A DNA stretch of 64,000 bases from assembly GCA_016178015.1 (NCBI GenBank), contig JACOUB010000032.1, forward strand, positions 33,340 to 97,339. The letters run 5' to 3'. The translations under genes were made by a program, and so were the position numbers. The notes under the pieces are model-generated. The model was not told where the DNA came from. It did no database searches and saw only the letters and a program-made list of their open reading frames with translations. Source of the stretch: Methylocystis sp. (GTDB lineage Bacteria; Pseudomonadota; Alphaproteobacteria; Rhizobiales; Beijerinckiaceae). Shown piece after piece: positions 1 to 64,000 of the stretch. Within the stretch, counting starts at the first letter, position 1. Each line of letters starts with the position of its first letter.

Positions 1-5
1 CAATA

Positions 6-872
<867 letters not shown>

Positions 873-885
873 CGCGGCGCTTCCT

Positions 886-964
886 AGAGCGTATTTCGAT
901 GGGGTGGAATCACCCGATCGATAAGAATACGCTCCAACTCGATAAGTTGGAGCATGCGTATCCT
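886..964. repeat. Intergenic palindromic repeat, family A, copy 1
   Basis: The arms GAGCGTATT and GAATACGCTC enclose a smaller GGGTG/CACCC palindrome, and a CCAACTC...GAGTTGG-like hairpin ending in GAGCATG follows. A second copy with the same architecture is at 8127-8241. It lies in the 473-bp gap between cysQ and chpT; the rest of that gap shows no gene I can support. Confidence 0.75.
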
Positions 965-1344
965 TTGCGGCGACTAAGAGATATGGGAACGCGCCTTTTT
1001 CAGTCCGGTTGGCGGCGTTTGCGTGTAAGATAGACCCGCTGAGGCGATTCGCGCCTGCCGTTGCGCAGGTGTCGATCGCAAACAGCACGCGTAAGTTGTA
1101 AAAATCTTGACTTGCTCCGTCGGTTAGAGTCAGCTTTCGCTTGCCGTCTGACGGCGGCGGCATCGGCGAGACGGGTCCGATCCTCATCGAGGATGCGTGG
1201 CGCTCTCTTTTGCGCCAGCGGAGCTTGCGTCCCCGACAGGACCGCCCGGCGACCTCGCGGGCGGCGACGGACGTGTCGGACCTCGAGTTCCCAACGTTAA
1301 AGTCCTTCATTCGTCACTTTGACGGCAGCTGCTGGGATGAACCC

Positions 1345-2034
1345 ATGACTCACTTCGCGCTCGAATCCCTCGATCTGGCGGCTCTCCTCGCTTCGCGCGT
1401 TTGCCACGACGCCATCTCGCCGGTCGGCGCGATTATTAACGGCCTGGAGGTGCTTGACGAGGAAAAGGACGGCGAAATGCGCGGCCATGCGCTTGCGCTC
1501 ATCAAGTCGAGCGCGTCCGAGGCGTCGGCGCGGCTCCAGTTCTGCCGCTTGGCCTTCGGCGCCGCCGGCTCGAAGGGCGCGGCCATCGATACGGGCGACG
1601 CCGAACACGTGACCCGCCAACTTCTGGCTGACGACCGCACCCAGCTGCTGTGGAGCGTGCCGCACGTCCTGATGTCCAAGAACAAGGTCAAGCTTCTGCT
1701 AAATCTATGTCTGATCGCCGACGCCGCCATTGCCAGAGGCGGGGTCATTGCGGTCTCTTCGACCGATGAGGAGGAGCCGATCGCCATTCGTATCGAGGCT
1801 AGGGGCGCCAATGCGCGCGTCGGCGCCAACGTTGCGGCGCTGCTCGAGGGACGGCCCCAAGACGGCGTCGTGGATGCGCGCTCGATCCAGATCTATTACG
1901 CCGGCCTGGTGGCGCGTTCCTGCGGCCTCAGCGTTTCGATCTCCGCCTCTCCGGAGCTGGTGGTGATCGAAGCGAAACCCGCCGACGTCGAAAGATCGCG
2001 GGCTCATGACGAGCAAACCAGCGCCGTGGCCTGA
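1345..2034 (+). CDS. chpT: Histidine phosphotransferase ChpT
   Basis: A 229-residue ChpT-family protein. In alphaproteobacteria ChpT carries phosphate from the hybrid kinase CckA to CtrA and CpdR. The phospho-accepting histidine is expected at residue 21, in SRVCHDAISPVGAIINGLE, the typical ChpT H-box; the rest looks like a degenerate histidine-kinase ATPase fold. The frame is open from 1141, but the ATG at 1345 is preceded by a GGGATGA-like ribosome site and begins exactly where homologues begin. Its neighbours, a receiver-only regulator and ctrA, support the cell-cycle role. Confidence 0.88.
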   Translation: MTHFALESLDLAALLASRVCHDAISPVGAIINGLEVLDEEKDGEMRGHALALIKSSASEASARLQFCRLAFGAAGSKGAAIDTGDAEHVTRQLLADDRTQLLWSVPHVLMSKNKVKLLLNLCLIADAAIARGGVIAVSSTDEEEPIAIRIEARGANARVGANVAALLEGRPQDGVVDARSIQIYYAGLVARSCGLSVSISASPELVVIEAKPADVERSRAHDEQTSAVA

Positions 2035-2167
2035 TACGGCCGAAGCCGCCCACAAACCCGGCGACGAAAAAGGCGCGCTAAGCGCCGACGGGCTGAATTT
2101 TTCGGCCGAACTGTTGCTGTCGCCTCGCTCGGGGCGTTCGACGGCAGAGAAATTTCCGGTCTCTTAA
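2006..2167 (+). CDS. Possible small protein overlapping the chpT end
   Basis: A 53-codon frame starts at the ATG at 2006, inside the last codons of chpT, and stops 47 bp before the receiver gene. Third codon positions are mostly G or C, as in neighbouring genes. I recognise no domain. It could be a translationally coupled small protein or a chance frame filling the gap. Confidence 0.3.
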   Translation: MTSKPAPWPDTAEAAHKPGDEKGALSADGLNFSAELLLSPRSGRSTAEKFPVS

Positions 2168-2214
2168 CCAAAATGCTTCATCACTGGCGTGTCGAAAAAC
2201 GCGAGGAGCTGAGC

Positions 2215-2580
2215 ATGAAACAAGCGCTGGTTGTCGACGATTCCGCGGTCATTCGTAAAGTGGCGCGAAGAATTCTGGAGGGATTGCATTTCAGCACGGC
2301 CGAAGCCGAAGACGGCAATACGGCGCTCGTCGCCTGTGGAAAGACAATGCCCGACGTCATCCTGCTGGACGGCAACATGCCGGAGATGGACGGGTTCAAG
2401 TTCCTGCGGAACTTGCGGAAAATGCCGAATGGCGCCCGGCCGAAAGTGGTCTTCTGCACGAGCGAGAATGATGTCGGCCACATCCTGCGCGCCAAACACG
2501 CCGGCGCCGACGAATACATCATGAAGCCGTTCGATCAGCAGATCGTCCGCTCCAAGTTCGAGGAATTCGGCTTGGTCTGA
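2215..2580 (+). CDS. Single-domain CheY-like response regulator
   Basis: A 121-residue receiver domain with no output domain. The acidic pair is D8-D9, the phospho-acceptor D52 (in LLDGNMPEMDG), the switch Thr T82 and the conserved lysine K104 (in IMKPF). The start has GAGGAG about 7 bp upstream. It lies between chpT and ctrA, so it may be part of the CckA-ChpT relay. Whether it is the orthologue of CpdR, which controls CtrA proteolysis, cannot be settled: its N-terminus (MKQALVVDD) is not the one I associate with CpdR, so I give no symbol. Confidence 0.85.
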   Translation: MKQALVVDDSAVIRKVARRILEGLHFSTAEAEDGNTALVACGKTMPDVILLDGNMPEMDGFKFLRNLRKMPNGARPKVVFCTSENDVGHILRAKHAGADEYIMKPFDQQIVRSKFEEFGLV

Positions 2581-2596
2581 ACCCCGTGCAGCGAAT

Positions 2597-2647
2597 AGCG
2601 AGTAGCGAATAGCGAATAGGAGTCCTATTCGCTATTCGCTATTCGCT
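2597..2647. terminator. Bidirectional terminator-like palindrome built of short tandem repeats
   Basis: The left arm is tandem copies of AGCGAATAG and the right arm is its mirror CTATTCGCT, giving a near-perfect stem of about 25 bp with the turn at GGAGTCC. It sits between two convergent genes (receiver gene and ctrA) and ends in TTTT on the + strand. A shared terminator is the simplest reading. Confidence 0.65.
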
Positions 2648-2649
2648 TT

Positions 2650-3351
2650 TCAAGCGGTGATGCGTTCGTCGACTTGGCTCGGCTCACGCAATACATAGCC
2701 GCGGCCCCAGACGGTCTCGATATAGTTGCGTCCCTCGCTGGCGCTGGCGAGCTTCTTGCGCAGCTTGCAAATAAAGACGTCGATGATCTTGAGTTCGGGT
2801 TCGTCCATGCCCCCGTAAAGATGGTTGAGGAACATCTCCTTGGTGAGCGTGGTGCCCTTGCGCAATGAGAGCAGCTCGAGCATCTGGTATTCCTTGCCCG
2901 TCAGATGCACTCGCGCACCCGAGACTTCGACGGTTTTCTGGTCGAGATTGACGATGAGGTCGCCGGTGGCGATGACCGACTGAGCATGACCCTTCGAGCG
3001 GCGGACGATGGCGTGAATGCGAGCCACGAGCTCGTCCTTGTGGAACGGCTTCGTCAAATAGTCGTCGGCGCCAAAGCCGAGGCCTTTCACTTTGTCTTCG
3101 ATGCCGGCGAGGCCTGAAAGAATGAGAATCGGCGTCTTCACCTTGGCGACGCGCAGCGTGCGCAACACCTCATAGCCCGACATATCCGGAAGGTTGATGT
3201 CCAACAGGATAATATCGTAATCATAGAGCTTGCCGAGGTCGATGCCTTCTTCGCCGAGGTCCGTCGCGTAGACGTTGAAACTTTCGGACTTGAGCATGAG
3301 CTCGATGCTATGAGCCGTCGCGCTGTCGTCTTCGATCAATAAAACGCGCAT
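2650..3351 (-). CDS. ctrA: Cell-cycle master regulator CtrA
   Basis: OmpR-family response regulator of 233 residues. The receiver (about 1-120) has D51 as phospho-acceptor in [17 protein letters not shown]. The winged-helix DNA-binding domain (about 125-225) includes [12 protein letters not shown] and [13 protein letters not shown]. The family signature [20 protein letters not shown] fixes the ATG ending at 3351; the longer open frame upstream is not conserved. CtrA activates and represses many cell-cycle genes and is phosphorylated through ChpT, encoded next door. The C-terminus ends in ERITA, without the Ala-Ala tail known for Caulobacter CtrA proteolysis. Confidence 0.95.
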
Positions 3352-3585
3352 ATTTGTCCCCACCCGGCTGCGTCGTATCTCCGGAATAACGGTGTTTGGC
3401 GGCGCCAAGGCCGCGCGTTCAGCGGTTGAAGCCGAACGCCACACCTCCCGAACGCTAAGCGGAAATGGTTAACAAACCCTGACCTTTGCCCTATTTGCGG
3501 TCCAAAATCTTAAATTCCGCGCCGCTAGAGGATGCACAAACGCCGCTGGCCGTCCGACCTCGCGCCGAACAAATCGCAACAAAAC

Positions 3586-3590
3586 GAATC
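3586..3590. promoter_or_regulatory. GANTC methylation site upstream of ctrA
   Basis: GAATC, a GANTC site for CcrM-type methylation, lies about 235 bp upstream of the ctrA start; another (GATTC) is at 3750-3754. In Caulobacter a GANTC site in a ctrA promoter links transcription to replication. That role here is inference. The 549-bp ctrA-rpmH gap (3352-3900) otherwise holds only the rpmH promoter and short low-value frames. Confidence 0.4.
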
Positions 3591-3825
3591 GGTCACGGCG
3601 TTAATGTATACGCTTTGGGGGCATGTAACTTGAATTTTCGAGATGCTCTCGAGCCGGGACCGAAGTGGAGCTACCGTTCTCGGTAGGGCCAAATCCTGGT
3701 TTATACATCAAGGGCAACGTCGATGCCCCGCTGGATATAGCCGGGCGGCGATTCCGAAGTCACAACGCAACGTTGCACGGCGCCGGCCCGCGTTGCGCCG
3801 GCGACCCTGCGGCGCCGTCACGACG

Positions 3826-3855
3826 TTGACTTGTTCGAGACCTTTCCCCTATATG
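3826..3855 (+). promoter_or_regulatory. Probable rpmH promoter
   Basis: TTGACT (3826-3831) and TATATG (3850-3855) are separated by 18 bp and lie about 45 bp before the rpmH start. Both hexamers are close to the housekeeping sigma consensus. Confidence 0.5.
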
Positions 3856-3900
3856 CCTCGCGCAAAGGCAAACGGCGAGCCATGCGAGCGGAGAGCAGCA

Positions 3901-4035
3901 GTGAAACGGACGTATCAACCCAGCCGGATCGTGCGCAAGCGGCGGCACGGATTTCGCGCGCGCATGGCGACCGTCGGCGGCCGCAATGTCATTGCCGCGC
4001 GCCGCGCGCGGGGACGCAAGCGCCTGTCGGCCTGA
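3901..4035 (+). CDS. rpmH: 50S ribosomal protein L34
   Basis: A 44-residue basic protein beginning (GTG start) [17 protein letters not shown], the L34 signature, and ending [10 protein letters not shown]. It is full length for the family. It is the first gene of the conserved rpmH-rnpA-yidC-engB order. The start codon is GTG at 3901; the frame continues upstream but without L34 similarity. Confidence 0.96.
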
Positions 4036-4072
4036 GCCGCCACAGGCTTCTCGACCAAGGCGGACGGGAGGC

Positions 4073-4498
4073 ATGACGACAAACGCCCCCGCCCAACCCC
4101 ACGCGGCGAAGACGGCGCCGCAGCGGCTGCGCCGTCGCCGCGACTTCCTGCACGCGGCCGCAAGCGGCGTTCGCCATTCGATGCGTGTCTTCAGTTTGCA
4201 AGCCGCTGAGCGCGAGAACGATCGCGAGACGCCGGCGCGGTTCGGGTTCACGGTGACGAAGAAGACCGCCGGGGCCGTCGGGCGCAACCGCATTCGTCGC
4301 CGTCTCAAGGAGGCGTTGCGGGTCAATAGCTTCCAAGCCCGTCCCGGATACGACTATGTCTTCATTGCCCGCCCCGCGGCGTTGACGGCGCCTTTCCGCG
4401 AACTTCTCTTGCAAGTGGCCGACGGGCTGGCGAACATCCACGCTCTCGGCAAATCCTCCAAACGGCGCAATCGGAAAAACAGGCCCTCGGCGTCATGA
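4073..4498 (+). CDS. rnpA: Ribonuclease P protein component
   Basis: A 141-residue basic protein that assists the RNase P RNA in trimming tRNA 5' ends. The signature [13 protein letters not shown] lies in the middle, preceded by [15 protein letters not shown]. The ATG at 4073 has GGGAGG just upstream. The stop overlaps the yidC start (ATGA), so the two are translationally coupled. The small yidD gene often found between rnpA and yidC is absent here. Confidence 0.94.
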
Positions 4499-6297
4499 CG
4501 GAATACACCAAGAATTTACTCATCGCCGTCGGCCTGTCGCTGCTCGTCATCGCCGCATGGGACTATTTTTACGCTTTTCCGCAAATGGACAAGCAGCGCG
4601 AAGCCGAGTTGGAGCAGCAGCGGACCGCCAAGACGCCCAAGCTCGGCGCGCCGGAGACCCCCCCGGCCGCCGCATCGGCGCCGGCGGCCGTGGAAGCCGC
4701 GCCCAGGGTCCAGAAGACTCGTGAAGCCGCGCTCGCCGCCAGCCCGCGCATCTCGATCGACACCAAATCTCTTGCGGGCTCCATTGCGCTGAAGGGCGCC
4801 CGCCTCGACGACGTCTCGCTCAAGCTCTACCGCGAGACTGTCGATCCCAAGAGCCCGATCATCGTCTTGTTGTCGCCGGACGAAGCGCCCCACCCCTATT
4901 ACGCGGAAACCGGCTTTCTTTCCGCTGCGACCGTCGGCGCCCCGGCGCTGCCGACGACCGAAACCGTTTGGACGGCGGACGCCTCGCGGCTGACGGCGTC
5001 GCGTCCCGTCACCCTCACCTATGACAACGGCCAAGGTCTTCTGTTCCGCCGTAAGATTTCCGTCGACGATCAATACATGTTCAAGGTGACGGACAGCGTC
5101 GAGAACAAGAGCGGCAAGCCGGTCGTCCTTTATCCGTTCATGCGCGTATCGCGCGTCGGCGCGCCGCCAAGCGCCGGCTACGCCGCCCTGCACGAGGGAT
5201 TTGTCGGCGTCATCGGCGAGGCCGGCCTCCAAGAAACCAAGTACGACAAGATCGAAAAGGAGCCGAAGGCGACCCAAACGTTCAAGGGAACCGGCGGCTG
5301 GGTCGGCTTCACCGACAAATATTGGGGCGCGGTCGTCGCGCCTGACCAGAACAAGACATTCGAAGCACGCTTCTTGTCCACCGGCGCGGGCGTCAAGGCC
5401 TATCAGGCCGACACGGTCAACGAAGCGGTGACCATCGAGCCGGGCCAGACCGTTGAGACGACGGCGCACGTTTTCGCCGGCGCCAAGGAAGTCGACACCC
5501 TCGACGCCTACCAGGCCAAAGAAGGCGTCAAGCGTTTCGATCTGCTCATCGACTGGGGCTGGTTCTATTTCATTACGCGGCCGATGTTCCGCGTCATCGA
5601 CGGTCTCTTCAAGGTTTTGGGCAATTTCGGATTGGCGATTCTCGCCGTCACCGTCGTCGTCAAGATCGTCTTCTTGCCGCTCGCCAACAAGAGCTATCAA
5701 GCCGTCGCCAAAATGAAGGCGATCCAGCCGGAGATCAAGGCGCTCAAGGAACGCTACGCCGACGACAAGCACAAGCTCAATACGGAGCAGATGGCGCTGT
5801 TCAAGCGCGAAAAGGTCAATCCGGCCGGCGGTTGCCTCCCGGCCTTGCTGCAAATACCTGTTTTCTTCTCTCTTTATAAGGTGCTGGTGGTCACCATCGA
5901 GATGCGGCAAGCGCCGTTCTATGGCTGGATCAAGGATCTCTCCGCGCCCGATCCCACCAACGTCTTCAACCTGTTCGGCCTGTTTGCTTTCGATCCGACG
6001 CAAATTGCGGTTTTTGGCCCCTATCTCGGGCTCGGCGCCTGGCCGCTGATCATGGGCGTCTCGATGTGGGTGCAAATGAAAATGAATCCCGAACCCACCG
6101 ACGACATCCAGAAAATGGCGTTCGCCTGGATGCCGGTGATCTTCACGTTCACCCTGGGCAGCTTCGCTTCCGGCCTGGTGATCTACTGGACCTGGAACAA
6201 TATTCTCTCGGTCACCCAGCAGGGGATCATCATGAGCCGCGCCGGGGTGAAATTCGAATTGTGGGACAATCTCAAGAAGACCTTCAGTTTCAGTTAG
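4495..6297 (+). CDS. yidC: Membrane protein insertase YidC
   Basis: A 600-residue Oxa1/YidC-type insertase that places proteins in the inner membrane, alone or with SecYEG. There is an N-terminal membrane helix (about 8-25), a proline/alanine-rich linker, a large periplasmic beta domain (about 80-330), and the conserved core from about residue 355 with [23 protein letters not shown] and several more helices. Length matches Gram-negative YidC. It overlaps rnpA by four bases and is followed at once by engB. Confidence 0.96.
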
Positions 6298-6322
6298 ATT
6301 GAACCGGCGAGGCGCCGAGCGA

Positions 6323-6985
6323 TTGGACGCGGGGTCCGACGAAGACTTCATCGAACGCGGCCGCTTGCTGTTCGCGGGGCCGTGCGAATTTGTTTTCGCA
6401 AACGCGCGGCTGGGCGATCTGCCGCCCGTCGGGCCGCCCGAAATCGCCTTTGCGGGGCGCTCCAACGTCGGCAAATCGTCTTTGCTCAACGCCTTGACCG
6501 GGCGCAAGACGCTCGCCCGCGTCTCGCATACGCCGGGACGCACCCAGCAACTCAATTTTTTCGCAGCTGGCGGCGAACCCGGCGCAGAACGGCTGCGTCT
6601 TGTCGATATGCCGGGCTATGGCTACGCCGCCGCCGGCAAGGACAAGATCGCCGATTGGTCTGTCCTCATCCAAGATTTTCTGCGTGGGCGGGTCAGCCTG
6701 GCGCGGGTGTTTGTTCTGGTCGACAGCCGTCGGGGGATAACGAGTTTGGACGAGGAGATGTTAGATCTTCTCGATCGCGCCGCCGTTTCCTACCAAATCG
6801 TGTTGACGAAGGGCGATGCAGTGAAAGCGGCGGCGCACGGGGCGCTGATCGACGCGACGCTGGCCGCCCTGGCCAAGCGCCCGGCGGCCTTCCCAGAGCT
6901 CATTTTCACCTCCGCCGAGACAGGGGAAGGCGTCGCGGAGCTGCGCGCGGCGATCGCGCGGCTTGTCTCCGAACGAAGCGGCTGA
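6323..6985 (+). CDS. engB: Ribosome-biogenesis GTP-binding protein EngB/YsxC
   Basis: GTPase of about 220 residues needed for large-subunit assembly. It has the P-loop GRSNVGKSSLLN, the switch region TPGRTQQLNFF, DMPGYGYA and TKGD (NKxD-like). The open frame begins with TTG at 6299, one base after the yidC stop, but has no ribosome site there. A second TTG at 6323 has GCGAGG ten bases upstream, and I prefer it. The conserved part (FAGPCEFVFANA) begins well inside either form. Confidence 0.9.
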   Translation: MDAGSDEDFIERGRLLFAGPCEFVFANARLGDLPPVGPPEIAFAGRSNVGKSSLLNALTGRKTLARVSHTPGRTQQLNFFAAGGEPGAERLRLVDMPGYGYAAAGKDKIADWSVLIQDFLRGRVSLARVFVLVDSRRGITSLDEEMLDLLDRAAVSYQIVLTKGDAVKAAAHGALIDATLAALAKRPAAFPELIFTSAETGEGVAELRAAIARLVSERSG

Positions 6986-7010
6986 GTCGCCGACGTGACG
7001 GCGCGGTCGC

Positions 7011-7095
7011 CGTCATTGCGAGGAGGCGAAGCCGACGAAGCAATCCAGAGCCCGCCGACGGCCCTGGATTGCTTCGCCTGCGGCTCGCAATGACG
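7011..7095. repeat. Intergenic palindromic repeat, family G
   Basis: CGTCATTGCGAG at one end mirrors CTCGCAATGACG at the other, and inside GCAATCCAG mirrors CTGGATTGC. This is a REP-like element between engB and argB that could form a long hairpin. One copy was seen in the window. Confidence 0.8.
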
Positions 7096-7172
7096 TTCAG
7101 GAATCGGCGAAGATTGAGATCGTCGCGCCGAATCGATACAAGCGACGAACGTCCATCGCAACGGGCACCCAG

Positions 7173-8054
7173 ATGACTGACGACCAAGCCGACAACGCGC
7201 TTCAACAGGCGCGCATCCTGATGCAGGCCTTGCCGCACATGCTGCGTTACGACGATGCGATCGTCGTGGTGAAATATGGCGGCCACGCCATGGGCGACGA
7301 CAAGCTGGCGCGTGATTTCGCGCGCGACATGGTGCTGCTCGAGCAGGCGGGCGTGAACCCGGTCGTCGTCCACGGCGGCGGGCCGCAGATCGCCGTCATG
7401 CTGGCCAAGCTCGGCATCAAATCGGAATTCGAGGGCGGCTTGCGCGTCACCGACAAGGCGACCATGGAAATCGTCGAGATGGTGCTTGCCGGCTCCATCA
7501 ACAAGCAGATCGTCGGCTTCATCAACGCCGAAGGCGGTCGCGCCATCGGCCTGTGCGGCAAGGACGGCCGCATGGTGGCGGCGCAGAAGATCAAGCGCTC
7601 CGACGCCGCCGGCAATCCGATCGACTACGGCTTCGCTGGCGATGTCGCGAAAGTCGATACGACCGTGCTCGCTTCCGTGCTGGAAAAGGAACTCATTCCG
7701 GTTCTGGCGCCGGTCGCGCTGGGGGCCGATGGCGAGACTTACAATGTCAATGCGGACACGTTCGCGGGCGCGATCGCCGGCGCGCTCGGCGCCAAGCGTC
7801 TGGTTTTTCTCACCGACGTCGCCGGCGTGCTTGACCAGGACGGTCAGCTCATCAAGGAGCTGCGCGTTTGCGACATTCCCGGACTGGTCGCCGACGGCGT
7901 CATCACCGGCGGCATGATTCCGAAAGTCGAGACCTGCATGAACGCGATCGAACGCGGCGTCGAGGGCGTCGTCATTCTCGATGGCAAGCTGCCGCATGCG
8001 GTGCTCATCGAACTGTTGACCGACCATGGCGCGGGAACGCTGATCACAAGGTGA
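7173..8054 (+). CDS. argB: Acetylglutamate kinase
   Basis: A 293-residue amino acid kinase that phosphorylates N-acetylglutamate in arginine synthesis. Motifs: [12 protein letters not shown] near residue 27, [12 protein letters not shown] (about 65), [15 protein letters not shown] and LTDVAGVLD. The C-terminal MIPKVETC segment is typical of the family. The ATG at 7173 follows the family start (MTDDQADN). In related genomes argB often follows engB, as here. Confidence 0.95.
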
Positions 8055-8126
8055 GCATTCCCTCTGCCCACATTTTGCGGGGAGAGGGTTAGGTAGTCTC
8101 GCAACCCAGAAAACAACAGAGAACGC

Positions 8127-8241
8127 TAGAGCGTATTCCGATCAGGCAGAATCGCCTGATCGATGAGAATACGCTCAAACTCAATAAGTTAGAGCATGTC
8201 CTCATCGGAAAAGTCTCGCAACTTTTCCGGGACATGCTCTA
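8127..8241. repeat. Intergenic palindromic repeat, family A, copy 2
   Basis: It has GAGCGTATT...GAATACGCTC arms around CAGGCAGAATCGCCTG, then GAGCATGTCC mirrored by GGACATGCTC around GGAAAAGT...ACTTTTCC. It is longer than copy 1 at 886-964. A weak third relative is the hairpin CGAAAAG/CTTTTCG at 47463-47482. Confidence 0.78.
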
Positions 8242-8242
8242 A

Positions 8243-8313
8243 GCTTTGCGGAGCATGCACCCGCGCCAAATCGATTCACCCAACTCTTTCCCCGACAGCC
8301 GTGCGTGAATGGG
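8243..8313. repeat. Long repeat, family B, copy 1
   Basis: This 71-bp stretch recurs nearly unchanged, in inverted orientation, at 42801-42873. Both copies contain CAAATCGATTCACCCAACTC (or its complement) and GAGCATGC. It abuts the family A repeat on its left. Confidence 0.75.
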
Positions 8314-8335
8314 GAGAGGGAATGCGCCTGAGCTC

Positions 8336-8761
8336 TCATCCCGCTCGTTGCTCGATCTCTTCGATGTCCTCGTCGGACAGGCCGAAGTGATGGCCGATCT
8401 CGTGCACGAGCACATGGGTGACGATGGCCCGCAAGGTGTCCTCGCCGTCGGCCCAATAATCGAGGATCGGCCGGCGATAGAGCCAGATCATATTGGGCGA
8501 TTCGCCAGTTTGCGCGCTCACGTCCTTCTGCGCGAGGCCTTGCCCGCGAAACAGGCCCAAAAGATCGTATTCGCTCTCGCACTCCATTTCGTCGAGAACG
8601 TCGTCTTCGGGAAAATCCTCGACGCGAATGACGAGGCCCTCGCACAGCCGCGTGAAGCGCGACGGCAATGCGGCGAAGGCGGCGTCCGCCAGCGCCTCGA
8701 TGTCCTCGAGCGAGGGGGATTTGAGCGCGGCCATGGCGTTATCGGCGATCATGTTGGTCAT
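8336..8761 (-). CDS. Zincin-like metallopeptidase family protein
   Basis: A 141-residue protein of the DUF1025/zincin-like metallopeptidase family. The zinc-binding HEIGHHFGLSDEDI motif lies near the C-terminus (about residues 120-133), followed by an acidic tail. The N-terminal half contains the family block DEMECESEYDLLGLFRG. The start is the ATG ending at 8761 (MTNMIADN); the frame reads through further upstream without conservation. Substrate unknown. The gene sits 46 bp from the end of leuC on the same strand. Confidence 0.82.
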   Translation of the reverse strand: MTNMIADNAMAALKSPSLEDIEALADAAFAALPSRFTRLCEGLVIRVEDFPEDDVLDEMECESEYDLLGLFRGQGLAQKDVSAQTGESPNMIWLYRRPILDYWADGEDTLRAIVTHVLVHEIGHHFGLSDEDIEEIEQRAG

Positions 8762-8807
8762 CGGAGCCCGCCCTTCTATCGATTCCCCGGGAACCGCCCC
8801 GGTCGTT

Positions 8808-10229
8808 TCAGGTCCAGCCGCGCACATCGACAAAATGGCCGGCGATCGCCGCCGCCGCCGCCATCGCCGGCGACACCAGATGGGTGCGGCCCTTGAAGCC
8901 CTGCCGGCCCTCGAAATTGCGGTTGGAGGTCGACGCGCAGCGTTCGCCCGGCGCCAATCTGTCCGGGTTCATGGCGAGGCACATGGAGCAGCCGGGCTCG
9001 CGCCATTCGAAGCCGGCGGCGAGGAATATCTTGTCCAAACCCTCGGCCTCGGCCTGCGCCTTGACGAGGCCGGACCCCGGCACGACCATGGCGTTGACGC
9101 GCTCGTTCACCCGCTTGCCGGCGACGATCGCCGCCGCCGCGCGCAAATCCTCGATGCGCCCGTTGGTGCAGGAGCCGATAAAGACGCGATCGATGGCGAT
9201 GTCGCTCAGCTTCTCGCCGCCCTGCAACCCCATATACGCCAGCGCGCGCGCAATCGCCGCGCGTTTGGCGGGCGTCTTGGCGCTGTCTGGATGCGGCACC
9301 AGCCCGGTGATCGGCGCGACGTACTCGGGCGAGGTGCCCCAGGTGACGATCGGCGCCAGCTTGGCGGCGTCGATGACGATCTCGCGATCGAACTGCGCGC
9401 CTTCGTCGGTGCGTAACGTCTCCCAATAGCGCCGCGCGGCCTCGAAGGTTGCGCCCTTCGGGGCCTTGGGCCGCCCCTTCAGGTATTCAAAGGTCTTCGC
9501 GTCGGGGGCGACGAGACCGGCGCGCGCGCCGCCCTCGATCGACATGTTGCAGACCGTCATGCGGCCTTCCATCGAGAGATCGCGGATCGCCTCGCCCGCA
9601 TATTCGATGACATGGCCGGCGCCGCCGCCGGCGCCGATCTCGCCGATGATCGCCAGGATGACATCCTTGGCCGTGGCGCCGGCGGCGAGACGCCCATCGA
9701 CGCGCACCAGCATATTGGCGGCCTTCTTCTGGATGAGCGTCTGCGTCGCCAGCACATGCTCGACCTCGGAGGTGCCGATGCCCTGCGCCAGCGCCCCGAA
9801 GGCGCCATGCGTGGACGTGTGGCTGTCTCCACAGACGATCGTCGCGCCCGGCAACGTGAAGCCCTGCTCGGGTCCGACGATATGGACGACGCCCTGCCGC
9901 GCGTCGTGCTCGTTGTAATATTCGACGCCGAACTCGCGCGCGTTGATGGCGAGCTGCTCGACCTGCGCGCGGCTCTCTTCGTCTTCGATGGGCTGCGAGC
10001 GATCGGTGGTCGGCACATTGTGATCGACGACGGCGAGCGTCTTCGACGGCGCCCGCACCTTGCGGCCGGACATGCGCAGACCCTCGAAGGCCTGCGGGCT
10101 CGTCACCTCATGGACCAGATGGCGATCGATGTAGAGAAGACAGGCGCCGTCCTGCTGTTCGTCGACGACATGGTCGTCCCAGATCTTGTCATAGAGCGTG
10201 CGCGGAGCGGCCGCCGAATGTCCCGACAT
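8808..10229 (-). CDS. leuC: 3-isopropylmalate dehydratase large subunit
   Basis: A 473-residue aconitase-family protein that, with LeuD, interconverts 2- and 3-isopropylmalate in leucine synthesis. The iron-sulfur cluster cysteines are in FIGSCTNGR and GCSMC; other blocks are [17 protein letters not shown] and DHNVPT. The ATG ending at 10229 is preceded by GGAGGAAC, which decides the start over an upstream GTG. leuD and leuB are not nearby, so leuC is detached from them. Confidence 0.95.
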
Positions 10230-10353
10230 CTGTTCCTCCACCGCGCCCGGCGCGGCTGTCTCACAAGAACTGAGGCTCTTGTAATCGCAACGGGCTTGCG
10301 GAGGAAGTATCTATCGCGGCTGGGCGAGCGGGTGAAGGGCCGCGCCCTTGAGT

Positions 10354-11301
10354 TCAGGCAAGGCCCCGATACGGGTCGAGATCGGCCGGCGCGCCCACGG
10401 CGACGCCAGCGGCCTGCGGCGCGATGCGCTTCAACAGCCCGGTCAGAACCTTGCCCGCGCCGCATTCGACGAATTGCGTCACGCCCTGGGCGGCGATGAA
10501 AGCCACGCTCTCGCGCCAGCGCACCGTGCCGGTCACCTGCTCGACCAGCAGACGGCGGATTTCCGCCGCATCTGTCGCCGGCCGTGCGGTGACGTTGGCG
10601 ACGATCGCGACGCGCGGCGCATGGATGCTGGTCGTCGCCAGCGCCTGCGCCATGACCTCGGCGGCGGGCTGCATCAAGGCGCAATGGAAGGGCGCCGACA
10701 CGGGCAGGATCACGGCGCGCTTGACGCCGCGCGCCCTGGCGATGTCGATGGCCTGTTCCACCGCCGCCTTGGCGCCGGAGAGGACGACCTGGCCGCCGCC
10801 ATTGTCATTGGCGAGCTGGCAGACGGCGCCGGCCGCCGCGGCCGCCTGCGCAGCGATTTCGCGCGCCGCCTCGAACTCCGCGCCGATGAGCGCCGCCATG
10901 GCGCCTTGCCCGACCGGAACCGCCGCCTGCATCGCCTGGCCGCGCAGGCGCAGCAAGCGGGCGGCGTCAGAAAGCGTCAGCGCGCCGGCGGCGGCGAGCG
11001 CCGAATATTCGCCGAGCGAGTGGCCGGCGACGAAGCTCACGTCGCGCGCCAGATCGAGCCCGGCGTGGGCCTGCAGCACGCCAACGACGGCGAGCGAAAC
11101 CGCCATCAGCGCCGGTTGCGCGTTGGCGGTGAGGATGAGGTCCGTTTCCGGCCCTTCGAACATCAGCCGCGACAGAGGCGCGCCGAGGGCGTCGTCGACC
11201 TGCTCGAACACGGCGCGCGCCTCCGCGAAGGTCGCGGCGAGCGCCTTGCCCATGCCGACCGCCTGCGACCCTTGTCCCGGAAACACCAACGCCCTCGCCA
11301 T
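10354..11301 (-). CDS. fabD: Malonyl-CoA:ACP transacylase
   Basis: A 315-residue acyltransferase that loads malonyl onto acyl carrier protein for fatty-acid synthesis. FPGQGSQ is at residues 7-13, the nucleophile serine S95 is in GHSLG, and the second catalytic His is in SAPFHCALM. The ATG ending at 11301 (MARALVFPGQ) is the family start. fabG, acpP and fabF, usual partners, are not next to it; leuC follows 125 bp downstream. Confidence 0.93.
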   Translation of the reverse strand: MARALVFPGQGSQAVGMGKALAATFAEARAVFEQVDDALGAPLSRLMFEGPETDLILTANAQPALMAVSLAVVGVLQAHAGLDLARDVSFVAGHSLGEYSALAAAGALTLSDAARLLRLRGQAMQAAVPVGQGAMAALIGAEFEAAREIAAQAAAAAGAVCQLANDNGGGQVVLSGAKAAVEQAIDIARARGVKRAVILPVSAPFHCALMQPAAEVMAQALATTSIHAPRVAIVANVTARPATDAAEIRRLLVEQVTGTVRWRESVAFIAAQGVTQFVECGAGKVLTGLLKRIAPQAAGVAVGAPADLDPYRGLA

Positions 11302-11550
11302 GCGCCCGCCTCGCCGCCTCGCCGTTATCCTTGTCGCGGCGTCGTGAGTGGCGTTGCCGGCCGGACATGTCAAGGTGGGGGAAATTCGGCAATGGGTCGG
11401 TTTGAAATTTCTGCTTGTGACCCGAAGCACCAGTCCAATGGTTGCGCCCCAAACTTCTGAAACGACTGGAAAGTTGCTGTAGCTCGCGAGCCGATCTTGT
11501 CTGTATTATCATTGCTCTTGATGGAGAATTCTCGCTCCGAGGAGGTATTT

Positions 11551-11994
11551 ATGTCAGCGACTGCGCCGAAGGAACTCGTCCGTCGGTTCTATTCTGAGAT
11601 GTTTCGAAATTTGTCGCTGGCTGAGGAGTTCATCGGCGCAAACTACGTTGATCACAATAACGAGCAAGGAGGCCGTGGGGTCGAAGTTTTTCGTTTGCAC
11701 CTCGAGGCGCTGCGCCGGACTTTTCCCGATTTCAGCGTGAGTATCGAGGATACGATTGCGGAAGGAGACAAGGTCGTCACCAGGATAACTGGTAGAGGGA
11801 CACACACTGGGCTTTGGATGCAAATCGAGCCGACAGGCTCCGTCGTCGAGGTCAAAGGCATTAATATCGATCGCGTTGCGGATGGACGCATCGTCGAACA
11901 TTGGGGCGAGGCCGATACCGTCGCCATGTTGCTTCAAATGGGCGTCGATCCCTTTGCAGGCCGAAAAAGCAGAGGGACCCGATCGCCCAATTGA
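11551..11994 (+). CDS. SnoaL-like polyketide-cyclase-fold protein
   Basis: A 147-residue NTF2-like protein of the SnoaL/ester-cyclase type. Visible family blocks are VRRFYSEMFR, the metal-site-like YVDHN, the central FPDFSVSIED, and VKGINIDRVADGRIVEHW near the end. AGGAGG lies seven bases before the ATG at 11551. Substrate unknown. Its codons use more A and T at third positions than neighbours, so recent transfer is possible. It stands alone between fabD and recR. The 249 bp before it hold nothing I can name. Confidence 0.75.
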   Translation: MSATAPKELVRRFYSEMFRNLSLAEEFIGANYVDHNNEQGGRGVEVFRLHLEALRRTFPDFSVSIEDTIAEGDKVVTRITGRGTHTGLWMQIEPTGSVVEVKGINIDRVADGRIVEHWGEADTVAMLLQMGVDPFAGRKSRGTRSPN

Positions 11995-12108
11995 GGTCTG
12001 CAACAGCTGACTTCCGTCCAAGAATCGCGGCTCTGCAGAGGACTGCTCATGGCCCTTAGCTGAAATTCAAACTGGCCCACCGCCCGCACTTCAACGATCC
12101 GCGGCGCG

Positions 12109-12714
12109 TCAAAACGCGGTGCGGCGTTCGAGCGCCGCCGCGAGCGTGCCTTCGTCGAGATAGTCGAGTTCGCCGCCCACCGGCACGCCATGCGCCAGAC
12201 GCGTCGTCTTCACGCCGAGCGGCGCCAACAGATCGGCGATGTAGTGCGCCGTCGTCTGGCCATCGACGGTGGCGTTGACGGCGAGGATCGCTTCGCGCAC
12301 CGGATTCTCCCGGACGCGCTCGATCAGACTGGCGATGTTGAGATCGTTCGGACCGACCCCGTCGAGCGGCGAGAGCACGCCGCCTAGCACATGATAGCGG
12401 GCGGCAAGCAGCCCGGCGCGCTCCAGCGCCCACAGATCCGACACCGTCTCGACAATGAGCAGAATGCCGGGATCGCGCCGCGCATCGCGACAGATCGAGC
12501 AGGGATCAACGGTGTCGATGTTGCCGCAGGTCGAGCAGGTGAGAATGCGCTCATGCGCGATGCGCATCGCCTCCGCCAGCGGCCCCAGCAACTCTTCGCG
12601 CTTGCGGATGAGATGCAGCGCGGCGCGGCGCGCCGAACGTGGCCCCAAGCCCGGCAGACGGGCCAGCAATTGCAGGAGACGCTCGATCTCGGGGCCAGCG
12701 ACGCGTTCGGCCAT
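12109..12714 (-). CDS. recR: Recombination mediator RecR
   Basis: A 201-residue RecR that acts with RecF/RecO in loading RecA at gaps. It has an N-terminal helix-hairpin-helix ([18 protein letters not shown], about 18-35), the C4 zinc finger C60/C63/C72/C75, and a Toprim domain (about 80-175) with VETVSD and a C-terminal [15 protein letters not shown]. Full length. It is last in the dnaX-ybaB-recR run, though a 373-bp gap with a repeat separates it from ybaB. Confidence 0.95.
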
Positions 12715-12737
12715 GTCAGTGAACCATCCCTTTGACC

Positions 12738-12906
12738 GTCATGCCCGCGCAAAGCCGTCGAAGACGGCGTCGCTTCGCTCGCCTATGTCGCGGGCATCCA
12801 CGCCGTGACGCCGCGGGACGAAGCAAATGTCGCGCAACGTCGTCGCTCCACTTGCATCGCTTCGCAATGTCCCGGCGTGGATGGCCGGCACAAGGCCGGC
12901 CATGAC
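12738..12906. repeat. Intergenic palindromic repeat, family F, copy 1
   Basis: GTCATGCCCGCG and CGCGGGCATCCACGCC occur at one end, and CGGCGTGGATGGCCGG with GGCCGGCCATGACGA at the other. The same modules recur at 35275-35415. It occupies most of the recR-ybaB gap. Confidence 0.75.
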
Positions 12907-13087
12907 GAGTGGTGAGCGTTGGCTGGGGCAGAGCCGACCTTGACGATGGGCAAGTCGTTCTGCAAGGCCACTGAAAATAGAGGGAATTCAGAGCGTCTCC
13001 AAGCGGAGCGGGGCCGCTTCCGGGCGAAAGACGCCTTGCAGGGAGAATTGAGAACCACCTCGCGTTTCCGCAAGAGACCGCCCCGCC

Positions 13088-13411
13088 CTAAAACGGCAGC
13101 TTCATTCCGGGCGGCAACTGTAATCCGCCGGTCACAGATTTCATCATCTGCTCGGTCGCTTCCTCGGCTTTCTGGCGCGCCTGCGCATGCGCGGTGACGA
13201 TGAGGTCTTCCAAAATGTCGTGTTCATCCGGCTTCAACAGGCTCGGATCGAGCCGCAGGTTCTTCAATGCGCCCTTGGCGTTGAGCGTCAACTTGACGAG
13301 ACCGCCGCCCGCCTCGCCCTCGACCAGCGTCTCCTCGAGTTCGGCTTGCGCCTCGCTCATCTTGGCCTGCATGGCTTGCGCCTGTTTCATCAGTCCCATG
13401 AAATCGAGCAT
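13088..13411 (-). CDS. YbaB/EbfC nucleoid-associated protein
   Basis: A 107-residue DNA-binding protein of the YbaB/EbfC family. It begins MLDFMGLMKQAQAMQAKMSEAQ, a helical segment typical of the family, then a short sheet (LVKLTLNAKGALKNLRLDP), and ends with the conserved GGLQLPPGMK block. The gene lies between dnaX and recR, the usual context, and may help or accompany recombination. The E. coli name ybaB is possible. Confidence 0.92.
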   Translation of the reverse strand: MLDFMGLMKQAQAMQAKMSEAQAELEETLVEGEAGGGLVKLTLNAKGALKNLRLDPSLLKPDEHDILEDLIVTAHAQARQKAEEATEQMMKSVTGGLQLPPGMKLPF

Positions 13412-13457
13412 CGCGCTTCTCCATCATGCCAGCGCTCATGTGGGAGGGCCGCCGGCG

Positions 13458-15359
13458 TCATTGGTCGTCCGGCGCCGGCCCGTCTTCATAAACGATTTCG
13501 GGGTCGGCGCCAGGAATGGTTTCGCTTTCCCGTCCACGCGCCGCGATGATTTCGGCGCCGGGAAACCGCGCCAGCACCGCGGCGACGAGCGGATCGACCT
13601 CCAGCCCGTTGCGCCGCTGAGCCTCGCGCGCCTCGAGCTGCTCCTTGATGGTCGGCGCGCCGCCGCTGGCGGCGATGGCGACCAGCCAGCGCGCCCCGGT
13701 CCATTCTTGCAATCTCTGCATCAGCGTTGGCGCGATGCGCGGCGAGGCGCCGCTCGCCAGGGCGAATTCGATGCGGCCTTGCTCGAAACGCACGAGACGC
13801 ACATCGGCTTGGAGCGCGACCTCGAGTTGTCGGTCGCCTTTTTCAGCGGCAAGCGTCACCAGCGCCGGAAAATCGGCGATCGCCACGCGCCCCTGCGCCT
13901 GAGCGAGATCGGCGGCGTGCTGCGGAGGCGTGTCCGCCTTCGGCGCCGCTGACGCTCGCACAGCAGCGATCGTTGACGGCGCGGCGCGAGGCGCCAAGGC
14001 GAGCGGCGCCGTCGGCGCCTGGGCGCCGCTCGGTTGCAAAGCGGCGCGGTTGACGGCGGCGCCAACCGACGGCGCTCCAGTTGCGGAGTCGGCTTGCCCG
14101 AAACCCAAACGGCGCAAAGCCTCGTCCGGCGTCGGCAGTTCGGCGGCGTGGGCGAGGCGCACCAGCACCATATCGGCGCCAGCCAAGGGTCGCTGCGAAA
14201 CGCGCAGCTCGTCGACGCCCTTCATCAATATTTGCCAAGCTCGCGTCAGCACGGGGATCGACAAACGTTCCGCCGCCGCCGCGCCGCGCCGGCGCTCTTC
14301 CTGCGTCAAGACGCTCGACAGCGCGACATCGGGAACAAGCTTCAAGCGCGTCGCAAGATGGGTGAATTCGGCGAGCTCCAACAACACTTGCGCCGGATCG
14401 GCGCCGCCTGTGTACTGCTCCTCGAGCATCGCCAGCGTCGCAGCGACGTCGCCGCGCATCGTCGCCTCGAACAGATCGATGACGCGCGCCTTGTCGGCGA
14501 CGCCCAACATGAGGCGCAGATCATCGCTGGCGATGGCGCCGCCCCGATGCGCCGCGCCATAGGCGATGGCCTGATCGAGCAGCGACAAAGCGTCGCGCAC
14601 TGAACCTTCCGCGGCGCGGGCGATCATCGCCAGAGCCTCAGATTCGATCGCCACGTTCTCGAGATCACAAATTTTCCGCAAATGTTCAGCCAGCGCTCCG
14701 GCGTCGACGCGGCGCAAATCGAAGCGCTGACAGCGCGAGCGCACCGTCACCGGAACCTTCTCGATCTCGGTGGTGGCGAAGATGAACTTTACGTGCTCCG
14801 GCGGCTCCTCGAGCGTCTTCAACAGGCCGTTGAAGGCGGGCTTGGAGAGCATGTGCACTTCGTCGATGATGTAGACCTTGGTGCGCGCCGTCACCGGACG
14901 ATAGCGGGCGTTGTCGATGATCTCGCGCACGTCGTCGATGCCGGTGTGCGAGGCGGCGTCCATTTCCAGCACGTCGATGTGACGCGACTCGATGATCGCC
15001 TGACAATGCACGCCAAGCTCGTTCATATGGATCGTCGGCCGGTCGACGGCGGGCCGGCCGTCCTTGGCGGGCAGCTCGTAATTGAAGGCGCGCGCCAGAA
15101 TGCGGGCGGTCGTCGTCTTGCCGACCCCGCGCACGCCGGTGAGCAGGTAAGCTTGATGAATGCGCTCGAGATCGAAAGCGTTCTGGAGGGTGCGCACCAT
15201 CGGCGCCTGGCCGATGAGGTCCTCGAAGCGGCAAGGACGATATTTGCGCGCCAATACCCGATAGGCGGCGCCCGGCGGCGGCTGTTGCGGCGTCAGCGCC
15301 AAAGCCAGGCTTTCTTCCGGGGCGGTCGATGGCGTGTCTTGCGGGCGCACGTCGTCCAT
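13458..15359 (-). CDS. dnaX: DNA polymerase III subunits gamma and tau
   Basis: A 633-residue clamp-loader ATPase. The P-loop GVRGVGKTT is at about 75-83, DEVHMLS (Walker B) follows near 165, and the sensor segment is FIFATTEIEKVPVTVRSRCQRFDLRR. The usual four-cysteine zinc site is largely missing: the region reads HMNELGVHCQAIIESRHIDVLEMDAASHTG, as is common in alphaproteobacteria. The C-terminal half is alanine-rich linker plus the tau domain. Start taken as the ATG ending at 15359 (MDDVRPQ), because the upstream part of the frame is the ffs RNA gene. Confidence 0.94.
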   Translation of the reverse strand: MDDVRPQDTPSTAPEESLALALTPQQPPPGAAYRVLARKYRPCRFEDLIGQAPMVRTLQNAFDLERIHQAYLLTGVRGVGKTTTARILARAFNYELPAKDGRPAVDRPTIHMNELGVHCQAIIESRHIDVLEMDAASHTGIDDVREIIDNARYRPVTARTKVYIIDEVHMLSKPAFNGLLKTLEEPPEHVKFIFATTEIEKVPVTVRSRCQRFDLRRVDAGALAEHLRKICDLENVAIESEALAMIARAAEGSVRDALSLLDQAIAYGAAHRGGAIASDDLRLMLGVADKARVIDLFEATMRGDVAATLAMLEEQYTGGADPAQVLLELAEFTHLATRLKLVPDVALSSVLTQEERRRGAAAAERLSIPVLTRAWQILMKGVDELRVSQRPLAGADMVLVRLAHAAELPTPDEALRRLGFGQADSATGAPSVGAAVNRAALQPSGAQAPTAPLALAPRAAPSTIAAVRASAAPKADTPPQHAADLAQAQGRVAIADFPALVTLAAEKGDRQLEVALQADVRLVRFEQGRIEFALASGASPRIAPTLMQRLQEWTGARWLVAIAASGGAPTIKEQLEAREAQRRNGLEVDPLVAAVLARFPGAEIIAARGRESETIPGADPEIVYEDGPAPDDQ

Positions 15360-15384
15360 CTGCCTCGGGAATCCGCCTTTAAGA

Positions 15385-15482
15385 GTGGGAGGCTGGACGA
15401 AGACCCGCCCGGTCTCGTTAGGGCTGCTTCCTTCCGGACCTGACCCGGTTGGCGAGTGGAGCGTCCACCGCCAACCTCCCAC
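15385..15482 (-). ncRNA. ffs: Signal recognition particle RNA (small, 4.5S type)
   Basis: On the minus strand the invariant SRP core GTCAGGTCCGGAAGGAAGCA, with the GGAA tetraloop and the AGCAGC side, lies in the middle. The ends pair: GTGGGAGG-TTGG at the 5' end with CCAG-CCTCCCAC at the 3' end. About 98 nt, the length of the bacterial small form. It binds Ffh to target membrane proteins. It is just upstream of dnaX, as in many alphaproteobacteria. Ends are set by the stem and are approximate. Confidence 0.93.
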
Positions 15483-15577
15483 GCTTTATGTGGCAAAAGT
15501 CGCGGGCGGGCGCAAGGTGAGGCTCGACGATAAGCCCGATCTTTGCGCGATCAGGCAAGAGAGTGCGGCGCCGCGCC

Positions 15578-16342
15578 TTACTGCACCAGCTTCGGCGCTC
15601 CGGCGCGCGGGGCCTCGTTCTCCTGCATGATGCCGAGACGTCGCGCGACTTCCGTGTAGGCCTCGACGAGGCCGCCCATGTCGCGGCGGAACCGATCCTT
15701 GTCCAGCTTATCGTTCGACTTGATGTCCCACAGCCGGCAGGAATCGGGGGAGATTTCGTCGGCGACGACGATGCGCATCAGATCGCCCTCCCACAAGCGC
15801 CCGCACTCCATCTTGAAATCGACGAGACGGATGCCGACGCCCAGGAACAGGCCGGAGAGGAAGTCGTTGACCCTGATGGCCAGAGCCATGATGTCGTCGA
15901 TCTCCTGGGGGCTCGCCCAACCGAAGGCGGTGATGTGCTCCTCCGACACCATCGGATCGTCGAGCGCGTCGTTCTTGTAATAGAACTCGATAATCGAGCG
16001 CGGCAGCTGCGTGCCCTCTTCCATGCCCAGCCGCTTCGACAGCGAGCCGGCCGCGACGTTGCGCACCACCACCTCGAGCGGCACGATCTCGACCTCGCGA
16101 ATGAGCTGCTCGCGCATGTTGAGCCGGCGGATGAAATGGGTCGGCACGCCGATGTCGTTGAGATGCTGGAAAATAAACTCCGAAATGCGGTTGTTGAGCA
16201 CGCCCTTGCCGTCGATGACCTCGTGTTTCTTGGCGTTGAAGGCGGTGGCGTCGTCCTTGAAATGTTGAATCAAAGTGCCCGGCTCCGGGCCCTCATAGAG
16301 GACCTTGGCCTTGCCTTCGTAAATGCGACGGCGGCGATTCAT
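15578..16342 (-). CDS. purC: Phosphoribosylaminoimidazole-succinocarboxamide synthase (SAICAR synthetase)
   Basis: A 254-residue enzyme joining aspartate to CAIR in purine synthesis. [10 protein letters not shown] at the N-terminus binds nucleotide; [13 protein letters not shown] and [10 protein letters not shown] are the SAICAR signatures, followed by [13 protein letters not shown]. The ATG ending at 16342 ([13 protein letters not shown]) is the family start. The gene diverges from the ATPase zeta gene. The 363-bp gap between them contains a GAATC site near 16613 and no other gene. Confidence 0.95.
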
Positions 16343-16705
16343 CGGGATCAACCGGGGCTTGAGAAAATCCATGAGACGGGCCGCAGCTCCTCGTTTGGGC
16401 TCCGCAACCGGCGCCGTCGTGAAGGCGACCGCCACCCTCGTGAAACCGCGCCAACTGCAGAGCAGCATTCGCAGTGGCTGCGGATTGCGAGCGTCCTAGC
16501 CTTTTCCCGCGGCGGTTACAACCCGCCCCGCGAGACTATCCGAAAGGCCCCGCCGGCACAACGCGCGCCCTTTCCTTTGCACAAATGCGCTCCCGATATT
16601 GGATTTTTTGTCGAATCTCAATATACGCATGACGGTATATCGCCGTTGGGGCGTTCGAAGACATGGCGCGCCATTTCGAAGCAAATTGGACAACCGAGGG
16701 TAGAA

Positions 16706-17029
16706 ATGGGCACGTTCGACAAACGCGAGGAATCATTCGAAAAACGCTTCGTCCACGAGCAGGAGCTGCGCTTTCGCGCCGTGGCGCGCCGCAACAAGCT
16801 GCTCGGCGCGTGGGCGGCGGAAAAGCTCGGCAAGATCGGCGGCGACGCGCAAGCCTACGCCGACGCGCTCGTCGCCACGGGAGCGTTGCAGGGGACGAGC
16901 GAGGCCGTTTTCGCCAAAGTGAAAAAGGATTTCGCGGGCGCCGGCGTCGCCCAGTCCGACCACCAGATTCGCCGCACCATGGATGAGCTGCTCGAGGCCG
17001 CCACGGCCGAGGTTAAGGCGGGAGAGTAG
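16706..17029 (+). CDS. DUF1476 protein, ATPase inhibitor zeta subunit family
   Basis: A 107-residue helical protein. The start MGTFDKREESFEKRFVHEQE and the LLGAWAAEKLG and DHQIRRTMDELL blocks identify the DUF1476 family, whose Paracoccus member is the zeta inhibitor of F1-ATPase. In some species it inhibits ATP hydrolysis; in others the effect is weak, so function here is inference. The ATG at 16706 matches the family. Its position beside purC is common in Hyphomicrobiales. Confidence 0.88.
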   Translation: MGTFDKREESFEKRFVHEQELRFRAVARRNKLLGAWAAEKLGKIGGDAQAYADALVATGALQGTSEAVFAKVKKDFAGAGVAQSDHQIRRTMDELLEAATAEVKAGE

Positions 17030-17188
17030 GCCGCGTCCGCGACCCCATACAAAGGCGATCGGTTTTTATCCCTCGCCCTTTACCCTACGAAACGATTTTC
17101 TGGGCTCCTCAGAACGAGGAACCCATTTGGCCTGGCGCCCGCCGGCGAACGCAAGCCTTTGTTCACGCGCCGGCCCGATGGTTTCCAG

Positions 17189-18166
17189 ATGCGACAACGA
17201 GCTCCCAAAGCCAAGCCTGTTCCCGCGGCCGGCGCCTTCACGGCGGCGCCGGAAATTGCCGCGGAGGCGGCTCTCTGGCTGGAGCATCTGGCCGGCGAGC
17301 GGCGCTGTTCGCGGCACACGCTCGACGGCTATGCGCGCGACGTGCGGTTTTTTCTCGCCTTTCTCACCGAGCATCTCGGCGCCCCGCCGGACGCTGCGGC
17401 GTTGAAAGGCCTGGCGCCGGCGGATGTGCGCGCCTTTCTGGCCAGGCGACGCAACGAGGGGTTGGAGAACCGCTCGCTGGCGCGCGCCTTGGCCGCCGTG
17501 CGCTCCTTTTTGCGGTTTCTCGAGAAGAAAGGCCTCGCCAAGACCGATGTGTTCAGCGCGGTGCGGGTGCCCAAGCGCGCGCGTGGCCTGCCCAAGGCCC
17601 TAACGATTGCGGACGCCCGCGACCTGTTGGATCGAGGCTCGCGCGAGGGCGACGCCCGCGAGCCCTGGATCATCGCCCGCGATACAGCGGTGCTGGCGCT
17701 GCTCTATGGGGCCGGGCTGCGCATCTCGGAGGCGCTGTCGATCGAACGCGCCCAGGCGCCGATCGGCAGAATCGACCGCCTCGCCATTCTCGGCAAGGGC
17801 GGCAAGACCCGCACCGTGCCGGTGATCGTCCCGGTGCGCCGGGCGATCGAGACCTATCTTGATCTCTGCCCACACAATCTCGCCGGCGGGCCGTTGTTCC
17901 TCGGCGCGAAGGGCGGCCGGTTGTCGCCGCGCATCGTGCAGCTCGCCGTGCAGCGGATGCGCGGTGCGCTCGGCCTGCCGGACAGCGCCACGCCGCATGC
18001 GCTGCGCCATTCCTTCGCCACCCATCTGCTGGGACGCGGCGGCGATCTGCGCACGATCCAGGAGCTGTTGGGCCACGCCTCGCTCTCCACCACGCAAATC
18101 TATACGTCGGTGGACAAGACCCGGCTGCTCGACGCCTATCGTCTGGCGCATCCGCGGGCGGATTAG
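17189..18166 (+). CDS. xerC: Tyrosine recombinase XerC
   Basis: A 325-residue site-specific recombinase that, with XerD, resolves chromosome dimers at dif. The N-terminal SAM-like DNA-binding domain spans about residues 15-110. The catalytic set is visible: Arg in GAGLRISEAL, Lys in GKGGKTR, HALRHSFATHLL (His and Arg), GHASLSTTQ (His), and Tyr in QIYTSVDK. The start is the ATG at 17189; a TTG at 17159 is also open. Unusually long stretch of separation from other genes on both sides is not seen, so this is a housekeeping XerC rather than an integrase. Confidence 0.9.
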   Translation: MRQRAPKAKPVPAAGAFTAAPEIAAEAALWLEHLAGERRCSRHTLDGYARDVRFFLAFLTEHLGAPPDAAALKGLAPADVRAFLARRRNEGLENRSLARALAAVRSFLRFLEKKGLAKTDVFSAVRVPKRARGLPKALTIADARDLLDRGSREGDAREPWIIARDTAVLALLYGAGLRISEALSIERAQAPIGRIDRLAILGKGGKTRTVPVIVPVRRAIETYLDLCPHNLAGGPLFLGAKGGRLSPRIVQLAVQRMRGALGLPDSATPHALRHSFATHLLGRGGDLRTIQELLGHASLSTTQIYTSVDKTRLLDAYRLAHPRAD

Positions 18167-18310
18167 GGCGATCAGGTCGAAACAAACAAAAAGGCGCAAA
18201 TCGCGATGCGATGTGAAACGATTTGGCTCGACAGAGCGTTAACCATAGGGCGAAAGCCGGTCTCGCGCGGAGAGGCGCCCGGCGTCTCGGACGCGAGAAG
18301 TGAGGTTCGT

Positions 18311-18445
18311 ATGCGCAAAACGGTAGGGATTGCGGTGCTCGCAGTCTTGCTCATGCTCGGAATCGCCGGCGCGGGAGCGCACATGATCTATGCGCCGCAG
18401 GCTGGCGCGGACGACTTCTGTTACGGCTACGCGATCTGCCAGTGA
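18311..18445 (+). CDS. Small exported hypothetical protein
   Basis: A 44-residue protein. The first ~25 residues (MRKTVGIAVLAVLLMLGIAGAGA) are a signal-peptide-like or membrane segment; the mature part is short and has two cysteines (DFCYGYAICQ). TGAGGT lies about 10 bp before the ATG. I do not recognise it. The two-cysteine tail could form a disulfide in the periplasm. Confidence 0.55.
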   Translation: MRKTVGIAVLAVLLMLGIAGAGAHMIYAPQAGADDFCYGYAICQ

Positions 18446-18538
18446 TCCGGGATGCAGATGAGCTGTTCGGCTTAAGCGCAAACGCGCTCTCCCAAAGGGA
18501 GTCATATATCTTTTTGGGCGGTCGGTTCGGCTAGGCGC

Positions 18539-18656
18539 CAACCTTGTCCCGCGATGCGGGAGAAGGTGGCGCGGCAAATCGCCAGCGCCCTCATCCGACC
18601 CTCGCTGACGCGAGGGCTGCCTTCTCCCGTGAAACGGGAGAAGGGACGCGCGCCGT
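18539..18656. repeat. Intergenic palindromic repeat, family C, copy 1
   Basis: CCCGCGATGCGGGAGAAGG, CCCTCATCCG, and CTTCTCCCGTGAAACGGGAG units alternate. Related copies are at 32636-32752, 53513-53636 and 62664-62815. It fills part of the 356-bp gap between 18446 and 18801; the rest shows nothing. Confidence 0.75.
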
Positions 18657-18801
18657 TTCTTGGTTGGGAAACATGCGTTTCCGCACAACATTGCGACTTG
18701 TGGGCATGCCGTAGCCCACAGAGAGGGACGCGAGCACAAGCGATCAACCGGATTTCGTAATACATTATAATTCGATGGCGTTCTGACGTCGGAAGCCCCC
18801 G

Positions 18802-19203
18802 TCAGCCTCCCGCTGCGAAGAACGTCAGTCGCGTGATGTGCGTATAGTACGATTCGAACGCCATGAGTGCGACGAACACCAATAGCGCTGGCGGTATGAT
18901 CAAAATGGCGACGCTCAGCGCCAGCCGCTCCCACGCCATGTGCATGAAGACGGCGACGATAAGGCCTGCCTTCAACAGCATGAACAGAAGGATCAGCGTC
19001 CATCTGAGATATCCCGCAAGGCCGAAATAGTCGACGAGATAGGAGCATGTGCTGAGCACGAACAGCCATCCCCATACGACCAGATAGAGCTTGATGGGAT
19101 GCTGCTGTGCTTGCGTATGCGCCGTTGTCGTCGCGCCGGGACTTCCTTTCGAGGGGGCGCTTGCCTGTGCGAGATTTTCCGCAGATGTGGGGGACGCTCT
19201 CAT
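18802..19203 (-). CDS. Cytochrome c oxidase subunit IV family protein
   Basis: A 133-residue membrane protein with three predicted helices in the last 90 residues (LYLVVWGWLFVLSTCSYLV, WTLILLFMLLKAGLIVAVF and the segment after WERLALSVA). The MLLKAGLIVAVFMHM pattern is typical of the small prokaryotic COX4 family. It closes the oxidase operon, 11 bp after the subunit III gene. Start: ATG ending at 19203. Confidence 0.85.
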   Translation of the reverse strand: MRASPTSAENLAQASAPSKGSPGATTTAHTQAQQHPIKLYLVVWGWLFVLSTCSYLVDYFGLAGYLRWTLILLFMLLKAGLIVAVFMHMAWERLALSVAILIIPPALLVFVALMAFESYYTHITRLTFFAAGG

Positions 19204-19214
19204 GCCTATTCTCC

Positions 19215-19940
19215 TCACCAAAGATAGAAGAGGGCGAAGATGAAGACCCATACCAGATCGACGAAATGCCAATAGAGGCCCATGATTTCGACGATCTCGT
19301 AACGGCCCTTCCGGCTCGTGAAAAACCCGCGCCTTTCCTGGTCGAAGTCGCCGCGCAACATCTTGCGCGCGAGAGCGAGTAGGAAGATCACGCCGATCGT
19401 CACATGGGTTCCGTGAAACCCGGTGATCATGAAAAAGGACGAGCCGAACTGCGCCGCGCCCCAGGGATTGCCCCAGGGCCTCACCCCTTCCATGATCAGT
19501 TTCGTCCACTCGAAAGCTTGCATGCCGACGAATGTCGCGCCGAACGCCGCCGTCGCCAGCATCAGCGACGCTGCTTTGAGCCGATCGCGGCGGTAACCGA
19601 GGTTGACGGCCATCGCCATGGTGCCGCTGCTGCTGATCAGCACAAACGTCATGATGGCGATCAGCAGCAAGGGGACCGGCGCGCCGCCGATCGTCAAGGC
19701 GAAGACTTCGCTCGGATTTGGCCATGGCGCCGTCGTCGACATGCGCACGGTCATGTACGACAGCAGAAAACAGCTGAAGATGAAGGTGTCGCTTAAGAGA
19801 AAGATCCACATCATGGCCTTGCCCCACGATGCAGTCTTGAAGGCGCGCTGATCCGAGGACCAATCGGCGGCGAAGCCTCGCCAGCCGAGAGGCCGCTCGA
19901 TGATGTCTTCACGCTTTTGCGTCATCGGTTCCGCGCTCAC
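19215..19940 (-). CDS. coxP: Cytochrome c oxidase subunit III (CoxP-like)
   Basis: A 241-residue COX3-family protein with five or more membrane helices. Family blocks are MMWIFLLSDTFIFSCFLLSY, MQAFEWTKL, FFMITGFHGTHVTIGV and the C-terminal YWHFVDLVWVFIFALFYLW. I place the start at a GTG ending at 19940 with GGGAAG upstream; an ATG at 19925 is possible. It is the second subunit III-like gene in the operon, as in the Bradyrhizobium coxMNOP locus, which the symbol follows. Confidence 0.85.
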   Translation of the reverse strand: MSAEPMTQKREDIIERPLGWRGFAADWSSDQRAFKTASWGKAMMWIFLLSDTFIFSCFLLSYMTVRMSTTAPWPNPSEVFALTIGGAPVPLLLIAIMTFVLISSSGTMAMAVNLGYRRDRLKAASLMLATAAFGATFVGMQAFEWTKLIMEGVRPWGNPWGAAQFGSSFFMITGFHGTHVTIGVIFLLALARKMLRGDFDQERRGFFTSRKGRYEIVEIMGLYWHFVDLVWVFIFALFYLW

Positions 19941-19957
19941 GAGCGTCTTCCCTTTTT

Positions 19958-20659
19958 TCAGGCGAGCAACTTGCGGCAAATGACCGCAAAGTCGTCTCCC
20001 CAGCCGGTCAGCAGAGCAAATATGACAACCCACACGAACAGCATGAAATGCCAGTAGATGGCGCACAATTCGACGCTTTGGCGCAAGGCGCTCCCATCGG
20101 TATGGCGCCACGCCTTGGCGGCGGTTCGCGCCAGCGCCGTTAGGCCGCCGGCCAAATGCAGGCCGTGGACGCCGGTCAGCAGGTAGAAGAAGGCGTTGGC
20201 CGGGTTGCTCGCTGCAAAAAAACCGGCGGCGTTCAGCTGTCGCCATGCCGAGAGCTGCCCAACCAAGAAGGCGAGCGCCAGGACGGCCGCCGCGCCGAGG
20301 CTGGCTCTGAGATGGTCCGTCGCGGCCGCCCGTGCGGCAGAGCGCGCATATTGGAGAGCGACGCTGCTCGCGATCAGTGCGCCCGTGTTGAGCCACAGGA
20401 TGCGCGGCGCAGGCAAAACTCTCCAGTCGGGCGCGTCCATGCGCATCAAATAGGCGCTGATCAGCAGCGCGAACAAGGCGCCGACGACCGCCAGAAATAC
20501 CGCCAGTCCGATCTTCGCCGCGGGCGCCGACGCGGCGGCGCCGGGAAAGGCGCTGCTCGCGCCCTCCTGCAACCAAGGCTGCATCGTCAGCCCTTGACGC
20601 GACAGCCACCAAGCGGCGGTCGCCGCGACGAGCGCGAGGAAAACAATGATGACGCTCAC
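19958..20659 (-). CDS. coxO: Second subunit III-like oxidase protein (CoxO-like)
   Basis: A 233-residue membrane protein, more divergent than its neighbour but with the same COX3 features: NAFFYLLTGVHGLHLAGGL and the C-terminal YWHFMLFVWVVIFALLTGW. The GTG start ending at 20659 overlaps the coxN stop (GTGA) and has GGGAG seven bases before it, so it is coupled to coxN. Two COX3-like genes in one operon match coxO/coxP of Bradyrhizobium. Whether both enter the same complex cannot be read from sequence. Confidence 0.8.
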   Translation of the reverse strand: MSVIIVFLALVAATAAWWLSRQGLTMQPWLQEGASSAFPGAAASAPAAKIGLAVFLAVVGALFALLISAYLMRMDAPDWRVLPAPRILWLNTGALIASSVALQYARSAARAAATDHLRASLGAAAVLALAFLVGQLSAWRQLNAAGFFAASNPANAFFYLLTGVHGLHLAGGLTALARTAAKAWRHTDGSALRQSVELCAIYWHFMLFVWVVIFALLTGWGDDFAVICRKLLA

Positions 20660-22422
20660 AGCGACTCCCTTTCGCCCGCGGGCCGCTGGTTCTGCGGCAG
20701 GAAATCTTGCGCGGCGCCGGGGACGCTGTAAGCGTAGGCCCACCGATAGACCACCGGCGTCTGCTTGCCCCAATTGCCGTGCGGCGGCGGGGTTTGCGGC
20801 GTTTGCCATTCGAGCGTCGTGGCCCTCCACGGATTGGCGCCGGCCGGCGCGCCTTTGAACAGGCTCCAGATCAGATTGAAGAAAAACAAAGCTTGCGCCA
20901 ACCCGACGATCAACGCCGTCACGGTGATGAAGACGTTCAAGTCATCGGCCGAGGGCGGCACGAAAGCCATTTCGCCGAGCGCGTAATAGCGGCGCGGCAT
21001 GCCGAGCAAACCGAGATAGTGCATCGGAACGAAAATCGCGTAGGTTCCCAGAAAAGTGATCCAGAAGTGTAATTTGCCGAGCGTCGCGTCGAGCATCCGC
21101 CCCGTGATCTTGGGATACCAGTGGTAGATGCCGCCGAAGATCACCAGAATCGGCGCAACGCCCATCACCATGTGGAAGTGGGCGACGACGAACAGGGTGG
21201 CCGACAACGGCACATCCACGCTCAGATTGCCGAGGAACAGGCCGCTGGAGCCGCCGATGACGAAGGTGGCGACAAATCCCAGCGCAAACAGCATCGGGAC
21301 CGTCAAATGGATGTCGCCGCGCCACAGCGTCAGAACCCAGTTGTAGACCTTGATGGCGGTCGGCAGGGCGATGGCGAGCGTGGTGACGGCAAACCAGTAG
21401 CCGAAATACGGGTTCATGCCGCTCACATACATGTGGTGTCCCCAGACGACCATGCTCAGAACGCCGATTGCAACGATCGCCCACACCATCATGCGGTAGC
21501 CGAAGATGTTTTTGCGCGCATGCGTGCTGATGAGGTCCGAGACGATGCCGAAAGCCGGCAACGCCACGATGTAGACTTCCGGATGCCCAAAGTACCAAAA
21601 GAGATGTTGGAACAAGATCGGGCTGCCGCCCGCGTATTTCGACTGCTCCCCGCCTTCGATGAGGGCCGGCATGAAGAAGCTGGTTCCAAGCGTCCGATCC
21701 AGCAGCATCATGACGCAGGCGACGAACAGACCGGGGAACGCCAACAGCGCCATGACCGCGGCCGTGACGATGCCCCACACCGTCAAGGGAAGGCGCATCA
21801 GCGTCATGCCGCGCGTGCGCCCCTGCAGCATTGTCACCACATAGTTCAAGCCGCCCATCGTAAAGCCGATGATGAAGAGGATGAGCGAGACCAGCATCAA
21901 GATAATGCCCCAGTCTTTTCCCGGCGTGCCGGAAAGGATGGACTGCGGCGGATAGAGGGTCCAGCCGGCGCCGGTTGGTCCGCCCGGCGCGAAGAAGCTC
22001 GCCATCAGCGCCGTCACCGCAAGCAGATAGACCCAATAGCTCAGCATGTTTGCGTAAGGGAAAACCATGTCCCGCGCGCCCACCATCAACGGGATCAGAT
22101 AATTGCCGAAACCTCCTAACAGGATTGCGGTGAGCACGTAGACCACCATGAGCATGCCGTGCATGGTGACGAACTGATAGTAGCTGCTCACATCGATAAA
22201 GGAGAAGCGGCCGGGGAAAGCGAGTTGCAGACGCACCAGCCACGACAGCGCGAGGGCGACGACGCCAAGCGTCATTGCGGTGATCGAATATTGGATGGCG
22301 ATGACCTTGGCGTCCTGGCTGAACACGTATTTGGTCAGCCAACTCTTGGGATGATAGAGTTCACCCTCCTCGACTTCCGCAGGTGGGACGGCGCTTTCCG
22401 CGCCTTGCGCCATATCGACCAT
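20656..22422 (-). CDS. coxN: Cytochrome c oxidase subunit I (CoxN-like)
   Basis: A 588-residue heme-copper oxidase catalytic subunit with about 12 helices. The low-spin heme and CuB region is visible: MHGMLMVVY, WYFGHPEVYIVALP (His-Tyr cross-link pair and the A1-type Glu), WGHHMYVSG (CuB His pair), PTAIKVYNW (K-channel Lys) and AHFHMVMG (heme His). GNYLIPLMVGARDM holds the D-channel Asn and Asp. It differs from the common aa3 form at several of these blocks, as expected of the alternative CoxN branch. First ATG: MVDMAQGAES. Confidence 0.92.
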   Translation of the reverse strand: MVDMAQGAESAVPPAEVEEGELYHPKSWLTKYVFSQDAKVIAIQYSITAMTLGVVALALSWLVRLQLAFPGRFSFIDVSSYYQFVTMHGMLMVVYVLTAILLGGFGNYLIPLMVGARDMVFPYANMLSYWVYLLAVTALMASFFAPGGPTGAGWTLYPPQSILSGTPGKDWGIILMLVSLILFIIGFTMGGLNYVVTMLQGRTRGMTLMRLPLTVWGIVTAAVMALLAFPGLFVACVMMLLDRTLGTSFFMPALIEGGEQSKYAGGSPILFQHLFWYFGHPEVYIVALPAFGIVSDLISTHARKNIFGYRMMVWAIVAIGVLSMVVWGHHMYVSGMNPYFGYWFAVTTLAIALPTAIKVYNWVLTLWRGDIHLTVPMLFALGFVATFVIGGSSGLFLGNLSVDVPLSATLFVVAHFHMVMGVAPILVIFGGIYHWYPKITGRMLDATLGKLHFWITFLGTYAIFVPMHYLGLLGMPRRYYALGEMAFVPPSADDLNVFITVTALIVGLAQALFFFNLIWSLFKGAPAGANPWRATTLEWQTPQTPPPHGNWGKQTPVVYRWAYAYSVPGAAQDFLPQNQRPAGERESL

Positions 22423-22472
22423 CGCAACGCTCTCCTCGCTCCCGTTTCACCAGTTTCGTGCGAGTTCGACCA

Positions 22473-23297
22473 TCATCGCGCGGACGCCCTTCTCTCGGCC
22501 GCGCCGCTCTCACGCAATTGCGCAAAGGTTTTTTGGGCGGCGAGCCAGGTTTGGTAATCGCTCTCGGATTGGATGACGACCTTGCCGCGCATTTGCGGAT
22601 GCCCGACCCCACAATAGCCGGCGCACAAAATGTCGAACGTCGCGATTCTGGCGGGGGTGAGCCAGAAATAGGTGACCATGCCGGGCATCAAATCCATCTT
22701 GGCCCGAAACTCGGGCACATAGAAGTCATGCACGACGTCCAGGGAACGCAACAATAGCTTGACGGGCCTGCCGACCGGCAGATGCAGGTCGTCGCCAACG
22801 ACCACGATATCGTCGCGCCCGTAAGGGTCGTTCGGATTCAAGCCCAAGGGATTGTCGGTGCCGACAAAGCGGACGTCGGATGCGCCCAGGCGATTGTCCT
22901 TGCCCGGAAAACGATAGCTCCACTGCCATTGCTGGCCGACGACTTCGACCTCGAGCGCTCCCTTCGGAACCGTGATGTAAAGGTTCCACACGAGGAGGCC
23001 TGGCGCCAACATGATTCCTATGCCCACCGCAGTCGCCAGCGCGAGCCCCAATTCGAGCTTCGTGTTCTCCGGTTCGTAGGCCGCTCGTCTTCCCTCTTGG
23101 TGATGGAAGCGGAATATGCTGTAGGCCATGAACAAGATGATGGCGATGCATACGACTCCGGTGATCGAGAACATGATGATCATCGTGTCGTCGATGTACC
23201 CCCAATTCGAGGCGATCGGCGTCCACCACCACGGGCTCAGGAAGTGAAACAGCACCGTGCCAACCGCCAGCAATAAAAATACGAGCGCGACAATCAT
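22473..23297 (-). CDS. coxM: Cytochrome c oxidase subunit II (CoxM-like)
   Basis: A 274-residue protein with an N-terminal helix, two further helices (about 25-105) and a periplasmic CuA cupredoxin domain. The CuA ligands are in CAGYCGVGHPQM (Cys, Cys, His, Met) with the earlier His in VVHDFYVPEFR; the aromatic stretch GQQWQWSYRFPG receives electrons from cytochrome c. Start is the ATG ending at 23297 (MIVALVFLLL). It is first in the oxidase operon. No cytochrome c domain is fused to its end, so it is not a caa3 type. Confidence 0.92.
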   Translation of the reverse strand: MIVALVFLLLAVGTVLFHFLSPWWWTPIASNWGYIDDTMIIMFSITGVVCIAIILFMAYSIFRFHHQEGRRAAYEPENTKLELGLALATAVGIGIMLAPGLLVWNLYITVPKGALEVEVVGQQWQWSYRFPGKDNRLGASDVRFVGTDNPLGLNPNDPYGRDDIVVVGDDLHLPVGRPVKLLLRSLDVVHDFYVPEFRAKMDLMPGMVTYFWLTPARIATFDILCAGYCGVGHPQMRGKVVIQSESDYQTWLAAQKTFAQLRESGAAERRASAR

Positions 23298-23499
23298 TCG
23301 TTCTTCACCCTCGCCTCGAAAGGCTACAAAGTCCGCTAAGGTTACGAAATATCCATATGAGGCAGCTAGGACAGAAGAACAGTGGCCCCTCGCGCCTCGC
23401 AAGAATCGGCGCGGCGCACACGGCGCCGCTCACCCCTCCGCCTCTCGCGGGCCGGCGGCGTCTCGCGATTCGGGAATGGTCAGACGACGAGAACTCGCC

Positions 23500-23856
23500 C
23501 TACGAGCCTCGTTTCGACTCCGAAGAATTTTCCCTCGAAAACACCCACGCCGCGTGGATGATCAAGAGAGCGCCGAACACGCTGTGAACCAGCAGCGCGG
23601 CGAGCTCCGTCCAGAAGCCGAGGATCCACGGCGATACGAGCAGCAAGACGCCGACGATGAAATATTCCGGCTCTTCGGTGGGGTCGACCTCTTCGATGGC
23701 CATGCCGGAGAGAATGACCAGGATGACTGCCGAAAAGCACGTCGCAATAGTCGCCATGACGCTCGTATAATGCAACGCCCACGGCGACATGAACAACAGG
23801 GCCGCGACGGCCAAGCTCGTCCAGTCCGGGAGATGTGAGACTCTGCGCAGCTGCAT
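23500..23856 (-). CDS. SPW repeat membrane protein
   Basis: A 118-residue protein with four predicted helices and two SPW-repeat motifs (FMSPWALHYTS and LVSPWILGFWTE), the hallmark of the SPW family of unknown function. AGGAGG lies directly before the ATG ending at 23856; the longer frame upstream is not supported. An FNR/FixK-type palindrome lies 106 bp before the start, so low-oxygen control is plausible. The oxidase operon next door is on the same strand. Confidence 0.85.
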   Translation of the reverse strand: MQLRRVSHLPDWTSLAVAALLFMSPWALHYTSVMATIATCFSAVILVILSGMAIEEVDPTEEPEYFIVGVLLLVSPWILGFWTELAALLVHSVFGALLIIHAAWVFSRENSSESKRGS

Positions 23857-23961
23857 GACAGGCCTCCTACATAAGGCGCGCCAGTGTTGAGATAGACTGG
23901 TCATTTGGCGCGCAACGCCATGCATTCAAGGGCGCGGCTAGAATCGCGGCTCGCATCGGCT

Positions 23962-23975
23962 TTGATCAAGATCAT
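23962..23975. promoter_or_regulatory. FNR/FixK-type binding site
   Basis: TTGATCAAGATCAT matches TTGAT-N4-ATCAA at 9 of 10 positions. It lies between the maiA end and the SPW gene start, so only the SPW gene is a likely target. The distance (about 106 bp to the start codon) allows a leader of about 70 nt if the site is centred near -41. Confidence 0.5.
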
Positions 23976-24009
23976 GGCGTAACCGGCGGCGCGCAATTGC
24001 AGCAGGCCG

Positions 24010-24642
24010 CTACTCGGCGTCGGCCTGTCGCGAGGGATGGGCGGCGGCGAAGGCGGGGAGCGCGGCGCAGGCGGCCTCGACGGCGCGGAGCTTGGGAAGA
24101 TGCTCGAGAGGCGCTGCGAAGCGCCGCGCGCTAAACATCTGCGGGATGAGGAAGACGTCGGCGAGCGTCGGGCTCGACCCGAAGCAGAAGGGCGCGGGCG
24201 CGATCAGTTGCTCGATTGCTTCGAGCCCTCCCTTCAATATCCAGTGGCGAATCCAAGCGTCAACCGCCGCCTGGCTCTGCTTCAGCTCTCTCTCCAAGTA
24301 ACCCACCACGCGCCGGTTGTGCAGCGGGTGGATGTCGCAAGCGATGGCGAGCGCCACGGCCCGCACCTTCGCGGCAAGGACGGCGTCCGCCGGGATAAGC
24401 CGCGGTTCGGGCCGCAGCGTATCGAGATACTCGATGATCGCCAGGGACTGCGTGAGCACGCTCCCATCGTCGAGTTCGAGCGCCGGCGCTAAGCCCTGTG
24501 GGTTCTTCGCCAGGAACTCTGGCCGCCGCTGCTCGTCCCGCATCAAATGCACGGGAACATGGTCGACCGCGACGCCCTTTAGATTGAGGGCGATGCGGAC
24601 GCGATAGGCGGCCGAGGATCGGAAATAGCCATAGAGCTTCAT
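24010..24642 (-). CDS. maiA: Maleylacetoacetate isomerase
   Basis: A 210-residue zeta-class glutathione transferase that turns maleylacetoacetate into fumarylacetoacetate in tyrosine breakdown. The N-terminal glutathione site is FRSSAAYRVRIALNLKG (the SSxxCR-like motif, with the Cys replaced by Ala-Tyr here) and the GSH-binding AIIEYLD. ATLADVFLIPQ-like (PTLADVFLIPQM) is the C-domain signature. Start ATG ending at 24642. It is divergent from hppD, whose product feeds the same route. Confidence 0.9.
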   Translation of the reverse strand: MKLYGYFRSSAAYRVRIALNLKGVAVDHVPVHLMRDEQRRPEFLAKNPQGLAPALELDDGSVLTQSLAIIEYLDTLRPEPRLIPADAVLAAKVRAVALAIACDIHPLHNRRVVGYLERELKQSQAAVDAWIRHWILKGGLEAIEQLIAPAPFCFGSSPTLADVFLIPQMFSARRFAAPLEHLPKLRAVEAACAALPAFAAAHPSRQADAE

Positions 24643-24740
24643 TTTGCGAAATTTCCGCGCGCAACGCCCGACCCGGCCCTTCAATTGCGCCTGGCCTGCG
24701 ATATCTTGAAGATAGCTCAATTTGCAAGGAGGGCCAGAGC

Positions 24741-25853
24741 ATGGGAGCCTTCGCCGCCGGTCCAGCGCGTGCTGCGCTTTCGGTCGAGAACCCGATGGGC
24801 ACCGACGGCTTCGAGTTCGTCGAATACGCGCATCCCGAGCCCGACAAACTCGGCGCTCTGTTCGAGCTGATGGGATTTAGCGCCGTGGCGCGGCATCGCT
24901 CGAAGCGCGTCGCCCTCTATCGTCAGGGTGACGTGAATTACGTCGTCAACGCCGAGCCCGACAGCTTCGCCGCCGGTTTCGCGAAAGCCCACGGACCTTG
25001 CGTATGCGCCATGGGCTTTCGCGTCGCCGACGCCGCGTACGCCTTTGAACGGGCGGTAGCGATGGGCGCGCAGCCGGTCTCGACCAAGGTCGGCCCGATG
25101 GAGCTCAACATCCCGGCGATCGAGGGCGTCGGCGGGGCGCTCATTTATTTCGTCGATCGCTATGGCGCCAAAGGCTCGATCTGGGACGTGGATTTCCGCT
25201 GGACGGCCGAGCGCGATCCAAAGCCCGAGGGCGCCGGCCTTTCCTACATCGACCATTTGACCCACAACGTTTATCGCGGCCACATGGACAGCTTGGCGGA
25301 GTGGTACAAGCGCTTCTTCAATTTCCGCCAGATCCGTTACTTCGACATCGAGGGCAAGCTCACCGGGCTGCATTCGCGCGCCATGACCAGCCCGTGCGGA
25401 AAGATACGCATCCCGATCAATGAAAGCGTCGACGACAACAGCCAGATCGAGGAGTATTTGCACGCCTATAAGGGTGAAGGCATTCAGCACATCGCCTGCG
25501 GATGCAGGAACATCTATGAGACGGTCGCCAAGCTGCGCCGGGATGGGCTCGAGTTCATGCCGGCGCCGCCGCACGCCTATTACGCCAAGGTCGACGAGCG
25601 CGTCCCCGGGCATGGCGAGCCGATCGATAAGCTCGAGGAGCTCGGCATTCTGATCGACGGCGAGGGAGTGGTCGGCGGCGGCGCGACCAAGGTGTTGCTG
25701 CAAATCTTCTCCAAGACCGTGATCGGCCCAATCTTCTTCGAGTTCATCGAACGCAAGGGCGACGAAGGTTTTGGCGAAGGCAATTTTCGCGCCCTGTTCG
25801 TATCGATCGAGGACGATCAGGTTCGCCGCGGCGTGCTGAAGGCTGCGGAGTGA
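24741..25853 (+). CDS. hppD: 4-hydroxyphenylpyruvate dioxygenase
   Basis: A 370-residue two-domain VOC enzyme that makes homogentisate from 4-hydroxyphenylpyruvate. Iron ligands are His in YIDHLTHNV, His in GIQHIACGC, and Glu in IFFEFIERKG. The C-terminal GFGEGNFRALFVSIE is the family gate. AAGGAGGG precedes the ATG at 24741. It is the first gene of a co-directional set with hmgA and fahA; a family D repeat separates it from hmgA. Confidence 0.95.
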   Translation: MGAFAAGPARAALSVENPMGTDGFEFVEYAHPEPDKLGALFELMGFSAVARHRSKRVALYRQGDVNYVVNAEPDSFAAGFAKAHGPCVCAMGFRVADAAYAFERAVAMGAQPVSTKVGPMELNIPAIEGVGGALIYFVDRYGAKGSIWDVDFRWTAERDPKPEGAGLSYIDHLTHNVYRGHMDSLAEWYKRFFNFRQIRYFDIEGKLTGLHSRAMTSPCGKIRIPINESVDDNSQIEEYLHAYKGEGIQHIACGCRNIYETVAKLRRDGLEFMPAPPHAYYAKVDERVPGHGEPIDKLEELGILIDGEGVVGGGATKVLLQIFSKTVIGPIFFEFIERKGDEGFGEGNFRALFVSIEDDQVRRGVLKAAE

Positions 25854-25856
25854 CAT

Positions 25857-26013
25857 TCCTCTCCCCGCTTGCGGGGAGAGGTAAGGTGAGGGGCGTGGGG
25901 TATTACGCGGAAGGCTGATTACCCTTGGCAAACCGAAACTGTAACCGGCGTCGCTGGCGATACCCCCAACCCCCTCACCCCAACCCTCTCCCCGCAAACA
26001 CGGGGAGAGGGAG
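25857..26013. repeat. Intergenic palindromic repeat, family D, copy 1
   Basis: CTCTCCCCGCTTGCGGGGAGAGG begins the element and CTCTCCCCGCAAACACGGGGAGAGG ends it, around CACCCCAACCC-type links. Other copies are at 44997-45150, 59697-59808 and 59938-59987. It lies inside the tyrosine pathway gene set. Confidence 0.75.
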
Positions 26014-26030
26014 ATGCGAGGAGCCTTGAA

Positions 26031-27338
26031 ATGCCCGCCACAGTGGCAGGCTATATGCCGGGCTTCGGCAACGACTTCGAGACGGAGGCTCTGCCCGGGG
26101 CTTTGCCCGTCGGCCAGAACTCGCCGCAGCGTTGCGCCTACGGCCTCTACGCCGAGCAGCTTTCGGGCTCGCCGTTCACCGCGCCGCGCGGCGCGAACGA
26201 GCGCTCCTGGCTCTATCGCATGCGTCCTTCGGTTCGCCACACGGGGCGGTTCGAACAGATCGAATTGCCCTTTTGGAAAACGGCGCCGGCGCCAGACGAG
26301 CACAACCTGGCGATCGGCCAGCTTCGTTGGAGCCCCGTTCCGATTCCAAATGCAAAACTCTCGTTCGTCGCCGGCGTTCGCACCATGACGACCGCAGGCG
26401 ACGTCAACACGCAAACCGGCATGTCGGCTGGCCTCTATTTCGTCACGCAGTCGATGGTCGACGATTATTTTTACAACGCCGACGGCGAGCTGCTGGTCGT
26501 GCCGCAGCAGGGGAAACTGCTGTTCTTCACCGAGTTCGGCCGTATCGAGATTTCGCCTGGCGAGCTTTGCGTCATCCCGCGTGGCGTCAAATTCAAGGTC
26601 GAACTCGGCGAGGGGCCGGCGCGCGGCTATCTGTGCGAGAACTACGGCGCCAAATTCACGCTGCCCAATCGCGGCCCGATCGGCGCCAATTGCCTCGCCA
26701 ACCCGCGCGATTTCAAGACGCCGGTCGCGGCCTTCGAGGACAAGGAGGCGCCGTGCCGATTGACGGTGAAGTGGTGCGGCAAGTTCTACATATGCGGGAT
26801 CGATCACTCGCCTCTCGACGTCATCGCCTGGCACGGCAATTACGCGCCATACAAATATGACTTGCGAACCTTCGCGCCGGTCGGGGCGATTCTGTTCGAT
26901 CACCCGGACCCCTCGATCTTCTCGGTGATGACGGCGCCGTCGGGCGAAGAGGGAAGCGCCAACATCGACTTGGTGATCTTCCCGGAGCGCTGGCTGGTGG
27001 CGGAGCACAGTTTCCGCCCGCCGTGGTATCACATGAACGTCATGAGCGAGTTTATGGGCCTGATCTATGGGCAGTACGATGCGAAGCCCGAAGGCTTCCT
27101 GCCGGGCGGCGTGTCGCTGCACAACTGCATGTTGCCGCATGGCCCCGACGCGACAGCCTTCGAGCAGGCGTCGAACGGCGAACTGCGGCCCGTGAAACTG
27201 ACCAACACTTTGGCTTTCATGTTCGAGACGCGCTTTGCTCAGCACGTGACGAATTACGCCGCGACGCTCGAGACGCTGCAGGAAAACTACGCCGATTGCT
27301 GGTCGGGCTTGGCCAAGCGGTTCGACGGCCGGCCATGA
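26031..27338 (+). CDS. hmgA: Homogentisate 1,2-dioxygenase
   Basis: A 435-residue Fe(II) cupin enzyme that opens homogentisate to maleylacetoacetate. The opening block [19 protein letters not shown] is the family N-terminus. The metal region is in [21 protein letters not shown] (His, Glu) and the following YHxN/His segment PHGPDA. Full length. The gene follows hppD with a repeat between them and is followed by fahA after 10 bp. Confidence 0.95.
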
Positions 27339-27348
27339 GGGCTTTGGC

Positions 27349-28362
27349 ATGAAGCTCGCTTCGCTGCGCAGCGGCCGCGACGGCCGGCTTGTGGTCGTGT
27401 CGAGAGATTTGACGCGCGCGGTTGACGCCGGCGCCGTCGCTCCGACGCTACAGGCGGCGCTCGACGACTGGGCGCATCTGGCCCCACAACTGGCGGCGCT
27501 CGCCGAGCAGGCGGAGGCCGGCGGGGCGGCGATCTTTCGCTTCCGCGAGCGCGACTGCGCTTCGCCATTGCCGCGCGCCTACCAGTGGGCCGACGGCTCG
27601 GCCTACGTGAACCATGTCATGCTGGTGCGCAAGGCGCGCGGGGCGGACATGCCCGCCTCGTTCTGGACCGACCCGCTCATGTATCAGGGCGGCTCCGACG
27701 CTTTTCTGGCCCCGCGCGATCCGATCCCGCTCGGCGACGTGAGTTTGGGGCTCGATCTCGAGGCGGAGGTCGCGGTGGTGACCGACGACGTTCCCATGGG
27801 CGTCGACGCGCAGGCGGCGAGGTCGCACATCAAGCTCATCATGCTCGTCAACGACGTGACGCTGCGGGGGCTCACCGCGAGCGAGCTCGCCAAGGGGTTC
27901 GGCTTTTATCAGTCGAAGCCAAGCTCGGCCTTCTCGCCCGCAGCGGTCACGCCCGACGAGCTCGGCGCCGCCTGGGACGGCGCCAGGCTCAGCCTGCCGC
28001 TGCTTTCTTACGTCAACGGCGCTCCGCTCGGCCGCCCCAACGCCGGCGTCGACATGACCTTCGATTTCGGCCAGCTGATCGCCCATGCGGCGCGCACCCG
28101 CGCCCTGGCGGCGGGCTCGATCATCGGCTCCGGCACGGTGTCCAATCGCGCCGCAGACGGCGGCCCCGGCAAGCCGATTGCGGCCGGCGGCCTCGGCTAC
28201 TCCTGCCTTGCCGAGCAGCGGGTGGTTGAAACTCTGCTCGAGGGCGAACCGCACACGCCGTTCCTCAAACCCGGCGACACCGTGCGCATCGAAATGCTCG
28301 ACGCGCACAAGCGCTCGATCTTCGGCGCCATCGAGCAGGAGGTGAAGGCGAAACGCGTCTGA
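27349..28362 (+). CDS. fahA: Fumarylacetoacetate hydrolase family protein
   Basis: A 337-residue FAH-type hydrolase that would split fumarylacetoacetate into fumarate and acetoacetate. The metal site is in DLEAEVAVVTDDVP (DxExE-like) with GFGFYQSKPSSAFSP and GSGTVSN as further family motifs. The C-terminus, KRSIFGAIEQEVKAKRV, is duplicated as DNA downstream (29081-29105 and 29683-29722). Bacterial FAH-like proteins can have other substrates, but the hppD-hmgA-fahA context makes the tyrosine route likely. Confidence 0.9.
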   Translation: MKLASLRSGRDGRLVVVSRDLTRAVDAGAVAPTLQAALDDWAHLAPQLAALAEQAEAGGAAIFRFRERDCASPLPRAYQWADGSAYVNHVMLVRKARGADMPASFWTDPLMYQGGSDAFLAPRDPIPLGDVSLGLDLEAEVAVVTDDVPMGVDAQAARSHIKLIMLVNDVTLRGLTASELAKGFGFYQSKPSSAFSPAAVTPDELGAAWDGARLSLPLLSYVNGAPLGRPNAGVDMTFDFGQLIAHAARTRALAAGSIIGSGTVSNRAADGGPGKPIAAGGLGYSCLAEQRVVETLLEGEPHTPFLKPGDTVRIEMLDAHKRSIFGAIEQEVKAKRV

Positions 28363-28459
28363 GCAGAGTCACATTTACGAGTTGCAGATGCGATATGCGC
28401 AGCGCCATGCTGGCGATTTGCCGCAGCCAGCGTATAATGGCGAAGCTGGAGGAGCGTTT

Positions 28460-28690
28460 ATGACCAATTCCGCGCGCATCATGCTCGACCCTGCCGTGCT
28501 CGCTGGAAAGCCGGTGATTCGGGGAACTCGCCTTTCCGTCGATTTCATCATCGGCCTCTTGGCCGACGGCTGGAGTGAAGCCGACATTTTGCAAAACTAT
28601 CCGGGCGTCACGCATGAGGATATCACGGCCTGCTTGGCGTACGCGCGTGATGTATTGAGGTCCGAGAAGGTCTATCCGAGCGCCGCCTGA
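28460..28690 (+). CDS. DUF433 antitoxin
   Basis: A 76-residue DUF433 (VapB-like) protein with LAGKPVIRGTRLSVDFI and the helix-turn-helix-like YPGVTHEDITACLAYA, the family signature. GGAGG lies eight bases before the ATG at 28460. Its stop is two bases before the partner gene, so the two are one module. It would bind and silence the DUF5615 protein and repress the pair. A decayed copy of the same pair lies 770 bp further on. Confidence 0.88.
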   Translation: MTNSARIMLDPAVLAGKPVIRGTRLSVDFIIGLLADGWSEADILQNYPGVTHEDITACLAYARDVLRSEKVYPSAA

Positions 28691-28691
28691 A

Positions 28692-29042
28692 ATGCGCTTC
28701 CTCGCCGACGAGAATTTTCCAGGCGACGCCGTCGCCATGCTGGAGGGCGCCGGACACGATGTCGTTTGGGTCCGTATGGCAGCGCCGGGAGCCAAGGACG
28801 AGCATATCCTTGCCTGGGCCGAGCGTGAGGGGCGCATTCTGCTCACCTTCGATAAGGATTTCGGCGAGCTCGCATGGCGCGCCGGTCTTCCGGCGTCGTG
28901 CGGGGTCGTGCTTTTCCGGCTGCCGATGCCGGCCGCCGGTTCGGTCGGCGCGGCGCTCGCCGCCCGGATAGCGGAGCGTAACGATTGGACCGGGAACTTT
29001 TCCGTGATCGAGCCGGGACGGGTTCGGATGCGATCACTCTGA
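28692..29042 (+). CDS. DUF5615 PIN-like toxin
   Basis: A 116-residue PIN-like protein. MRFLADENFPGDAVAML carries the first acidic pair, HDVVWVRMAAPGAKDEHILAWA the next, and ILLTFDKDFGELAW the third, as in DUF5615 proteins thought to act as RNases. Partner of the DUF433 gene. The start ATG directly follows the antitoxin stop. Toxin activity is inferred from family and pairing. Confidence 0.85.
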   Translation: MRFLADENFPGDAVAMLEGAGHDVVWVRMAAPGAKDEHILAWAEREGRILLTFDKDFGELAWRAGLPASCGVVLFRLPMPAAGSVGAALAARIAERNDWTGNFSVIEPGRVRMRSL

Positions 29043-29080
29043 TGCGTCCGGCTCCGGTCGAGACGTCTCGAACCCTTCTC

Positions 29081-29105
29081 GCCATCGAGCAGGAGGTGAA
29101 GGCGA
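29081..29105 (+). repeat. Short copy of the fahA 3' end
   Basis: GCCATCGAGCAGGAGGTGAAGGCGA, 25 bp identical to 28327-28351 at the end of fahA, lies right after the intact DUF5615 gene. See also 29683-29722. Confidence 0.8.
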
Positions 29106-29225
29106 CAAGATTTTGAACAAGATCGCGTCGGCCGCTCGTCGAGCCGCCGCTTCCAGGCAAGGCCGACGGGACCGCCGGGTTAGGCGAGTGGAGACATTTG
29201 CGCGATGCAATGATAGAGTCGAGCC

Positions 29226-29451
29226 ATGAAATTTACGCGCATCACCATCGATCCCGGCCTTTGCACAGGAAAGCCCTGCATCCGTGGTTTGCGTTTTCCC
29301 GTGGCGCGTTTGCTGGGCCTGCTCGCCGCGGGGGGAAACCCGCGACGCCATCCTCGCGGCCTATCCTTACTTGGAAGCGGCGGACATAGACGAGGCGTTG
29401 CGATACGCGGCGTCTCTCGCCGAGGACGAGACCTTCGAGCTGGCGCGGTGA
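29226..29451 (+). pseudogene. Frameshifted DUF433 antitoxin
   Basis: The frame begins [21 protein letters not shown], a clear DUF433 start. At the run of six G at 29330-29335 it shifts; removing one G restores [20 protein letters not shown] and a normal DUF433 end, [16 protein letters not shown], stopping at 29451. One extra G would inactivate it (a sequencing error is the alternative). Confidence 0.75.
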
Positions 29452-29460
29452 GGGTGCGGG

Positions 29461-29600
29461 GTGAGATTTCTGATCGACATGCCGTTGTCGCCAGCGCTTG
29501 CGCGATGGCTTGTCGAGGAGGGATGCCGACGGCCTCGACAGGTGCATTCTGACGGTCGACCGCGACCGCGTCGGCGGCGGAGATTGCCGATCGATGGAGG
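29461..29600 (+). pseudogene. Decayed DUF5615 toxin
   Basis: It begins [20 protein letters not shown], the N-terminus of a DUF5615 toxin, then jumps to a C-terminal-like stretch (ILTVDRDRV, then RRRRLPI in another frame). The middle of the gene is missing, so the product cannot be active. It pairs with the frameshifted antitoxin just before it. Confidence 0.6.
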
Positions 29601-29682
29601 AATCTGACAGCGATCGAGCAACAAGCGCGGCCGGCGGCTTCGACTGCTCATTGTACGCACGAAAAACCCCCACGAGCGCGGG

Positions 29683-29722
29683 GCGCTCGATCTTCGGCGC
29701 CATCGAGCAGGAGGTGAAAGCG
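29683..29722 (+). repeat. 40-bp direct repeat of the fahA 3' end
   Basis: It matches 28311-28350 at 39 of 40 positions (GCGCTCGATCTTCGGCGCCA and onward). The two copies bracket the intact and decayed toxin-antitoxin cassettes (1.37 kb). The tail of fahA itself is complete, so this looks like a duplicated boundary rather than a broken gene. Confidence 0.85.
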
Positions 29723-29854
29723 GACAGGTCCTGCGTCAGTCATCCCCCGTCGTCGGGAACTTGGCGAGCGACGGCGAGTTATTCTCAGGAAATGCAATCT
29801 CGTCCACGTGACGTTGGATGTGGCGTTTTTTAGGGTTCTTACAGGGAGGTCATC

Positions 29855-30211
29855 ATGGGCAATCCATTCGTGCACGTCGAGCTCAACACGACAGACGTGG
29901 AGAAGGCCAAGGCCTTTTACGGACAGCTGTTCGATTGGAAGCTCGAGGACGCGTTCGAGGGCGTTTACACCATGATCCGGGTCGGCGAGGGGACCGGGGG
30001 CGGTCTGATGAAGCACCCGATGCCGGGCGCGCCTTCGACATGGCTGGCCTATGTGCATGTTGACGACCTCGCGGCGGCGACCGCCAAAGCCAAGTCGCTC
30101 GGGGCGAGCATAATCAAGGATAAGACAGACGTGCCGAATTACGGGTCGTTCAGCATCATCATGGACCCGACCGGCGCCGTTCTCGGTCTGTGGGCGCCCA
30201 AGAAAGCTTGA
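29855..30211 (+). CDS. VOC family protein
   Basis: A 118-residue single vicinal-oxygen-chelate domain. It has HVELNTTDVEKAKAFYGQLFDW (metal His and the first half), WLAYVHVDDL and IIMDPTGAVLGLWAPKKA (terminal half with the metal-site region). GGGAGG precedes the ATG at 29855. Such proteins include glyoxalases and bleomycin-resistance proteins; the substrate is unknown. The gene follows the repeat-bounded toxin-antitoxin region and precedes the convergent phhA. Confidence 0.82.
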   Translation: MGNPFVHVELNTTDVEKAKAFYGQLFDWKLEDAFEGVYTMIRVGEGTGGGLMKHPMPGAPSTWLAYVHVDDLAAATAKAKSLGASIIKDKTDVPNYGSFSIIMDPTGAVLGLWAPKKA

Positions 30212-30222
30212 CAGGGTTCCGT

Positions 30223-31119
30223 TCACTCCCACGGCGCCTGCGCCTTGCCCTTGGCGCGGAAGTAATGGAAATCGCCTTTCGTGACGATCCGGTCGCTTGG
30301 CGCGAGCTCGTGGGCCTCGATGTCCGCCGCCGACCGCAGGCGATCGTAAAGCGGTCCGAAGTCCTCGTAACAATCGTGAAGGAGGCGCTCAAAGCTCTCG
30401 ATGACGAAATAGGTCTGCTGGAAGTCGTTGATGATGTATTTCGTGCGCATGACCCGCTCGAGGTCGAAGGCGACCCGGTTCGGGGACGTATCCTCGAGCG
30501 AAAAAACGGTCTCGGCCGGCGACGACATGATGCCGGCGCCGAAGATGCGCAAGCCCCGCGGCGTCGCCATCAAGCCGAACTCGACGGTGTACCAATAGAG
30601 GCGGGCGAGGTTGGGCAGTTGCCCTCGCTCGAGCGCCCTGCGGCCGCCCTTGCCGTAAGCCTCGAGAAACTCCGCGTAGACCGGATTGGCGAGCAGCGGC
30701 ACATGGCCGAACACGTCGTGGAAAATGTCCGGCTCTTCGAGATAGTCGAGCTCCGACTCGGGCCGAATGAAAGCGCCGGCGGGAAAGCGACGGTTGGCGA
30801 GATGATCGAAAAAGGCGTCGTCGGGGATGAGGCCGGCGACCGCCACGACGCTCCAGCCGGTGATCGCCGACAATCGCTGGCTTAAGTCCGCGAATTCGGG
30901 AATGCCGCCATGGGACAGCTCGAGGCGCGCCATGGCGTCGAGCGCCTCTTGACACGCGCGGCCCGGCAACAGCGTCGCCTGACGAGCGAACAGCCGGTTC
31001 CAACGGTCGTGCTCTTCACCCGAGTAGGACGGCCAATTCTGGTCGATGGTCCAGTCGGCGTTGCGCGGCGCGTCAGCGTAGCGATTCTTTGGTCCGGTCT
31101 CGAGGCTCGGTTGACTCAT
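30223..31119 (-). CDS. phhA: Phenylalanine 4-monooxygenase
   Basis: A 298-residue pterin-dependent hydroxylase making tyrosine from phenylalanine. The iron ligands are the two His of EPDIFHDVFGHVPLLA and Glu of YWYTVEFGLM. DQNWPSYSGEEH and FIRPESELDYLEEPD are further family blocks. AGGAG lies seven bases before the ATG ending at 31119. With hppD, hmgA, maiA and fahA nearby, it completes a route from phenylalanine to fumarate and acetoacetate. Confidence 0.95.
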   Translation of the reverse strand: MSQPSLETGPKNRYADAPRNADWTIDQNWPSYSGEEHDRWNRLFARQATLLPGRACQEALDAMARLELSHGGIPEFADLSQRLSAITGWSVVAVAGLIPDDAFFDHLANRRFPAGAFIRPESELDYLEEPDIFHDVFGHVPLLANPVYAEFLEAYGKGGRRALERGQLPNLARLYWYTVEFGLMATPRGLRIFGAGIMSSPAETVFSLEDTSPNRVAFDLERVMRTKYIINDFQQTYFVIESFERLLHDCYEDFGPLYDRLRSAADIEAHELAPSDRIVTKGDFHYFRAKGKAQAPWE

Positions 31120-31216
31120 TTGGCTCTCCTGGGCGGCAAAGCCCGACAAAGCCTTCTAGCGAACGCTATAGATATGGTTGCGTGGACCTCGCTCGAAAAG
31201 AGGCGTTCTCCCACCT

Positions 31217-32614
31217 TTACGCGCCGAATGCGGCCGGGGTTTCACCCAGCGCAAAATGCGCGGTGAAATGACGAAGAAACGGCGCCTGTCTGGTGATCCG
31301 ATAGGGGAGGATGGCGTCGCGCCGGCGCCAGACGAGATCGAGCACTTCGATGACGTAGTCGAAATGGCTTTGCGTATAGACGCGGCGCGGGAAGGCGAGC
31401 CGCACCAATTCGCGCGGCGCCGCCGTTTCCTCGCTCGCGCCTTCCAAGCGGCGGCCGAACATGACGCTGCCGAGCTCCACGGCGCGAACGCCGCCCTCGA
31501 GATACAATGCGTTGACGAGCCCGATGCCGGGATAATCGCTCGGCTCTAGATGCGGGCAGAACGCCGCCGCGTCGATGAACACCGCATGGCCGCCGGCCGG
31601 GCGCACGATCGGGACGCCGCGCGCAATGAGGCTGGAGGCCATATATTCCACGGTGGCATGGCGGTAGCGCTGGTAGTCATATTCCAACGCTTCCTTGAGC
31701 CCGACGGCGATGGCTTCCAGGTCCCGCCCGGCGAGCCCGCCATAGGTGGGAAAGCCTTCGGTCAGGATCAGCAGGTTGCGGAAGTCTTCGGCCCATTGAT
31801 CGTCATGGCAGCCGAAAAAACCGCCGATATTCGCCAGACCGTCCTTCTTGGCGCTCATCGTCGCCGCATCGGCGAGCTGGAACATTTCGTTAGCGATGTC
31901 CATGAGGCTGTGGTCGGCGAAGCCCGGCTCGTATTCCTTGATGAAATAAGAGTTCTCGGCATAGCGGCAGGCGTCGATGACGAGAGGAATGCGATGTTTG
32001 CTGAGCAGTTGCTTGACCGCTCTGATATTTTCCATGGAAACCGGCTGACCGCCGCCGGCGTTGTTCGTCACCGTAATCATGCAGAAAGGAATGTTATTTG
32101 AGCCTTTGGTTTTGATGATCTGTTCGAGCCTGGCGAGATCCATATTCCCTTTAAATCGCAGCTCGGAATAAATGTCTTGGCCTTCTGGCGTGAGCACATC
32201 CAGAGCCTTGGCGCCGACATATTCGATATTGGCGCGGGTGGTGTCGAAATGGCTGTTGTTGGGAACGATGTCGCCTGCTTTGAGGCGCGTCGCGGCGAGA
32301 ATGCGCTCGGCGGCTCGGCCTTGATGGGTGGGGAAGATATGCTTGAAGCCGGTGATCTCGCGCACCGTTTTTTCAAAGCGACGCCAAGACATGCTTCCCG
32401 CATAGCTTTCGTCGCCAAGCATGAGCGCGGCCCATTGCCGCTCCGACATCGCGCCCGTGCCGCTGTCGGTCAAAAGATCGATGGTGATGTCTTCGGCGTC
32501 GAGCAGAAACACGTTGTTGTGCGCCGCCGCCAGCCGCGCTACGCGATGGCTGCGCGTGGTGATGGGCAACGCTTCGGTCATCTTGATGCGGAACGGCTCG
32601 ATGATCGTGTGCAT
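31217..32614 (-). CDS. tnaA: Tryptophanase family beta-eliminating lyase
   Basis: A 465-residue PLP enzyme of the tryptophanase/tyrosine phenol-lyase family. PLP Lys is in MSAKKDGLANIGG; other shared blocks are LLTDSGTGAMS, FPTHQGRAAERIL and GGHAVFIDA. Substrate-deciding positions favour tryptophanase: HFDTTRA has Asp where tyrosine phenol-lyase has Thr, AVELG lacks its Arg, and the C-terminal LRHFTAHF has the tryptophanase His. The expected reaction gives indole, pyruvate and ammonia. Start ATG ending at 32614; weak ribosome site. No TnaC-like leader was seen. Confidence 0.8.
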   Translation of the reverse strand: MHTIIEPFRIKMTEALPITTRSHRVARLAAAHNNVFLLDAEDITIDLLTDSGTGAMSERQWAALMLGDESYAGSMSWRRFEKTVREITGFKHIFPTHQGRAAERILAATRLKAGDIVPNNSHFDTTRANIEYVGAKALDVLTPEGQDIYSELRFKGNMDLARLEQIIKTKGSNNIPFCMITVTNNAGGGQPVSMENIRAVKQLLSKHRIPLVIDACRYAENSYFIKEYEPGFADHSLMDIANEMFQLADAATMSAKKDGLANIGGFFGCHDDQWAEDFRNLLILTEGFPTYGGLAGRDLEAIAVGLKEALEYDYQRYRHATVEYMASSLIARGVPIVRPAGGHAVFIDAAAFCPHLEPSDYPGIGLVNALYLEGGVRAVELGSVMFGRRLEGASEETAAPRELVRLAFPRRVYTQSHFDYVIEVLDLVWRRRDAILPYRITRQAPFLRHFTAHFALGETPAAFGA

Positions 32615-32635
32615 GAGGCGAGTCTCGGGCGTTCT

Positions 32636-32752
32636 CCTTCTCCCGCTTGCGGGAGAAGGTGGCGCGCGAATGCGCGACGGATGAGGGCGGGCGCCGCTAC
32701 GCGAGCACAACGGCCCTCACCCGACCCAGCTTCGCGGGAGAAGGGAACGCGC
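32636..32752. repeat. Intergenic palindromic repeat, family C, copy 2
   Basis: CTTCTCCCGCTTGCGGGAG, GGATGAGGGC, GCCCTCACCCG and GCGGGAGAAGGG units. It lies 21 bp upstream of the tnaA start, next to the cloverleaf element at 32778. Confidence 0.75.
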
Positions 32753-32777
32753 GAAGCGATCAAGCGCAGACCGTATC

Positions 32778-33163
32778 ATACCATCTCCGGGTGATCAGTT
32801 CGCACGTTTCCCCTGTCGCGCCGGGAACGGGCCGGCGGATGCATATTGGGCGCGGCGTTTGCCCCATCGTCCATCGCCCGTCAAACCGCTTGCGTCGCTG
32901 CGCTTTGCAAGCGGTTCCTTCACTTCGTTACGGCCCTTCGGGTGACCGGCGATGGCCGATGGGGCATGTTGGCAATCGTTCCCTTTGGTGAATTTGCCGC
33001 GCTGGAAGCGCAGCAAGTTCACCAAAGGGAACGGATGCACCTGTGCGCCATCCGCAGGGCTCGTCACCCGCAGGGGCGAAGCGCAGCGGAGCAGTCGCGC
33101 AGCGACTTGACGAGGCCTGCGGATGGCGCGACCGCCTGCGAACTGATCACCCGGAGATGGTAT
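32778..33163. repeat. 386-bp cloverleaf of nested inverted repeats
   Basis: The outer stem is a perfect 27-bp inverted repeat (32778-32804 with 33137-33163; it contains CCATCTCCGGGTGATCAG). Inside are three arms: 32861-32883 with 32943-32965 (21 of 23 pairs, carrying an inner perfect 10-bp hairpin 32884-32893/32907-32916); 32977-32992 with 33018-33033 (16 perfect pairs, extended inward by a further near-perfect 10 bp); and 33045-33066 with 33108-33129 (21 of 22). No open frame of note. It starts 164 bp upstream of the tnaA start and ends exactly at the coaA stop codon. Function unknown. Confidence 0.88.
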
Positions 33164-34128
33164 CACAGCTTCCGCAAGGCGACTTCCTCGATGCGGTGAT
33201 CGGCGCTCTTGGTCAGAATGAGGCTGGCGCGCGGGCGCGTCGGGGAGATGTTCTGACGCAGATTCTCGAGGTTGATGCGCCGCCAAATGTCGCTGGCCAC
33301 GCGGACCGACTCGTCGTCGCCAAGATCGGCGTATTTGCGAAAGTACGAGCGCGGATCGCGGAAGGCCGTCTGGCGCAGCCGCTGAAACCGCTCGATGAAC
33401 CACGTCTCGAGTATGTCCTCGCTGGCGTGCAGATAGACCGAGAAATCGAAGAAATCCGACACAAAAGGAATCTCGCGCCCGTCGCGCGGCGGTCGGTTCG
33501 GCAGGAGAACATTGACGCCCTCGACGATCAGAATGTCGGGACGATCGACGATGGAGCTCTCGCCTTCCACCACGTCATAGGTAAGATGCGAATAGACGGG
33601 CGCCGCGACATTGCGCTGGCCGGCCTTCACATCGGAGAGAAAGCGCAGCAAGCCGCGATTGTCGTAGCTTTCGGGAAAGCCTTTCTTGTCCATAAGCCCG
33701 TCACGCTCGAGCACGCTGTTCGGCAGCAGAAATCCGTCGGTCGTGACGAGTTCGACCTTGGGCGTGTTGGGCCAGCGCGACAGCAGCGCCTTCAGGAGGC
33801 GCGCGGTCGTCGATTTGCCGACCGCGACCGATCCGGCGACGCCGATGATGTAAGGCGTCTTGCCGTCCTCGGCGCCCAGGAACCGCTGCGTCGCCTTGTA
33901 GAGACCTTGCGTCGCCGCGACATAGAGCGCCAACAGGCGCGACAGCGGCAGATAGATTTCGATGACCTCCTCGAGCGAGATTGGATCATCAAGCGATTTG
34001 AGCCTGGTCAGATCATTCGAGGTCAAGGTGAGCGGCGTATCGGCGCGCAGCGTGGCCCATTCGGCCCGCGTGAAGCGGCGATAGGGGGAGAGGATGGCCG
34101 CGCCCGGCGCAAGGGATTCGGCGATCAT
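33163..34128 (-). CDS. coaA: Type I pantothenate kinase
   Basis: A 321-residue CoaA that phosphorylates pantothenate, the first step of coenzyme A synthesis. P-loop [17 protein letters not shown] is at about 95-111; [19 protein letters not shown] and [10 protein letters not shown] follow, with DFSVYLHA later. Full length. The stop codon at 33163-33165 touches the right arm of the cloverleaf element. It overlaps hisE by four bases, the usual his-coaA arrangement in Hyphomicrobiales. Confidence 0.95.
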
Positions 34129-34451
34129 CGCGTTTCTCCGCGCGCGGCCTTCTCGGCCAGCCCAGACTGTTTCGTTCGCTGCTCGAGCTCGTTCAACACG
34201 TCGGAAAATTCGATCTCACGCGCTTCGAGCAGCACCAGCAAATGATACAACACATCGGCGGCTTCGCTGGTCAGGGCGCGCGCATCGCCTTCGATCGCGG
34301 CGATCACCGCCTCGATCGCTTCTTCGCCGAATTTTTGGGCGATTTTGGCGGGACCGGCCGCGAGCAGGCTCTTCGTGTAGGATTGCGCGGCGTCGGCGGC
34401 GCGCCGCGCTTTGATGATCGCCGCCAGACGTTCAAGGGAGAAGTCGCTCAT
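34125..34451 (-). CDS. hisE: Phosphoribosyl-ATP pyrophosphatase
   Basis: A 108-residue MazG-like enzyme removing pyrophosphate from phosphoribosyl-ATP, the second step of histidine synthesis. The metal-binding pattern is [17 protein letters not shown] and [16 protein letters not shown]. The start overlaps the hisF stop by four bases and the stop overlaps coaA by four, so translation is coupled through the run. Confidence 0.94.
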
Positions 34452-35224
34452 ATCGGCTCCAAACCGTCGAGCCGCATGGGCAGCCCGGCGCGCGCCATGA
34501 AAGTCTTCGCCTGCCCGATCGAATATTCGCCGAAGTGGAAGATCGAGGCCGCGAGCACGGCGCTGGCGTGGCCTTCGCGCACGCCTTCGACGAGATGTTC
34601 GAGCGCGCCGACGCCGCCCGAGGCGATCACCGGAACAGGGACGCTGTCGGCGACGGCGCGCGTCAATTTTATGTCGAAACCGCTTTTCGTGCCGTCCCGA
34701 TCCATCGAGGTGAGCAGGATTTCGCCCGCGCCGAGACTGACAACTTCGCAGGCGTAGCGGACAGCGTCAATGCCGGTCGGCCGGCGGCCGCCGTGGGTGA
34801 ATATCTCCCACCTGCCGGCCCCAACCCGCTTGGCGTCGATCGCCACGACGATGCACTGGGCGCCGAATTTCTCCGCCGCCGCGCGCACGAATTGCCGATT
34901 GGCGACGGCGGCGGAATTGATCGAAACCTTGTCCGCGCCGGCGCGCAGCAAGTTGCGGATGTCGTCGAGCGTGCGCACGCCGCCGCCGACGGTGAGCGGC
35001 ATGAAGCAGACTTCCGCCGTGCGCCGCACGACATCGAGCAGAACGCCGCGGTTCTCGTGACTGGCGGTGATGTCGAGAAAGCACAATTCGTCGGCCCCCG
35101 CCGCGTCATAGGCGATGGCGCATTCGACCGGATCGCCGGCGTCGCGCAAACGTAAGAAATTGACGCCCTTGACGACGCGGCCGTCCTTCACGTCGAGGCA
35201 AGGAATGACGCGCGCTTTCAGCAT
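34448..35224 (-). CDS. hisF: Imidazole glycerol phosphate synthase subunit HisF
   Basis: A 258-residue TIM-barrel cyclase that, with HisH, makes imidazole glycerol phosphate. [20 protein letters not shown] opens the protein (Asp 11 of DVK), and the second catalytic Asp is in [13 protein letters not shown]. Phosphate loops: GGGVRT and [10 protein letters not shown] ending at 35224; the frame continues upstream into a repeat. The distance to hisA (about 270 bp with a family F repeat) interrupts an otherwise overlapping run. Confidence 0.95.
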
Positions 35225-35274
35225 CAGGCGGCTTGTTCCAAAGGTGTTTTCTCCAGCGCCAAGAAACATTTTCC

Positions 35275-35415
35275 CGTCATGCCCGCGCTTGTCGCGGGCA
35301 TCCACGCCGATAAGCCGCAACGCCTTCTGAAGGAGAGGCAAGACATTTCCGCTTCCTTATGAAGGAGTTCCTGTCACGTCCCGGCGTGGATGGCCGGGAC
35401 AAGCCCGGCCATGAC
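35275..35415. repeat. Intergenic palindromic repeat, family F, copy 2
   Basis: GTCATGCCCGCGCTTGTCGC and GGGCATCCACGCC at one end; GTCCCGGCGTGGATGGCCGG with CCCGGCCATGACG at the other. Same modules as 12738-12906, between hisF and hisA. Confidence 0.78.
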
Positions 35416-35494
35416 GCTCTGATGGGCCAACATTTCGCGCCGCTGATATAATATTTACAAGGCCTGATGGCGAATCTGAGGATGTCCTTGGCGC

Positions 35495-36238
35495 TCATAC
35501 CCGCGCCTCTCTCGCCGCTCCGATCAACGCCAGCGCCGCCGCTGGGTCGAGCCGCCCGTCATAGAGCGCGCGGCCGATGATGGCGCCCGCGAGTTTCCCG
35601 CAGTCGGGCCGGAGCAACCGCTCGATATCGGCGAGCGAGGCGAGACCGCCGGACGCGACGACGGGAATCGTCACGGCTTCGGCCAACGCCAACGTGGCTT
35701 CGACATTGAGCCCCTTCAGCACGCCGTCGCGCGAGATGTCGGTGTAGACGATCGCCGCGACGCCCGCGTCCTCGAAGCTGCGGCCAAGATCGAGCGCCGC
35801 CACGCGCGTCGTGCGCGCCCAGCCCGCGACGGCGACCAGTCCGTCACGCGCGTCGACGCCGACCACGATACGGCCGGGATAGAGGCGCGCCGCTTCCCGC
35901 ACCAACTCCGGATGCTCGACCGCCGCCGTGCCGATGATGACGCGCGTCACGCCGTTGTCGAGCCAGCGCCCGATCGCGCGCATGTCGCGGATGCCGCCGC
36001 CGAGCTGCACGGGGATATTCACGGCGGACAGGATCGCCTCCACGGCGCGCGCGTTGATCGGCGCGCCGGCGAAGGCGCCGTCCAGGTCCACGACGTGCAG
36101 ATATTCGAAACCCTGCCGCTCGAAAGCGAGCGCCTGCGCCGTCGGATCGTCATTGAACACCGTCGCGGAGGACATCACGCCCAGGGCGAGACGCACGCAC
36201 TGGCCGTCCTTGAGATCAATGGCGGGAAACAAGATCAC
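35495..36238 (-). CDS. hisA: Phosphoribosylformimino-5-aminoimidazole carboxamide ribotide isomerase
   Basis: A 247-residue TIM barrel. [16 protein letters not shown] opens it (catalytic Asp of AIDLKDG) and [13 protein letters not shown] carries the second Asp. Phosphate loops GGGIRD and ASGGLAS. Two GTG starts are open, at 36247 and 36238; TGAGG eight bases before the latter decides for 36238. It overlaps the hisH stop by four bases. Confidence 0.94.
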
Positions 36239-36885
36239 GGACGCCACCTCAGAAAGTTGGCGATCAAGGCGAGGCCGAGCTTCTGGCTCTTCTCTGGATG
36301 AAATTGGGTTCCGGCGAGATTGTCGCGCGCCACCGCGGCGGTCAGCAGCTGGCCGTAATCGGCCGTCGCAAGAACATGCTCCCTCACGGTCGGAATCAGT
36401 TGATAGGAATGCACGAAATAGGCATGCAGGCCCCGCGCGCCGGTTTGAATCCCATCAAACAGCGCATGCGGGCGCATAAGCTCCAGCGTGTTCCAGCCCA
36501 TATGCGGAATTTTCAGCGCCGGGTCAGCCGGCTCGATCGCCGCGACGTCGCCGGCGATCCAATCGAGACCCGGCGTTTCGCCATGCTCGAGCCCGCGCGT
36601 CGCCAGCAGCTGCATGCCGACGCAAATCCCTAAGAACGGCCTGCCCCTGTCGATGACCGCCTCGCGCAGCGCCGCATCAAGGCCTGGGGAGGCCGAGAGC
36701 CCACGCCGGCAATCGGCGAAGGCGCCGACCCCCGGCAGCACGAGGCGCTCGGCGCAGCGCACGATGTCGGGATCGTTGGTTATACGAATGTCGCCTGCCC
36801 CGCTCGTCTCGCGCGCGGCGCGCTCGAACGCTTTCAACGCCGAATGCAGGTTGCCGGAGCCGTAATCGATGATCGCGACGCTCAA
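36235..36885 (-). CDS. hisH: Imidazole glycerol phosphate synthase subunit HisH
   Basis: A 216-residue class I glutamine amidotransferase giving ammonia to HisF. The nucleophile Cys is in [12 protein letters not shown], and the His-Glu pair in [10 protein letters not shown]. The start is a TTG ending at 36885 ([11 protein letters not shown]), preceded by GAGGAG and overlapping the DUF2628 stop (TTGA). Confidence 0.93.
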
Positions 36886-37361
36886 GTTTCGCGCTCCTCG
36901 CCCAAGCCGCTGACCACAGGCTCGCTGGAAGAAGCGGCGGACGGCGAAGCGGCCGGAGCAAGAGGCGGCGCAACGGGCGCCGCTGCGCGCCATGAATTGA
37001 AGAACGCCTCCTCGACCTCATCGAGATTTTCGCCGACGACGACGGCGCTCTCCACATAGCCGCGGCGCGCCAGCGTCCAGGCGACGAGGCGCGACCCCTC
37101 GAGAGCGAAAGCGAGGCTGACCGCAATGCCGGCGACGGAAATCGCCGCGGACGGCAGCTCCAGCCGAGAGCCGGCGGCCGTCAACAGAATAAGCGCCAGC
37201 AGCGACAACGAAGCGGCCAGCCAGGCCCTGTTCCAGGCGAGCCACAGCGGCCCGAACACGAAGGCGGACATGGAAAATCCATCGCGCAAGAAAACGATCT
37301 GCTCCGCTGAGGCGGCTTCGCCGTTAGAGCCCTTGGGAAGGTGAACGGTATAGACGGCCAT
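36882..37361 (-). CDS. DUF2628 domain membrane protein
   Basis: A 159-residue protein of unknown function. [29 protein letters not shown] is the DUF2628 signature, with two or three helices, then an acidic link and an Ala/Pro-rich tail. In Hyphomicrobiales it lies between hisB and hisH, as here, but no histidine role is known. The hisH start overlaps its stop by four bases. Confidence 0.88.
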
Positions 37362-37376
37362 TGAATGCGCGCTTCC

Positions 37377-37970
37377 TCACGTCGTCAGCGTGCCTTTGGT
37401 GGATGGAACGTCGCCGGGGCGGCGCGCGTCGATCGCCACCGCCTTGCCGAGCGCGCGCGCCAAACCTTTAAAACAGCTCTCGGCGATATGGTGGCTGTTG
37501 GCGCCCTTCAACGATTCGACATGCAGCCCGATCCGCGCGTTGGCGGCGAACGCCTGGAAGAATTCGCGCACCAGTTCGGTGTCGAAATCGCCGATCTTGT
37601 CAGCAGCAAAGGCTACGTCGAACACCAGGAAGGGCCGCCCCGAGACATCGACGACGACGCGGGACAGGGCTTCGTCGAGCGGCACGTGGGCCTCGCCATA
37701 GCGCGCAATGCCCTTGCGTTCGCCGAGCGCCTTGTCGACCGCCTGCCCCAAGGCGATGCCGACGTCCTCGACGGTATGATGGGCGTCGATATGGAGATCG
37801 CCCTTGGCCTCCAACTCGAGGTCGAGCGGCGCGTGCCGGGCGAGCTGATCGAGCATATGGTCGAAGAAGCCGACGCCGGTCGCAATGACGGATTTTCCCG
37901 TCCCATCGAGATCGACGGCGACGGAAATGCGGGTTTCCTTGGTGGTGCGCTCGATCTTGGCGCTGCGCAT
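37377..37970 (-). CDS. hisB: Imidazoleglycerol-phosphate dehydratase
   Basis: A 197-residue HisB. The manganese-binding repeats are [18 protein letters not shown] and [33 protein letters not shown] and a [12 protein letters not shown] block are also in place. ATG ending at 37970 ([15 protein letters not shown]). It is the first gene of the his run here; the 405-bp region before it (37971-38375) holds a family E repeat and nothing else I can name. Confidence 0.95.
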
Positions 37971-38156
37971 GGCTGATAAAGCTTTCGAAACGAGGGGCCT
38001 CGAGGGGCCGCTGGCGGCGCTTGTAGCAATTTGCCGGCCGATTTGCCACTTGGCTGTCGCCGCTTCGCGCGCGGCAAGGGCGCCGAGAGGAATCCCTCTT
38101 AAATTCCGGCTACTGGTCTGCTTCAGCCTCATTGAAAGGATTGTCTGCCGTGAACA

Positions 38157-38294
38157 GCCCCCTCCCTGTCCCTCCCCCGCGTTCCGCGGGAGAGGGGACC
38201 CTAACGATCGGCGCTGTCGCAGTCTCGATGAAGCGCCCGAGTCTGCCCCCTCTCCCGCAAGCGAAGCGCGCGGGGGAGGGTTGGGGAGGGGGAA
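38157..38294. repeat. Intergenic palindromic repeat, family E, copy 1
   Basis: CCTCCCCCGCGTTCCGCGGG, AGAGGGGACCCTAACGAT, and CTCTCCCGCAAGCG...GCGGGGGAGGG-type units. The stretch GAGAGGGGACCCTAACGAT recurs inverted in copy 2 at 51058-51190. Confidence 0.72.
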
Positions 38295-38375
38295 TGCACC
38301 CTTCCAAATTCAATGACGCAGGCCACTACCTTGGAAATGGGCTAAGCTCGCGGCCTTGCGACGCCGGGATGTTTC

Positions 38376-40058
38376 ATGAACGATACGCCAACGCCATCGC
38401 CCCGCCGCGCCTTCGGGCGCTCGTGGAGCGATTTTCAGCCGACGGAAGCGGAAACGAAGCTCGCCGAAGCGGCGGGCACGGGGGAGGGCTGCGTCCTCGG
38501 GAACGAGGTTCCCGAGAAAGCGACTTTGGAAAACACGATCCGCGCCGGTTTCCTGCGCTTTCTGGCGCTCGGCGGCGACGAGTCGACGCCCGTGCATGAG
38601 ACAGGAGTGCGGCTAAGATACGCCTTCATAAAGGGGGCACTCGACCTTCTAGGCGCGAAGCTACCGTTCGATCTCACGCTTCAGGGTTGCCGCTTCGACT
38701 CGCCGATCGTGCTACAGGGCGCGCGTGGCCGGACGATCTCTTTGGAGGGTAGTCACCTCGTTGGGTTCATGGGAGATCGCCTCCGACTCGACGGCGGCCT
38801 GTTCCTGCTCAAGGTTCACGCAGCAGGCGCAACGCGCCTCGCCGGCGCGCGGATCAAAGGCGATTTCACATGCAGTGGCGGGAAGTTCAACAGCGCGGAC
38901 GGCTCTGCGCTCCACTTCGACGGCGCCGAAATTGGCGGCGCCGTGTTTCTCAATGGCGGCTTTCACGCGAGGGGCGCAACGCGCTTGGCCGGCGCGCGGA
39001 TCGCGGGCGATCTCACATGCAATGGCGGGCGATTCGAGAACGCAGGCGACTATGCGCTCGCCTGCGACAACGCGAAAATCGATGGCGCTCTTTTCTTCTG
39101 TAACGAAAAAAATGCGAAGGGAGAAAACTTTCTCGCTCACGCAGAAGGAATCGTCTCGTTTGCTCATGCGGAAATCGGAACGCTCAGAGACGACCCCGCT
39201 CTTTGGTCAGAGCATTCGCTTCACTTGGAGGGATTTCGGTACCAACGCATCACATCTATGTCGCCGCTCGACGCCAAGACGCGCATTAAATGGCTCTACA
39301 AGCAACAAAAGAGATTTTTAGAAGGGGAGAATTTCGCGCTCCAGCCTTGGACGCATCTCGCCAAGGTGCTGCGCGAGCAAGGCCATTTTCGCGAGGCGGC
39401 GGACGTGGACATCGCCCGCGAAGATCTGCTGCGCGAGGTCGGCCGCATCGCTCCGCGTCCGTCGCTGCGAGGCTGGTGGAAGTATCTCCTGACGCCAGTG
39501 AACGAACGCGCGGAGCGCGACCCCAAATTTTCGACCTCCGCGCAGGCGAAATTGCTCCTGAACCTCGTTCCCTGGGTCGCTCACTGGTTCTATGGCCGCT
39601 TCTCCGGCTATGGCTATAAGCCGGAATGCGTCGTCTATATCGCGTTCGCGTCCTGGCTGGGCTTTGCGGCCTTGTACAGCTGCGCCGCGTCGCGCGGCGT
39701 TTTCGCCCCGAGCAGCCCGCCTGTGTTTCAAAACAAGGACTATGAGCACTGCCGCCCCGAAGCGCCGGCGACGCCCGCCAATGGCAAAGCGAAAATCGGC
39801 AATTGGACGAAGTGTCCGGGGCTTCCCGGTGAATACACGTCTTTCAGCGCTTTGGCCTATTCCGCCGATCTCATCCTGCCGGTGGTGAGCCTCTCGCAAG
39901 CCAAAGACTGGACGCCGATCACTGAGGGCGACCCGTGGCTGTCGCTTGGCTACTGGGTGCGCCGCGCGACATGGTTCGAGGAAATCTTCGGCTGGGTCGC
40001 GGCCCTGACGCTCGCCGCCATCGCCTCCGGCCTCGTCAAGCGCCGAGATGGGGAATAG
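38376..40058 (+). CDS. Membrane protein with beta-solenoid-like repeats
   Basis: A 560-residue protein of unknown function. Residues ~80-280 contain solenoid-like units: a 49-residue unit beginning GATRLAGARIKGDFTCSGGKF is repeated at the DNA level 147 bp later (38826 and 38973). The C-terminal part has a membrane helix (about 415-435), a cysteine-rich loop (CRPEAPAT...WTKCPG), the block FSALAYSADLILPVVSLSQ, and a last helix with RR at the end, a layout seen in some uncharacterised bacterial membrane proteins. It is isolated between repeats and vapBC. Confidence 0.6.
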   Translation: MNDTPTPSPRRAFGRSWSDFQPTEAETKLAEAAGTGEGCVLGNEVPEKATLENTIRAGFLRFLALGGDESTPVHETGVRLRYAFIKGALDLLGAKLPFDLTLQGCRFDSPIVLQGARGRTISLEGSHLVGFMGDRLRLDGGLFLLKVHAAGATRLAGARIKGDFTCSGGKFNSADGSALHFDGAEIGGAVFLNGGFHARGATRLAGARIAGDLTCNGGRFENAGDYALACDNAKIDGALFFCNEKNAKGENFLAHAEGIVSFAHAEIGTLRDDPALWSEHSLHLEGFRYQRITSMSPLDAKTRIKWLYKQQKRFLEGENFALQPWTHLAKVLREQGHFREAADVDIAREDLLREVGRIAPRPSLRGWWKYLLTPVNERAERDPKFSTSAQAKLLLNLVPWVAHWFYGRFSGYGYKPECVVYIAFASWLGFAALYSCAASRGVFAPSSPPVFQNKDYEHCRPEAPATPANGKAKIGNWTKCPGLPGEYTSFSALAYSADLILPVVSLSQAKDWTPITEGDPWLSLGYWVRRATWFEEIFGWVAALTLAAIASGLVKRRDGE

Positions 40059-40087
40059 GGAAGGGCGCGAATAAGGATTTCGGAAGA

Positions 40088-40507
40088 TCAATCCGCCGGC
40101 CCCGTCCAGTCCGTCACTTTCACCAAGGGCGCGAGCCGTAAAAGCGTCGCGTCGTTGGAGACGAGCGTTGCGCCCGCCGCCTTGGCGTGCGCCGCGATCA
40201 ACATGTCCATGTTCGTGAGCGATCGACCCTTCTTTTCGAGGGAATGACGCAACGCTGCATATTCAGCCGCCGCTTCGGAGGTCCAAGGCAAGATCGAAAC
40301 ATGCGACAGGAAATTTTCAACGAGCGCCGCCAGTTTCGGCGCGTTCGGCTTTCGCGCGACGCCGAAACGAAGTTCGGCTTCCGTCAGGACCGATATTGCC
40401 TGGCGCGACAGGGGAACCGAAAGGAGCCGTTGCCGCAACGGCGCCGACGCGCCCTTGATGATGAAGCTCGCCGTGTTGGTGTCGAGCATGAAAAGCGTTG
40501 CAGACAT
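40088..40507 (-). CDS. vapC: VapC-type PIN domain toxin
   Basis: A 139-residue PIN ribonuclease. Acidic residues: Asp in FMLDTNTAS, Glu in TEAELRFGV, Asp in SLTNMDMLIAAHA and the late Asn/Asp in LVSNDATLLRL. This is the FitB/VapC arrangement. It lies nine bases after vapB, forming a module that is likely autoregulated by VapB-VapC. Confidence 0.9.
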   Translation of the reverse strand: MSATLFMLDTNTASFIIKGASAPLRQRLLSVPLSRQAISVLTEAELRFGVARKPNAPKLAALVENFLSHVSILPWTSEAAAEYAALRHSLEKKGRSLTNMDMLIAAHAKAAGATLVSNDATLLRLAPLVKVTDWTGPAD

Positions 40508-40516
40508 TGCGCGAGA

Positions 40517-40759
40517 TCAGGGAAAGTCGCGCTGCGGCGGCGGGCTCCTGTCGCGGTCGTCCATGAAATCCGAAGGGACTTCGATTTTCGCCGCCAGCTC
40601 GAAGAAATCCGCCCAGTCGGTCGGCCTCTTGGACAAAATAACGTCGCCCGTCGCCGCGTCGCGACGGATATAGACTTCGTCCCCTTCGAATTTGAATTGC
40701 GCGGGCAAGCGCACCGCTTGGCTGCGGCCATTTCGGAACAGCTTGGCGGTCGCGGGCAT
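40517..40759 (-). CDS. vapB: VapB-type antitoxin
   Basis: An 80-residue swapped-hairpin (AbrB-like) protein: [20 protein letters not shown] is the VapB DNA-binding signature, followed by a tail that would wrap the toxin ([19 protein letters not shown]). ATG ending at 40759. A short palindrome 20 bp upstream (40779-40792) is a candidate operator. Confidence 0.9.
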
Positions 40760-40778
40760 GGACGCTCCCTTTTTGGTC

Positions 40779-40792
40779 TATATTGTGATATA
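40779..40792. promoter_or_regulatory. Candidate vapBC operator
   Basis: TATAT-TGTG-ATATA, a perfect 5-bp palindrome, lies 20 bp upstream of vapB and overlaps a plausible -10 box. It is AT-rich in GC-rich surroundings. Confidence 0.4.
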
Positions 40793-40830
40793 TACCGGCG
40801 AGGGTCCTGGCGCAAGATGACGAAAGATTC

Positions 40831-42063
40831 TCACATCCCGCCCAAAATCTCCGCCACGGTGAAGATGTCCTTGTCACCGCGCCCGCACAGATTCATCACC
40901 ATGATGTGGTCCTGCGGCTTTTTCGGCGCGAGTTCGATCACCTTGGCGAGCGCATGGGCGGGCTCCAAGGCCGGGATGATGCCTTCCAGCTTGGAGCAGA
41001 GCTGGAAGGCATTCAGCGCCTCCTTGTCGGTGGCGTTGAGATATTTCACGCGACCCGACTCGTGCAGCCAGGAATGTTCCGGCCCGACGCCGGGATAATC
41101 GAGGCCGGCCGAAATCGAATGACCCTCGAGAATCTGGCCGTCGTCGTCCATCAGCAGATAGGTGCGGTTGCCGTGCAGCACGCCCGGCCGTCCGCCGGTC
41201 AGCGAGGCCGCATGGCCGTTCGGCACATCGATGCCATGGCCCGCCGCCTCGACGCCATAGATTTCGACCCCTGGGTCGTCGAGAAAGGGGTGAAACAGGC
41301 CGATGGCGTTGGAGCCGCCGCCGATGCACGCGACCAGCGAATCCGGCAGACGCCCCTCCGCCGCGATGATCTGTTCGCGCGTCTCATTGCCGATGATCGA
41401 CTGGAAATCGCGCACCATGGCGGGATAGGGATGCGGTCCCGCCACCGTGCCGATGCAATAGAAGGTGTCGGCGACGTTGGTGACCCAATCGCGCAGCGCT
41501 TCGTTCATCGCATCTTTCAGCGTGCGCGCGCCCGATTGCACGGGGCGCACTTCGGCGCCCAGCATCTTCATGCGAAAGACGTTCGGTTTCTGCCGCTCGA
41601 CGTCGACCGCGCCCATGTAGACGACGCATTCGAGGCCGAAGCGCGCGCAGGCGGTGGCGGCGGCGACGCCATGCTGGCCGGCGCCGGTTTCGGCGATGAT
41701 GCGCTGCTTGCCCATGCGCCGGGCGAGCAGGATCTGCCCCAGCACATTGTTGATCTTGTGCGCGCCGGTGTGATTGAGTTCGTCGCGCTTGAAATAAATT
41801 TTCGCGCCGCCGTCGCCGCCGGCCCGCAGATGCTCGGTCATGCGTTCGGCGAAATAGAGCGGGCTGGGACGCCCGACGTAGTGCTTCAGCAGATCGTCGA
41901 GTTCGCGCTGGAACGCCGGATCGGCCTTGGCTTCTCCGTAGGCGCGTTCGAGATCGAGAACGAGCGGCATCAGCGTTTCGGCGACGAAGCGGCCGCCGAA
42001 GATGCCGAACCGGCCGTTCTCGTCGGGGCCGGTGCGGAAGGAATTGGGAGCTTGTGTGTTCAA
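40831..42063 (-). CDS. trpB: Tryptophan synthase beta chain
   Basis: A 410-residue PLP enzyme joining indole and serine. The PLP Lys is in [28 protein letters not shown] and [10 protein letters not shown] (phosphate loop) are family blocks. The start is a TTG ending at 42063 ([16 protein letters not shown]) with GAGG eight bases earlier. It follows trpF. The usual trpA is absent: vapBC occupies the downstream position. Confidence 0.94.
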
Positions 42064-42097
42064 CGCGCGGTCCTCGCGGGTTGGGAGCGCCGCCTTA

Positions 42098-42763
42098 TTA
42101 GACCGTTCCTCCCTGCGATGAAAGCGTTCGAACGGCCTCGATGAAGGCGATGATGCGGCCCTCGTCTTTGACGCCTCGCGCGCTCTCGACGCCGGAGGAG
42201 ACATCGACTCCCGGCGCGCCAGTTAGTCGCAGGGCTTCCCCGACATTGTCCGCGTTTAACCCGCCCGACAGCAGCCACTTGCCGGGAAAGGACAGATTCC
42301 GCAACAGCCGCCAATCGAAGCTGCGGCCGGCCCCGCCGGGAACGGAGGCGTCCGGCGCTGGCTTGGCGTCGAGCAGCATGATGTCGGCGACGCCTTCATA
42401 GGCGGCGGCGCCTCGCACATCCTCGGCGCGAGCGACGCCGACCGCCTTCATGACCGGCAACCCGAATCGCGCTTTCACCTCGCCGACGCGCGCCGGCGTC
42501 TCGCGCCCATGCAGTTGCAGGAGAGCCGGTTGCAGAGCGGCGACGATCGCTTCGATCTCTTCGTCGCTCGCGTCCACGGTGAGCGCCACCTTGCGAATGC
42601 GTCCCTGCGCCCGTCGCCCGAGCTCGCGCGCGGCGTCGAGCCCGATATGACGCGGGCTCTTCTCGAAGAAGACGAACCCCGCCATATCGGCGCCGGCCGC
42701 AACCGTCGCCTCGAGCGTTTCCGCCGTGGATAATCCGCAGATCTTTACTGTGACGGCGTTCAA
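42098..42763 (-). CDS. trpF: Phosphoribosylanthranilate isomerase
   Basis: A 221-residue TIM barrel. The N-terminal [14 protein letters not shown] holds the catalytic Cys, and Asp lies in [27 protein letters not shown] is the C-terminal phosphate-binding block. The start is a TTG ending at 42763; an upstream ATG is out of frame. The spacing to trpB (34 bp) suggests one operon. Confidence 0.92.
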
Positions 42764-42800
42764 GAAACCATGCTCCGCCGACGCTGGAAGGAATCGCCTT

Positions 42801-42873
42801 TCCCATTCACGCGCGGCTGTCGGGGGAAAGAGTTGGGTGAATCGATTTGGCGCGGGCGCATGCTCCGCAAAGC
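42801..42873. repeat. Long repeat, family B, copy 2 (inverted)
   Basis: Near-identical inverted copy of 8243-8313 (for example GAGTTGGGTGAATCGATTTG). It lies just upstream of trpF. Confidence 0.75.
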
Positions 42874-43021
42874 CGAGCGTTCTCGGTTATTTTCTGGGCG
42901 TCCGCGCCCGCCGGCGGGCGGCGCCGCTTCGAGCGCCGCCAGAGCGCCGCCATCGAGCAGCCCCGCCCGTAAACCCAAGCAAACGAAACATCAAAACCTC
43001 GCCAGACCAGCTGAGTTTAAG

Positions 43022-43609
43022 CTACGCATGATTTCCCCAGACAGCCCCGCGCCCGCGGGGAGAGGGAACGCCCTCGAGCGATTCAGTCGGGTTGTCGCCA
43101 ACAGGTCCCGCCAACGCCCGCTCGCCCAAGGCGATCAGAGCCGCGCGCAACGCCTCGTCCGTCACGCCCTCCGTCGCCGCCCTTGCTTTGGCGCGCGCCG
43201 CGGCGTCTGGGGGCGCGACCTTGCGGGGCGCGGCGCCGTCCTCGCCCAGCGGCTCCTGGCGAATGGCGATGCGGCCGACGCACCGCCAGCCCAGATGCGC
43301 GTTTACGCGCGCGACAATCGCGTCGCTCATGTGTTGAATATCGAGCCCGAAGCCCGGCTCGACGCGCAGCACCAAGATCGCCGGCTCTTCCCGCTTGTCG
43401 GGAGCGCGCGATTTGGCGCGCGGCGGCCATTGCAAGCGGATCGGCCGGCACATGGCGGCGATCCGCGCGCCGATGATCGCCTCCCAGCGCACGAGCAGCG
43501 ACGATTCGGCAAACCCCTGCCGCGCGACCAGCGGGTCCAGCGCGCGGTTGACGAGATCCGCGAGCGGGCGCGACCTTTGTTTGGGACGGCCGGCGCCGGA
43601 TATGCTCAT
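43022..43609 (-). CDS. DUF721 domain protein
   Basis: A 195-residue protein. The DUF721 core (about 20-100) reads LADLVNRALDPLVARQGFAESSLLVRWEAIIG and later LVLRVEPGFGLDIQHMSDAI. DUF721 includes DciA-like helicase loaders, but the alphaproteobacterial form next to mutY is not assigned a role. The last ~15 residues (PSPRGRGAVWGNHA) come from a palindromic repeat, so the natural end is probably earlier. ATG ending at 43609; divergent from mutY. Confidence 0.82.
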   Translation of the reverse strand: MSISGAGRPKQRSRPLADLVNRALDPLVARQGFAESSLLVRWEAIIGARIAAMCRPIRLQWPPRAKSRAPDKREEPAILVLRVEPGFGLDIQHMSDAIVARVNAHLGWRCVGRIAIRQEPLGEDGAAPRKVAPPDAAARAKARAATEGVTDEALRAALIALGERALAGPVGDNPTESLEGVPSPRGRGAVWGNHA

Positions 43610-43734
43610 GTGCACGCCTCTCCCTTGCGCAATTCGCCTTCGTCCCGCTATTTGTCGCCGGCGATGGTAGCCGCTCCTGCTAAGATACGAAAGCCCAAGT
43701 CGGCGCAACTCCAGGGTAATCGGATGAACGATTT

Positions 43735-43916
43735 TCCTCATCCTGAGGAGCCCGCGAAGCGGGCGTCTCGAAGGACGAGGAAATCGTTCTGTACGAAGTC
43801 ATCTTCGCCCTCGTGCTTCGAGACGCGCCACCGATCTCGGGTTTACCCGAGATCGGATTTACGATGCCCAAGTCGGGCAGGCCCGACTTGGGGTGGCGCT
43901 CCTCAGCATGAGGGCG
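43735..43916. repeat. Intergenic palindromic repeat, family H, copy 1
   Basis: CCTCATCCTGAGGAGC, GCGTCTCGAAGGACGAGG, then CCTCGTGCTTCGAGACGC and GCTCCTCAGCATGAGG. Inside the right half lies another set of hairpins: GATCTCGGG/CCCGAGATC and CCCAAGTCGGGC/GCCCGACTTGGG, bounded by GCGCCACC/GGTGGCGC. The element runs over the first codons of mutY. A shorter relative is at 47229-47293. Confidence 0.78.
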
Positions 43917-44972
43917 AAGGCGCGCCGCAACCGCCGCGATCTGCCGTGGCGCGCGCCGCCGGGCGAGACGCCCGACCCTTACGCGGTGTGGCTGTCCGAG
44001 ATCATGCTGCAACAGACCACGGTCGCAGCCGCCAAGCCCTATTTTGCCGCTTTCCTGTCACGTTGGCCGCACGTGGAGGCGCTGGCCAAGGCGCCGCTCG
44101 ACGAGGCGATGAAAGCCTGGGCGGGCCTCGGCTATTACGCGCGGGCGCGCAATATGCACGCTTGCGCGGGGCTCGTCGCAACAAAATATCGTGGACGCTT
44201 TCCGACGAGCGAGCTTGAACTCCGCGAGCTGCCGGGCGTCGGGCCATACACGGCGGCGGCGATCGCGGCGATCGCCTTCAACCGGCCGGCAATCGTGGTG
44301 GATGGCAACATCCAGCGCGTGGTCGCGCGGCTGTTCGCGGTTTCCGAGCCGCCGCGTCAAGCCAGGACGAGGATAGCCGAACTGCTGGCAAGCCTGCTGT
44401 CGCCCGAGCGGCCGGGCGATTTCGCGCAAGGATTGATGGACCTCGGCGCCGGCGTCTGCACGGCGCGCGCGCCAAGCTGCGGCGCTTGCCCGTTCGCCGG
44501 CGCCTGCGAGGCGGCGCGGCGCGGCGAAGCTGAGGCTTTTCCCGTGAAAGCGCCGAGGACGCCGAAACCCAATCGCAAGGGCGCGGCCTTCGTTCTGCGC
44601 TGCGCAGAGCTGACGCTTCTTCGCACGCGGCCGCCGCGCGGGCTGCTCGGCGCCATGACGGAATTTCCGACGACGCCCTTCGAGGAGGATTTCGATGTTT
44701 CCAAAGCGCGCGCGATGGCGCCGCTGCCCGCGAAATGGCGCCTGTTAGACGGCGATGTCGAGCACGTGTTCACCCATTTCCGCCTCGAACTCGCCGTTTT
44801 CATCGCGCGCGTCGCGCCGCCGGTCCCTCGGATCGAAAATTACCGCTGGGCGCCAGCGCGGGATCTCGACCGAGAGGGCTTGCCGACATTGATGCGCAAG
44901 GTCGCCGTCCATGCCGGGCTGATTCGTTCGGGCAGCGCAAGGAAACATGGGAATGATATGGAATCCGGCTGA
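43893..44972 (+). CDS. mutY: A/G-specific adenine glycosylase MutY
   Basis: A 359-residue base-excision enzyme removing adenine opposite 8-oxoguanine. Catalytic Glu in SEIMLQQTT, the helix-hairpin-helix LPGVGPYTAAAIAA and Asp in VVDGNIQRV are in order; the iron-sulfur cluster is CTARAPSCGACPFAGAC (C-x6-C-x2-C-x5-C). The C-terminal NUDIX-like domain is present. The start (GTG at 43893) and first ~7 residues (ALLSMRA) lie inside a palindromic repeat, and the usual LLxWY N-terminal segment is replaced. Confidence 0.88.
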   Translation: MALLSMRAKARRNRRDLPWRAPPGETPDPYAVWLSEIMLQQTTVAAAKPYFAAFLSRWPHVEALAKAPLDEAMKAWAGLGYYARARNMHACAGLVATKYRGRFPTSELELRELPGVGPYTAAAIAAIAFNRPAIVVDGNIQRVVARLFAVSEPPRQARTRIAELLASLLSPERPGDFAQGLMDLGAGVCTARAPSCGACPFAGACEAARRGEAEAFPVKAPRTPKPNRKGAAFVLRCAELTLLRTRPPRGLLGAMTEFPTTPFEEDFDVSKARAMAPLPAKWRLLDGDVEHVFTHFRLELAVFIARVAPPVPRIENYRWAPARDLDREGLPTLMRKVAVHAGLIRSGSARKHGNDMESG

Positions 44973-44996
44973 TCAGTTCCGTTTCGCGAATACCCC

Positions 44997-45150
44997 CAGC
45001 CCCTCTCCTCACCTCTCCCCGCAAGCGGGGAGAGGGGGCAATCGGCGTGGGCGGCGTTGGGATCGCGTCGCAAATCGAGGAGAAAGCGCAACGTCCGCCG
45101 CCTCCTCTCCCCGCGTGCGGGGAGAGGTACGGTGAGGGGCCAGGGGTTTG
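44997..45150. repeat. Intergenic palindromic repeat, family D, copy 2
   Basis: CTCTCCCCGCAAGCGGGGAG and CTCTCCCCGCGTGCGGGGAG at the two ends with CACCTC and GTGAGGGG links. Between the convergent mutY and ccrM. Confidence 0.75.
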
Positions 45151-45219
45151 GCCTCGATCTCATGGATCGCGATGGTCCGAACGGATCAAGCGGATTTCGT
45201 ATGAGAATTTCGGCGACGC

Positions 45220-46425
<1,206 letters not shown>

Positions 46426-46545
46426 TCATGGCGGGTCGTGGTAAAAGCGAAGTTTAAGGAGCGAATGTGGCGGCGTGTCTTTTTCGAACGGCTTCGTTAA
46501 AAAAGAACAGATTTGCAGAGGCCACGGCCGGCTGGCCCGAGGCGA

Positions 46546-47148
46546 TCATTTGCCGCGCAGCGGCGCAAAACTCATGCGGTGGAACGGCGTCGGCCCCAAG
46601 GCCGTCAGCGCCTGCAGGTGGCTCTTGGTCGCATAGCCGGCGTTGGCTTCGAAACCATAGCCCGGGTAAAGCGTGGCGAGATGTCGCATCAGCCGGTCGC
46701 GCGTGACCTTCGCCACGATCGAGGCTGCGGCGATCGACAGCGAGGCGGCGTCGCCTTTGACGATCGCTTGGCCCGGACAAGGCAGGTCCGGCAAATCGCG
46801 TCCGTCCACCAACACCAGCTGCGGCCTGACGGACAGCCCGGCGATCGCCCGCGCCATGGCGAGGAGCGAAGCCTTGCGGATATCCGACCCGTCGATTTCG
46901 CCGGCCGACGCGAAGGCGACGCCGACAGCCAGAGCGCGCGTCACGATTGTCTCGAACGCCGCCTCCCGCTGCGTTGCGGTGAGCGCCTTGGAATCGTCGA
47001 CGCCGTGCGGCAGGCGGGCGGGGTCGAGGATGACCGCCGCCGCCGCCACCGGCCCCGCAAGCGGTCCGCGCCCCGCCTCGTCGACGCCAGCGACCGGCCA
47101 GCAGTTCTCGCGGAGGGAGCGCCTTTCGAGGCCGAAATGAGGAGGCAT
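46546..47148 (-). CDS. rnhB: Ribonuclease HII
   Basis: A 200-residue RNase HII that nicks RNA-DNA hybrids. VAGVDEAGRGPLAGPVAAAA carries the first Asp and Glu; VLVDGRDL and the later GDAASLSIAAASIVAKVTRD hold the others. ATG ending at 47148. It is followed on the same strand by ccrM, a common order in alphaproteobacteria. Confidence 0.94.
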   Translation of the reverse strand: MPPHFGLERRSLRENCWPVAGVDEAGRGPLAGPVAAAAVILDPARLPHGVDDSKALTATQREAAFETIVTRALAVGVAFASAGEIDGSDIRKASLLAMARAIAGLSVRPQLVLVDGRDLPDLPCPGQAIVKGDAASLSIAAASIVAKVTRDRLMRHLATLYPGYGFEANAGYATKSHLQALTALGPTPFHRMSFAPLRGK

Positions 47149-47228
47149 TGGCGTCGCGTTTTTTCCAGATCGTCCGGCAAGAAGATCACAAAATCGCCGC
47201 CGGCGACAGACGCCTTCCTCAAGGCGCG

Positions 47229-47293
47229 GCGGAGGCCCTCGCCCTCGTGCTTCGAGACGGCGACTCCGCCGCCTCCTCGGGCCATGAGGGTGA
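47229..47293. repeat. Intergenic palindromic repeat, family H, copy 2
   Basis: CCCTCGTGCTTCGAGACG and CCTCCTCGGGCCATGAGGGTG mirror the right half of the element at 43735-43916. It lies in the 374-bp gap between rnhB and the next gene; a CGAAAAG/CTTTTCG hairpin (47463-47482) there resembles part of family A. Confidence 0.65.
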
Positions 47294-47522
47294 GGACGTT
47301 TGGTCCTTCCTCAGATCGCCTCTAGGTTGTATGGCGGTAAAGGTGGCGTTAAGGGTTGCCCTGGGGCGCGGAACAGGCCACACTTCAGGCGCAGCGCTCG
47401 AGCGAAATCCGCCAAGATTGACGGGCTTTCGCTCTATGGCTTTGTTTTAACGCGTGATCTGATCCGAAAAGCCAGCAACTTTTCGAACATCGCGCTTTGA
47501 CCTGGACGAGAGGAGGAAGCCC

Positions 47523-48041
47523 ATGGAAAGCAGCAGCGCAGAGGCGTTGGAAACGAACTTGGCCGACATCAACCATTTGCCTTCGTCCGCAAGAACGACG
47601 GCGATGACGATCGGCGCAACGCCGGTCGATTTCGACGACGGCGACGACCGCAATCGCGTTTTCCAGCGGCTGGTGACCACGGACGACGATGTCGCTGGCC
47701 TGGTCGCATATTCGATTTACAAGCAAAACAAGCTCGATTGGTTGCTGGCGTTCGAAAAACGCCTTAGCCGGCCTCCCGAGGAGGCGGAGATCGCCGCATA
47801 CATCATCGGCGAGAGCACGCCGCGCCGCTTGGCGACCTATCGGCATCTGGCTGTATCGACGCTGCGAGGCTCTGGCCTCAACGCCGGGGACAACGCCGAT
47901 CGGCCGAGCGCTCTGCCGCCTTATGCACGCTCCAGCGCTGGTTTTGCGGAAGCCTCTACAGTGGTTTCTTACCTCATATTCGCGGTCGTGGTGTTGATCG
48001 CCCTATTCCTCGCGGCGCGCTTCGGCCTCGTGCTCAAATAA
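47523..48041 (+). CDS. Hypothetical tail-anchored protein
   Basis: A 172-residue protein of unknown function. The middle (about 65-110) is SIYKQNKLDWLLAFEKRLSR followed by EAEIAAYIIGESTPRRLATYRHLA; the C-terminus is one membrane helix (STVVSYLIFAVVVLIALFLA), so it is probably anchored in the membrane with its N-terminus in the cytoplasm. GAGGAGG lies just before the ATG at 47523. No neighbours suggest a role. Confidence 0.6.
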   Translation: MESSSAEALETNLADINHLPSSARTTAMTIGATPVDFDDGDDRNRVFQRLVTTDDDVAGLVAYSIYKQNKLDWLLAFEKRLSRPPEEAEIAAYIIGESTPRRLATYRHLAVSTLRGSGLNAGDNADRPSALPPYARSSAGFAEASTVVSYLIFAVVVLIALFLAARFGLVLK

Positions 48042-48066
48042 GCAGCCCGGTCGCAGAAGCTCGCGC

Positions 48067-49245
48067 TCAAAACAGCGCGAGCTGCTCGGCTTGGCGGCGG
48101 GGAGGTTCGAAAAGATCGGTGCGCAGGCGCGTCTCGCCGAAGACAAGACGCGCCGCCGCGACCTCGAATCGGCGTTTGATCATCTGCGCGTAGGGACCAG
48201 AGCCGGTCATGCGTTGGTCGAAGGACGCGTCATAGAGCTTGCCGCCGCGCGCCGAGCGCACCAGCGCGAGCACGCGCCGCGCCTTGGCGGGAAAATGCGT
48301 GACCAGCCACTCGCTGAACAAATCGCGCAGTTCCAACGGCAGACGCAACATGACGTAGCCGGCTTCGCGCGCGCCGGCGGCGTGAGCCCGCGCGAGGATG
48401 GTTTCGATCTCGCCGTCATTGAGGGCGGGAATGATCGGCGCCGTCAGCACGGCGACCGGGACGCCCGCATCGGCGAGCCGCGCAATGGTCGCCAGGCGGC
48501 TCTCCGGCGAGGCGGCGCGCGGCTCCAGCGCCCGCGCCAGCGCGCGATCGAGCGTCGTCACCGAAATCGCCACCTTGGCGAGGCCCTTGCGGGCCATCGG
48601 CGCAATGAGGTCAATATCGCGCATGACCAGCGCCGATTTGGTGACGACGCCCACGGGATGGTTGGCGCGCGCGAGCGCCTCGAGCAGGCCGCGCGTGATG
48701 CGGTAGCGGCGTTCGCTCGGCTGATAGGGGTCGGTGTTGGCGCCGATGGCGATGGTCTTCGCCACATAGCCGGGCGCCGACAATTCGCGCTCCAGCGCTT
48801 GCGCCGCGCCTTCCTTGACGAAGATCTCGGTTTCGAAATCGAGGCCGGGCGACAGTCCCATATAGGCATGGGTCGGCCGCGCGTAACAATAGACGCAGCC
48901 ATGTTCGCAACCACGATAAGGATTGATCGAGCGATCGAAGGGGATGTCGGGGGAATCATTGCGCGAGATGATGGCGCGCGGCCGTTCGACATGGATGTTG
49001 GTCTTCAGATTCTCGAGGCTTGCGAGCGAGCCCCAGCCGTCGTCTGCCTCCTCGCGCCATTCGCGCTCGAAGCGTCCGCTGTGCTTCGACGCCGCCCCGC
49101 GTCCCCGCCGCGCGGCGTCGACGCGGGAAGCTTCCGCAACCGCGGGATGCGACGCCGCGCCGATCGCTTCGCTCGCCCTCGCTGGGTCCACCGGCCAGTT
49201 GTCCGGTTCCGCCTTGTCGATGCGGCGCCTTTCCGAACGGACCAT
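48067..49245 (-). CDS. PA0069-family radical SAM protein
   Basis: A 392-residue radical SAM enzyme related to spore photoproduct lyase. The cluster motif is YRGCEHGCVYCYARP (Cys-x3-Cys-x2-Cys). The family block PRAIISRNDSPDIPF precedes it. ATG ending at 49245 preceded by GAGG; an open frame continues to 49353. Two LexA-type boxes (49381-49413) lie upstream, so the gene is probably DNA-damage inducible. The activity is not known for the family; a repair or modification role is inferred. Confidence 0.88.
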   Translation of the reverse strand: MVRSERRRIDKAEPDNWPVDPARASEAIGAASHPAVAEASRVDAARRGRGAASKHSGRFEREWREEADDGWGSLASLENLKTNIHVERPRAIISRNDSPDIPFDRSINPYRGCEHGCVYCYARPTHAYMGLSPGLDFETEIFVKEGAAQALERELSAPGYVAKTIAIGANTDPYQPSERRYRITRGLLEALARANHPVGVVTKSALVMRDIDLIAPMARKGLAKVAISVTTLDRALARALEPRAASPESRLATIARLADAGVPVAVLTAPIIPALNDGEIETILARAHAAGAREAGYVMLRLPLELRDLFSEWLVTHFPAKARRVLALVRSARGGKLYDASFDQRMTGSGPYAQMIKRRFEVAAARLVFGETRLRTDLFEPPRRQAEQLALF

Positions 49246-49380
49246 GGGAACCTCGTCTTCCGCGCAAGGGCCCCTCCAAGAGCCCGGCTCGCGACCGAAA
49301 ACGCCTACTCGCGGACTTTCCGGCATTTGCGGCCGCGAGGCCGGATTCCTCACGCAACTAGGGGGACCGATACGCTACGC

Positions 49381-49413
49381 GAACATAGGACGAACAAGGA
49401 ACATATACGGAAC
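49381..49413. promoter_or_regulatory. Two tandem alphaproteobacterial LexA (SOS) boxes
   Basis: GAACATAGGACGAAC (49381-49395) and GAACATATACGGAAC (49399-49413) are both exact GAAC-N7-GAAC repeats, i.e. GTTC-N7-GTTC on the other strand, three bases apart. They lie upstream of the radical SAM gene and downstream of hss, whose 3' end faces them. Confidence 0.78.
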
Positions 49414-49455
49414 AATAATCAGGCCGTCAAGGGGGCAATTAAGTCAATTCACCCT

Positions 49456-50886
49456 TCACCGCACCAATACGTTCTTGAATTGCCAGGGATCGTCCGTGTC
49501 TATGTCTTCTGGAAACAGGCCGGGGCGCCCTGCGAGCGGCGTCCAGTCCGTATAGACGCCGACCACCGGCCCGAGATACGGCGTCTGGATTTCGAGGCAG
49601 CGGCGGTAATCCACTTCGTCGGCCTCGACGATGCCGGCGGTGGGGTTTTCCAGCGCCCACACCATGCCGGCGAGCGCCGCCGAACTCACCTGCAGGCCGG
49701 TGGCGTTCTGGTAGGGCGCGAGCGCCCGCGTCTCCTCGATCGACAGTTGCGAGCCGTACCAATAGGCGTTCCGGGCGTGGCCGTAGAGAAGGACGCCCAA
49801 TTCGTCGACGCCGTCCTCGATTTCGTTTTCCTCGAGTATGCGCCAAGTCTCCTGCGCCTTGCCGGCGCGGCCGAACAATTCGTGCAGCGACAGCACCGCG
49901 TCGTCGGCCGGATGGTAAGCGTAATGGCAGGTCGGGCGGTAGACCACGCCCGAGGCGTCGCGCACGGTGAGATAATCGGCGATCGAAATCGATTCGTTGT
50001 GGGTGACGAGAAAGCCATATTGCGGGCCGGGCGTCGGCGTCCACGAGCGCACGCGCGTATTGGCGCCGGGTGTGCGGAGATAAATCGCCGCGCCGCAGCC
50101 TGTCGGATGCGTCCCGGCGAGGTCGGGCAGCGTCTTCTCGTGCGTGCCCCAGCCGAGCTCCGCGGGCTGCATGCCCTCGGACAAAAAGCCCTCGACCGAC
50201 CAGGTGTTGACAAACACATTGCGCGGCTTGGGGCGCTTGGCGCGCTGCGTGTCGCGTTCGGCGATGTGGATGCCCTTGACGCCGAGCCGCTGCGCCAGCG
50301 CCCCCCATTGCGCGCGGGTTTCTGGCGCGCTCGCGGTGACGCCGAGGTCGCGGGCGAGATTGACCAGCGCCTGCTTGACGAACCAGGAGACCATGCCGGG
50401 GTTGGCGCCGCAGCAGGAGACGGCGGTGGGCCCGCCCGGACTGCGGCGGCGCTCGTCCAAGACGCTTTCGCGCAAGGCGTAATTGGTGCGCGCCTCCGAT
50501 CCGAGTTGGGGATCGAAATAAAAGCCCGGCCAGGGCTCGACGACGGTGTCGACATAAAGGGCGCCGAGCTGGCGCGCGAGCCTCATGATGTCGAGCGAGG
50601 AGACGTCCACCGACAGATTGAGGCACAATCCCTGCCCCGCGCCTTTGGTGAGCAGGGGCGTCAGCACGTCGCGATAGTTGTCGCGGGTGAGCGCGATTTT
50701 TGCGAAGGCGATCCCGCGCTCGTCCAACAGGCCGCGATGCGAATCATCGGGGTCGATCACCGTGAAGCGGGTCTTATCGTAATGAAAATGCCGCTCGATG
50801 AGCGGCAAGACGCCCCGCCCGATGGAGCCGAAGCCGATCAGCACGATCGGGCCGGCAATCTTTGCGTGGACGGGCCATTGCGACAT
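49456..50886 (-). CDS. hss: Homospermidine synthase
   Basis: A 476-residue NAD-dependent enzyme making homospermidine from putrescine, frequent in Hyphomicrobiales. GPIVLIGFGSIGRGVLPLIERH is the Rossmann loop; SCCGANPGMVSWFVKQAL and GTHPTGCGAAIYLRTPG are family blocks. ATG ending at 50886 (MSQWPVHAK). The 254 bp upstream hold a GCGACG/CGTCGC hairpin (50906-50925) and a family E repeat. It is an orphan, without neighbouring polyamine genes. Confidence 0.95.
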   Translation of the reverse strand: MSQWPVHAKIAGPIVLIGFGSIGRGVLPLIERHFHYDKTRFTVIDPDDSHRGLLDERGIAFAKIALTRDNYRDVLTPLLTKGAGQGLCLNLSVDVSSLDIMRLARQLGALYVDTVVEPWPGFYFDPQLGSEARTNYALRESVLDERRRSPGGPTAVSCCGANPGMVSWFVKQALVNLARDLGVTASAPETRAQWGALAQRLGVKGIHIAERDTQRAKRPKPRNVFVNTWSVEGFLSEGMQPAELGWGTHEKTLPDLAGTHPTGCGAAIYLRTPGANTRVRSWTPTPGPQYGFLVTHNESISIADYLTVRDASGVVYRPTCHYAYHPADDAVLSLHELFGRAGKAQETWRILEENEIEDGVDELGVLLYGHARNAYWYGSQLSIEETRALAPYQNATGLQVSSAALAGMVWALENPTAGIVEADEVDYRRCLEIQTPYLGPVVGVYTDWTPLAGRPGLFPEDIDTDDPWQFKNVLVR

Positions 50887-51057
50887 TTGGTTGGTCTCCG
50901 GGTGCGAGCGACGAATTTGTGCGTCGCGATAAAACAAGAGCGGCGGAGATAATCAAGGGCGGGGGGTTCCCCCTCTTCCGCGCAGCCGCCCACTTCACCC
51001 GCTTTTGCGCCGAGCATGGGAAGGGGTAGGCGGGCGGCATCATCGATCGAGAGCGCC

Positions 51058-51190
51058 ACCCCCTCCCCAACCCTCCCCCGCGTTCCGCGGGAGAGGGAGC
51101 AGATTCGGGGCTTTGCCCAGACATCGCGAAACGCCAATCGTTAGGGTCCCCTCTCCCGCGAAGCGGGGGAGGGACAGGGAGGGGGCGCCA
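51058..51190. repeat. Intergenic palindromic repeat, family E, copy 2
   Basis: CCCTCCCCCGCGTTCCGCGG, ATCGTTAGGGTCCCCTCTC and CCGCGAAGCGGGGGAGGGAC. The right part overlaps the 3' end of murI. Confidence 0.75.
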
Positions 51191-51986
51191 GCCCGAACCT
51201 CGCCAGCGCCGCCGCGAGCGCCGGCTCCGGCGGGCGGCCGCTGGTGAAGACGGCGCGCCGTTCGGGCGCGCCCTGGCGCGGCGCGTCGGCACCGAATGTC
51301 GCGGTGAGCAATTGATCGGCGCGGCGGGCGATCGCCGGGGCCGGATCGATCCATGCGACTGGCCAAGGCGCCAAGCGCTCAAACAATTCGAGCAGCAGCG
51401 GATAATGCGTGCAGGCGAGCACGATGGCGTCGGTGCGCGCGCCGGTCGTGGGGTTCTCCTTGAAGCAAGGGGCGATCTCGCACGCGATGTCCGCGTCAGC
51501 AACCACAGCGCCGTGCATAAAGCTCTCGGCCAGACGCGCGAGATTTTTCGAGCCGACCAACGTCACCTCGCAATGATCGGCGAAGCTGGCGATCAGCCCA
51601 TGCGTATAATCGCGCGCCACCGTGCCGGGCGTCGCCAACACCGAAATCATGCGCGAGCGCGAGCGCTCCGCCGCCGGTTTGATGGCCGGCACCGTGCCGA
51701 CGAAGGGCGTGGCCGGCCAGCGTGCGCGTAGATGCGGCAACACCAAGGTCGAGGCGGTGTTGCAGGCGATGACGACCATGTCGGGCGCGTGCGCCTCGAT
51801 CAGCCCCTCCATGACGCCCATCACGCGCGCCACGAGTTCGGCTTCGCCGAGCGGGCCATAAGGAAAGCCGGCGTCGTCGGCGCAATAGACGAGATCGGCG
51901 TGCGCGCGGGCCTCGAGGATTTTGGCGAACACTGTCAGTCCGCCGAGCCCGGAATCGAAGACAAGGATTTTGGGGGCAGGGCTCAC
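51141..51986 (-). CDS. murI: Glutamate racemase
   Basis: A 281-residue enzyme giving D-glutamate for peptidoglycan. Catalytic cysteines are in IACNTASTL and LACTHYPLLL; the substrate loop is FDSGLGGLTV. The start is a GTG ending at 51986 with a weak ribosome site. The last ~15 residues ([14 protein letters not shown]) are encoded by the family E repeat and are not part of the family, so the stop lies inside the repeat. Confidence 0.9.
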   Translation of the reverse strand: MSPAPKILVFDSGLGGLTVFAKILEARAHADLVYCADDAGFPYGPLGEAELVARVMGVMEGLIEAHAPDMVVIACNTASTLVLPHLRARWPATPFVGTVPAIKPAAERSRSRMISVLATPGTVARDYTHGLIASFADHCEVTLVGSKNLARLAESFMHGAVVADADIACEIAPCFKENPTTGARTDAIVLACTHYPLLLELFERLAPWPVAWIDPAPAIARRADQLLTATFGADAPRQGAPERRAVFTSGRPPEPALAAALARFGLAPPPCPSPASRERGP

Positions 51987-52075
51987 GGAGAAAGATCTAA
52001 ATCCAGTGACGGTGGGCGCGCGATCGAAGCTATCGCGACGAGGTCTTCAGATAGAACAGGCTCGCGCCGCGAAGA

Positions 52076-53002
52076 TCAACTCCTGGCCGCAAGCGCGCTC
52101 GAAAACGGCAGATTGAAGACGCGGGAGGGCGCCAGGGCGCCTTCGACGATTTCGCCGAACGCCACCGGCACGCCGCCGCAAGCGGCGTAGACGATCCCTT
52201 CGTGCGGCGCGTCGCGTCCGCGCAAAAGGACCGAGCCGCCGCGCCGCAGCCGCGCCGCGCTGTCGCAATCGACGACGACGCAGGGCAGCTCGGCGAGGCC
52301 CGCCTCCACCGGCAGCAGGGCTTTGAGCGCGCCGCCGGGCGCCTCTAGCTCGTCGAGCGTTGCGCAAGCTTTCGCGTCGAACGGACCGACGCGCGTGCGC
52401 CGCAGCGCGCGCACATGGCCGAAGCAACCAAGTTCACGCCCGAGATCGCGCGCGATGGAGCGGACATAGGCGCCCTTGCCGCATTCCATGACGAAGTTGG
52501 CTGCATCCTGCGTCGCGTCGATGAGGGCGAGCCGATAAATGGCGACGGGACGAGCCTGGAGCTCGACCTTCTCGCCGTCGCGGGCAAGATCATAGGCGCG
52601 CTCGCCGCCGATCTTGATCGCCGAGAAACGCGGCGGCGCTTGCAGAATGTCGCCCGTAAACCGCGGCAGCAGCGCCTCTATCGCCGCTGCATCGGGACGC
52701 GCCTCGCTGGTTCTCGTCGCCCGGCCGTCGGCGTCGTCCGTATCGGTTTCGACGCCCCAGCGCACGGCGAAGGAATAGACTTTTTCGCCGTCTTGCACGA
52801 AAGGCACGGTCTTCGTCGCTTCGCCGAAGGCGATGGGCAGAATTCCGGAGGCGAGCGGATCGAGCGTGCCGGCGTGGCCCGCTTTCTTGGCGTTGTAAAT
52901 GCGCTTCAAACGCGAGACGGCGTAAGTCGAGGTCATGCCAATGGGCTTGTCGAGCACAACCCAGCCATCGACGACGACGCGCATCGATCGAGGAGCGTTC
53001 AT
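52076..53002 (-). CDS. truB: tRNA pseudouridine(55) synthase
   Basis: A 308-residue TruB modifying U55 in tRNA. The catalytic Asp is in GHAGTLDPLASGIL; LDKPIGMTST opens the catalytic domain, and the C-terminal PUA-like part follows residue ~235. The start shares its A with the rbfA stop (TAATG). It ends the rimP-nusA-ylxR-infB-rbfA-truB operon. Confidence 0.95.
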   Translation of the reverse strand: MNAPRSMRVVVDGWVVLDKPIGMTSTYAVSRLKRIYNAKKAGHAGTLDPLASGILPIAFGEATKTVPFVQDGEKVYSFAVRWGVETDTDDADGRATRTSEARPDAAAIEALLPRFTGDILQAPPRFSAIKIGGERAYDLARDGEKVELQARPVAIYRLALIDATQDAANFVMECGKGAYVRSIARDLGRELGCFGHVRALRRTRVGPFDAKACATLDELEAPGGALKALLPVEAGLAELPCVVVDCDSAARLRRGGSVLLRGRDAPHEGIVYAACGGVPVAFGEIVEGALAPSRVFNLPFSSALAARS

Positions 53003-53439
53003 TACGCCGCGTCAGTCCCTTTTTTCGGCTCGCCGCCCTCGTCATGCGGTTCGAGATCGCGCTTTACCCGTTCCGAACTCAGCAGCGCGTCGATCCGCGA
53101 CACATTGTCGAAACTCTCATCGATGAGAAACCGCACTTCGGGCGCAAACCTCAAATTGACGTGGTGGGCGATTTCGCCGCGCAGGAATTTCTTGTGACGC
53201 TCGAAGGCGCCGAGAACTTCCGTCTCGTCCTTGCCGCCGAGCGGCATCACGAACACGGTGGCGAGCTTCAGATCGGGGCTCATTTTCACGCGCGACACCG
53301 TGACGACGTGCTGCTCGAGCACGGGATCCACGACTTCGCCGCGCGACAGGAGTTGCGCGACGGCGTGGCGCACGAGTTCGGCGACGCGCAACATGCGTTG
53401 CGAAGGCTCGGCCCCGTGCTGGTGGTGGGCTCTGGACAT
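53002..53439 (-). CDS. rbfA: Ribosome-binding factor A
   Basis: A 145-residue KH-type factor for 30S maturation. The family blocks are [17 protein letters not shown] at the start, [23 protein letters not shown], and the C-terminal [24 protein letters not shown] ending at 53439 (MSRAHHQHG); the frame extends upstream into a family C repeat and is not used. The stop overlaps truB by one base. Confidence 0.94.
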
Positions 53440-53512
53440 GGGTTTGCGTTCAATCTTCGCGAGCGGATGGTCGTCGCACAGCGTCTCATGAGGCCTGCGC
53501 GACCCTGGAGGG

Positions 53513-53636
53513 CGCCCTTCTCCCGCTTGCGGGAGAAGGCAGCGCGCGAATGCGCAACGGATGAGGGCTCGCCGGCTTACCCTCACCCGACCCGGCTTCG
53601 CCGGGCCACCCTCTCCCGCAAGCGGGAGAGGGGAGA
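53513..53636. repeat. Intergenic palindromic repeat, family C, copy 3
   Basis: CTTCTCCCGCTTGCGGGAG and CTCTCCCGCAAGCGGGAGAG at the ends with GGATGAGGG and CCCTCACCC between. It lies within the operon, between infB and rbfA. Confidence 0.78.
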
Positions 53637-53646
53637 ATCCCGCGCG

Positions 53647-56256
53647 TCACAGCGTCCGCTTGATCTCCTCGACGCGGTAGCATTCGATGACGTCGCCTAC
53701 GCGCATGTCCTGGTAGGTCTCGAAGGCCATGCCGCATTCCTGACCGGCCTGAACCTCCTTGACCTCGTCCTTGAAACGCTTGAGCGTCGACAGCTTGCCT
53801 TCGTGCACCACGACGTTGTCGCGGATGAGACGCACATGCGCGCCGCGCTCCACTGTTCCGTCGGTGACGCGGCAGCCGGCGACCTTGCCCACTTTCGAAA
53901 TGTCGAACACTTCGAGAATCTGCGCGTTGCCGAGCATGGTCTCGCGCAAGGTCGGCGCCAGCAGCCCGGACATCGCCGCCTTCACGTCATCCACGAGATT
54001 GTAAATGACGTTGTAATAGCGGATTTCAATGCCGGCGCGTTCGGCCGCTTCGCGCGCTTCCTTGTGGGCGCGCACGTCGAAGCCGATCACCACCGCATTC
54101 GACGCCTCCGCGAGCGCGACATCGGATTCGGAAATGCCGCCGACGCCAGCGTGAATGACGCGCGCCGCCACTTCTTCCGTGTTGAGTTTCTCCAGCGCGG
54201 CGACGATCGCCTCGACCGAGCCCTGCACATCGCCCTTGATGACGAGCGGGAACTCCTGGCGCCCCGCTGTCTTCAGCTGGCTCATCATATCGGTGAGCGA
54301 CGAGCGCACAGCGCCGCCGCGCGCGGCGAGTTTGTCGCGCCTCTGACGTTCGCGATACTCGGTGATTTCGCGTGCTCTTGCTTCGGTCTCGACCACGGCG
54401 ACGCGATCCCCGGCTTCCGGCGTGCCGGAGAAGCCGAGGATTTCAACCGGGAAAGATGGACCAGCGCTCTGACAGGGGGCGCCCGTGTCGTCGAGCAGGG
54501 CGCGCACCCGGCCCCATTGCGAGCCGGCCACCACGATCGCGCCGACTTGCAGCGTTCCGCGCTGCACCAGCACGGTGGCGACCGGACCGCGGCCCTTGTC
54601 GAGCCGCGCCTCGATCACTGTTCCCTCGGCGGGGCGCGAGGCGTTGGCCTTGAGGTCCAACACTTCGGCCTGCAGGGTGATGGCGTCGAGCAGCTTGTCG
54701 AGATTGAGCTTCTGCTTGGCGGAGACGTCCACTTCCAGCGTCTCGCCGCCGAGGCTTTCCACCTGCACTTCATGCTGGAGCAGCTCGGTGCGCACCTGCT
54801 CAGGCTTGGCGTCCGGCTTGTCGATCTTGTTGATCGCCACGATGAGCGGCACCTCGGCCGCGCGTGCGTGATGGATCGCCTCGACCGTCTGCGGCATGAC
54901 GCCGTCGTCGGCGGCGACGACCAGCACCACGATATCCGTCACCTTGGCGCCGCGCGCGCGCATCGCGGTAAACGCCGCGTGGCCGGGCGTATCGATAAAG
55001 GTGATCGGCGCGCCGCTCGGCGCCTTCACCTGATAGGCGCCGATATGCTGGGTGATGCCGCCGGCCTCGCCCGCGGCCACATTGGCGTGACGGATGGCGT
55101 CGAGCAGCGAGGTCTTGCCGTGATCGACATGACCCATGATGGTGACGACGGGCGGACGCGATACGCGATCGACATCGGCGTCGGGAATGCCGAACAGACC
55201 TTCCTCGACGTCCGACTCGGCGACGCGTTTGACCGTATGGCCCATCTCCTCGGCGAGGAGCTGCGCAGTGTCAGCGTCGATCACATCGGTGATCTTGTAC
55301 ATCTCGCCCTGGCGCATCAGCAGACGAATAACGTCGACAGCGCGCTCCGACATGCGGTTGGCGAGTTCCTGAATGGTAATGGTTTCGGGCAGGACGACTT
55401 CGCGCGCGATCTTTTCCTTTTGCTCGACCACGCCGAAGGACTTGAGACGCTGCACGCGGCGGCGGAAAGAGGCGACGGACCGCGTACGCTCTTCGTCGCC
55501 GACCACGGTCGCGGTGGAGACGGTGAGACGGCCGCGATTCCTTTGTTCCCCGCCACGGGCGGGGGCGGGCCGCTGCGGCGGCGCCTTGACCGCGACGGCG
55601 CCTGCCGGACGGCGGGCGAGGCGTCTGCCGGTCGCGTCCTCGGTCATGGCGGACCGGAGGGCGGCGGGACGGGCCGCCGCCAGCGACGGAGACGCCGGCG
55701 CGGCAGATTCCAACGCGCCCGGCAAACGGCGGCGCGCTTCTTCCTCGGACTTTCGTTTCGATTCGGCTTCGCGCGCCAGGCGCGTTTCTTCCTCGTATTT
55801 GCGGGCGTCGGCGGCGGCCCGTTCGGCGCGTTCGCGCACTTCGCGCTCGGCGCGAACCGTCGCCCCGACTTCGGCGCGGCGGCGATCTTCGTCCTCGCGC
55901 GACCTCGCGTCGACCAGAGCGCGGGCGCGCGCTTCGCGCTCTTCCTCGGTGAGCGCGCGCAGCACCATTCCGGCGGCGCGGCGCGGCGCGGTCTGCGGCG
56001 GGCGCGGCGCTTCCGCCTTGGTCGGGGCAGGAGGGGGCGAAGCGGGCATCGCCGTCACGACGGTCGGCGCCGCAGGCTTGACCTCGCCATGTCCCGGGGC
56101 GCGGCGTTTCACCTTCTCGACCACCACCACCTTCGAGCGGCCATGGGAGAAGCTTTGACGCACCATGCCGTGCTCCGTCAGACGCGGCTTGAGATGCAGC
56201 GTCTTCGATGGAGCGACGGTCAAGGTCTTGTCGCCGGTGTTCTCAGTCTCGCTCAT
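53647..56256 (-). CDS. infB: Translation initiation factor IF-2
   Basis: An 869-residue GTPase that places initiator tRNA on the 30S subunit. The N-terminal ~270 residues are a long charged, Ala/Arg/Glu-rich region; then IF2_N, the G domain with [25 protein letters not shown] and NKIDKP, and the C-terminal domains with the fMet-tRNA module. Two ATGs are close, at 56268 (GAGG touching) and 56256 (MSETENTG); I use the second. It overlaps the end of the YlxR gene. Confidence 0.95.
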
Positions 56257-56965
56257 CCAGTTTCCCATCCTCGGGCTGCGCCTGCCCGTTCGTTCCGTTC
56301 CAATTCAATTCAGTCGCATCGACGCGCTGCGCCGAAACCGCCTCGCCGGCGCCGCTTTCTCCCCGGTAAGCGGCCAGCCGCCGGCTGCGCGCCAAGAAAG
56401 CCTGCGTCGGCCCGCCCGGCGCAAGGGCTGCATGTATCACATTTGTGCGGCCCAGCGCCAAATCCAATTGGCGTGACGTGAACAGGGCAATCGTTTCGAC
56501 GCCGCCGCCATCCGTCGAGTTCGCGTCTTTTGCGCTGCGTCGCACCGCTTGGGCCAGTTTGCGCTTGCCCTCGGCGCTGCCGTCGCGCGCCTCGAGCAAG
56601 ACGCGGACCGCGCCGTTTTCCAAGGCGGCGCTGACTTTGCCGAAGCCGGCGATCGCCAACCCGGCTTTATTGGTCATGGACAGCGACTGCAAGCAATCCA
56701 CCTCGAGCAACTGGTCCACCTCCTCGGCGAGTGTCGGCGACGCCGTAACCTTGGCCTTCAGCTGGCGCGCGAACACCTGCTTCCTGGCCGCTTCGGCGAC
56801 CAATTCGGCGCGCGCCGTGACCCACACGCCGCGGCCCGGCAACCGCGATCTGATGTCGGGCGCGAGAACGCCGTCCGGAGCGCGCACGAAGCGGATCATC
56901 GCCTCGGGCGCGGCTTGCCGGCGCGTGACGATGCAGGTTCGCTCAATGGCCTTGACGTCTTTCAC
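56243..56965 (-). CDS. YlxR (DUF448) RNA-binding protein
   Basis: A 240-residue protein with an N-terminal DUF448/YlxR domain ([20 protein letters not shown] and [10 protein letters not shown]), then an L7Ae-like domain from about residue 90 ([16 protein letters not shown]). The YlxR family (RnpM) binds RNA and, in Gram-positives, RNase P RNA; the role here is inferred. GTG start ending at 56965. It lies between nusA and infB, its standard place, and overlaps infB. Confidence 0.9.
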
Positions 56966-56983
56966 CGCGCGTTCTCGATTTGC

Positions 56984-58585
56984 TTATTCCTGCGCCCCGG
57001 CTTCTTCCGGGGACTCTTGTGGGGGCTCTTGCGGCGCGGGCGCCTCGATCCACCCGGCGCGCACCCGCGCCGTCATGATCATCGCTTCGGCCTCCTCGCG
57101 CGAAATCTCGACGTCGTCCAAGAACCCGGGATGTCTGACGGTCTCGCCCTCTTTCTTCTCGCTCCAGCCGACCAGATCGTCGGGCACGCAACCGGCAAGG
57201 TCCTCGATCGACTTCACGTCGTTCTCGCCCAACTTGACCAGCATTGCGGTGGTGACGCCGTCGATCTCCTTCAACTCGTCGGCGACGCCGAGCTCCTTGC
57301 GCCGCGCGTCGTTCTCGGCTTCGACCCGCTCCAGATAGTTGCGGGCGCGCATTTGAATTTCGTTGGCGGTGTCTTCGTCGAATCCTTCGATCGACGCGAG
57401 TTCGGAAGGTTCGACGAAAGCCAGTTCCTCGACCGAGCGAAATCCTTCGGAGGCGAGCAGCCGACCAACGACTTCGTCGACGTCGATGGCGCTCATAAAA
57501 ACGTTGGTGCGCTCGATGAACTCTTTCTGCCGGCGTTCGGATTCTTCGGCCTCGGTCAAAATATCGATGTCCCAGCCGGTCAGCTGCGACGCCAGGCGCA
57601 CGTTTTGGCCGCGCCGGCCGATGGCGAGCGACAGTTGATCGTCGGGCACCACGACCTCGATGCGCGAAGAATCTTCATCGAGCACCACTTTGACTACTTC
57701 GGCCGGCTGCAGCGCGTTGACGATGAAGGTCGCGGCGTCAGCCGACCACGGAATGATGTCGATGCGCTCGCCCTGCAGTTCGCCGACGACCGCCTGCACG
57801 CGCGAGCCGCGCATGCCGACGCACGCGCCCACCGGATCGATCGAGGAATCGCGCGACACCACCGCGATCTTGGCGCGCGAACCCGGATCCCGCGCGACCG
57901 ATTTGACCTCGATAATGCCGTCATAGATTTCCGGCACTTCCTGACGGAACAGCTTGGCCATGAACTGCGGATGGGTGCGCGACAGGAAAATCTGCGGACC
58001 ACGCTGCTCGCGGCGCACGTCATAGACATAGGCGCGCAGGCGGTCGCCGGGACGGAACGCCTCGCGCGGGATCATCTCGTCACGGCGGATGATCGCCTCG
58101 CCGCGACCGAGATCGATGACGACATTGCCATATTCGACGCGCTTGACGACGCCGTTGACGATCTCGCCGATACGGTCTTTGAACTCGTCGTATTGGCGGT
58201 CGCGCTCGGCCTCGCGGACTTTCTGGACGATAATCTGTTTCGCCGATTGCGCGGCGATACGGCCGAAATCGAACGGCGGCAAGGTCTCGGAAATCCAGTC
58301 GCCCGCTTGCGCCGCTGGATTGCGCTTGCGCGCATCCTCGAGCGCAATCTGCGTCGCGTCGTTTTCGACTTGGTCGACGACGAGCAACAGCCGCGAGAAG
58401 CGCACTTCGCCGCTCTTCGGATTGATCTCGGCGCGAACCTCGGTCTCCTGACCGTAGCGCGAGCGCGCCGCCTTTTGCAGCGCATCCTCCATCGAGGCGA
58501 TGACGATCGATCGATCGATCGATTTTTCGCGCGCCACCGCGTCGGCGATCTGCAGGACTTCCAGTCTGTTGGCGCTGACGGCCAT
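56984..58585 (-). CDS. nusA: Transcription termination/antitermination factor NusA
   Basis: A 533-residue NusA. The N-terminal domain (about 1-130), S1 domain (about 135-200; VKRVEYGNVVIDLGRGEAII), and KH domains (DPVGACVGMRGSRVQAVV and LAIGRRGQNVRLASQL) are in place; the C-terminal acidic repeats follow residue ~355. It lies between rimP and ylxR. A terminator-like hairpin in the rimP leader could be the target of its autoregulation. Confidence 0.96.
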   Translation of the reverse strand: MAVSANRLEVLQIADAVAREKSIDRSIVIASMEDALQKAARSRYGQETEVRAEINPKSGEVRFSRLLLVVDQVENDATQIALEDARKRNPAAQAGDWISETLPPFDFGRIAAQSAKQIIVQKVREAERDRQYDEFKDRIGEIVNGVVKRVEYGNVVIDLGRGEAIIRRDEMIPREAFRPGDRLRAYVYDVRREQRGPQIFLSRTHPQFMAKLFRQEVPEIYDGIIEVKSVARDPGSRAKIAVVSRDSSIDPVGACVGMRGSRVQAVVGELQGERIDIIPWSADAATFIVNALQPAEVVKVVLDEDSSRIEVVVPDDQLSLAIGRRGQNVRLASQLTGWDIDILTEAEESERRQKEFIERTNVFMSAIDVDEVVGRLLASEGFRSVEELAFVEPSELASIEGFDEDTANEIQMRARNYLERVEAENDARRKELGVADELKEIDGVTTAMLVKLGENDVKSIEDLAGCVPDDLVGWSEKKEGETVRHPGFLDDVEISREEAEAMIMTARVRAGWIEAPAPQEPPQESPEEAGAQE

Positions 58586-58620
58586 TGCTCTTTCTCCTTC
58601 GGACGCCGGGGACGGCCGGC

Positions 58621-59385
58621 TTAAACGCGCGGCGCGCCGCGTCCGCTTCCCCTTTTGAATTGTGGTTGCGCCCCAGCCGGAGCCTGCGCTCTTGCCTTAC
58701 GCTTTGTCCCGCCAAAACGGCCCGGCCCACGGCGCGGACGCTCCTCGCCGGGCGGCGCCGGCGTTTCGTCGCCATCCCCGAGACCCGCGTTTTGCGTCTT
58801 TCCCGCTCGCAAGGCCGCGCGTATCAGCGCATCGTTGAGCACCAATTTGCCGTCGTCGAGATCGCGCAACGGCAACCGCGCCACCTTTTCCTCGTCGTCG
58901 CGCGCGTCGGTTCGCTCGAGCACGAGCATGGCGTCGCGGCCATCGTTCTCGACGGCGATGATTTTGCCGCGAAACCGCTTGCGCCCCGAGGCCGCGGGCT
59001 GCGTCAGTCCGATTTTCGCCTCATGGCCGACGGCGCGGCGAAAGTCGGAGAGGCGCACCAACGGACGGTCGATGCCCGGCGAGGACATTTCCAGCCGGTA
59101 GGCCTGAGCGATAAGGTCCTCGACGTCGAATTCGGGCGACAGCGCCTGGCTCGCCGCCTCGCAATCCTCGATGGTCATGGTTCCGTCGGGCCGCTCGGCC
59201 ATGATCTGCACCGTCGCGCCGTTGTGCGCAAACACGCGCACCCGCACCAGCCGGTAGCCGAGCTGGGCGAGCGCCGGCTCGGCTATATGGGCGATCCGCG
59301 CCGCCACGCCCCTCTCGCCGCAAAGACGCGGCTCGTCGAGCAAGGAAGACGCTGTTGCGGCGTCGGCGGCGGGCGTGTTCTGCAA
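58621..59385 (-). CDS. rimP: Ribosome maturation factor RimP
   Basis: A protein of about 254 residues for 30S assembly. The core ([47 protein letters not shown]) is clear; the C-terminal basic tail ([17 protein letters not shown]) is longer than usual. The frame opens at a TTG at 59463, but that extension would encode the terminator hairpin; a TTG ending at 59385 has GAGG ten bases upstream and is preferred. Confidence 0.88.
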
Positions 59386-59424
59386 AGCGCGGGCGTCCTC
59401 GCGGGCTTTGTCCGGGCCGACGCC

Positions 59425-59460
59425 AATAAAAAAGAGCGGGTCCCGGCCGGGCCCCACTCT
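59425..59460 (-). terminator. Terminator-like hairpin in the rimP leader
   Basis: On the minus strand GAGTGGG pairs with CCCGCTC around an inner CCCGG/CCGGG, followed by TTTTTTATT. It lies 40 bp before the chosen rimP start and no gene on the same strand ends before it, so it should terminate the rimP-nusA-infB transcript itself unless bypassed. Confidence 0.65.
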
Positions 59461-59547
59461 CAATCGGCGATCACCCGAGAATGATCGTTATGAGATAGAA
59501 ACTGCGCGTTCATACACCTATCGAGGGGGCGGATGCAAGAAAAACCG

Positions 59548-59676
59548 CTATCCATGCCAAGGTCGCCGCGCGGCATGGCGAATATGCACGACCTCGACAA
59601 ACTCCACGTGATGCTTCCAGAGCGCCGCGATTTGTTCTTCTGAGACGAACTCGTCGCGATCCGCTTGCGCGCAAGA
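59548..59676 (-). pseudogene. Possible toxin-antitoxin remnant
   Basis: An open stretch of about 42 codons without a start reads ADRDEFVSEEQIAALWKHHV and then EFVEVVHIRHAARRPW. The first part resembles the end of a ribbon-helix-helix antitoxin, the second the end of a ParE-type toxin, as if the two were fused by deletion. Low certainty. Confidence 0.3.
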
Positions 59677-59696
59677 TTACGCCTGGTGACGTTCGT

Positions 59697-59808
59697 TTCC
59701 CTCTCCCCGCAAGGCTACGGCGATCACGGAAATGATTCTCGCGAGGCGGCGCGGCGCCGCCTCCTCTCCCCGCTTGCGGGGAGAGGTGAGGTGAGGGGCT
59801 AGGCGATT
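59697..59808. repeat. Intergenic palindromic repeat, family D, copy 3
   Basis: CTCTCCCCGCAAGG at the left, and CTCTCCCCGCTTGCGGGGAG with GTGAGGTGAGGGG at the right. It lies in the 578-bp gap (59464-60041) before the acyl-CoA dehydrogenase. Confidence 0.72.
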
Positions 59809-59937
59809 GGCCACGGTCGTCAAATCATCGCATCGCAACGCGGTCGGCGTCACCATGCAGAATACTTTGATTTTCCATTATGTTTCCGGCATTCGTGATG
59901 TGTCGCCGCTGCTTGTGCTCTTAAAGCGTTGCGCTAA

Positions 59938-59987
59938 TCCCCCGGCCCCTCACCCAACCTCTCCCCGCAAGCGGGGAGAGGGGCGCG
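59938..59987. repeat. Intergenic palindromic repeat, family D, copy 4
   Basis: CCCCTCACCCAACCTCTCCC then GCAAGCGGGGAGAGG: a half element, just before the acyl-CoA dehydrogenase gene. Confidence 0.72.
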
Positions 59988-60041
59988 CCCCCCCTCCGCG
60001 CCCTACAATAGACGAAGAAGGCTCGCCCAACGGAGCAAACC

Positions 60042-61838
60042 ATGACCTATCGCGCGCCGCTTAACGACATTCTCTTCGCCATGCGCCAGGCGGCCGGCGA
60101 CGGCGCCTTCGCGGAGGACGGCCTCTATGCCGATCTTGCGGGCGGCGTGGCGAGCGCGACGCTGGAGGAAGCCGCCAAATTTGCCGAAACGCGGCTGGAG
60201 CCGCTCGATCGCGCCGGCGACCGCGAGGGGGCGCGCTTTGCAGACGGCGCCGTCGCCAGCGCGCCCGGCTGGCGCGAAGCCTATCGGCAATGGATCGACG
60301 CGGGATGGAACGCGCTCGCCGCCTCCAAAGAGCACGGCGGCTTGGGATTGCCGTTTCTCCTCAACGCCGCCTGCACCGAAATATGGAATTCGGCGAACAT
60401 GGCGTTCGCCCTGTGTCCGCTGCTCGGCTATGGCGCCATCGAGGCGATGGAGGCGCATGCGAGCGATGAGTTGAAACAGGTCTATTTGCGCAAGCTGATC
60501 GCGGGCGAATGGACCGTCAGCATGAACCTCACCGAACCGCAGGCCGGCTCCGATCTCTCGGCGCTACGCACCCGCGCCGAGCCGGCCGGCGACGGCGCCC
60601 ATCGGATTTTCGGGCAGAAGATTTTCATCACCTATGGCGAACATGACATGACCGCCAATATCGTGCATTTCGTGCTGGCGCGGCTGGCCGGCGCGCCGCC
60701 AGGCACGCGCGGCATTTCGCTGTTCCTCGCGCCGAAATTCCTGCCCGACGCCGATGGCGAGCCCGCCGAGCGCAACGACGTGCGATGTGTCGGGATTGAA
60801 CACAAGCTCGGCATACACGCCGCTCCCACCTGCACCATGATCTATGGCGAGCGAGGCGGCGCCGTCGGCTTTCTCATCGGCAAGGAGAACGAAGGCCTCG
60901 CCTGCATGTTCACCATGATGAACAATGCGCGCCTCGCGATCGGCCTCCAGGGGGTGGGCGTGGCCGAACGCGCCACCCAGACGGCTATTGCCTATGCGCG
61001 CCAACGCCGCCAGGGGCGTTCGGGGAGAAGCGATGCGGGGATAAGCCCGATCATCGAACATCCGGACGTCGTGCGGATGCTGATGACGATGAAGGCTTAT
61101 ACCGACGCGGCTCGGGCGATTTGCTACCTTACGGCGGCCGCACTCGACGGCGCCCGCCGCCTTGAGGATAAGGTTGGCGCGAGGGAAGCTTTCGAGCGCG
61201 CCAGCCTGCTGACGCCCGTGGCCAAAGCCTTTTCCACCGACATCGCCTTCGAGGTCGCCTCGCTGGGAATACAAGTGCATGGCGGCATGGGTTTCATCGA
61301 GGAGACGGGCGCCGCGCAACTGCTGCGCGACGTGCGCATCGCCTCGATCTATGAGGGCACGAACGGCATTCAGGCCATCGATCTCGTCACCCGCAAGCTG
61401 AGGCTCGCCGGCGGCGCCCCGGTGCGGCGCGAAATCGACGATATGCGCGCCTGTGTGAAGGACCTGTCGTCGAGCAACGTCGCGGCCTTCAGGACTATGG
61501 CGCGTTGCTGCGGCGACGCCGTGGATGCCTTTGAACGGGCCACCGACTACTTGCAAACGAGCGTCGCAACCCGCCGCGACGACGCGCTGGCGGGCGCCTC
61601 TCCTTATTTGCGCCTGTTCGGGCTCGCCCGTGGCGCGACCTTGCTCGGCGCCTGGGCGCTCGCCGCGCATCGCTCGAACGGCGCCGACCCTGCGGCTTCG
61701 GAGCGCATCGTGACCGCGCGTTTCTTCGCGCACAATCTCGCTGTGGCGGCGGCGGGCCTGGAGCGCGCGGTCGTGGACGGCGCAGAGTCGGTCAATGCGG
61801 CTCTGGACATGTTCGCCGGCGGCGGCCATGTCGGATGA
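60042..61838 (+). CDS. Acyl-CoA dehydrogenase (long, DmdC-like form)
   Basis: A 598-residue flavoprotein oxidising an acyl-CoA at alpha-beta. FAD/substrate blocks MNLTEPQAGSDLSAL and KIFITYGEHD, then VHGGMGFIEETGAAQ and the catalytic Glu in SIYEGTNGIQAIDL, are visible. The extra N-terminal and C-terminal parts define the DmdC/AcdA-like subgroup, whose substrates include methylthiopropionyl-CoA and other short acyl-CoAs. It is followed by an enoyl-CoA hydratase after 40 bp, so the two likely act in sequence. Confidence 0.9.
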   Translation: MTYRAPLNDILFAMRQAAGDGAFAEDGLYADLAGGVASATLEEAAKFAETRLEPLDRAGDREGARFADGAVASAPGWREAYRQWIDAGWNALAASKEHGGLGLPFLLNAACTEIWNSANMAFALCPLLGYGAIEAMEAHASDELKQVYLRKLIAGEWTVSMNLTEPQAGSDLSALRTRAEPAGDGAHRIFGQKIFITYGEHDMTANIVHFVLARLAGAPPGTRGISLFLAPKFLPDADGEPAERNDVRCVGIEHKLGIHAAPTCTMIYGERGGAVGFLIGKENEGLACMFTMMNNARLAIGLQGVGVAERATQTAIAYARQRRQGRSGRSDAGISPIIEHPDVVRMLMTMKAYTDAARAICYLTAAALDGARRLEDKVGAREAFERASLLTPVAKAFSTDIAFEVASLGIQVHGGMGFIEETGAAQLLRDVRIASIYEGTNGIQAIDLVTRKLRLAGGAPVRREIDDMRACVKDLSSSNVAAFRTMARCCGDAVDAFERATDYLQTSVATRRDDALAGASPYLRLFGLARGATLLGAWALAAHRSNGADPAASERIVTARFFAHNLAVAAAGLERAVVDGAESVNAALDMFAGGGHVG

Positions 61839-61878
61839 TTGCCTGCGTCGACGCTGACGCCGAGAAAAGAAGGGGCTC

Positions 61879-62625
61879 ATGCACGCCAAGGTGATCGTGC
61901 GGCGCGACGACGCCGTTTTGCGCATCGTCATGAATCGGCCGGACAAGAAGAATGCGCTGGATCGCGACATGTATGAGCGCATGACGGCCGCCCTGACCGA
62001 GGCGGACGCCGACCCTGGCCTGCGCGCCATCTTGATCGAGGGCGCGGGCGGCGTCTTCACCGCCGGCAATGATCTCAGCGACCTCCGCTTCCCGCCCGCA
62101 GACTTAAAAGACTTTCCGGCCTTGCGCTTCGTGCGGGCGCTCGCCGCATGCCAAACGCCGCTCGTTGCGGCGGTGGAGGGCGATGCGGTGGGGGTCGGCG
62201 CGACGATGCTCTTTCATTGCGATCTCGTTTACGCGGCGCCGAGCGCGCGTTTCAAAATGCCGTTCGTCGATCTCGGCCTGGTGCCGGAAGCCGCCTCGTC
62301 GCTGCTCGTCCCCGAACGGCTCGGCCTGGCCAAGGCGGCGCAATTCCTGCTGCTTTGCGAGAGTTTCGACGCCGACGAGGCGTTGCGGCTGAATATCGTC
62401 AACGCGATCGCGCCGCCCGGCGATCTCGGGCGCATCGCGCTTGCCGCCGCGGGCCGGCTCGCCGAGAAGCCTTCGCAAGCGCTGGCGGCGACGCGCCGCC
62501 TCTTGCGCTCCGGTCAGGAGGCAGTTGCGGCCCGCCTGGAAGAAGAGGGCAAGCTGTTTGCGCAAGCGCTCGCTTCGCCGACGGTGCGGGCGCGCATCGC
62601 GGCGTTTTTTGCCCGAAGAGATTGA
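61879..62625 (+). CDS. Enoyl-CoA hydratase/isomerase family protein
   Basis: A 248-residue crotonase. VLRIVMNRPDKKNALDRDMY opens it; the oxyanion hole is in GGVFTAGNDLSDL and VEGDAVGVGATMLFHCDL; MPFVDLGLVPEAASSLL carries one catalytic Glu. The Asn of FTAGND replaces the more common Ala/Asp arrangement of FSAGAD. AGGGGC precedes the ATG at 61879. Probable partner of the dehydrogenase before it; the exact substrate is unknown. Confidence 0.88.
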   Translation: MHAKVIVRRDDAVLRIVMNRPDKKNALDRDMYERMTAALTEADADPGLRAILIEGAGGVFTAGNDLSDLRFPPADLKDFPALRFVRALAACQTPLVAAVEGDAVGVGATMLFHCDLVYAAPSARFKMPFVDLGLVPEAASSLLVPERLGLAKAAQFLLLCESFDADEALRLNIVNAIAPPGDLGRIALAAAGRLAEKPSQALAATRRLLRSGQEAVAARLEEEGKLFAQALASPTVRARIAAFFARRD

Positions 62626-62663
62626 ATTGAAACAGCCCCTTCGCGAGCGCAGACGGCGTAAAC

Positions 62664-62815
62664 CCTTCTCCCGTGAAACGGGAGAAGGTGGCCCTCGCGT
62701 CAGCGAGGGTCGGATGAGGGAACGTGCCACTTCCGAATGGAGCGAATTTGACGCGGCGTCGCCCTCATCCGTCGCGCATCCGCGCGCTTCCTTCTCCCGC
62801 AAGCGGGAGAAGGAA
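62664..62815. repeat. Intergenic palindromic repeat, family C, copy 4
   Basis: CTTCTCCCGTGAAACGGGAG, CCTCGCGTCAGCGAGG, CCCTCATCCGTCGC and CTTCTCCCGCAAGCGGGAG units. It lies in the 590-bp gap between the hydratase and the carboxylase gene. Confidence 0.75.
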
Positions 62816-62827
62816 GCAACGGCGCTC

Positions 62828-62872
62828 AAAAAACACAAAGAGTGGGGTGGCCCCGCCACTTCCCACTCTTTG
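62828..62872 (-). terminator. Strong terminator on the minus strand
   Basis: CAAAGAGTGGG and CCCACTCTTTG pair perfectly (11 bp) with GTGGC/GCCAC inside; on the minus strand the hairpin is followed by GTGTTTTTTG. It would stop a transcript from the carboxylase gene, more than 340 bp past its stop, or an unannotated RNA between. Confidence 0.7.
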
Positions 62873-63215
62873 GCACCCGTCCTTTTACCGGTCTCTTCGT
62901 AATCGCCTTAAGGGCTTGTTCCACGCGGCCCGTCTTTCGAACCTGTGCGGATCGATGAGTTCCGGCGTCCTCCCCGACTTGGACCGTAGCTAGACGCTAT
63001 ACCCTTCACGCGATTAAGGTATTTTCTCCGCCAGCTTGGTGGACGCACCTTATGACAGGTGCGACGGTTTGTCACTCGAAAAATAGGCAGGATGGGATGG
63101 AATTTATGCTCGGCGTCTGCCGACGCAGCTTTTCGTGGCTCGAGATTTGCGAGCGGTTGGCCCAATTCGCCGCGCTCCTTGGGCGCTTCCCGGCAAGGCG
63201 TTCGCCGCGCCGGCC

Positions 63216-64000
<785 letters not shown>

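What the first reader, a model, noticed from the sequence alone, without database searches (positions are those of the whole stretch)
32778..33163. 386-bp cloverleaf of nested inverted repeats between tnaA and coaA
A perfect 27-bp outer stem encloses three separate arms (21/23, 16 perfect plus extension, and 21/22 pairs), each with its own loop, and one arm carries a further perfect 10-bp hairpin. This is far more ordered than the usual REP pairs in the same genome. The right outer arm stops exactly at the coaA stop codon. It could be a mobile non-coding element, a large structured RNA, a fold-back terminator, or a protein-bound DNA structure. I recognise no known family in it.
Basis: seen in the sequence. 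Interest (0 to 1): 0.75.

Follow-up and report, generated by a model that had tools for sequence, protein, structure and literature searches.

The report
Jumping cloverleaf carrying plasmid hairpins
A 384-base stretch between two genes is one of seven complete copies of a cloverleaf-folding DNA element in this bacterium; it is likely moved by the enzyme of a jumping gene that relatives carry, and its two side arms belong to the same hairpin family that sits next to anti-restriction genes on many plasmids.

Summary
The cloverleaf is one copy of a dispersed element: 7 complete copies, 9 partial places and 3 of a sister type in the 2.8-Mb genome. It spans 32779-33162; the TCA on its right is the intact coaA stop codon. 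Its ends match IS630-family insertion sequences of relatives: 23 of 25 bases with one in the same family, preceded by the same T-N-A; no such transposase was found in the own genome. Another copy has an empty site in 9 of 9 relatives. So it is most likely an IS630-type MITE. The perfect outer stem is peculiar to this copy; the inner arms keep pairing through compensatory changes. The surprise is the cargo: arms 1 and 3 are facing copies of a 59-nt hairpin that on plasmids lies mostly just upstream of ArdC-type anti-restriction genes. A model built only from plasmid hairpins gives just these two significant hits in 64 kb (E 5.5e-10, 3.2e-7; next 0.37). Rfam has no match. What the hairpin does (ssDNA signal or RNA leader) is inferred, not shown.

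The parts
32776..32778 (.). TCA, left copy of the 3-bp flanking direct repeat (putative target-site duplication)
32779..32805 (+). left terminal inverted repeat, IS630-type end
   Evidence: match to IS630-family ends
32860..32966 (+). arm 1, long stem with internal hairpin
32875..32951 (+). plasmid-type hairpin motif in arm 1 (model R1, 44.2 bits, E 5.5e-10)
32973..33037 (.). arm 2, central hairpin; 16-bp perfect stem 32977-32992/33018-33033
   Evidence: covariation over 18 copies from two genera
33045..33129 (-). arm 3, long stem with internal hairpin
33057..33117 (-). second plasmid-type hairpin motif, facing the first (34.4 bits, E 3.2e-7)
33136..33162 (-). right terminal inverted repeat, IS630-type end (23 of 25 bases as in the G142 insertion sequence)
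33163..33165 (.). TCA, right flanking repeat, identical with the coaA stop codon (TGA on - strand)
   Evidence: 7 of 9 relatives' coaA also end in TGA
33163..34128 (-). coaA (PRK/uridine kinase domain), ends at the element

Best explanation
The feature is one of seven complete copies of a 365-384-bp repeat whose ends match those of IS630-family insertion sequences in related genomes and whose interior is two facing copies of a plasmid-type hairpin motif around a third hairpin, and it is likely a non-autonomous MITE moved in trans by an IS630-type transposase, with arms predicted to act as folded single-strand-DNA signals taken over from conjugative plasmids. Shown: the copies, their common ends, the match of these ends to IS630-family elements of relatives, short flanking repeats, one empty site, the relation of arms 1 and 3 to the plasmid motif, and pairing kept through compensatory changes. 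Inferred: transposition by that enzyme (absent or not found in this genome), descent of the arms from a plasmid or integrative element, and the ssDNA role. On this reading insertion right behind coaA kept the stop codon because TCA stands on both sides.
For: Copies and ends. IS630 link: a multicopy sequence at 4 contig places of G142 (same family) ends in TACCATTTCCGGGTGATCAGCTCGC, 23 of 25 as in the window element, preceded by TGA, TGA, TTA, TCA, and reads inward into a transposase C-terminus (annotated relatives: IS630 family transposase). In G005 (same genus) a full-size element with like ends (14-18 of 25; random 25-mers median 8, 99.9th percentile 15) has TGA on both sides and scores as IS630 transposase (NF033545, 119.5 bits, cut-off 100). 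Empty site: 9 of 9 relatives match the joined flanks of copy L007, 8 read across the junction. Arms 1 and 3 are the only significant hits of plasmid-only model R1 in 64 kb; the 20 best hits in the own genome all lie in this family and its sister type. R1 hits per genome: own 18, G036 12, the other 11 of 13 positive genomes 1-4 (100 searched); class-wide 4 of 114 other genomes, 1 each. Motif - central hairpin - facing motif recurs in G036. Central arm: 97.9% of cells paired, 37 double changes against 11.5 in shuffles. Arms 1/3: 104 against 32.9. Plasmid motif upstream of ArdC-type genes in 19 of 29 opened loci.
Against: The own genome has no match to the 53-aa transposase tail at E 0.001, no PF01609, and two PF13340 fragments whose surroundings match the ends at no more than 13 of 20. 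The G005 transposase reads in two frames. Flanking repeats fit no single rule: direct TCA/TGA in 6 of 8 two-ended copies, inverted in L002, TCA/TCC in L003, and 6 bp or more in L005, L006 and L007; the TA duplication that I recall for IS630 fits only the 5 of 8 copies with TA at both ends. In the central arm the number of pairs changed on both sides (8 of 16) is not beyond shuffles (69 of 500 reach it). The plasmid hairpins were collected by BLAST with element sequence, so R1 was selected for the shared core and its E-values on the arms are optimistic (they are rough anyway); stem pairing and gene context were not selected for. No promoter-like site in the element. In R388 the motif is reversed relative to the next gene. 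Ends like these were not found around the G036 arms. No relative has the beta-lyase gene within about 1.5 kb of coaA, so there is no direct empty site for this copy.
Confidence: 0.68

Rival explanations
1. The arms work as RNA: a transcribed structured RNA (sRNA or leader) that has been copied around, and a leader in front of ArdC genes on plasmids.
For: Strong fold on both strands, covariation in the arms, motif mostly on the same strand as the gene downstream, in most cases about 20-130 bp before it.
Against: No Rfam match; G-T mismatches (17) not clearly commoner than A-C (10); no promoter-like site in the window copy; copies lie in both orientations beside different genes.
Confidence: 0.2
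2. An ordinary mosaic of REP-like palindromic repeats without a plasmid link; the shared core is convergence of hairpins.
For: Other palindromic repeats adjoin (about 32633-32757); short and deleted forms exist.
Against: Seven copies keep full order and the same ends; the ends match IS630-family elements; 87 of 100 genomes have no R1 hit at E 1e-4 (stricter filters); conserved unpaired linker and position before ArdC genes on plasmids.
Confidence: 0.07
3. Spread by recombination or gene conversion rather than transposition; the flanking TCA/TGA is a preferred breakpoint.
For: Variable flanking repeats; no transposase found in the own genome.
Against: Common ends with unique flanks, IS630-type ends in relatives, clean empty site.
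Confidence: 0.05

Closest known systems
MITEs of the IS630 family (bacterial miniature inverted-repeat transposable elements)
   Same: short repeat, terminal inverted repeats matching an IS630-family element of relatives, short flanking repeats, several dispersed copies, folds back
   Different: carries three conserved arms, two of them plasmid-type hairpins facing each other; no partner transposase found in the own genome; flanking repeats follow no single rule
Frpo/ssi single-stranded-DNA promoters of conjugative plasmids (PMC11541004: passages seen)
   Same: hairpins near leading-region, anti-defence genes of conjugative elements; the plasmid motif here sits before ArdC-type genes
   Different: no -35/-10 consensus in the window element; sequence relation not tested; here in several chromosomal copies
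Rhizobial intergenic mosaic elements and REP/BIME/ERIC-type repeats (recalled; one search listing)
   Same: dispersed intergenic palindromic repeats
   Different: no sequence comparison was made; size and arrangement recalled as different

Membership tests
IS630-type MITE | terminal inverted repeats shared by copies | tested here: met
IS630-type MITE | same ends as an autonomous IS630-family element | tested here: met
   in relatives: G142 23 of 25 bases, G005 and G008 14-19 of 25; none found in the own genome (tail of the transposase only)
IS630-type MITE | fixed target-site duplication (TA for IS630, recalled) | tested here: inconclusive
   TA at both ends in 5 of 8, direct TCA/TGA in 6 of 8, longer in 3
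IS630-type MITE | insertion into a site that is empty in relatives | tested here: met
   one copy (L007), 9 of 9 relatives; other copies not tested
IS630-type MITE | no coding capacity | not tested
   ORFs listed; coding potential across copies not measured
Frpo-type ssDNA promoter | hairpin carrying -35 and -10 elements | tested here: not met
   0 promoter-like sites in 32500-33300; plasmid copies not scanned
Frpo-type ssDNA promoter | transcription from single-stranded DNA | not testable with these tools
   needs in vitro transcription
Known structured RNA (Rfam 15) | match above gathering score | tested here: not met
   window; 16 loci; permissive searches
Intrinsic terminator | GC stem followed by T run | tested here: not met

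The most novel reading that the evidence does not exclude
A transposon that has captured and spreads plasmid entry signals: an IS630-type MITE made of two head-to-head copies of the hairpin that conjugative plasmids keep in front of their anti-restriction genes, working as a portable single-strand start signal (promoter or priming site), so that transposons and plasmids trade one and the same folded-DNA switch.
Probability: 0.22. Interest if true: 0.85.

Novelty: new variant of a known kind. Interest (0 to 1): 0.62.

Why it matters
It ties a chromosomal MITE to a hairpin in front of ArdC, DUF736 and SLOG genes on plasmids of at least two alphaproteobacterial orders, also present in the model plasmid R388. 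That hairpin matches no Rfam family, and I saw no description of it in the listings of the paper searches (open-licence papers only). If it is a single-strand signal, it would show how these plasmids switch on anti-restriction genes on entry and how such a signal can become cargo of a jumping element; R388 makes this testable in laboratory strains.

Tried and rejected
Rfam, gathering and permissive: SRP RNA elsewhere and sub-threshold matches, mostly miRNA-like hairpins. Terminator or promoter reading: nothing found. Partner transposase in the own genome: PF01609 absent, PF13340 two fragments without matching ends, IS630 tail no match; other transposase families were not searched. End-repeat search outside the genome: 19 of 148 other genomes have a 2-mismatch hit; of the fetched loci, G142's four are IS630-type ends, and in the 21 others I recognised no transposase next to the hit; one of these (L069, G136) has the same TTA-TACG form and stays unresolved. 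The 10 exact hits in genome contigs lack the element's terminal bases. Two weak own-genome hits (C17, C25) lie beside other repeats. Phages: no match. Plasmids hold no DNA match to the G142 end. Direct empty site behind coaA: none (the lyase search was run in a wrong frame and was repeated).

Rows dropped: L113 was left out of the model after it misaligned; L135, L136, L140 were left out as near-duplicates; L008, L009, L011, L012, L015 have one end only and L027 and the C31 copy have decayed ends, so they are not among the 8 two-ended copies. The central-arm count used 8 own copies and 10 of 12 G036 copies; L005, L006, L008 of the own genome and L204, L205 of G036 were not entered. G007 was trimmed badly in my script, so 8, not 9, relatives were read across the junction.

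Full report
What is there. Folding energies are 13-15 standard deviations below shuffles on either strand. Among perfect inverted repeats of at least 16 bp within 1-kb spans of the window it is the longest.

It is a dispersed family. A search of the window's own genome (2.81 Mb, 63 contigs) lists 49 matching places, many of them one copy matched on both strands. By my count they are 7 complete copies (L001-L007), 9 partial places (C35, C40, C41 at contig ends, which may be pieces of one copy; C7 twice, C50, C60, C31, C19; a 28-bp match on C6 left out), and 3 places of a sister type with different arm sequences (L010, L013, L014). In 100 relatives (own genome counted) only short pieces match by sequence, in 5 genomes besides the own.

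Ends and neighbours. Aligned copies share ends. In the window the element is 32779-33162, with TCA on both sides; the right TCA is the stop codon of coaA, and 7 of 9 relatives' coaA genes end in the same TGA codon. Of 8 two-ended copies, 6 have the same TCA or TGA on both sides, one has it inverted, one has TCA/TCC. In three of the 6 the direct repeat runs on for 6 bp or more. TA stands at both ends in 5 of 8. Neither rule fits all. At L007, between two ABC-permease genes, all 9 relatives of the genus match the joined flanks without the element; 8 were read across the junction, an ATGA overlap of stop and start. A DUF2165 gene ends at the edge of L006.

The IS630 link. A pattern search with the end repeat had given 2-mismatch hits in 19 of 148 other genomes of the family. 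Four of them, in G142, lie 155-173 bases from contig ends, as a multicopy insertion sequence would. They read T-N-A, then TACCATTTCCGGGTGATCAGCTCGC, 23 of 25 bases as in the window; by chance about 0.003 such matches are expected in 1.4 billion positions. Inward they encode a 53-aa transposase tail, whose annotated relatives on Methylocystis plasmids are called IS630 family transposase or transposase (55-59% identity). The tail occurs in 6 of 149 genomes of the family and not in the own genome. In G005, of the window's own genus, a whole element of about 1.17 kb has like ends and TGA on both sides; its gene reads in two frames, and the pieces score as IS630 transposase, 119.5 bits (above the cut-off of 100) and 69.7 bits (below it), with a DDE_3 domain. 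A G008 copy has like ends with TCA and TGA, that is inverted. So the ends of the window element are those of an IS630-type family.

Structure under change. The outer stem is perfect only in the window copy. The inner arms are kept. For the central arm, 18 sequences from this genome (8) and from a second genus, G036 (10), give 97.9% paired cells and 37 double-changed cells against 11.5 in shuffles; 8 of 16 pairs changed on both sides, which 69 of 500 shuffles reach. For arms 1/3, 33 hits (32 distinct) give 92.6% paired and 104 double-changed cells against 32.9, on an alignment fitted to the structure and so leaning towards it. G-T and A-C mismatches are 10 and 5 in the central arm, 4 and 2 in arms 1/3, and 3 and 3 on plasmids, so nothing points clearly to RNA rather than DNA.

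The plasmid link. A DNA search of plasmids with the element gave 5 records matching its core, and a 55-nt composite core query gave 50. Ten plasmid hairpins gave model R1. In the window R1 has two significant hits, arm 1 on the + strand (44.2 bits, E 5.5e-10) and arm 3 on the - strand (34.4 bits, E 3.2e-7); the next is 0.37. In the own genome the 20 best hits are all in this family or its sister type; the 21st (E 0.0024) lies at least 36 bp before a DUF736 gene. Caveat: the plasmid sequences were found with element sequence, so the core itself was selected; pairing of the stems and gene context were not.

Plasmid context. I opened 29 plasmid loci: 22 from the first two searches and 7 from a spread listing of 60 out of 430 records that match the motif region of pHH2-227. 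Downstream on the same strand: ArdC-type (zincin-like metallopeptidase) in 19 (16 annotated, 3 by my translation, one of them short), DUF736 in 3, DUF2493/SLOG in 2 (one only by resemblance of my translation), others 5 (hypothetical genes in Methylorubrum, Methylobacterium and Phaeobacter, one reversed before a nuclease gene, one with nothing annotated). R1 scores at some of these are weak (L113 and L114 E 0.011, L132 E 0.12 at the DUF736 gene, though a strong hit, E 4.5e-13, lies before its ArdC-type gene). Many loci are near-duplicates, so these are not independent. In the 13.4 kb of R388 scanned there is one strong copy (59.9 bits, E 4.2e-15), reversed relative to the next gene.

Distribution. 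Among 100 genomes 13, the own counted, have R1 hits at E 1e-4: 18 in the own genome, 12 in G036, 1-4 in the other eleven. Of the 19 hits in those eleven, 8 precede ArdC-type genes (Pfam checked for 6, the other two look nearly identical), 3 precede SLOG genes, and 8 were not resolved. In a class-wide draw of 115 genomes, 4 besides the own have one each. So the motif is a scattered plasmid-type feature, amplified in two of the genera sampled.

Second genus. In G036 the order arm 1 motif - central hairpin - arm 3 recurs. The facing motif scores at E below 0.02 in 4 of 12 copies (L206, L208, L203, L200) and is visible in the alignment of more. Of 7 G036 copies examined, none has an outer repeat like the one in the window; one (L201) has a 25-nt, 76% pair around the arms. 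The conserved unit is thus the three arms; IS630-type ends were seen on it only in this genome.

Mechanism. Most likely a non-autonomous element moved by an IS630-type transposase in trans, now lost from or not found in this genome. ArdC of R388 is a ssDNA-binding anti-restriction protein needed in the recipient (PMC7213743: title, start of abstract and passages seen), and leading-region genes can be driven by folded ssDNA promoters (PMC11541004: passages seen). This makes a single-strand signal the best guess for the hairpin, but the element shows no promoter consensus, so this step is inferred.

Literature. Eight paper searches showed, in their listings, no description of this hairpin or element; only open-licence papers are held.

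Noticed in passing
window 32633-32757 (approximate): A second palindromic repeat (GGGAGAAGG...GGATGAGGGC type) adjoins the element on the left; similar sequence lies beside L003, L004 and L012.
   Followed up: no
window 59763-59981: 25-bp perfect inverted repeat spanning 219 bp, made of CCTCTCCCCGC-type repeat halves.
   Followed up: no
L211 4939-4998 (R388 25438-25497): The IncW plasmid R388 carries the hairpin motif (59.9 bits) before a nuclease-like gene, in reversed orientation.
   Followed up: partly
L163 1501-1570 (G000 contig C33): Own genome has a DUF736 gene with a weak copy of the motif at least 36 bp upstream; a DUF1353 gene lies about 3 kb on.
   Followed up: partly
L005, L006, L007 element ends: Flanking direct repeats longer than 3 bp that run into what is element end in other copies; not explained by a fixed-length duplication.
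   Followed up: partly
L175, L186, L191, L194 (G029): Four single motif hits on one 5.35-Mb contig with no ArdC, DUF736 or SLOG gene recognised downstream.
   Followed up: no
L069 (G136), reverse strand 1495: TTA followed by TACGACCTCCGGCTGATCGGTTCGC, an IS630-type end form without a recognised transposase or opposite end.
   Followed up: partly
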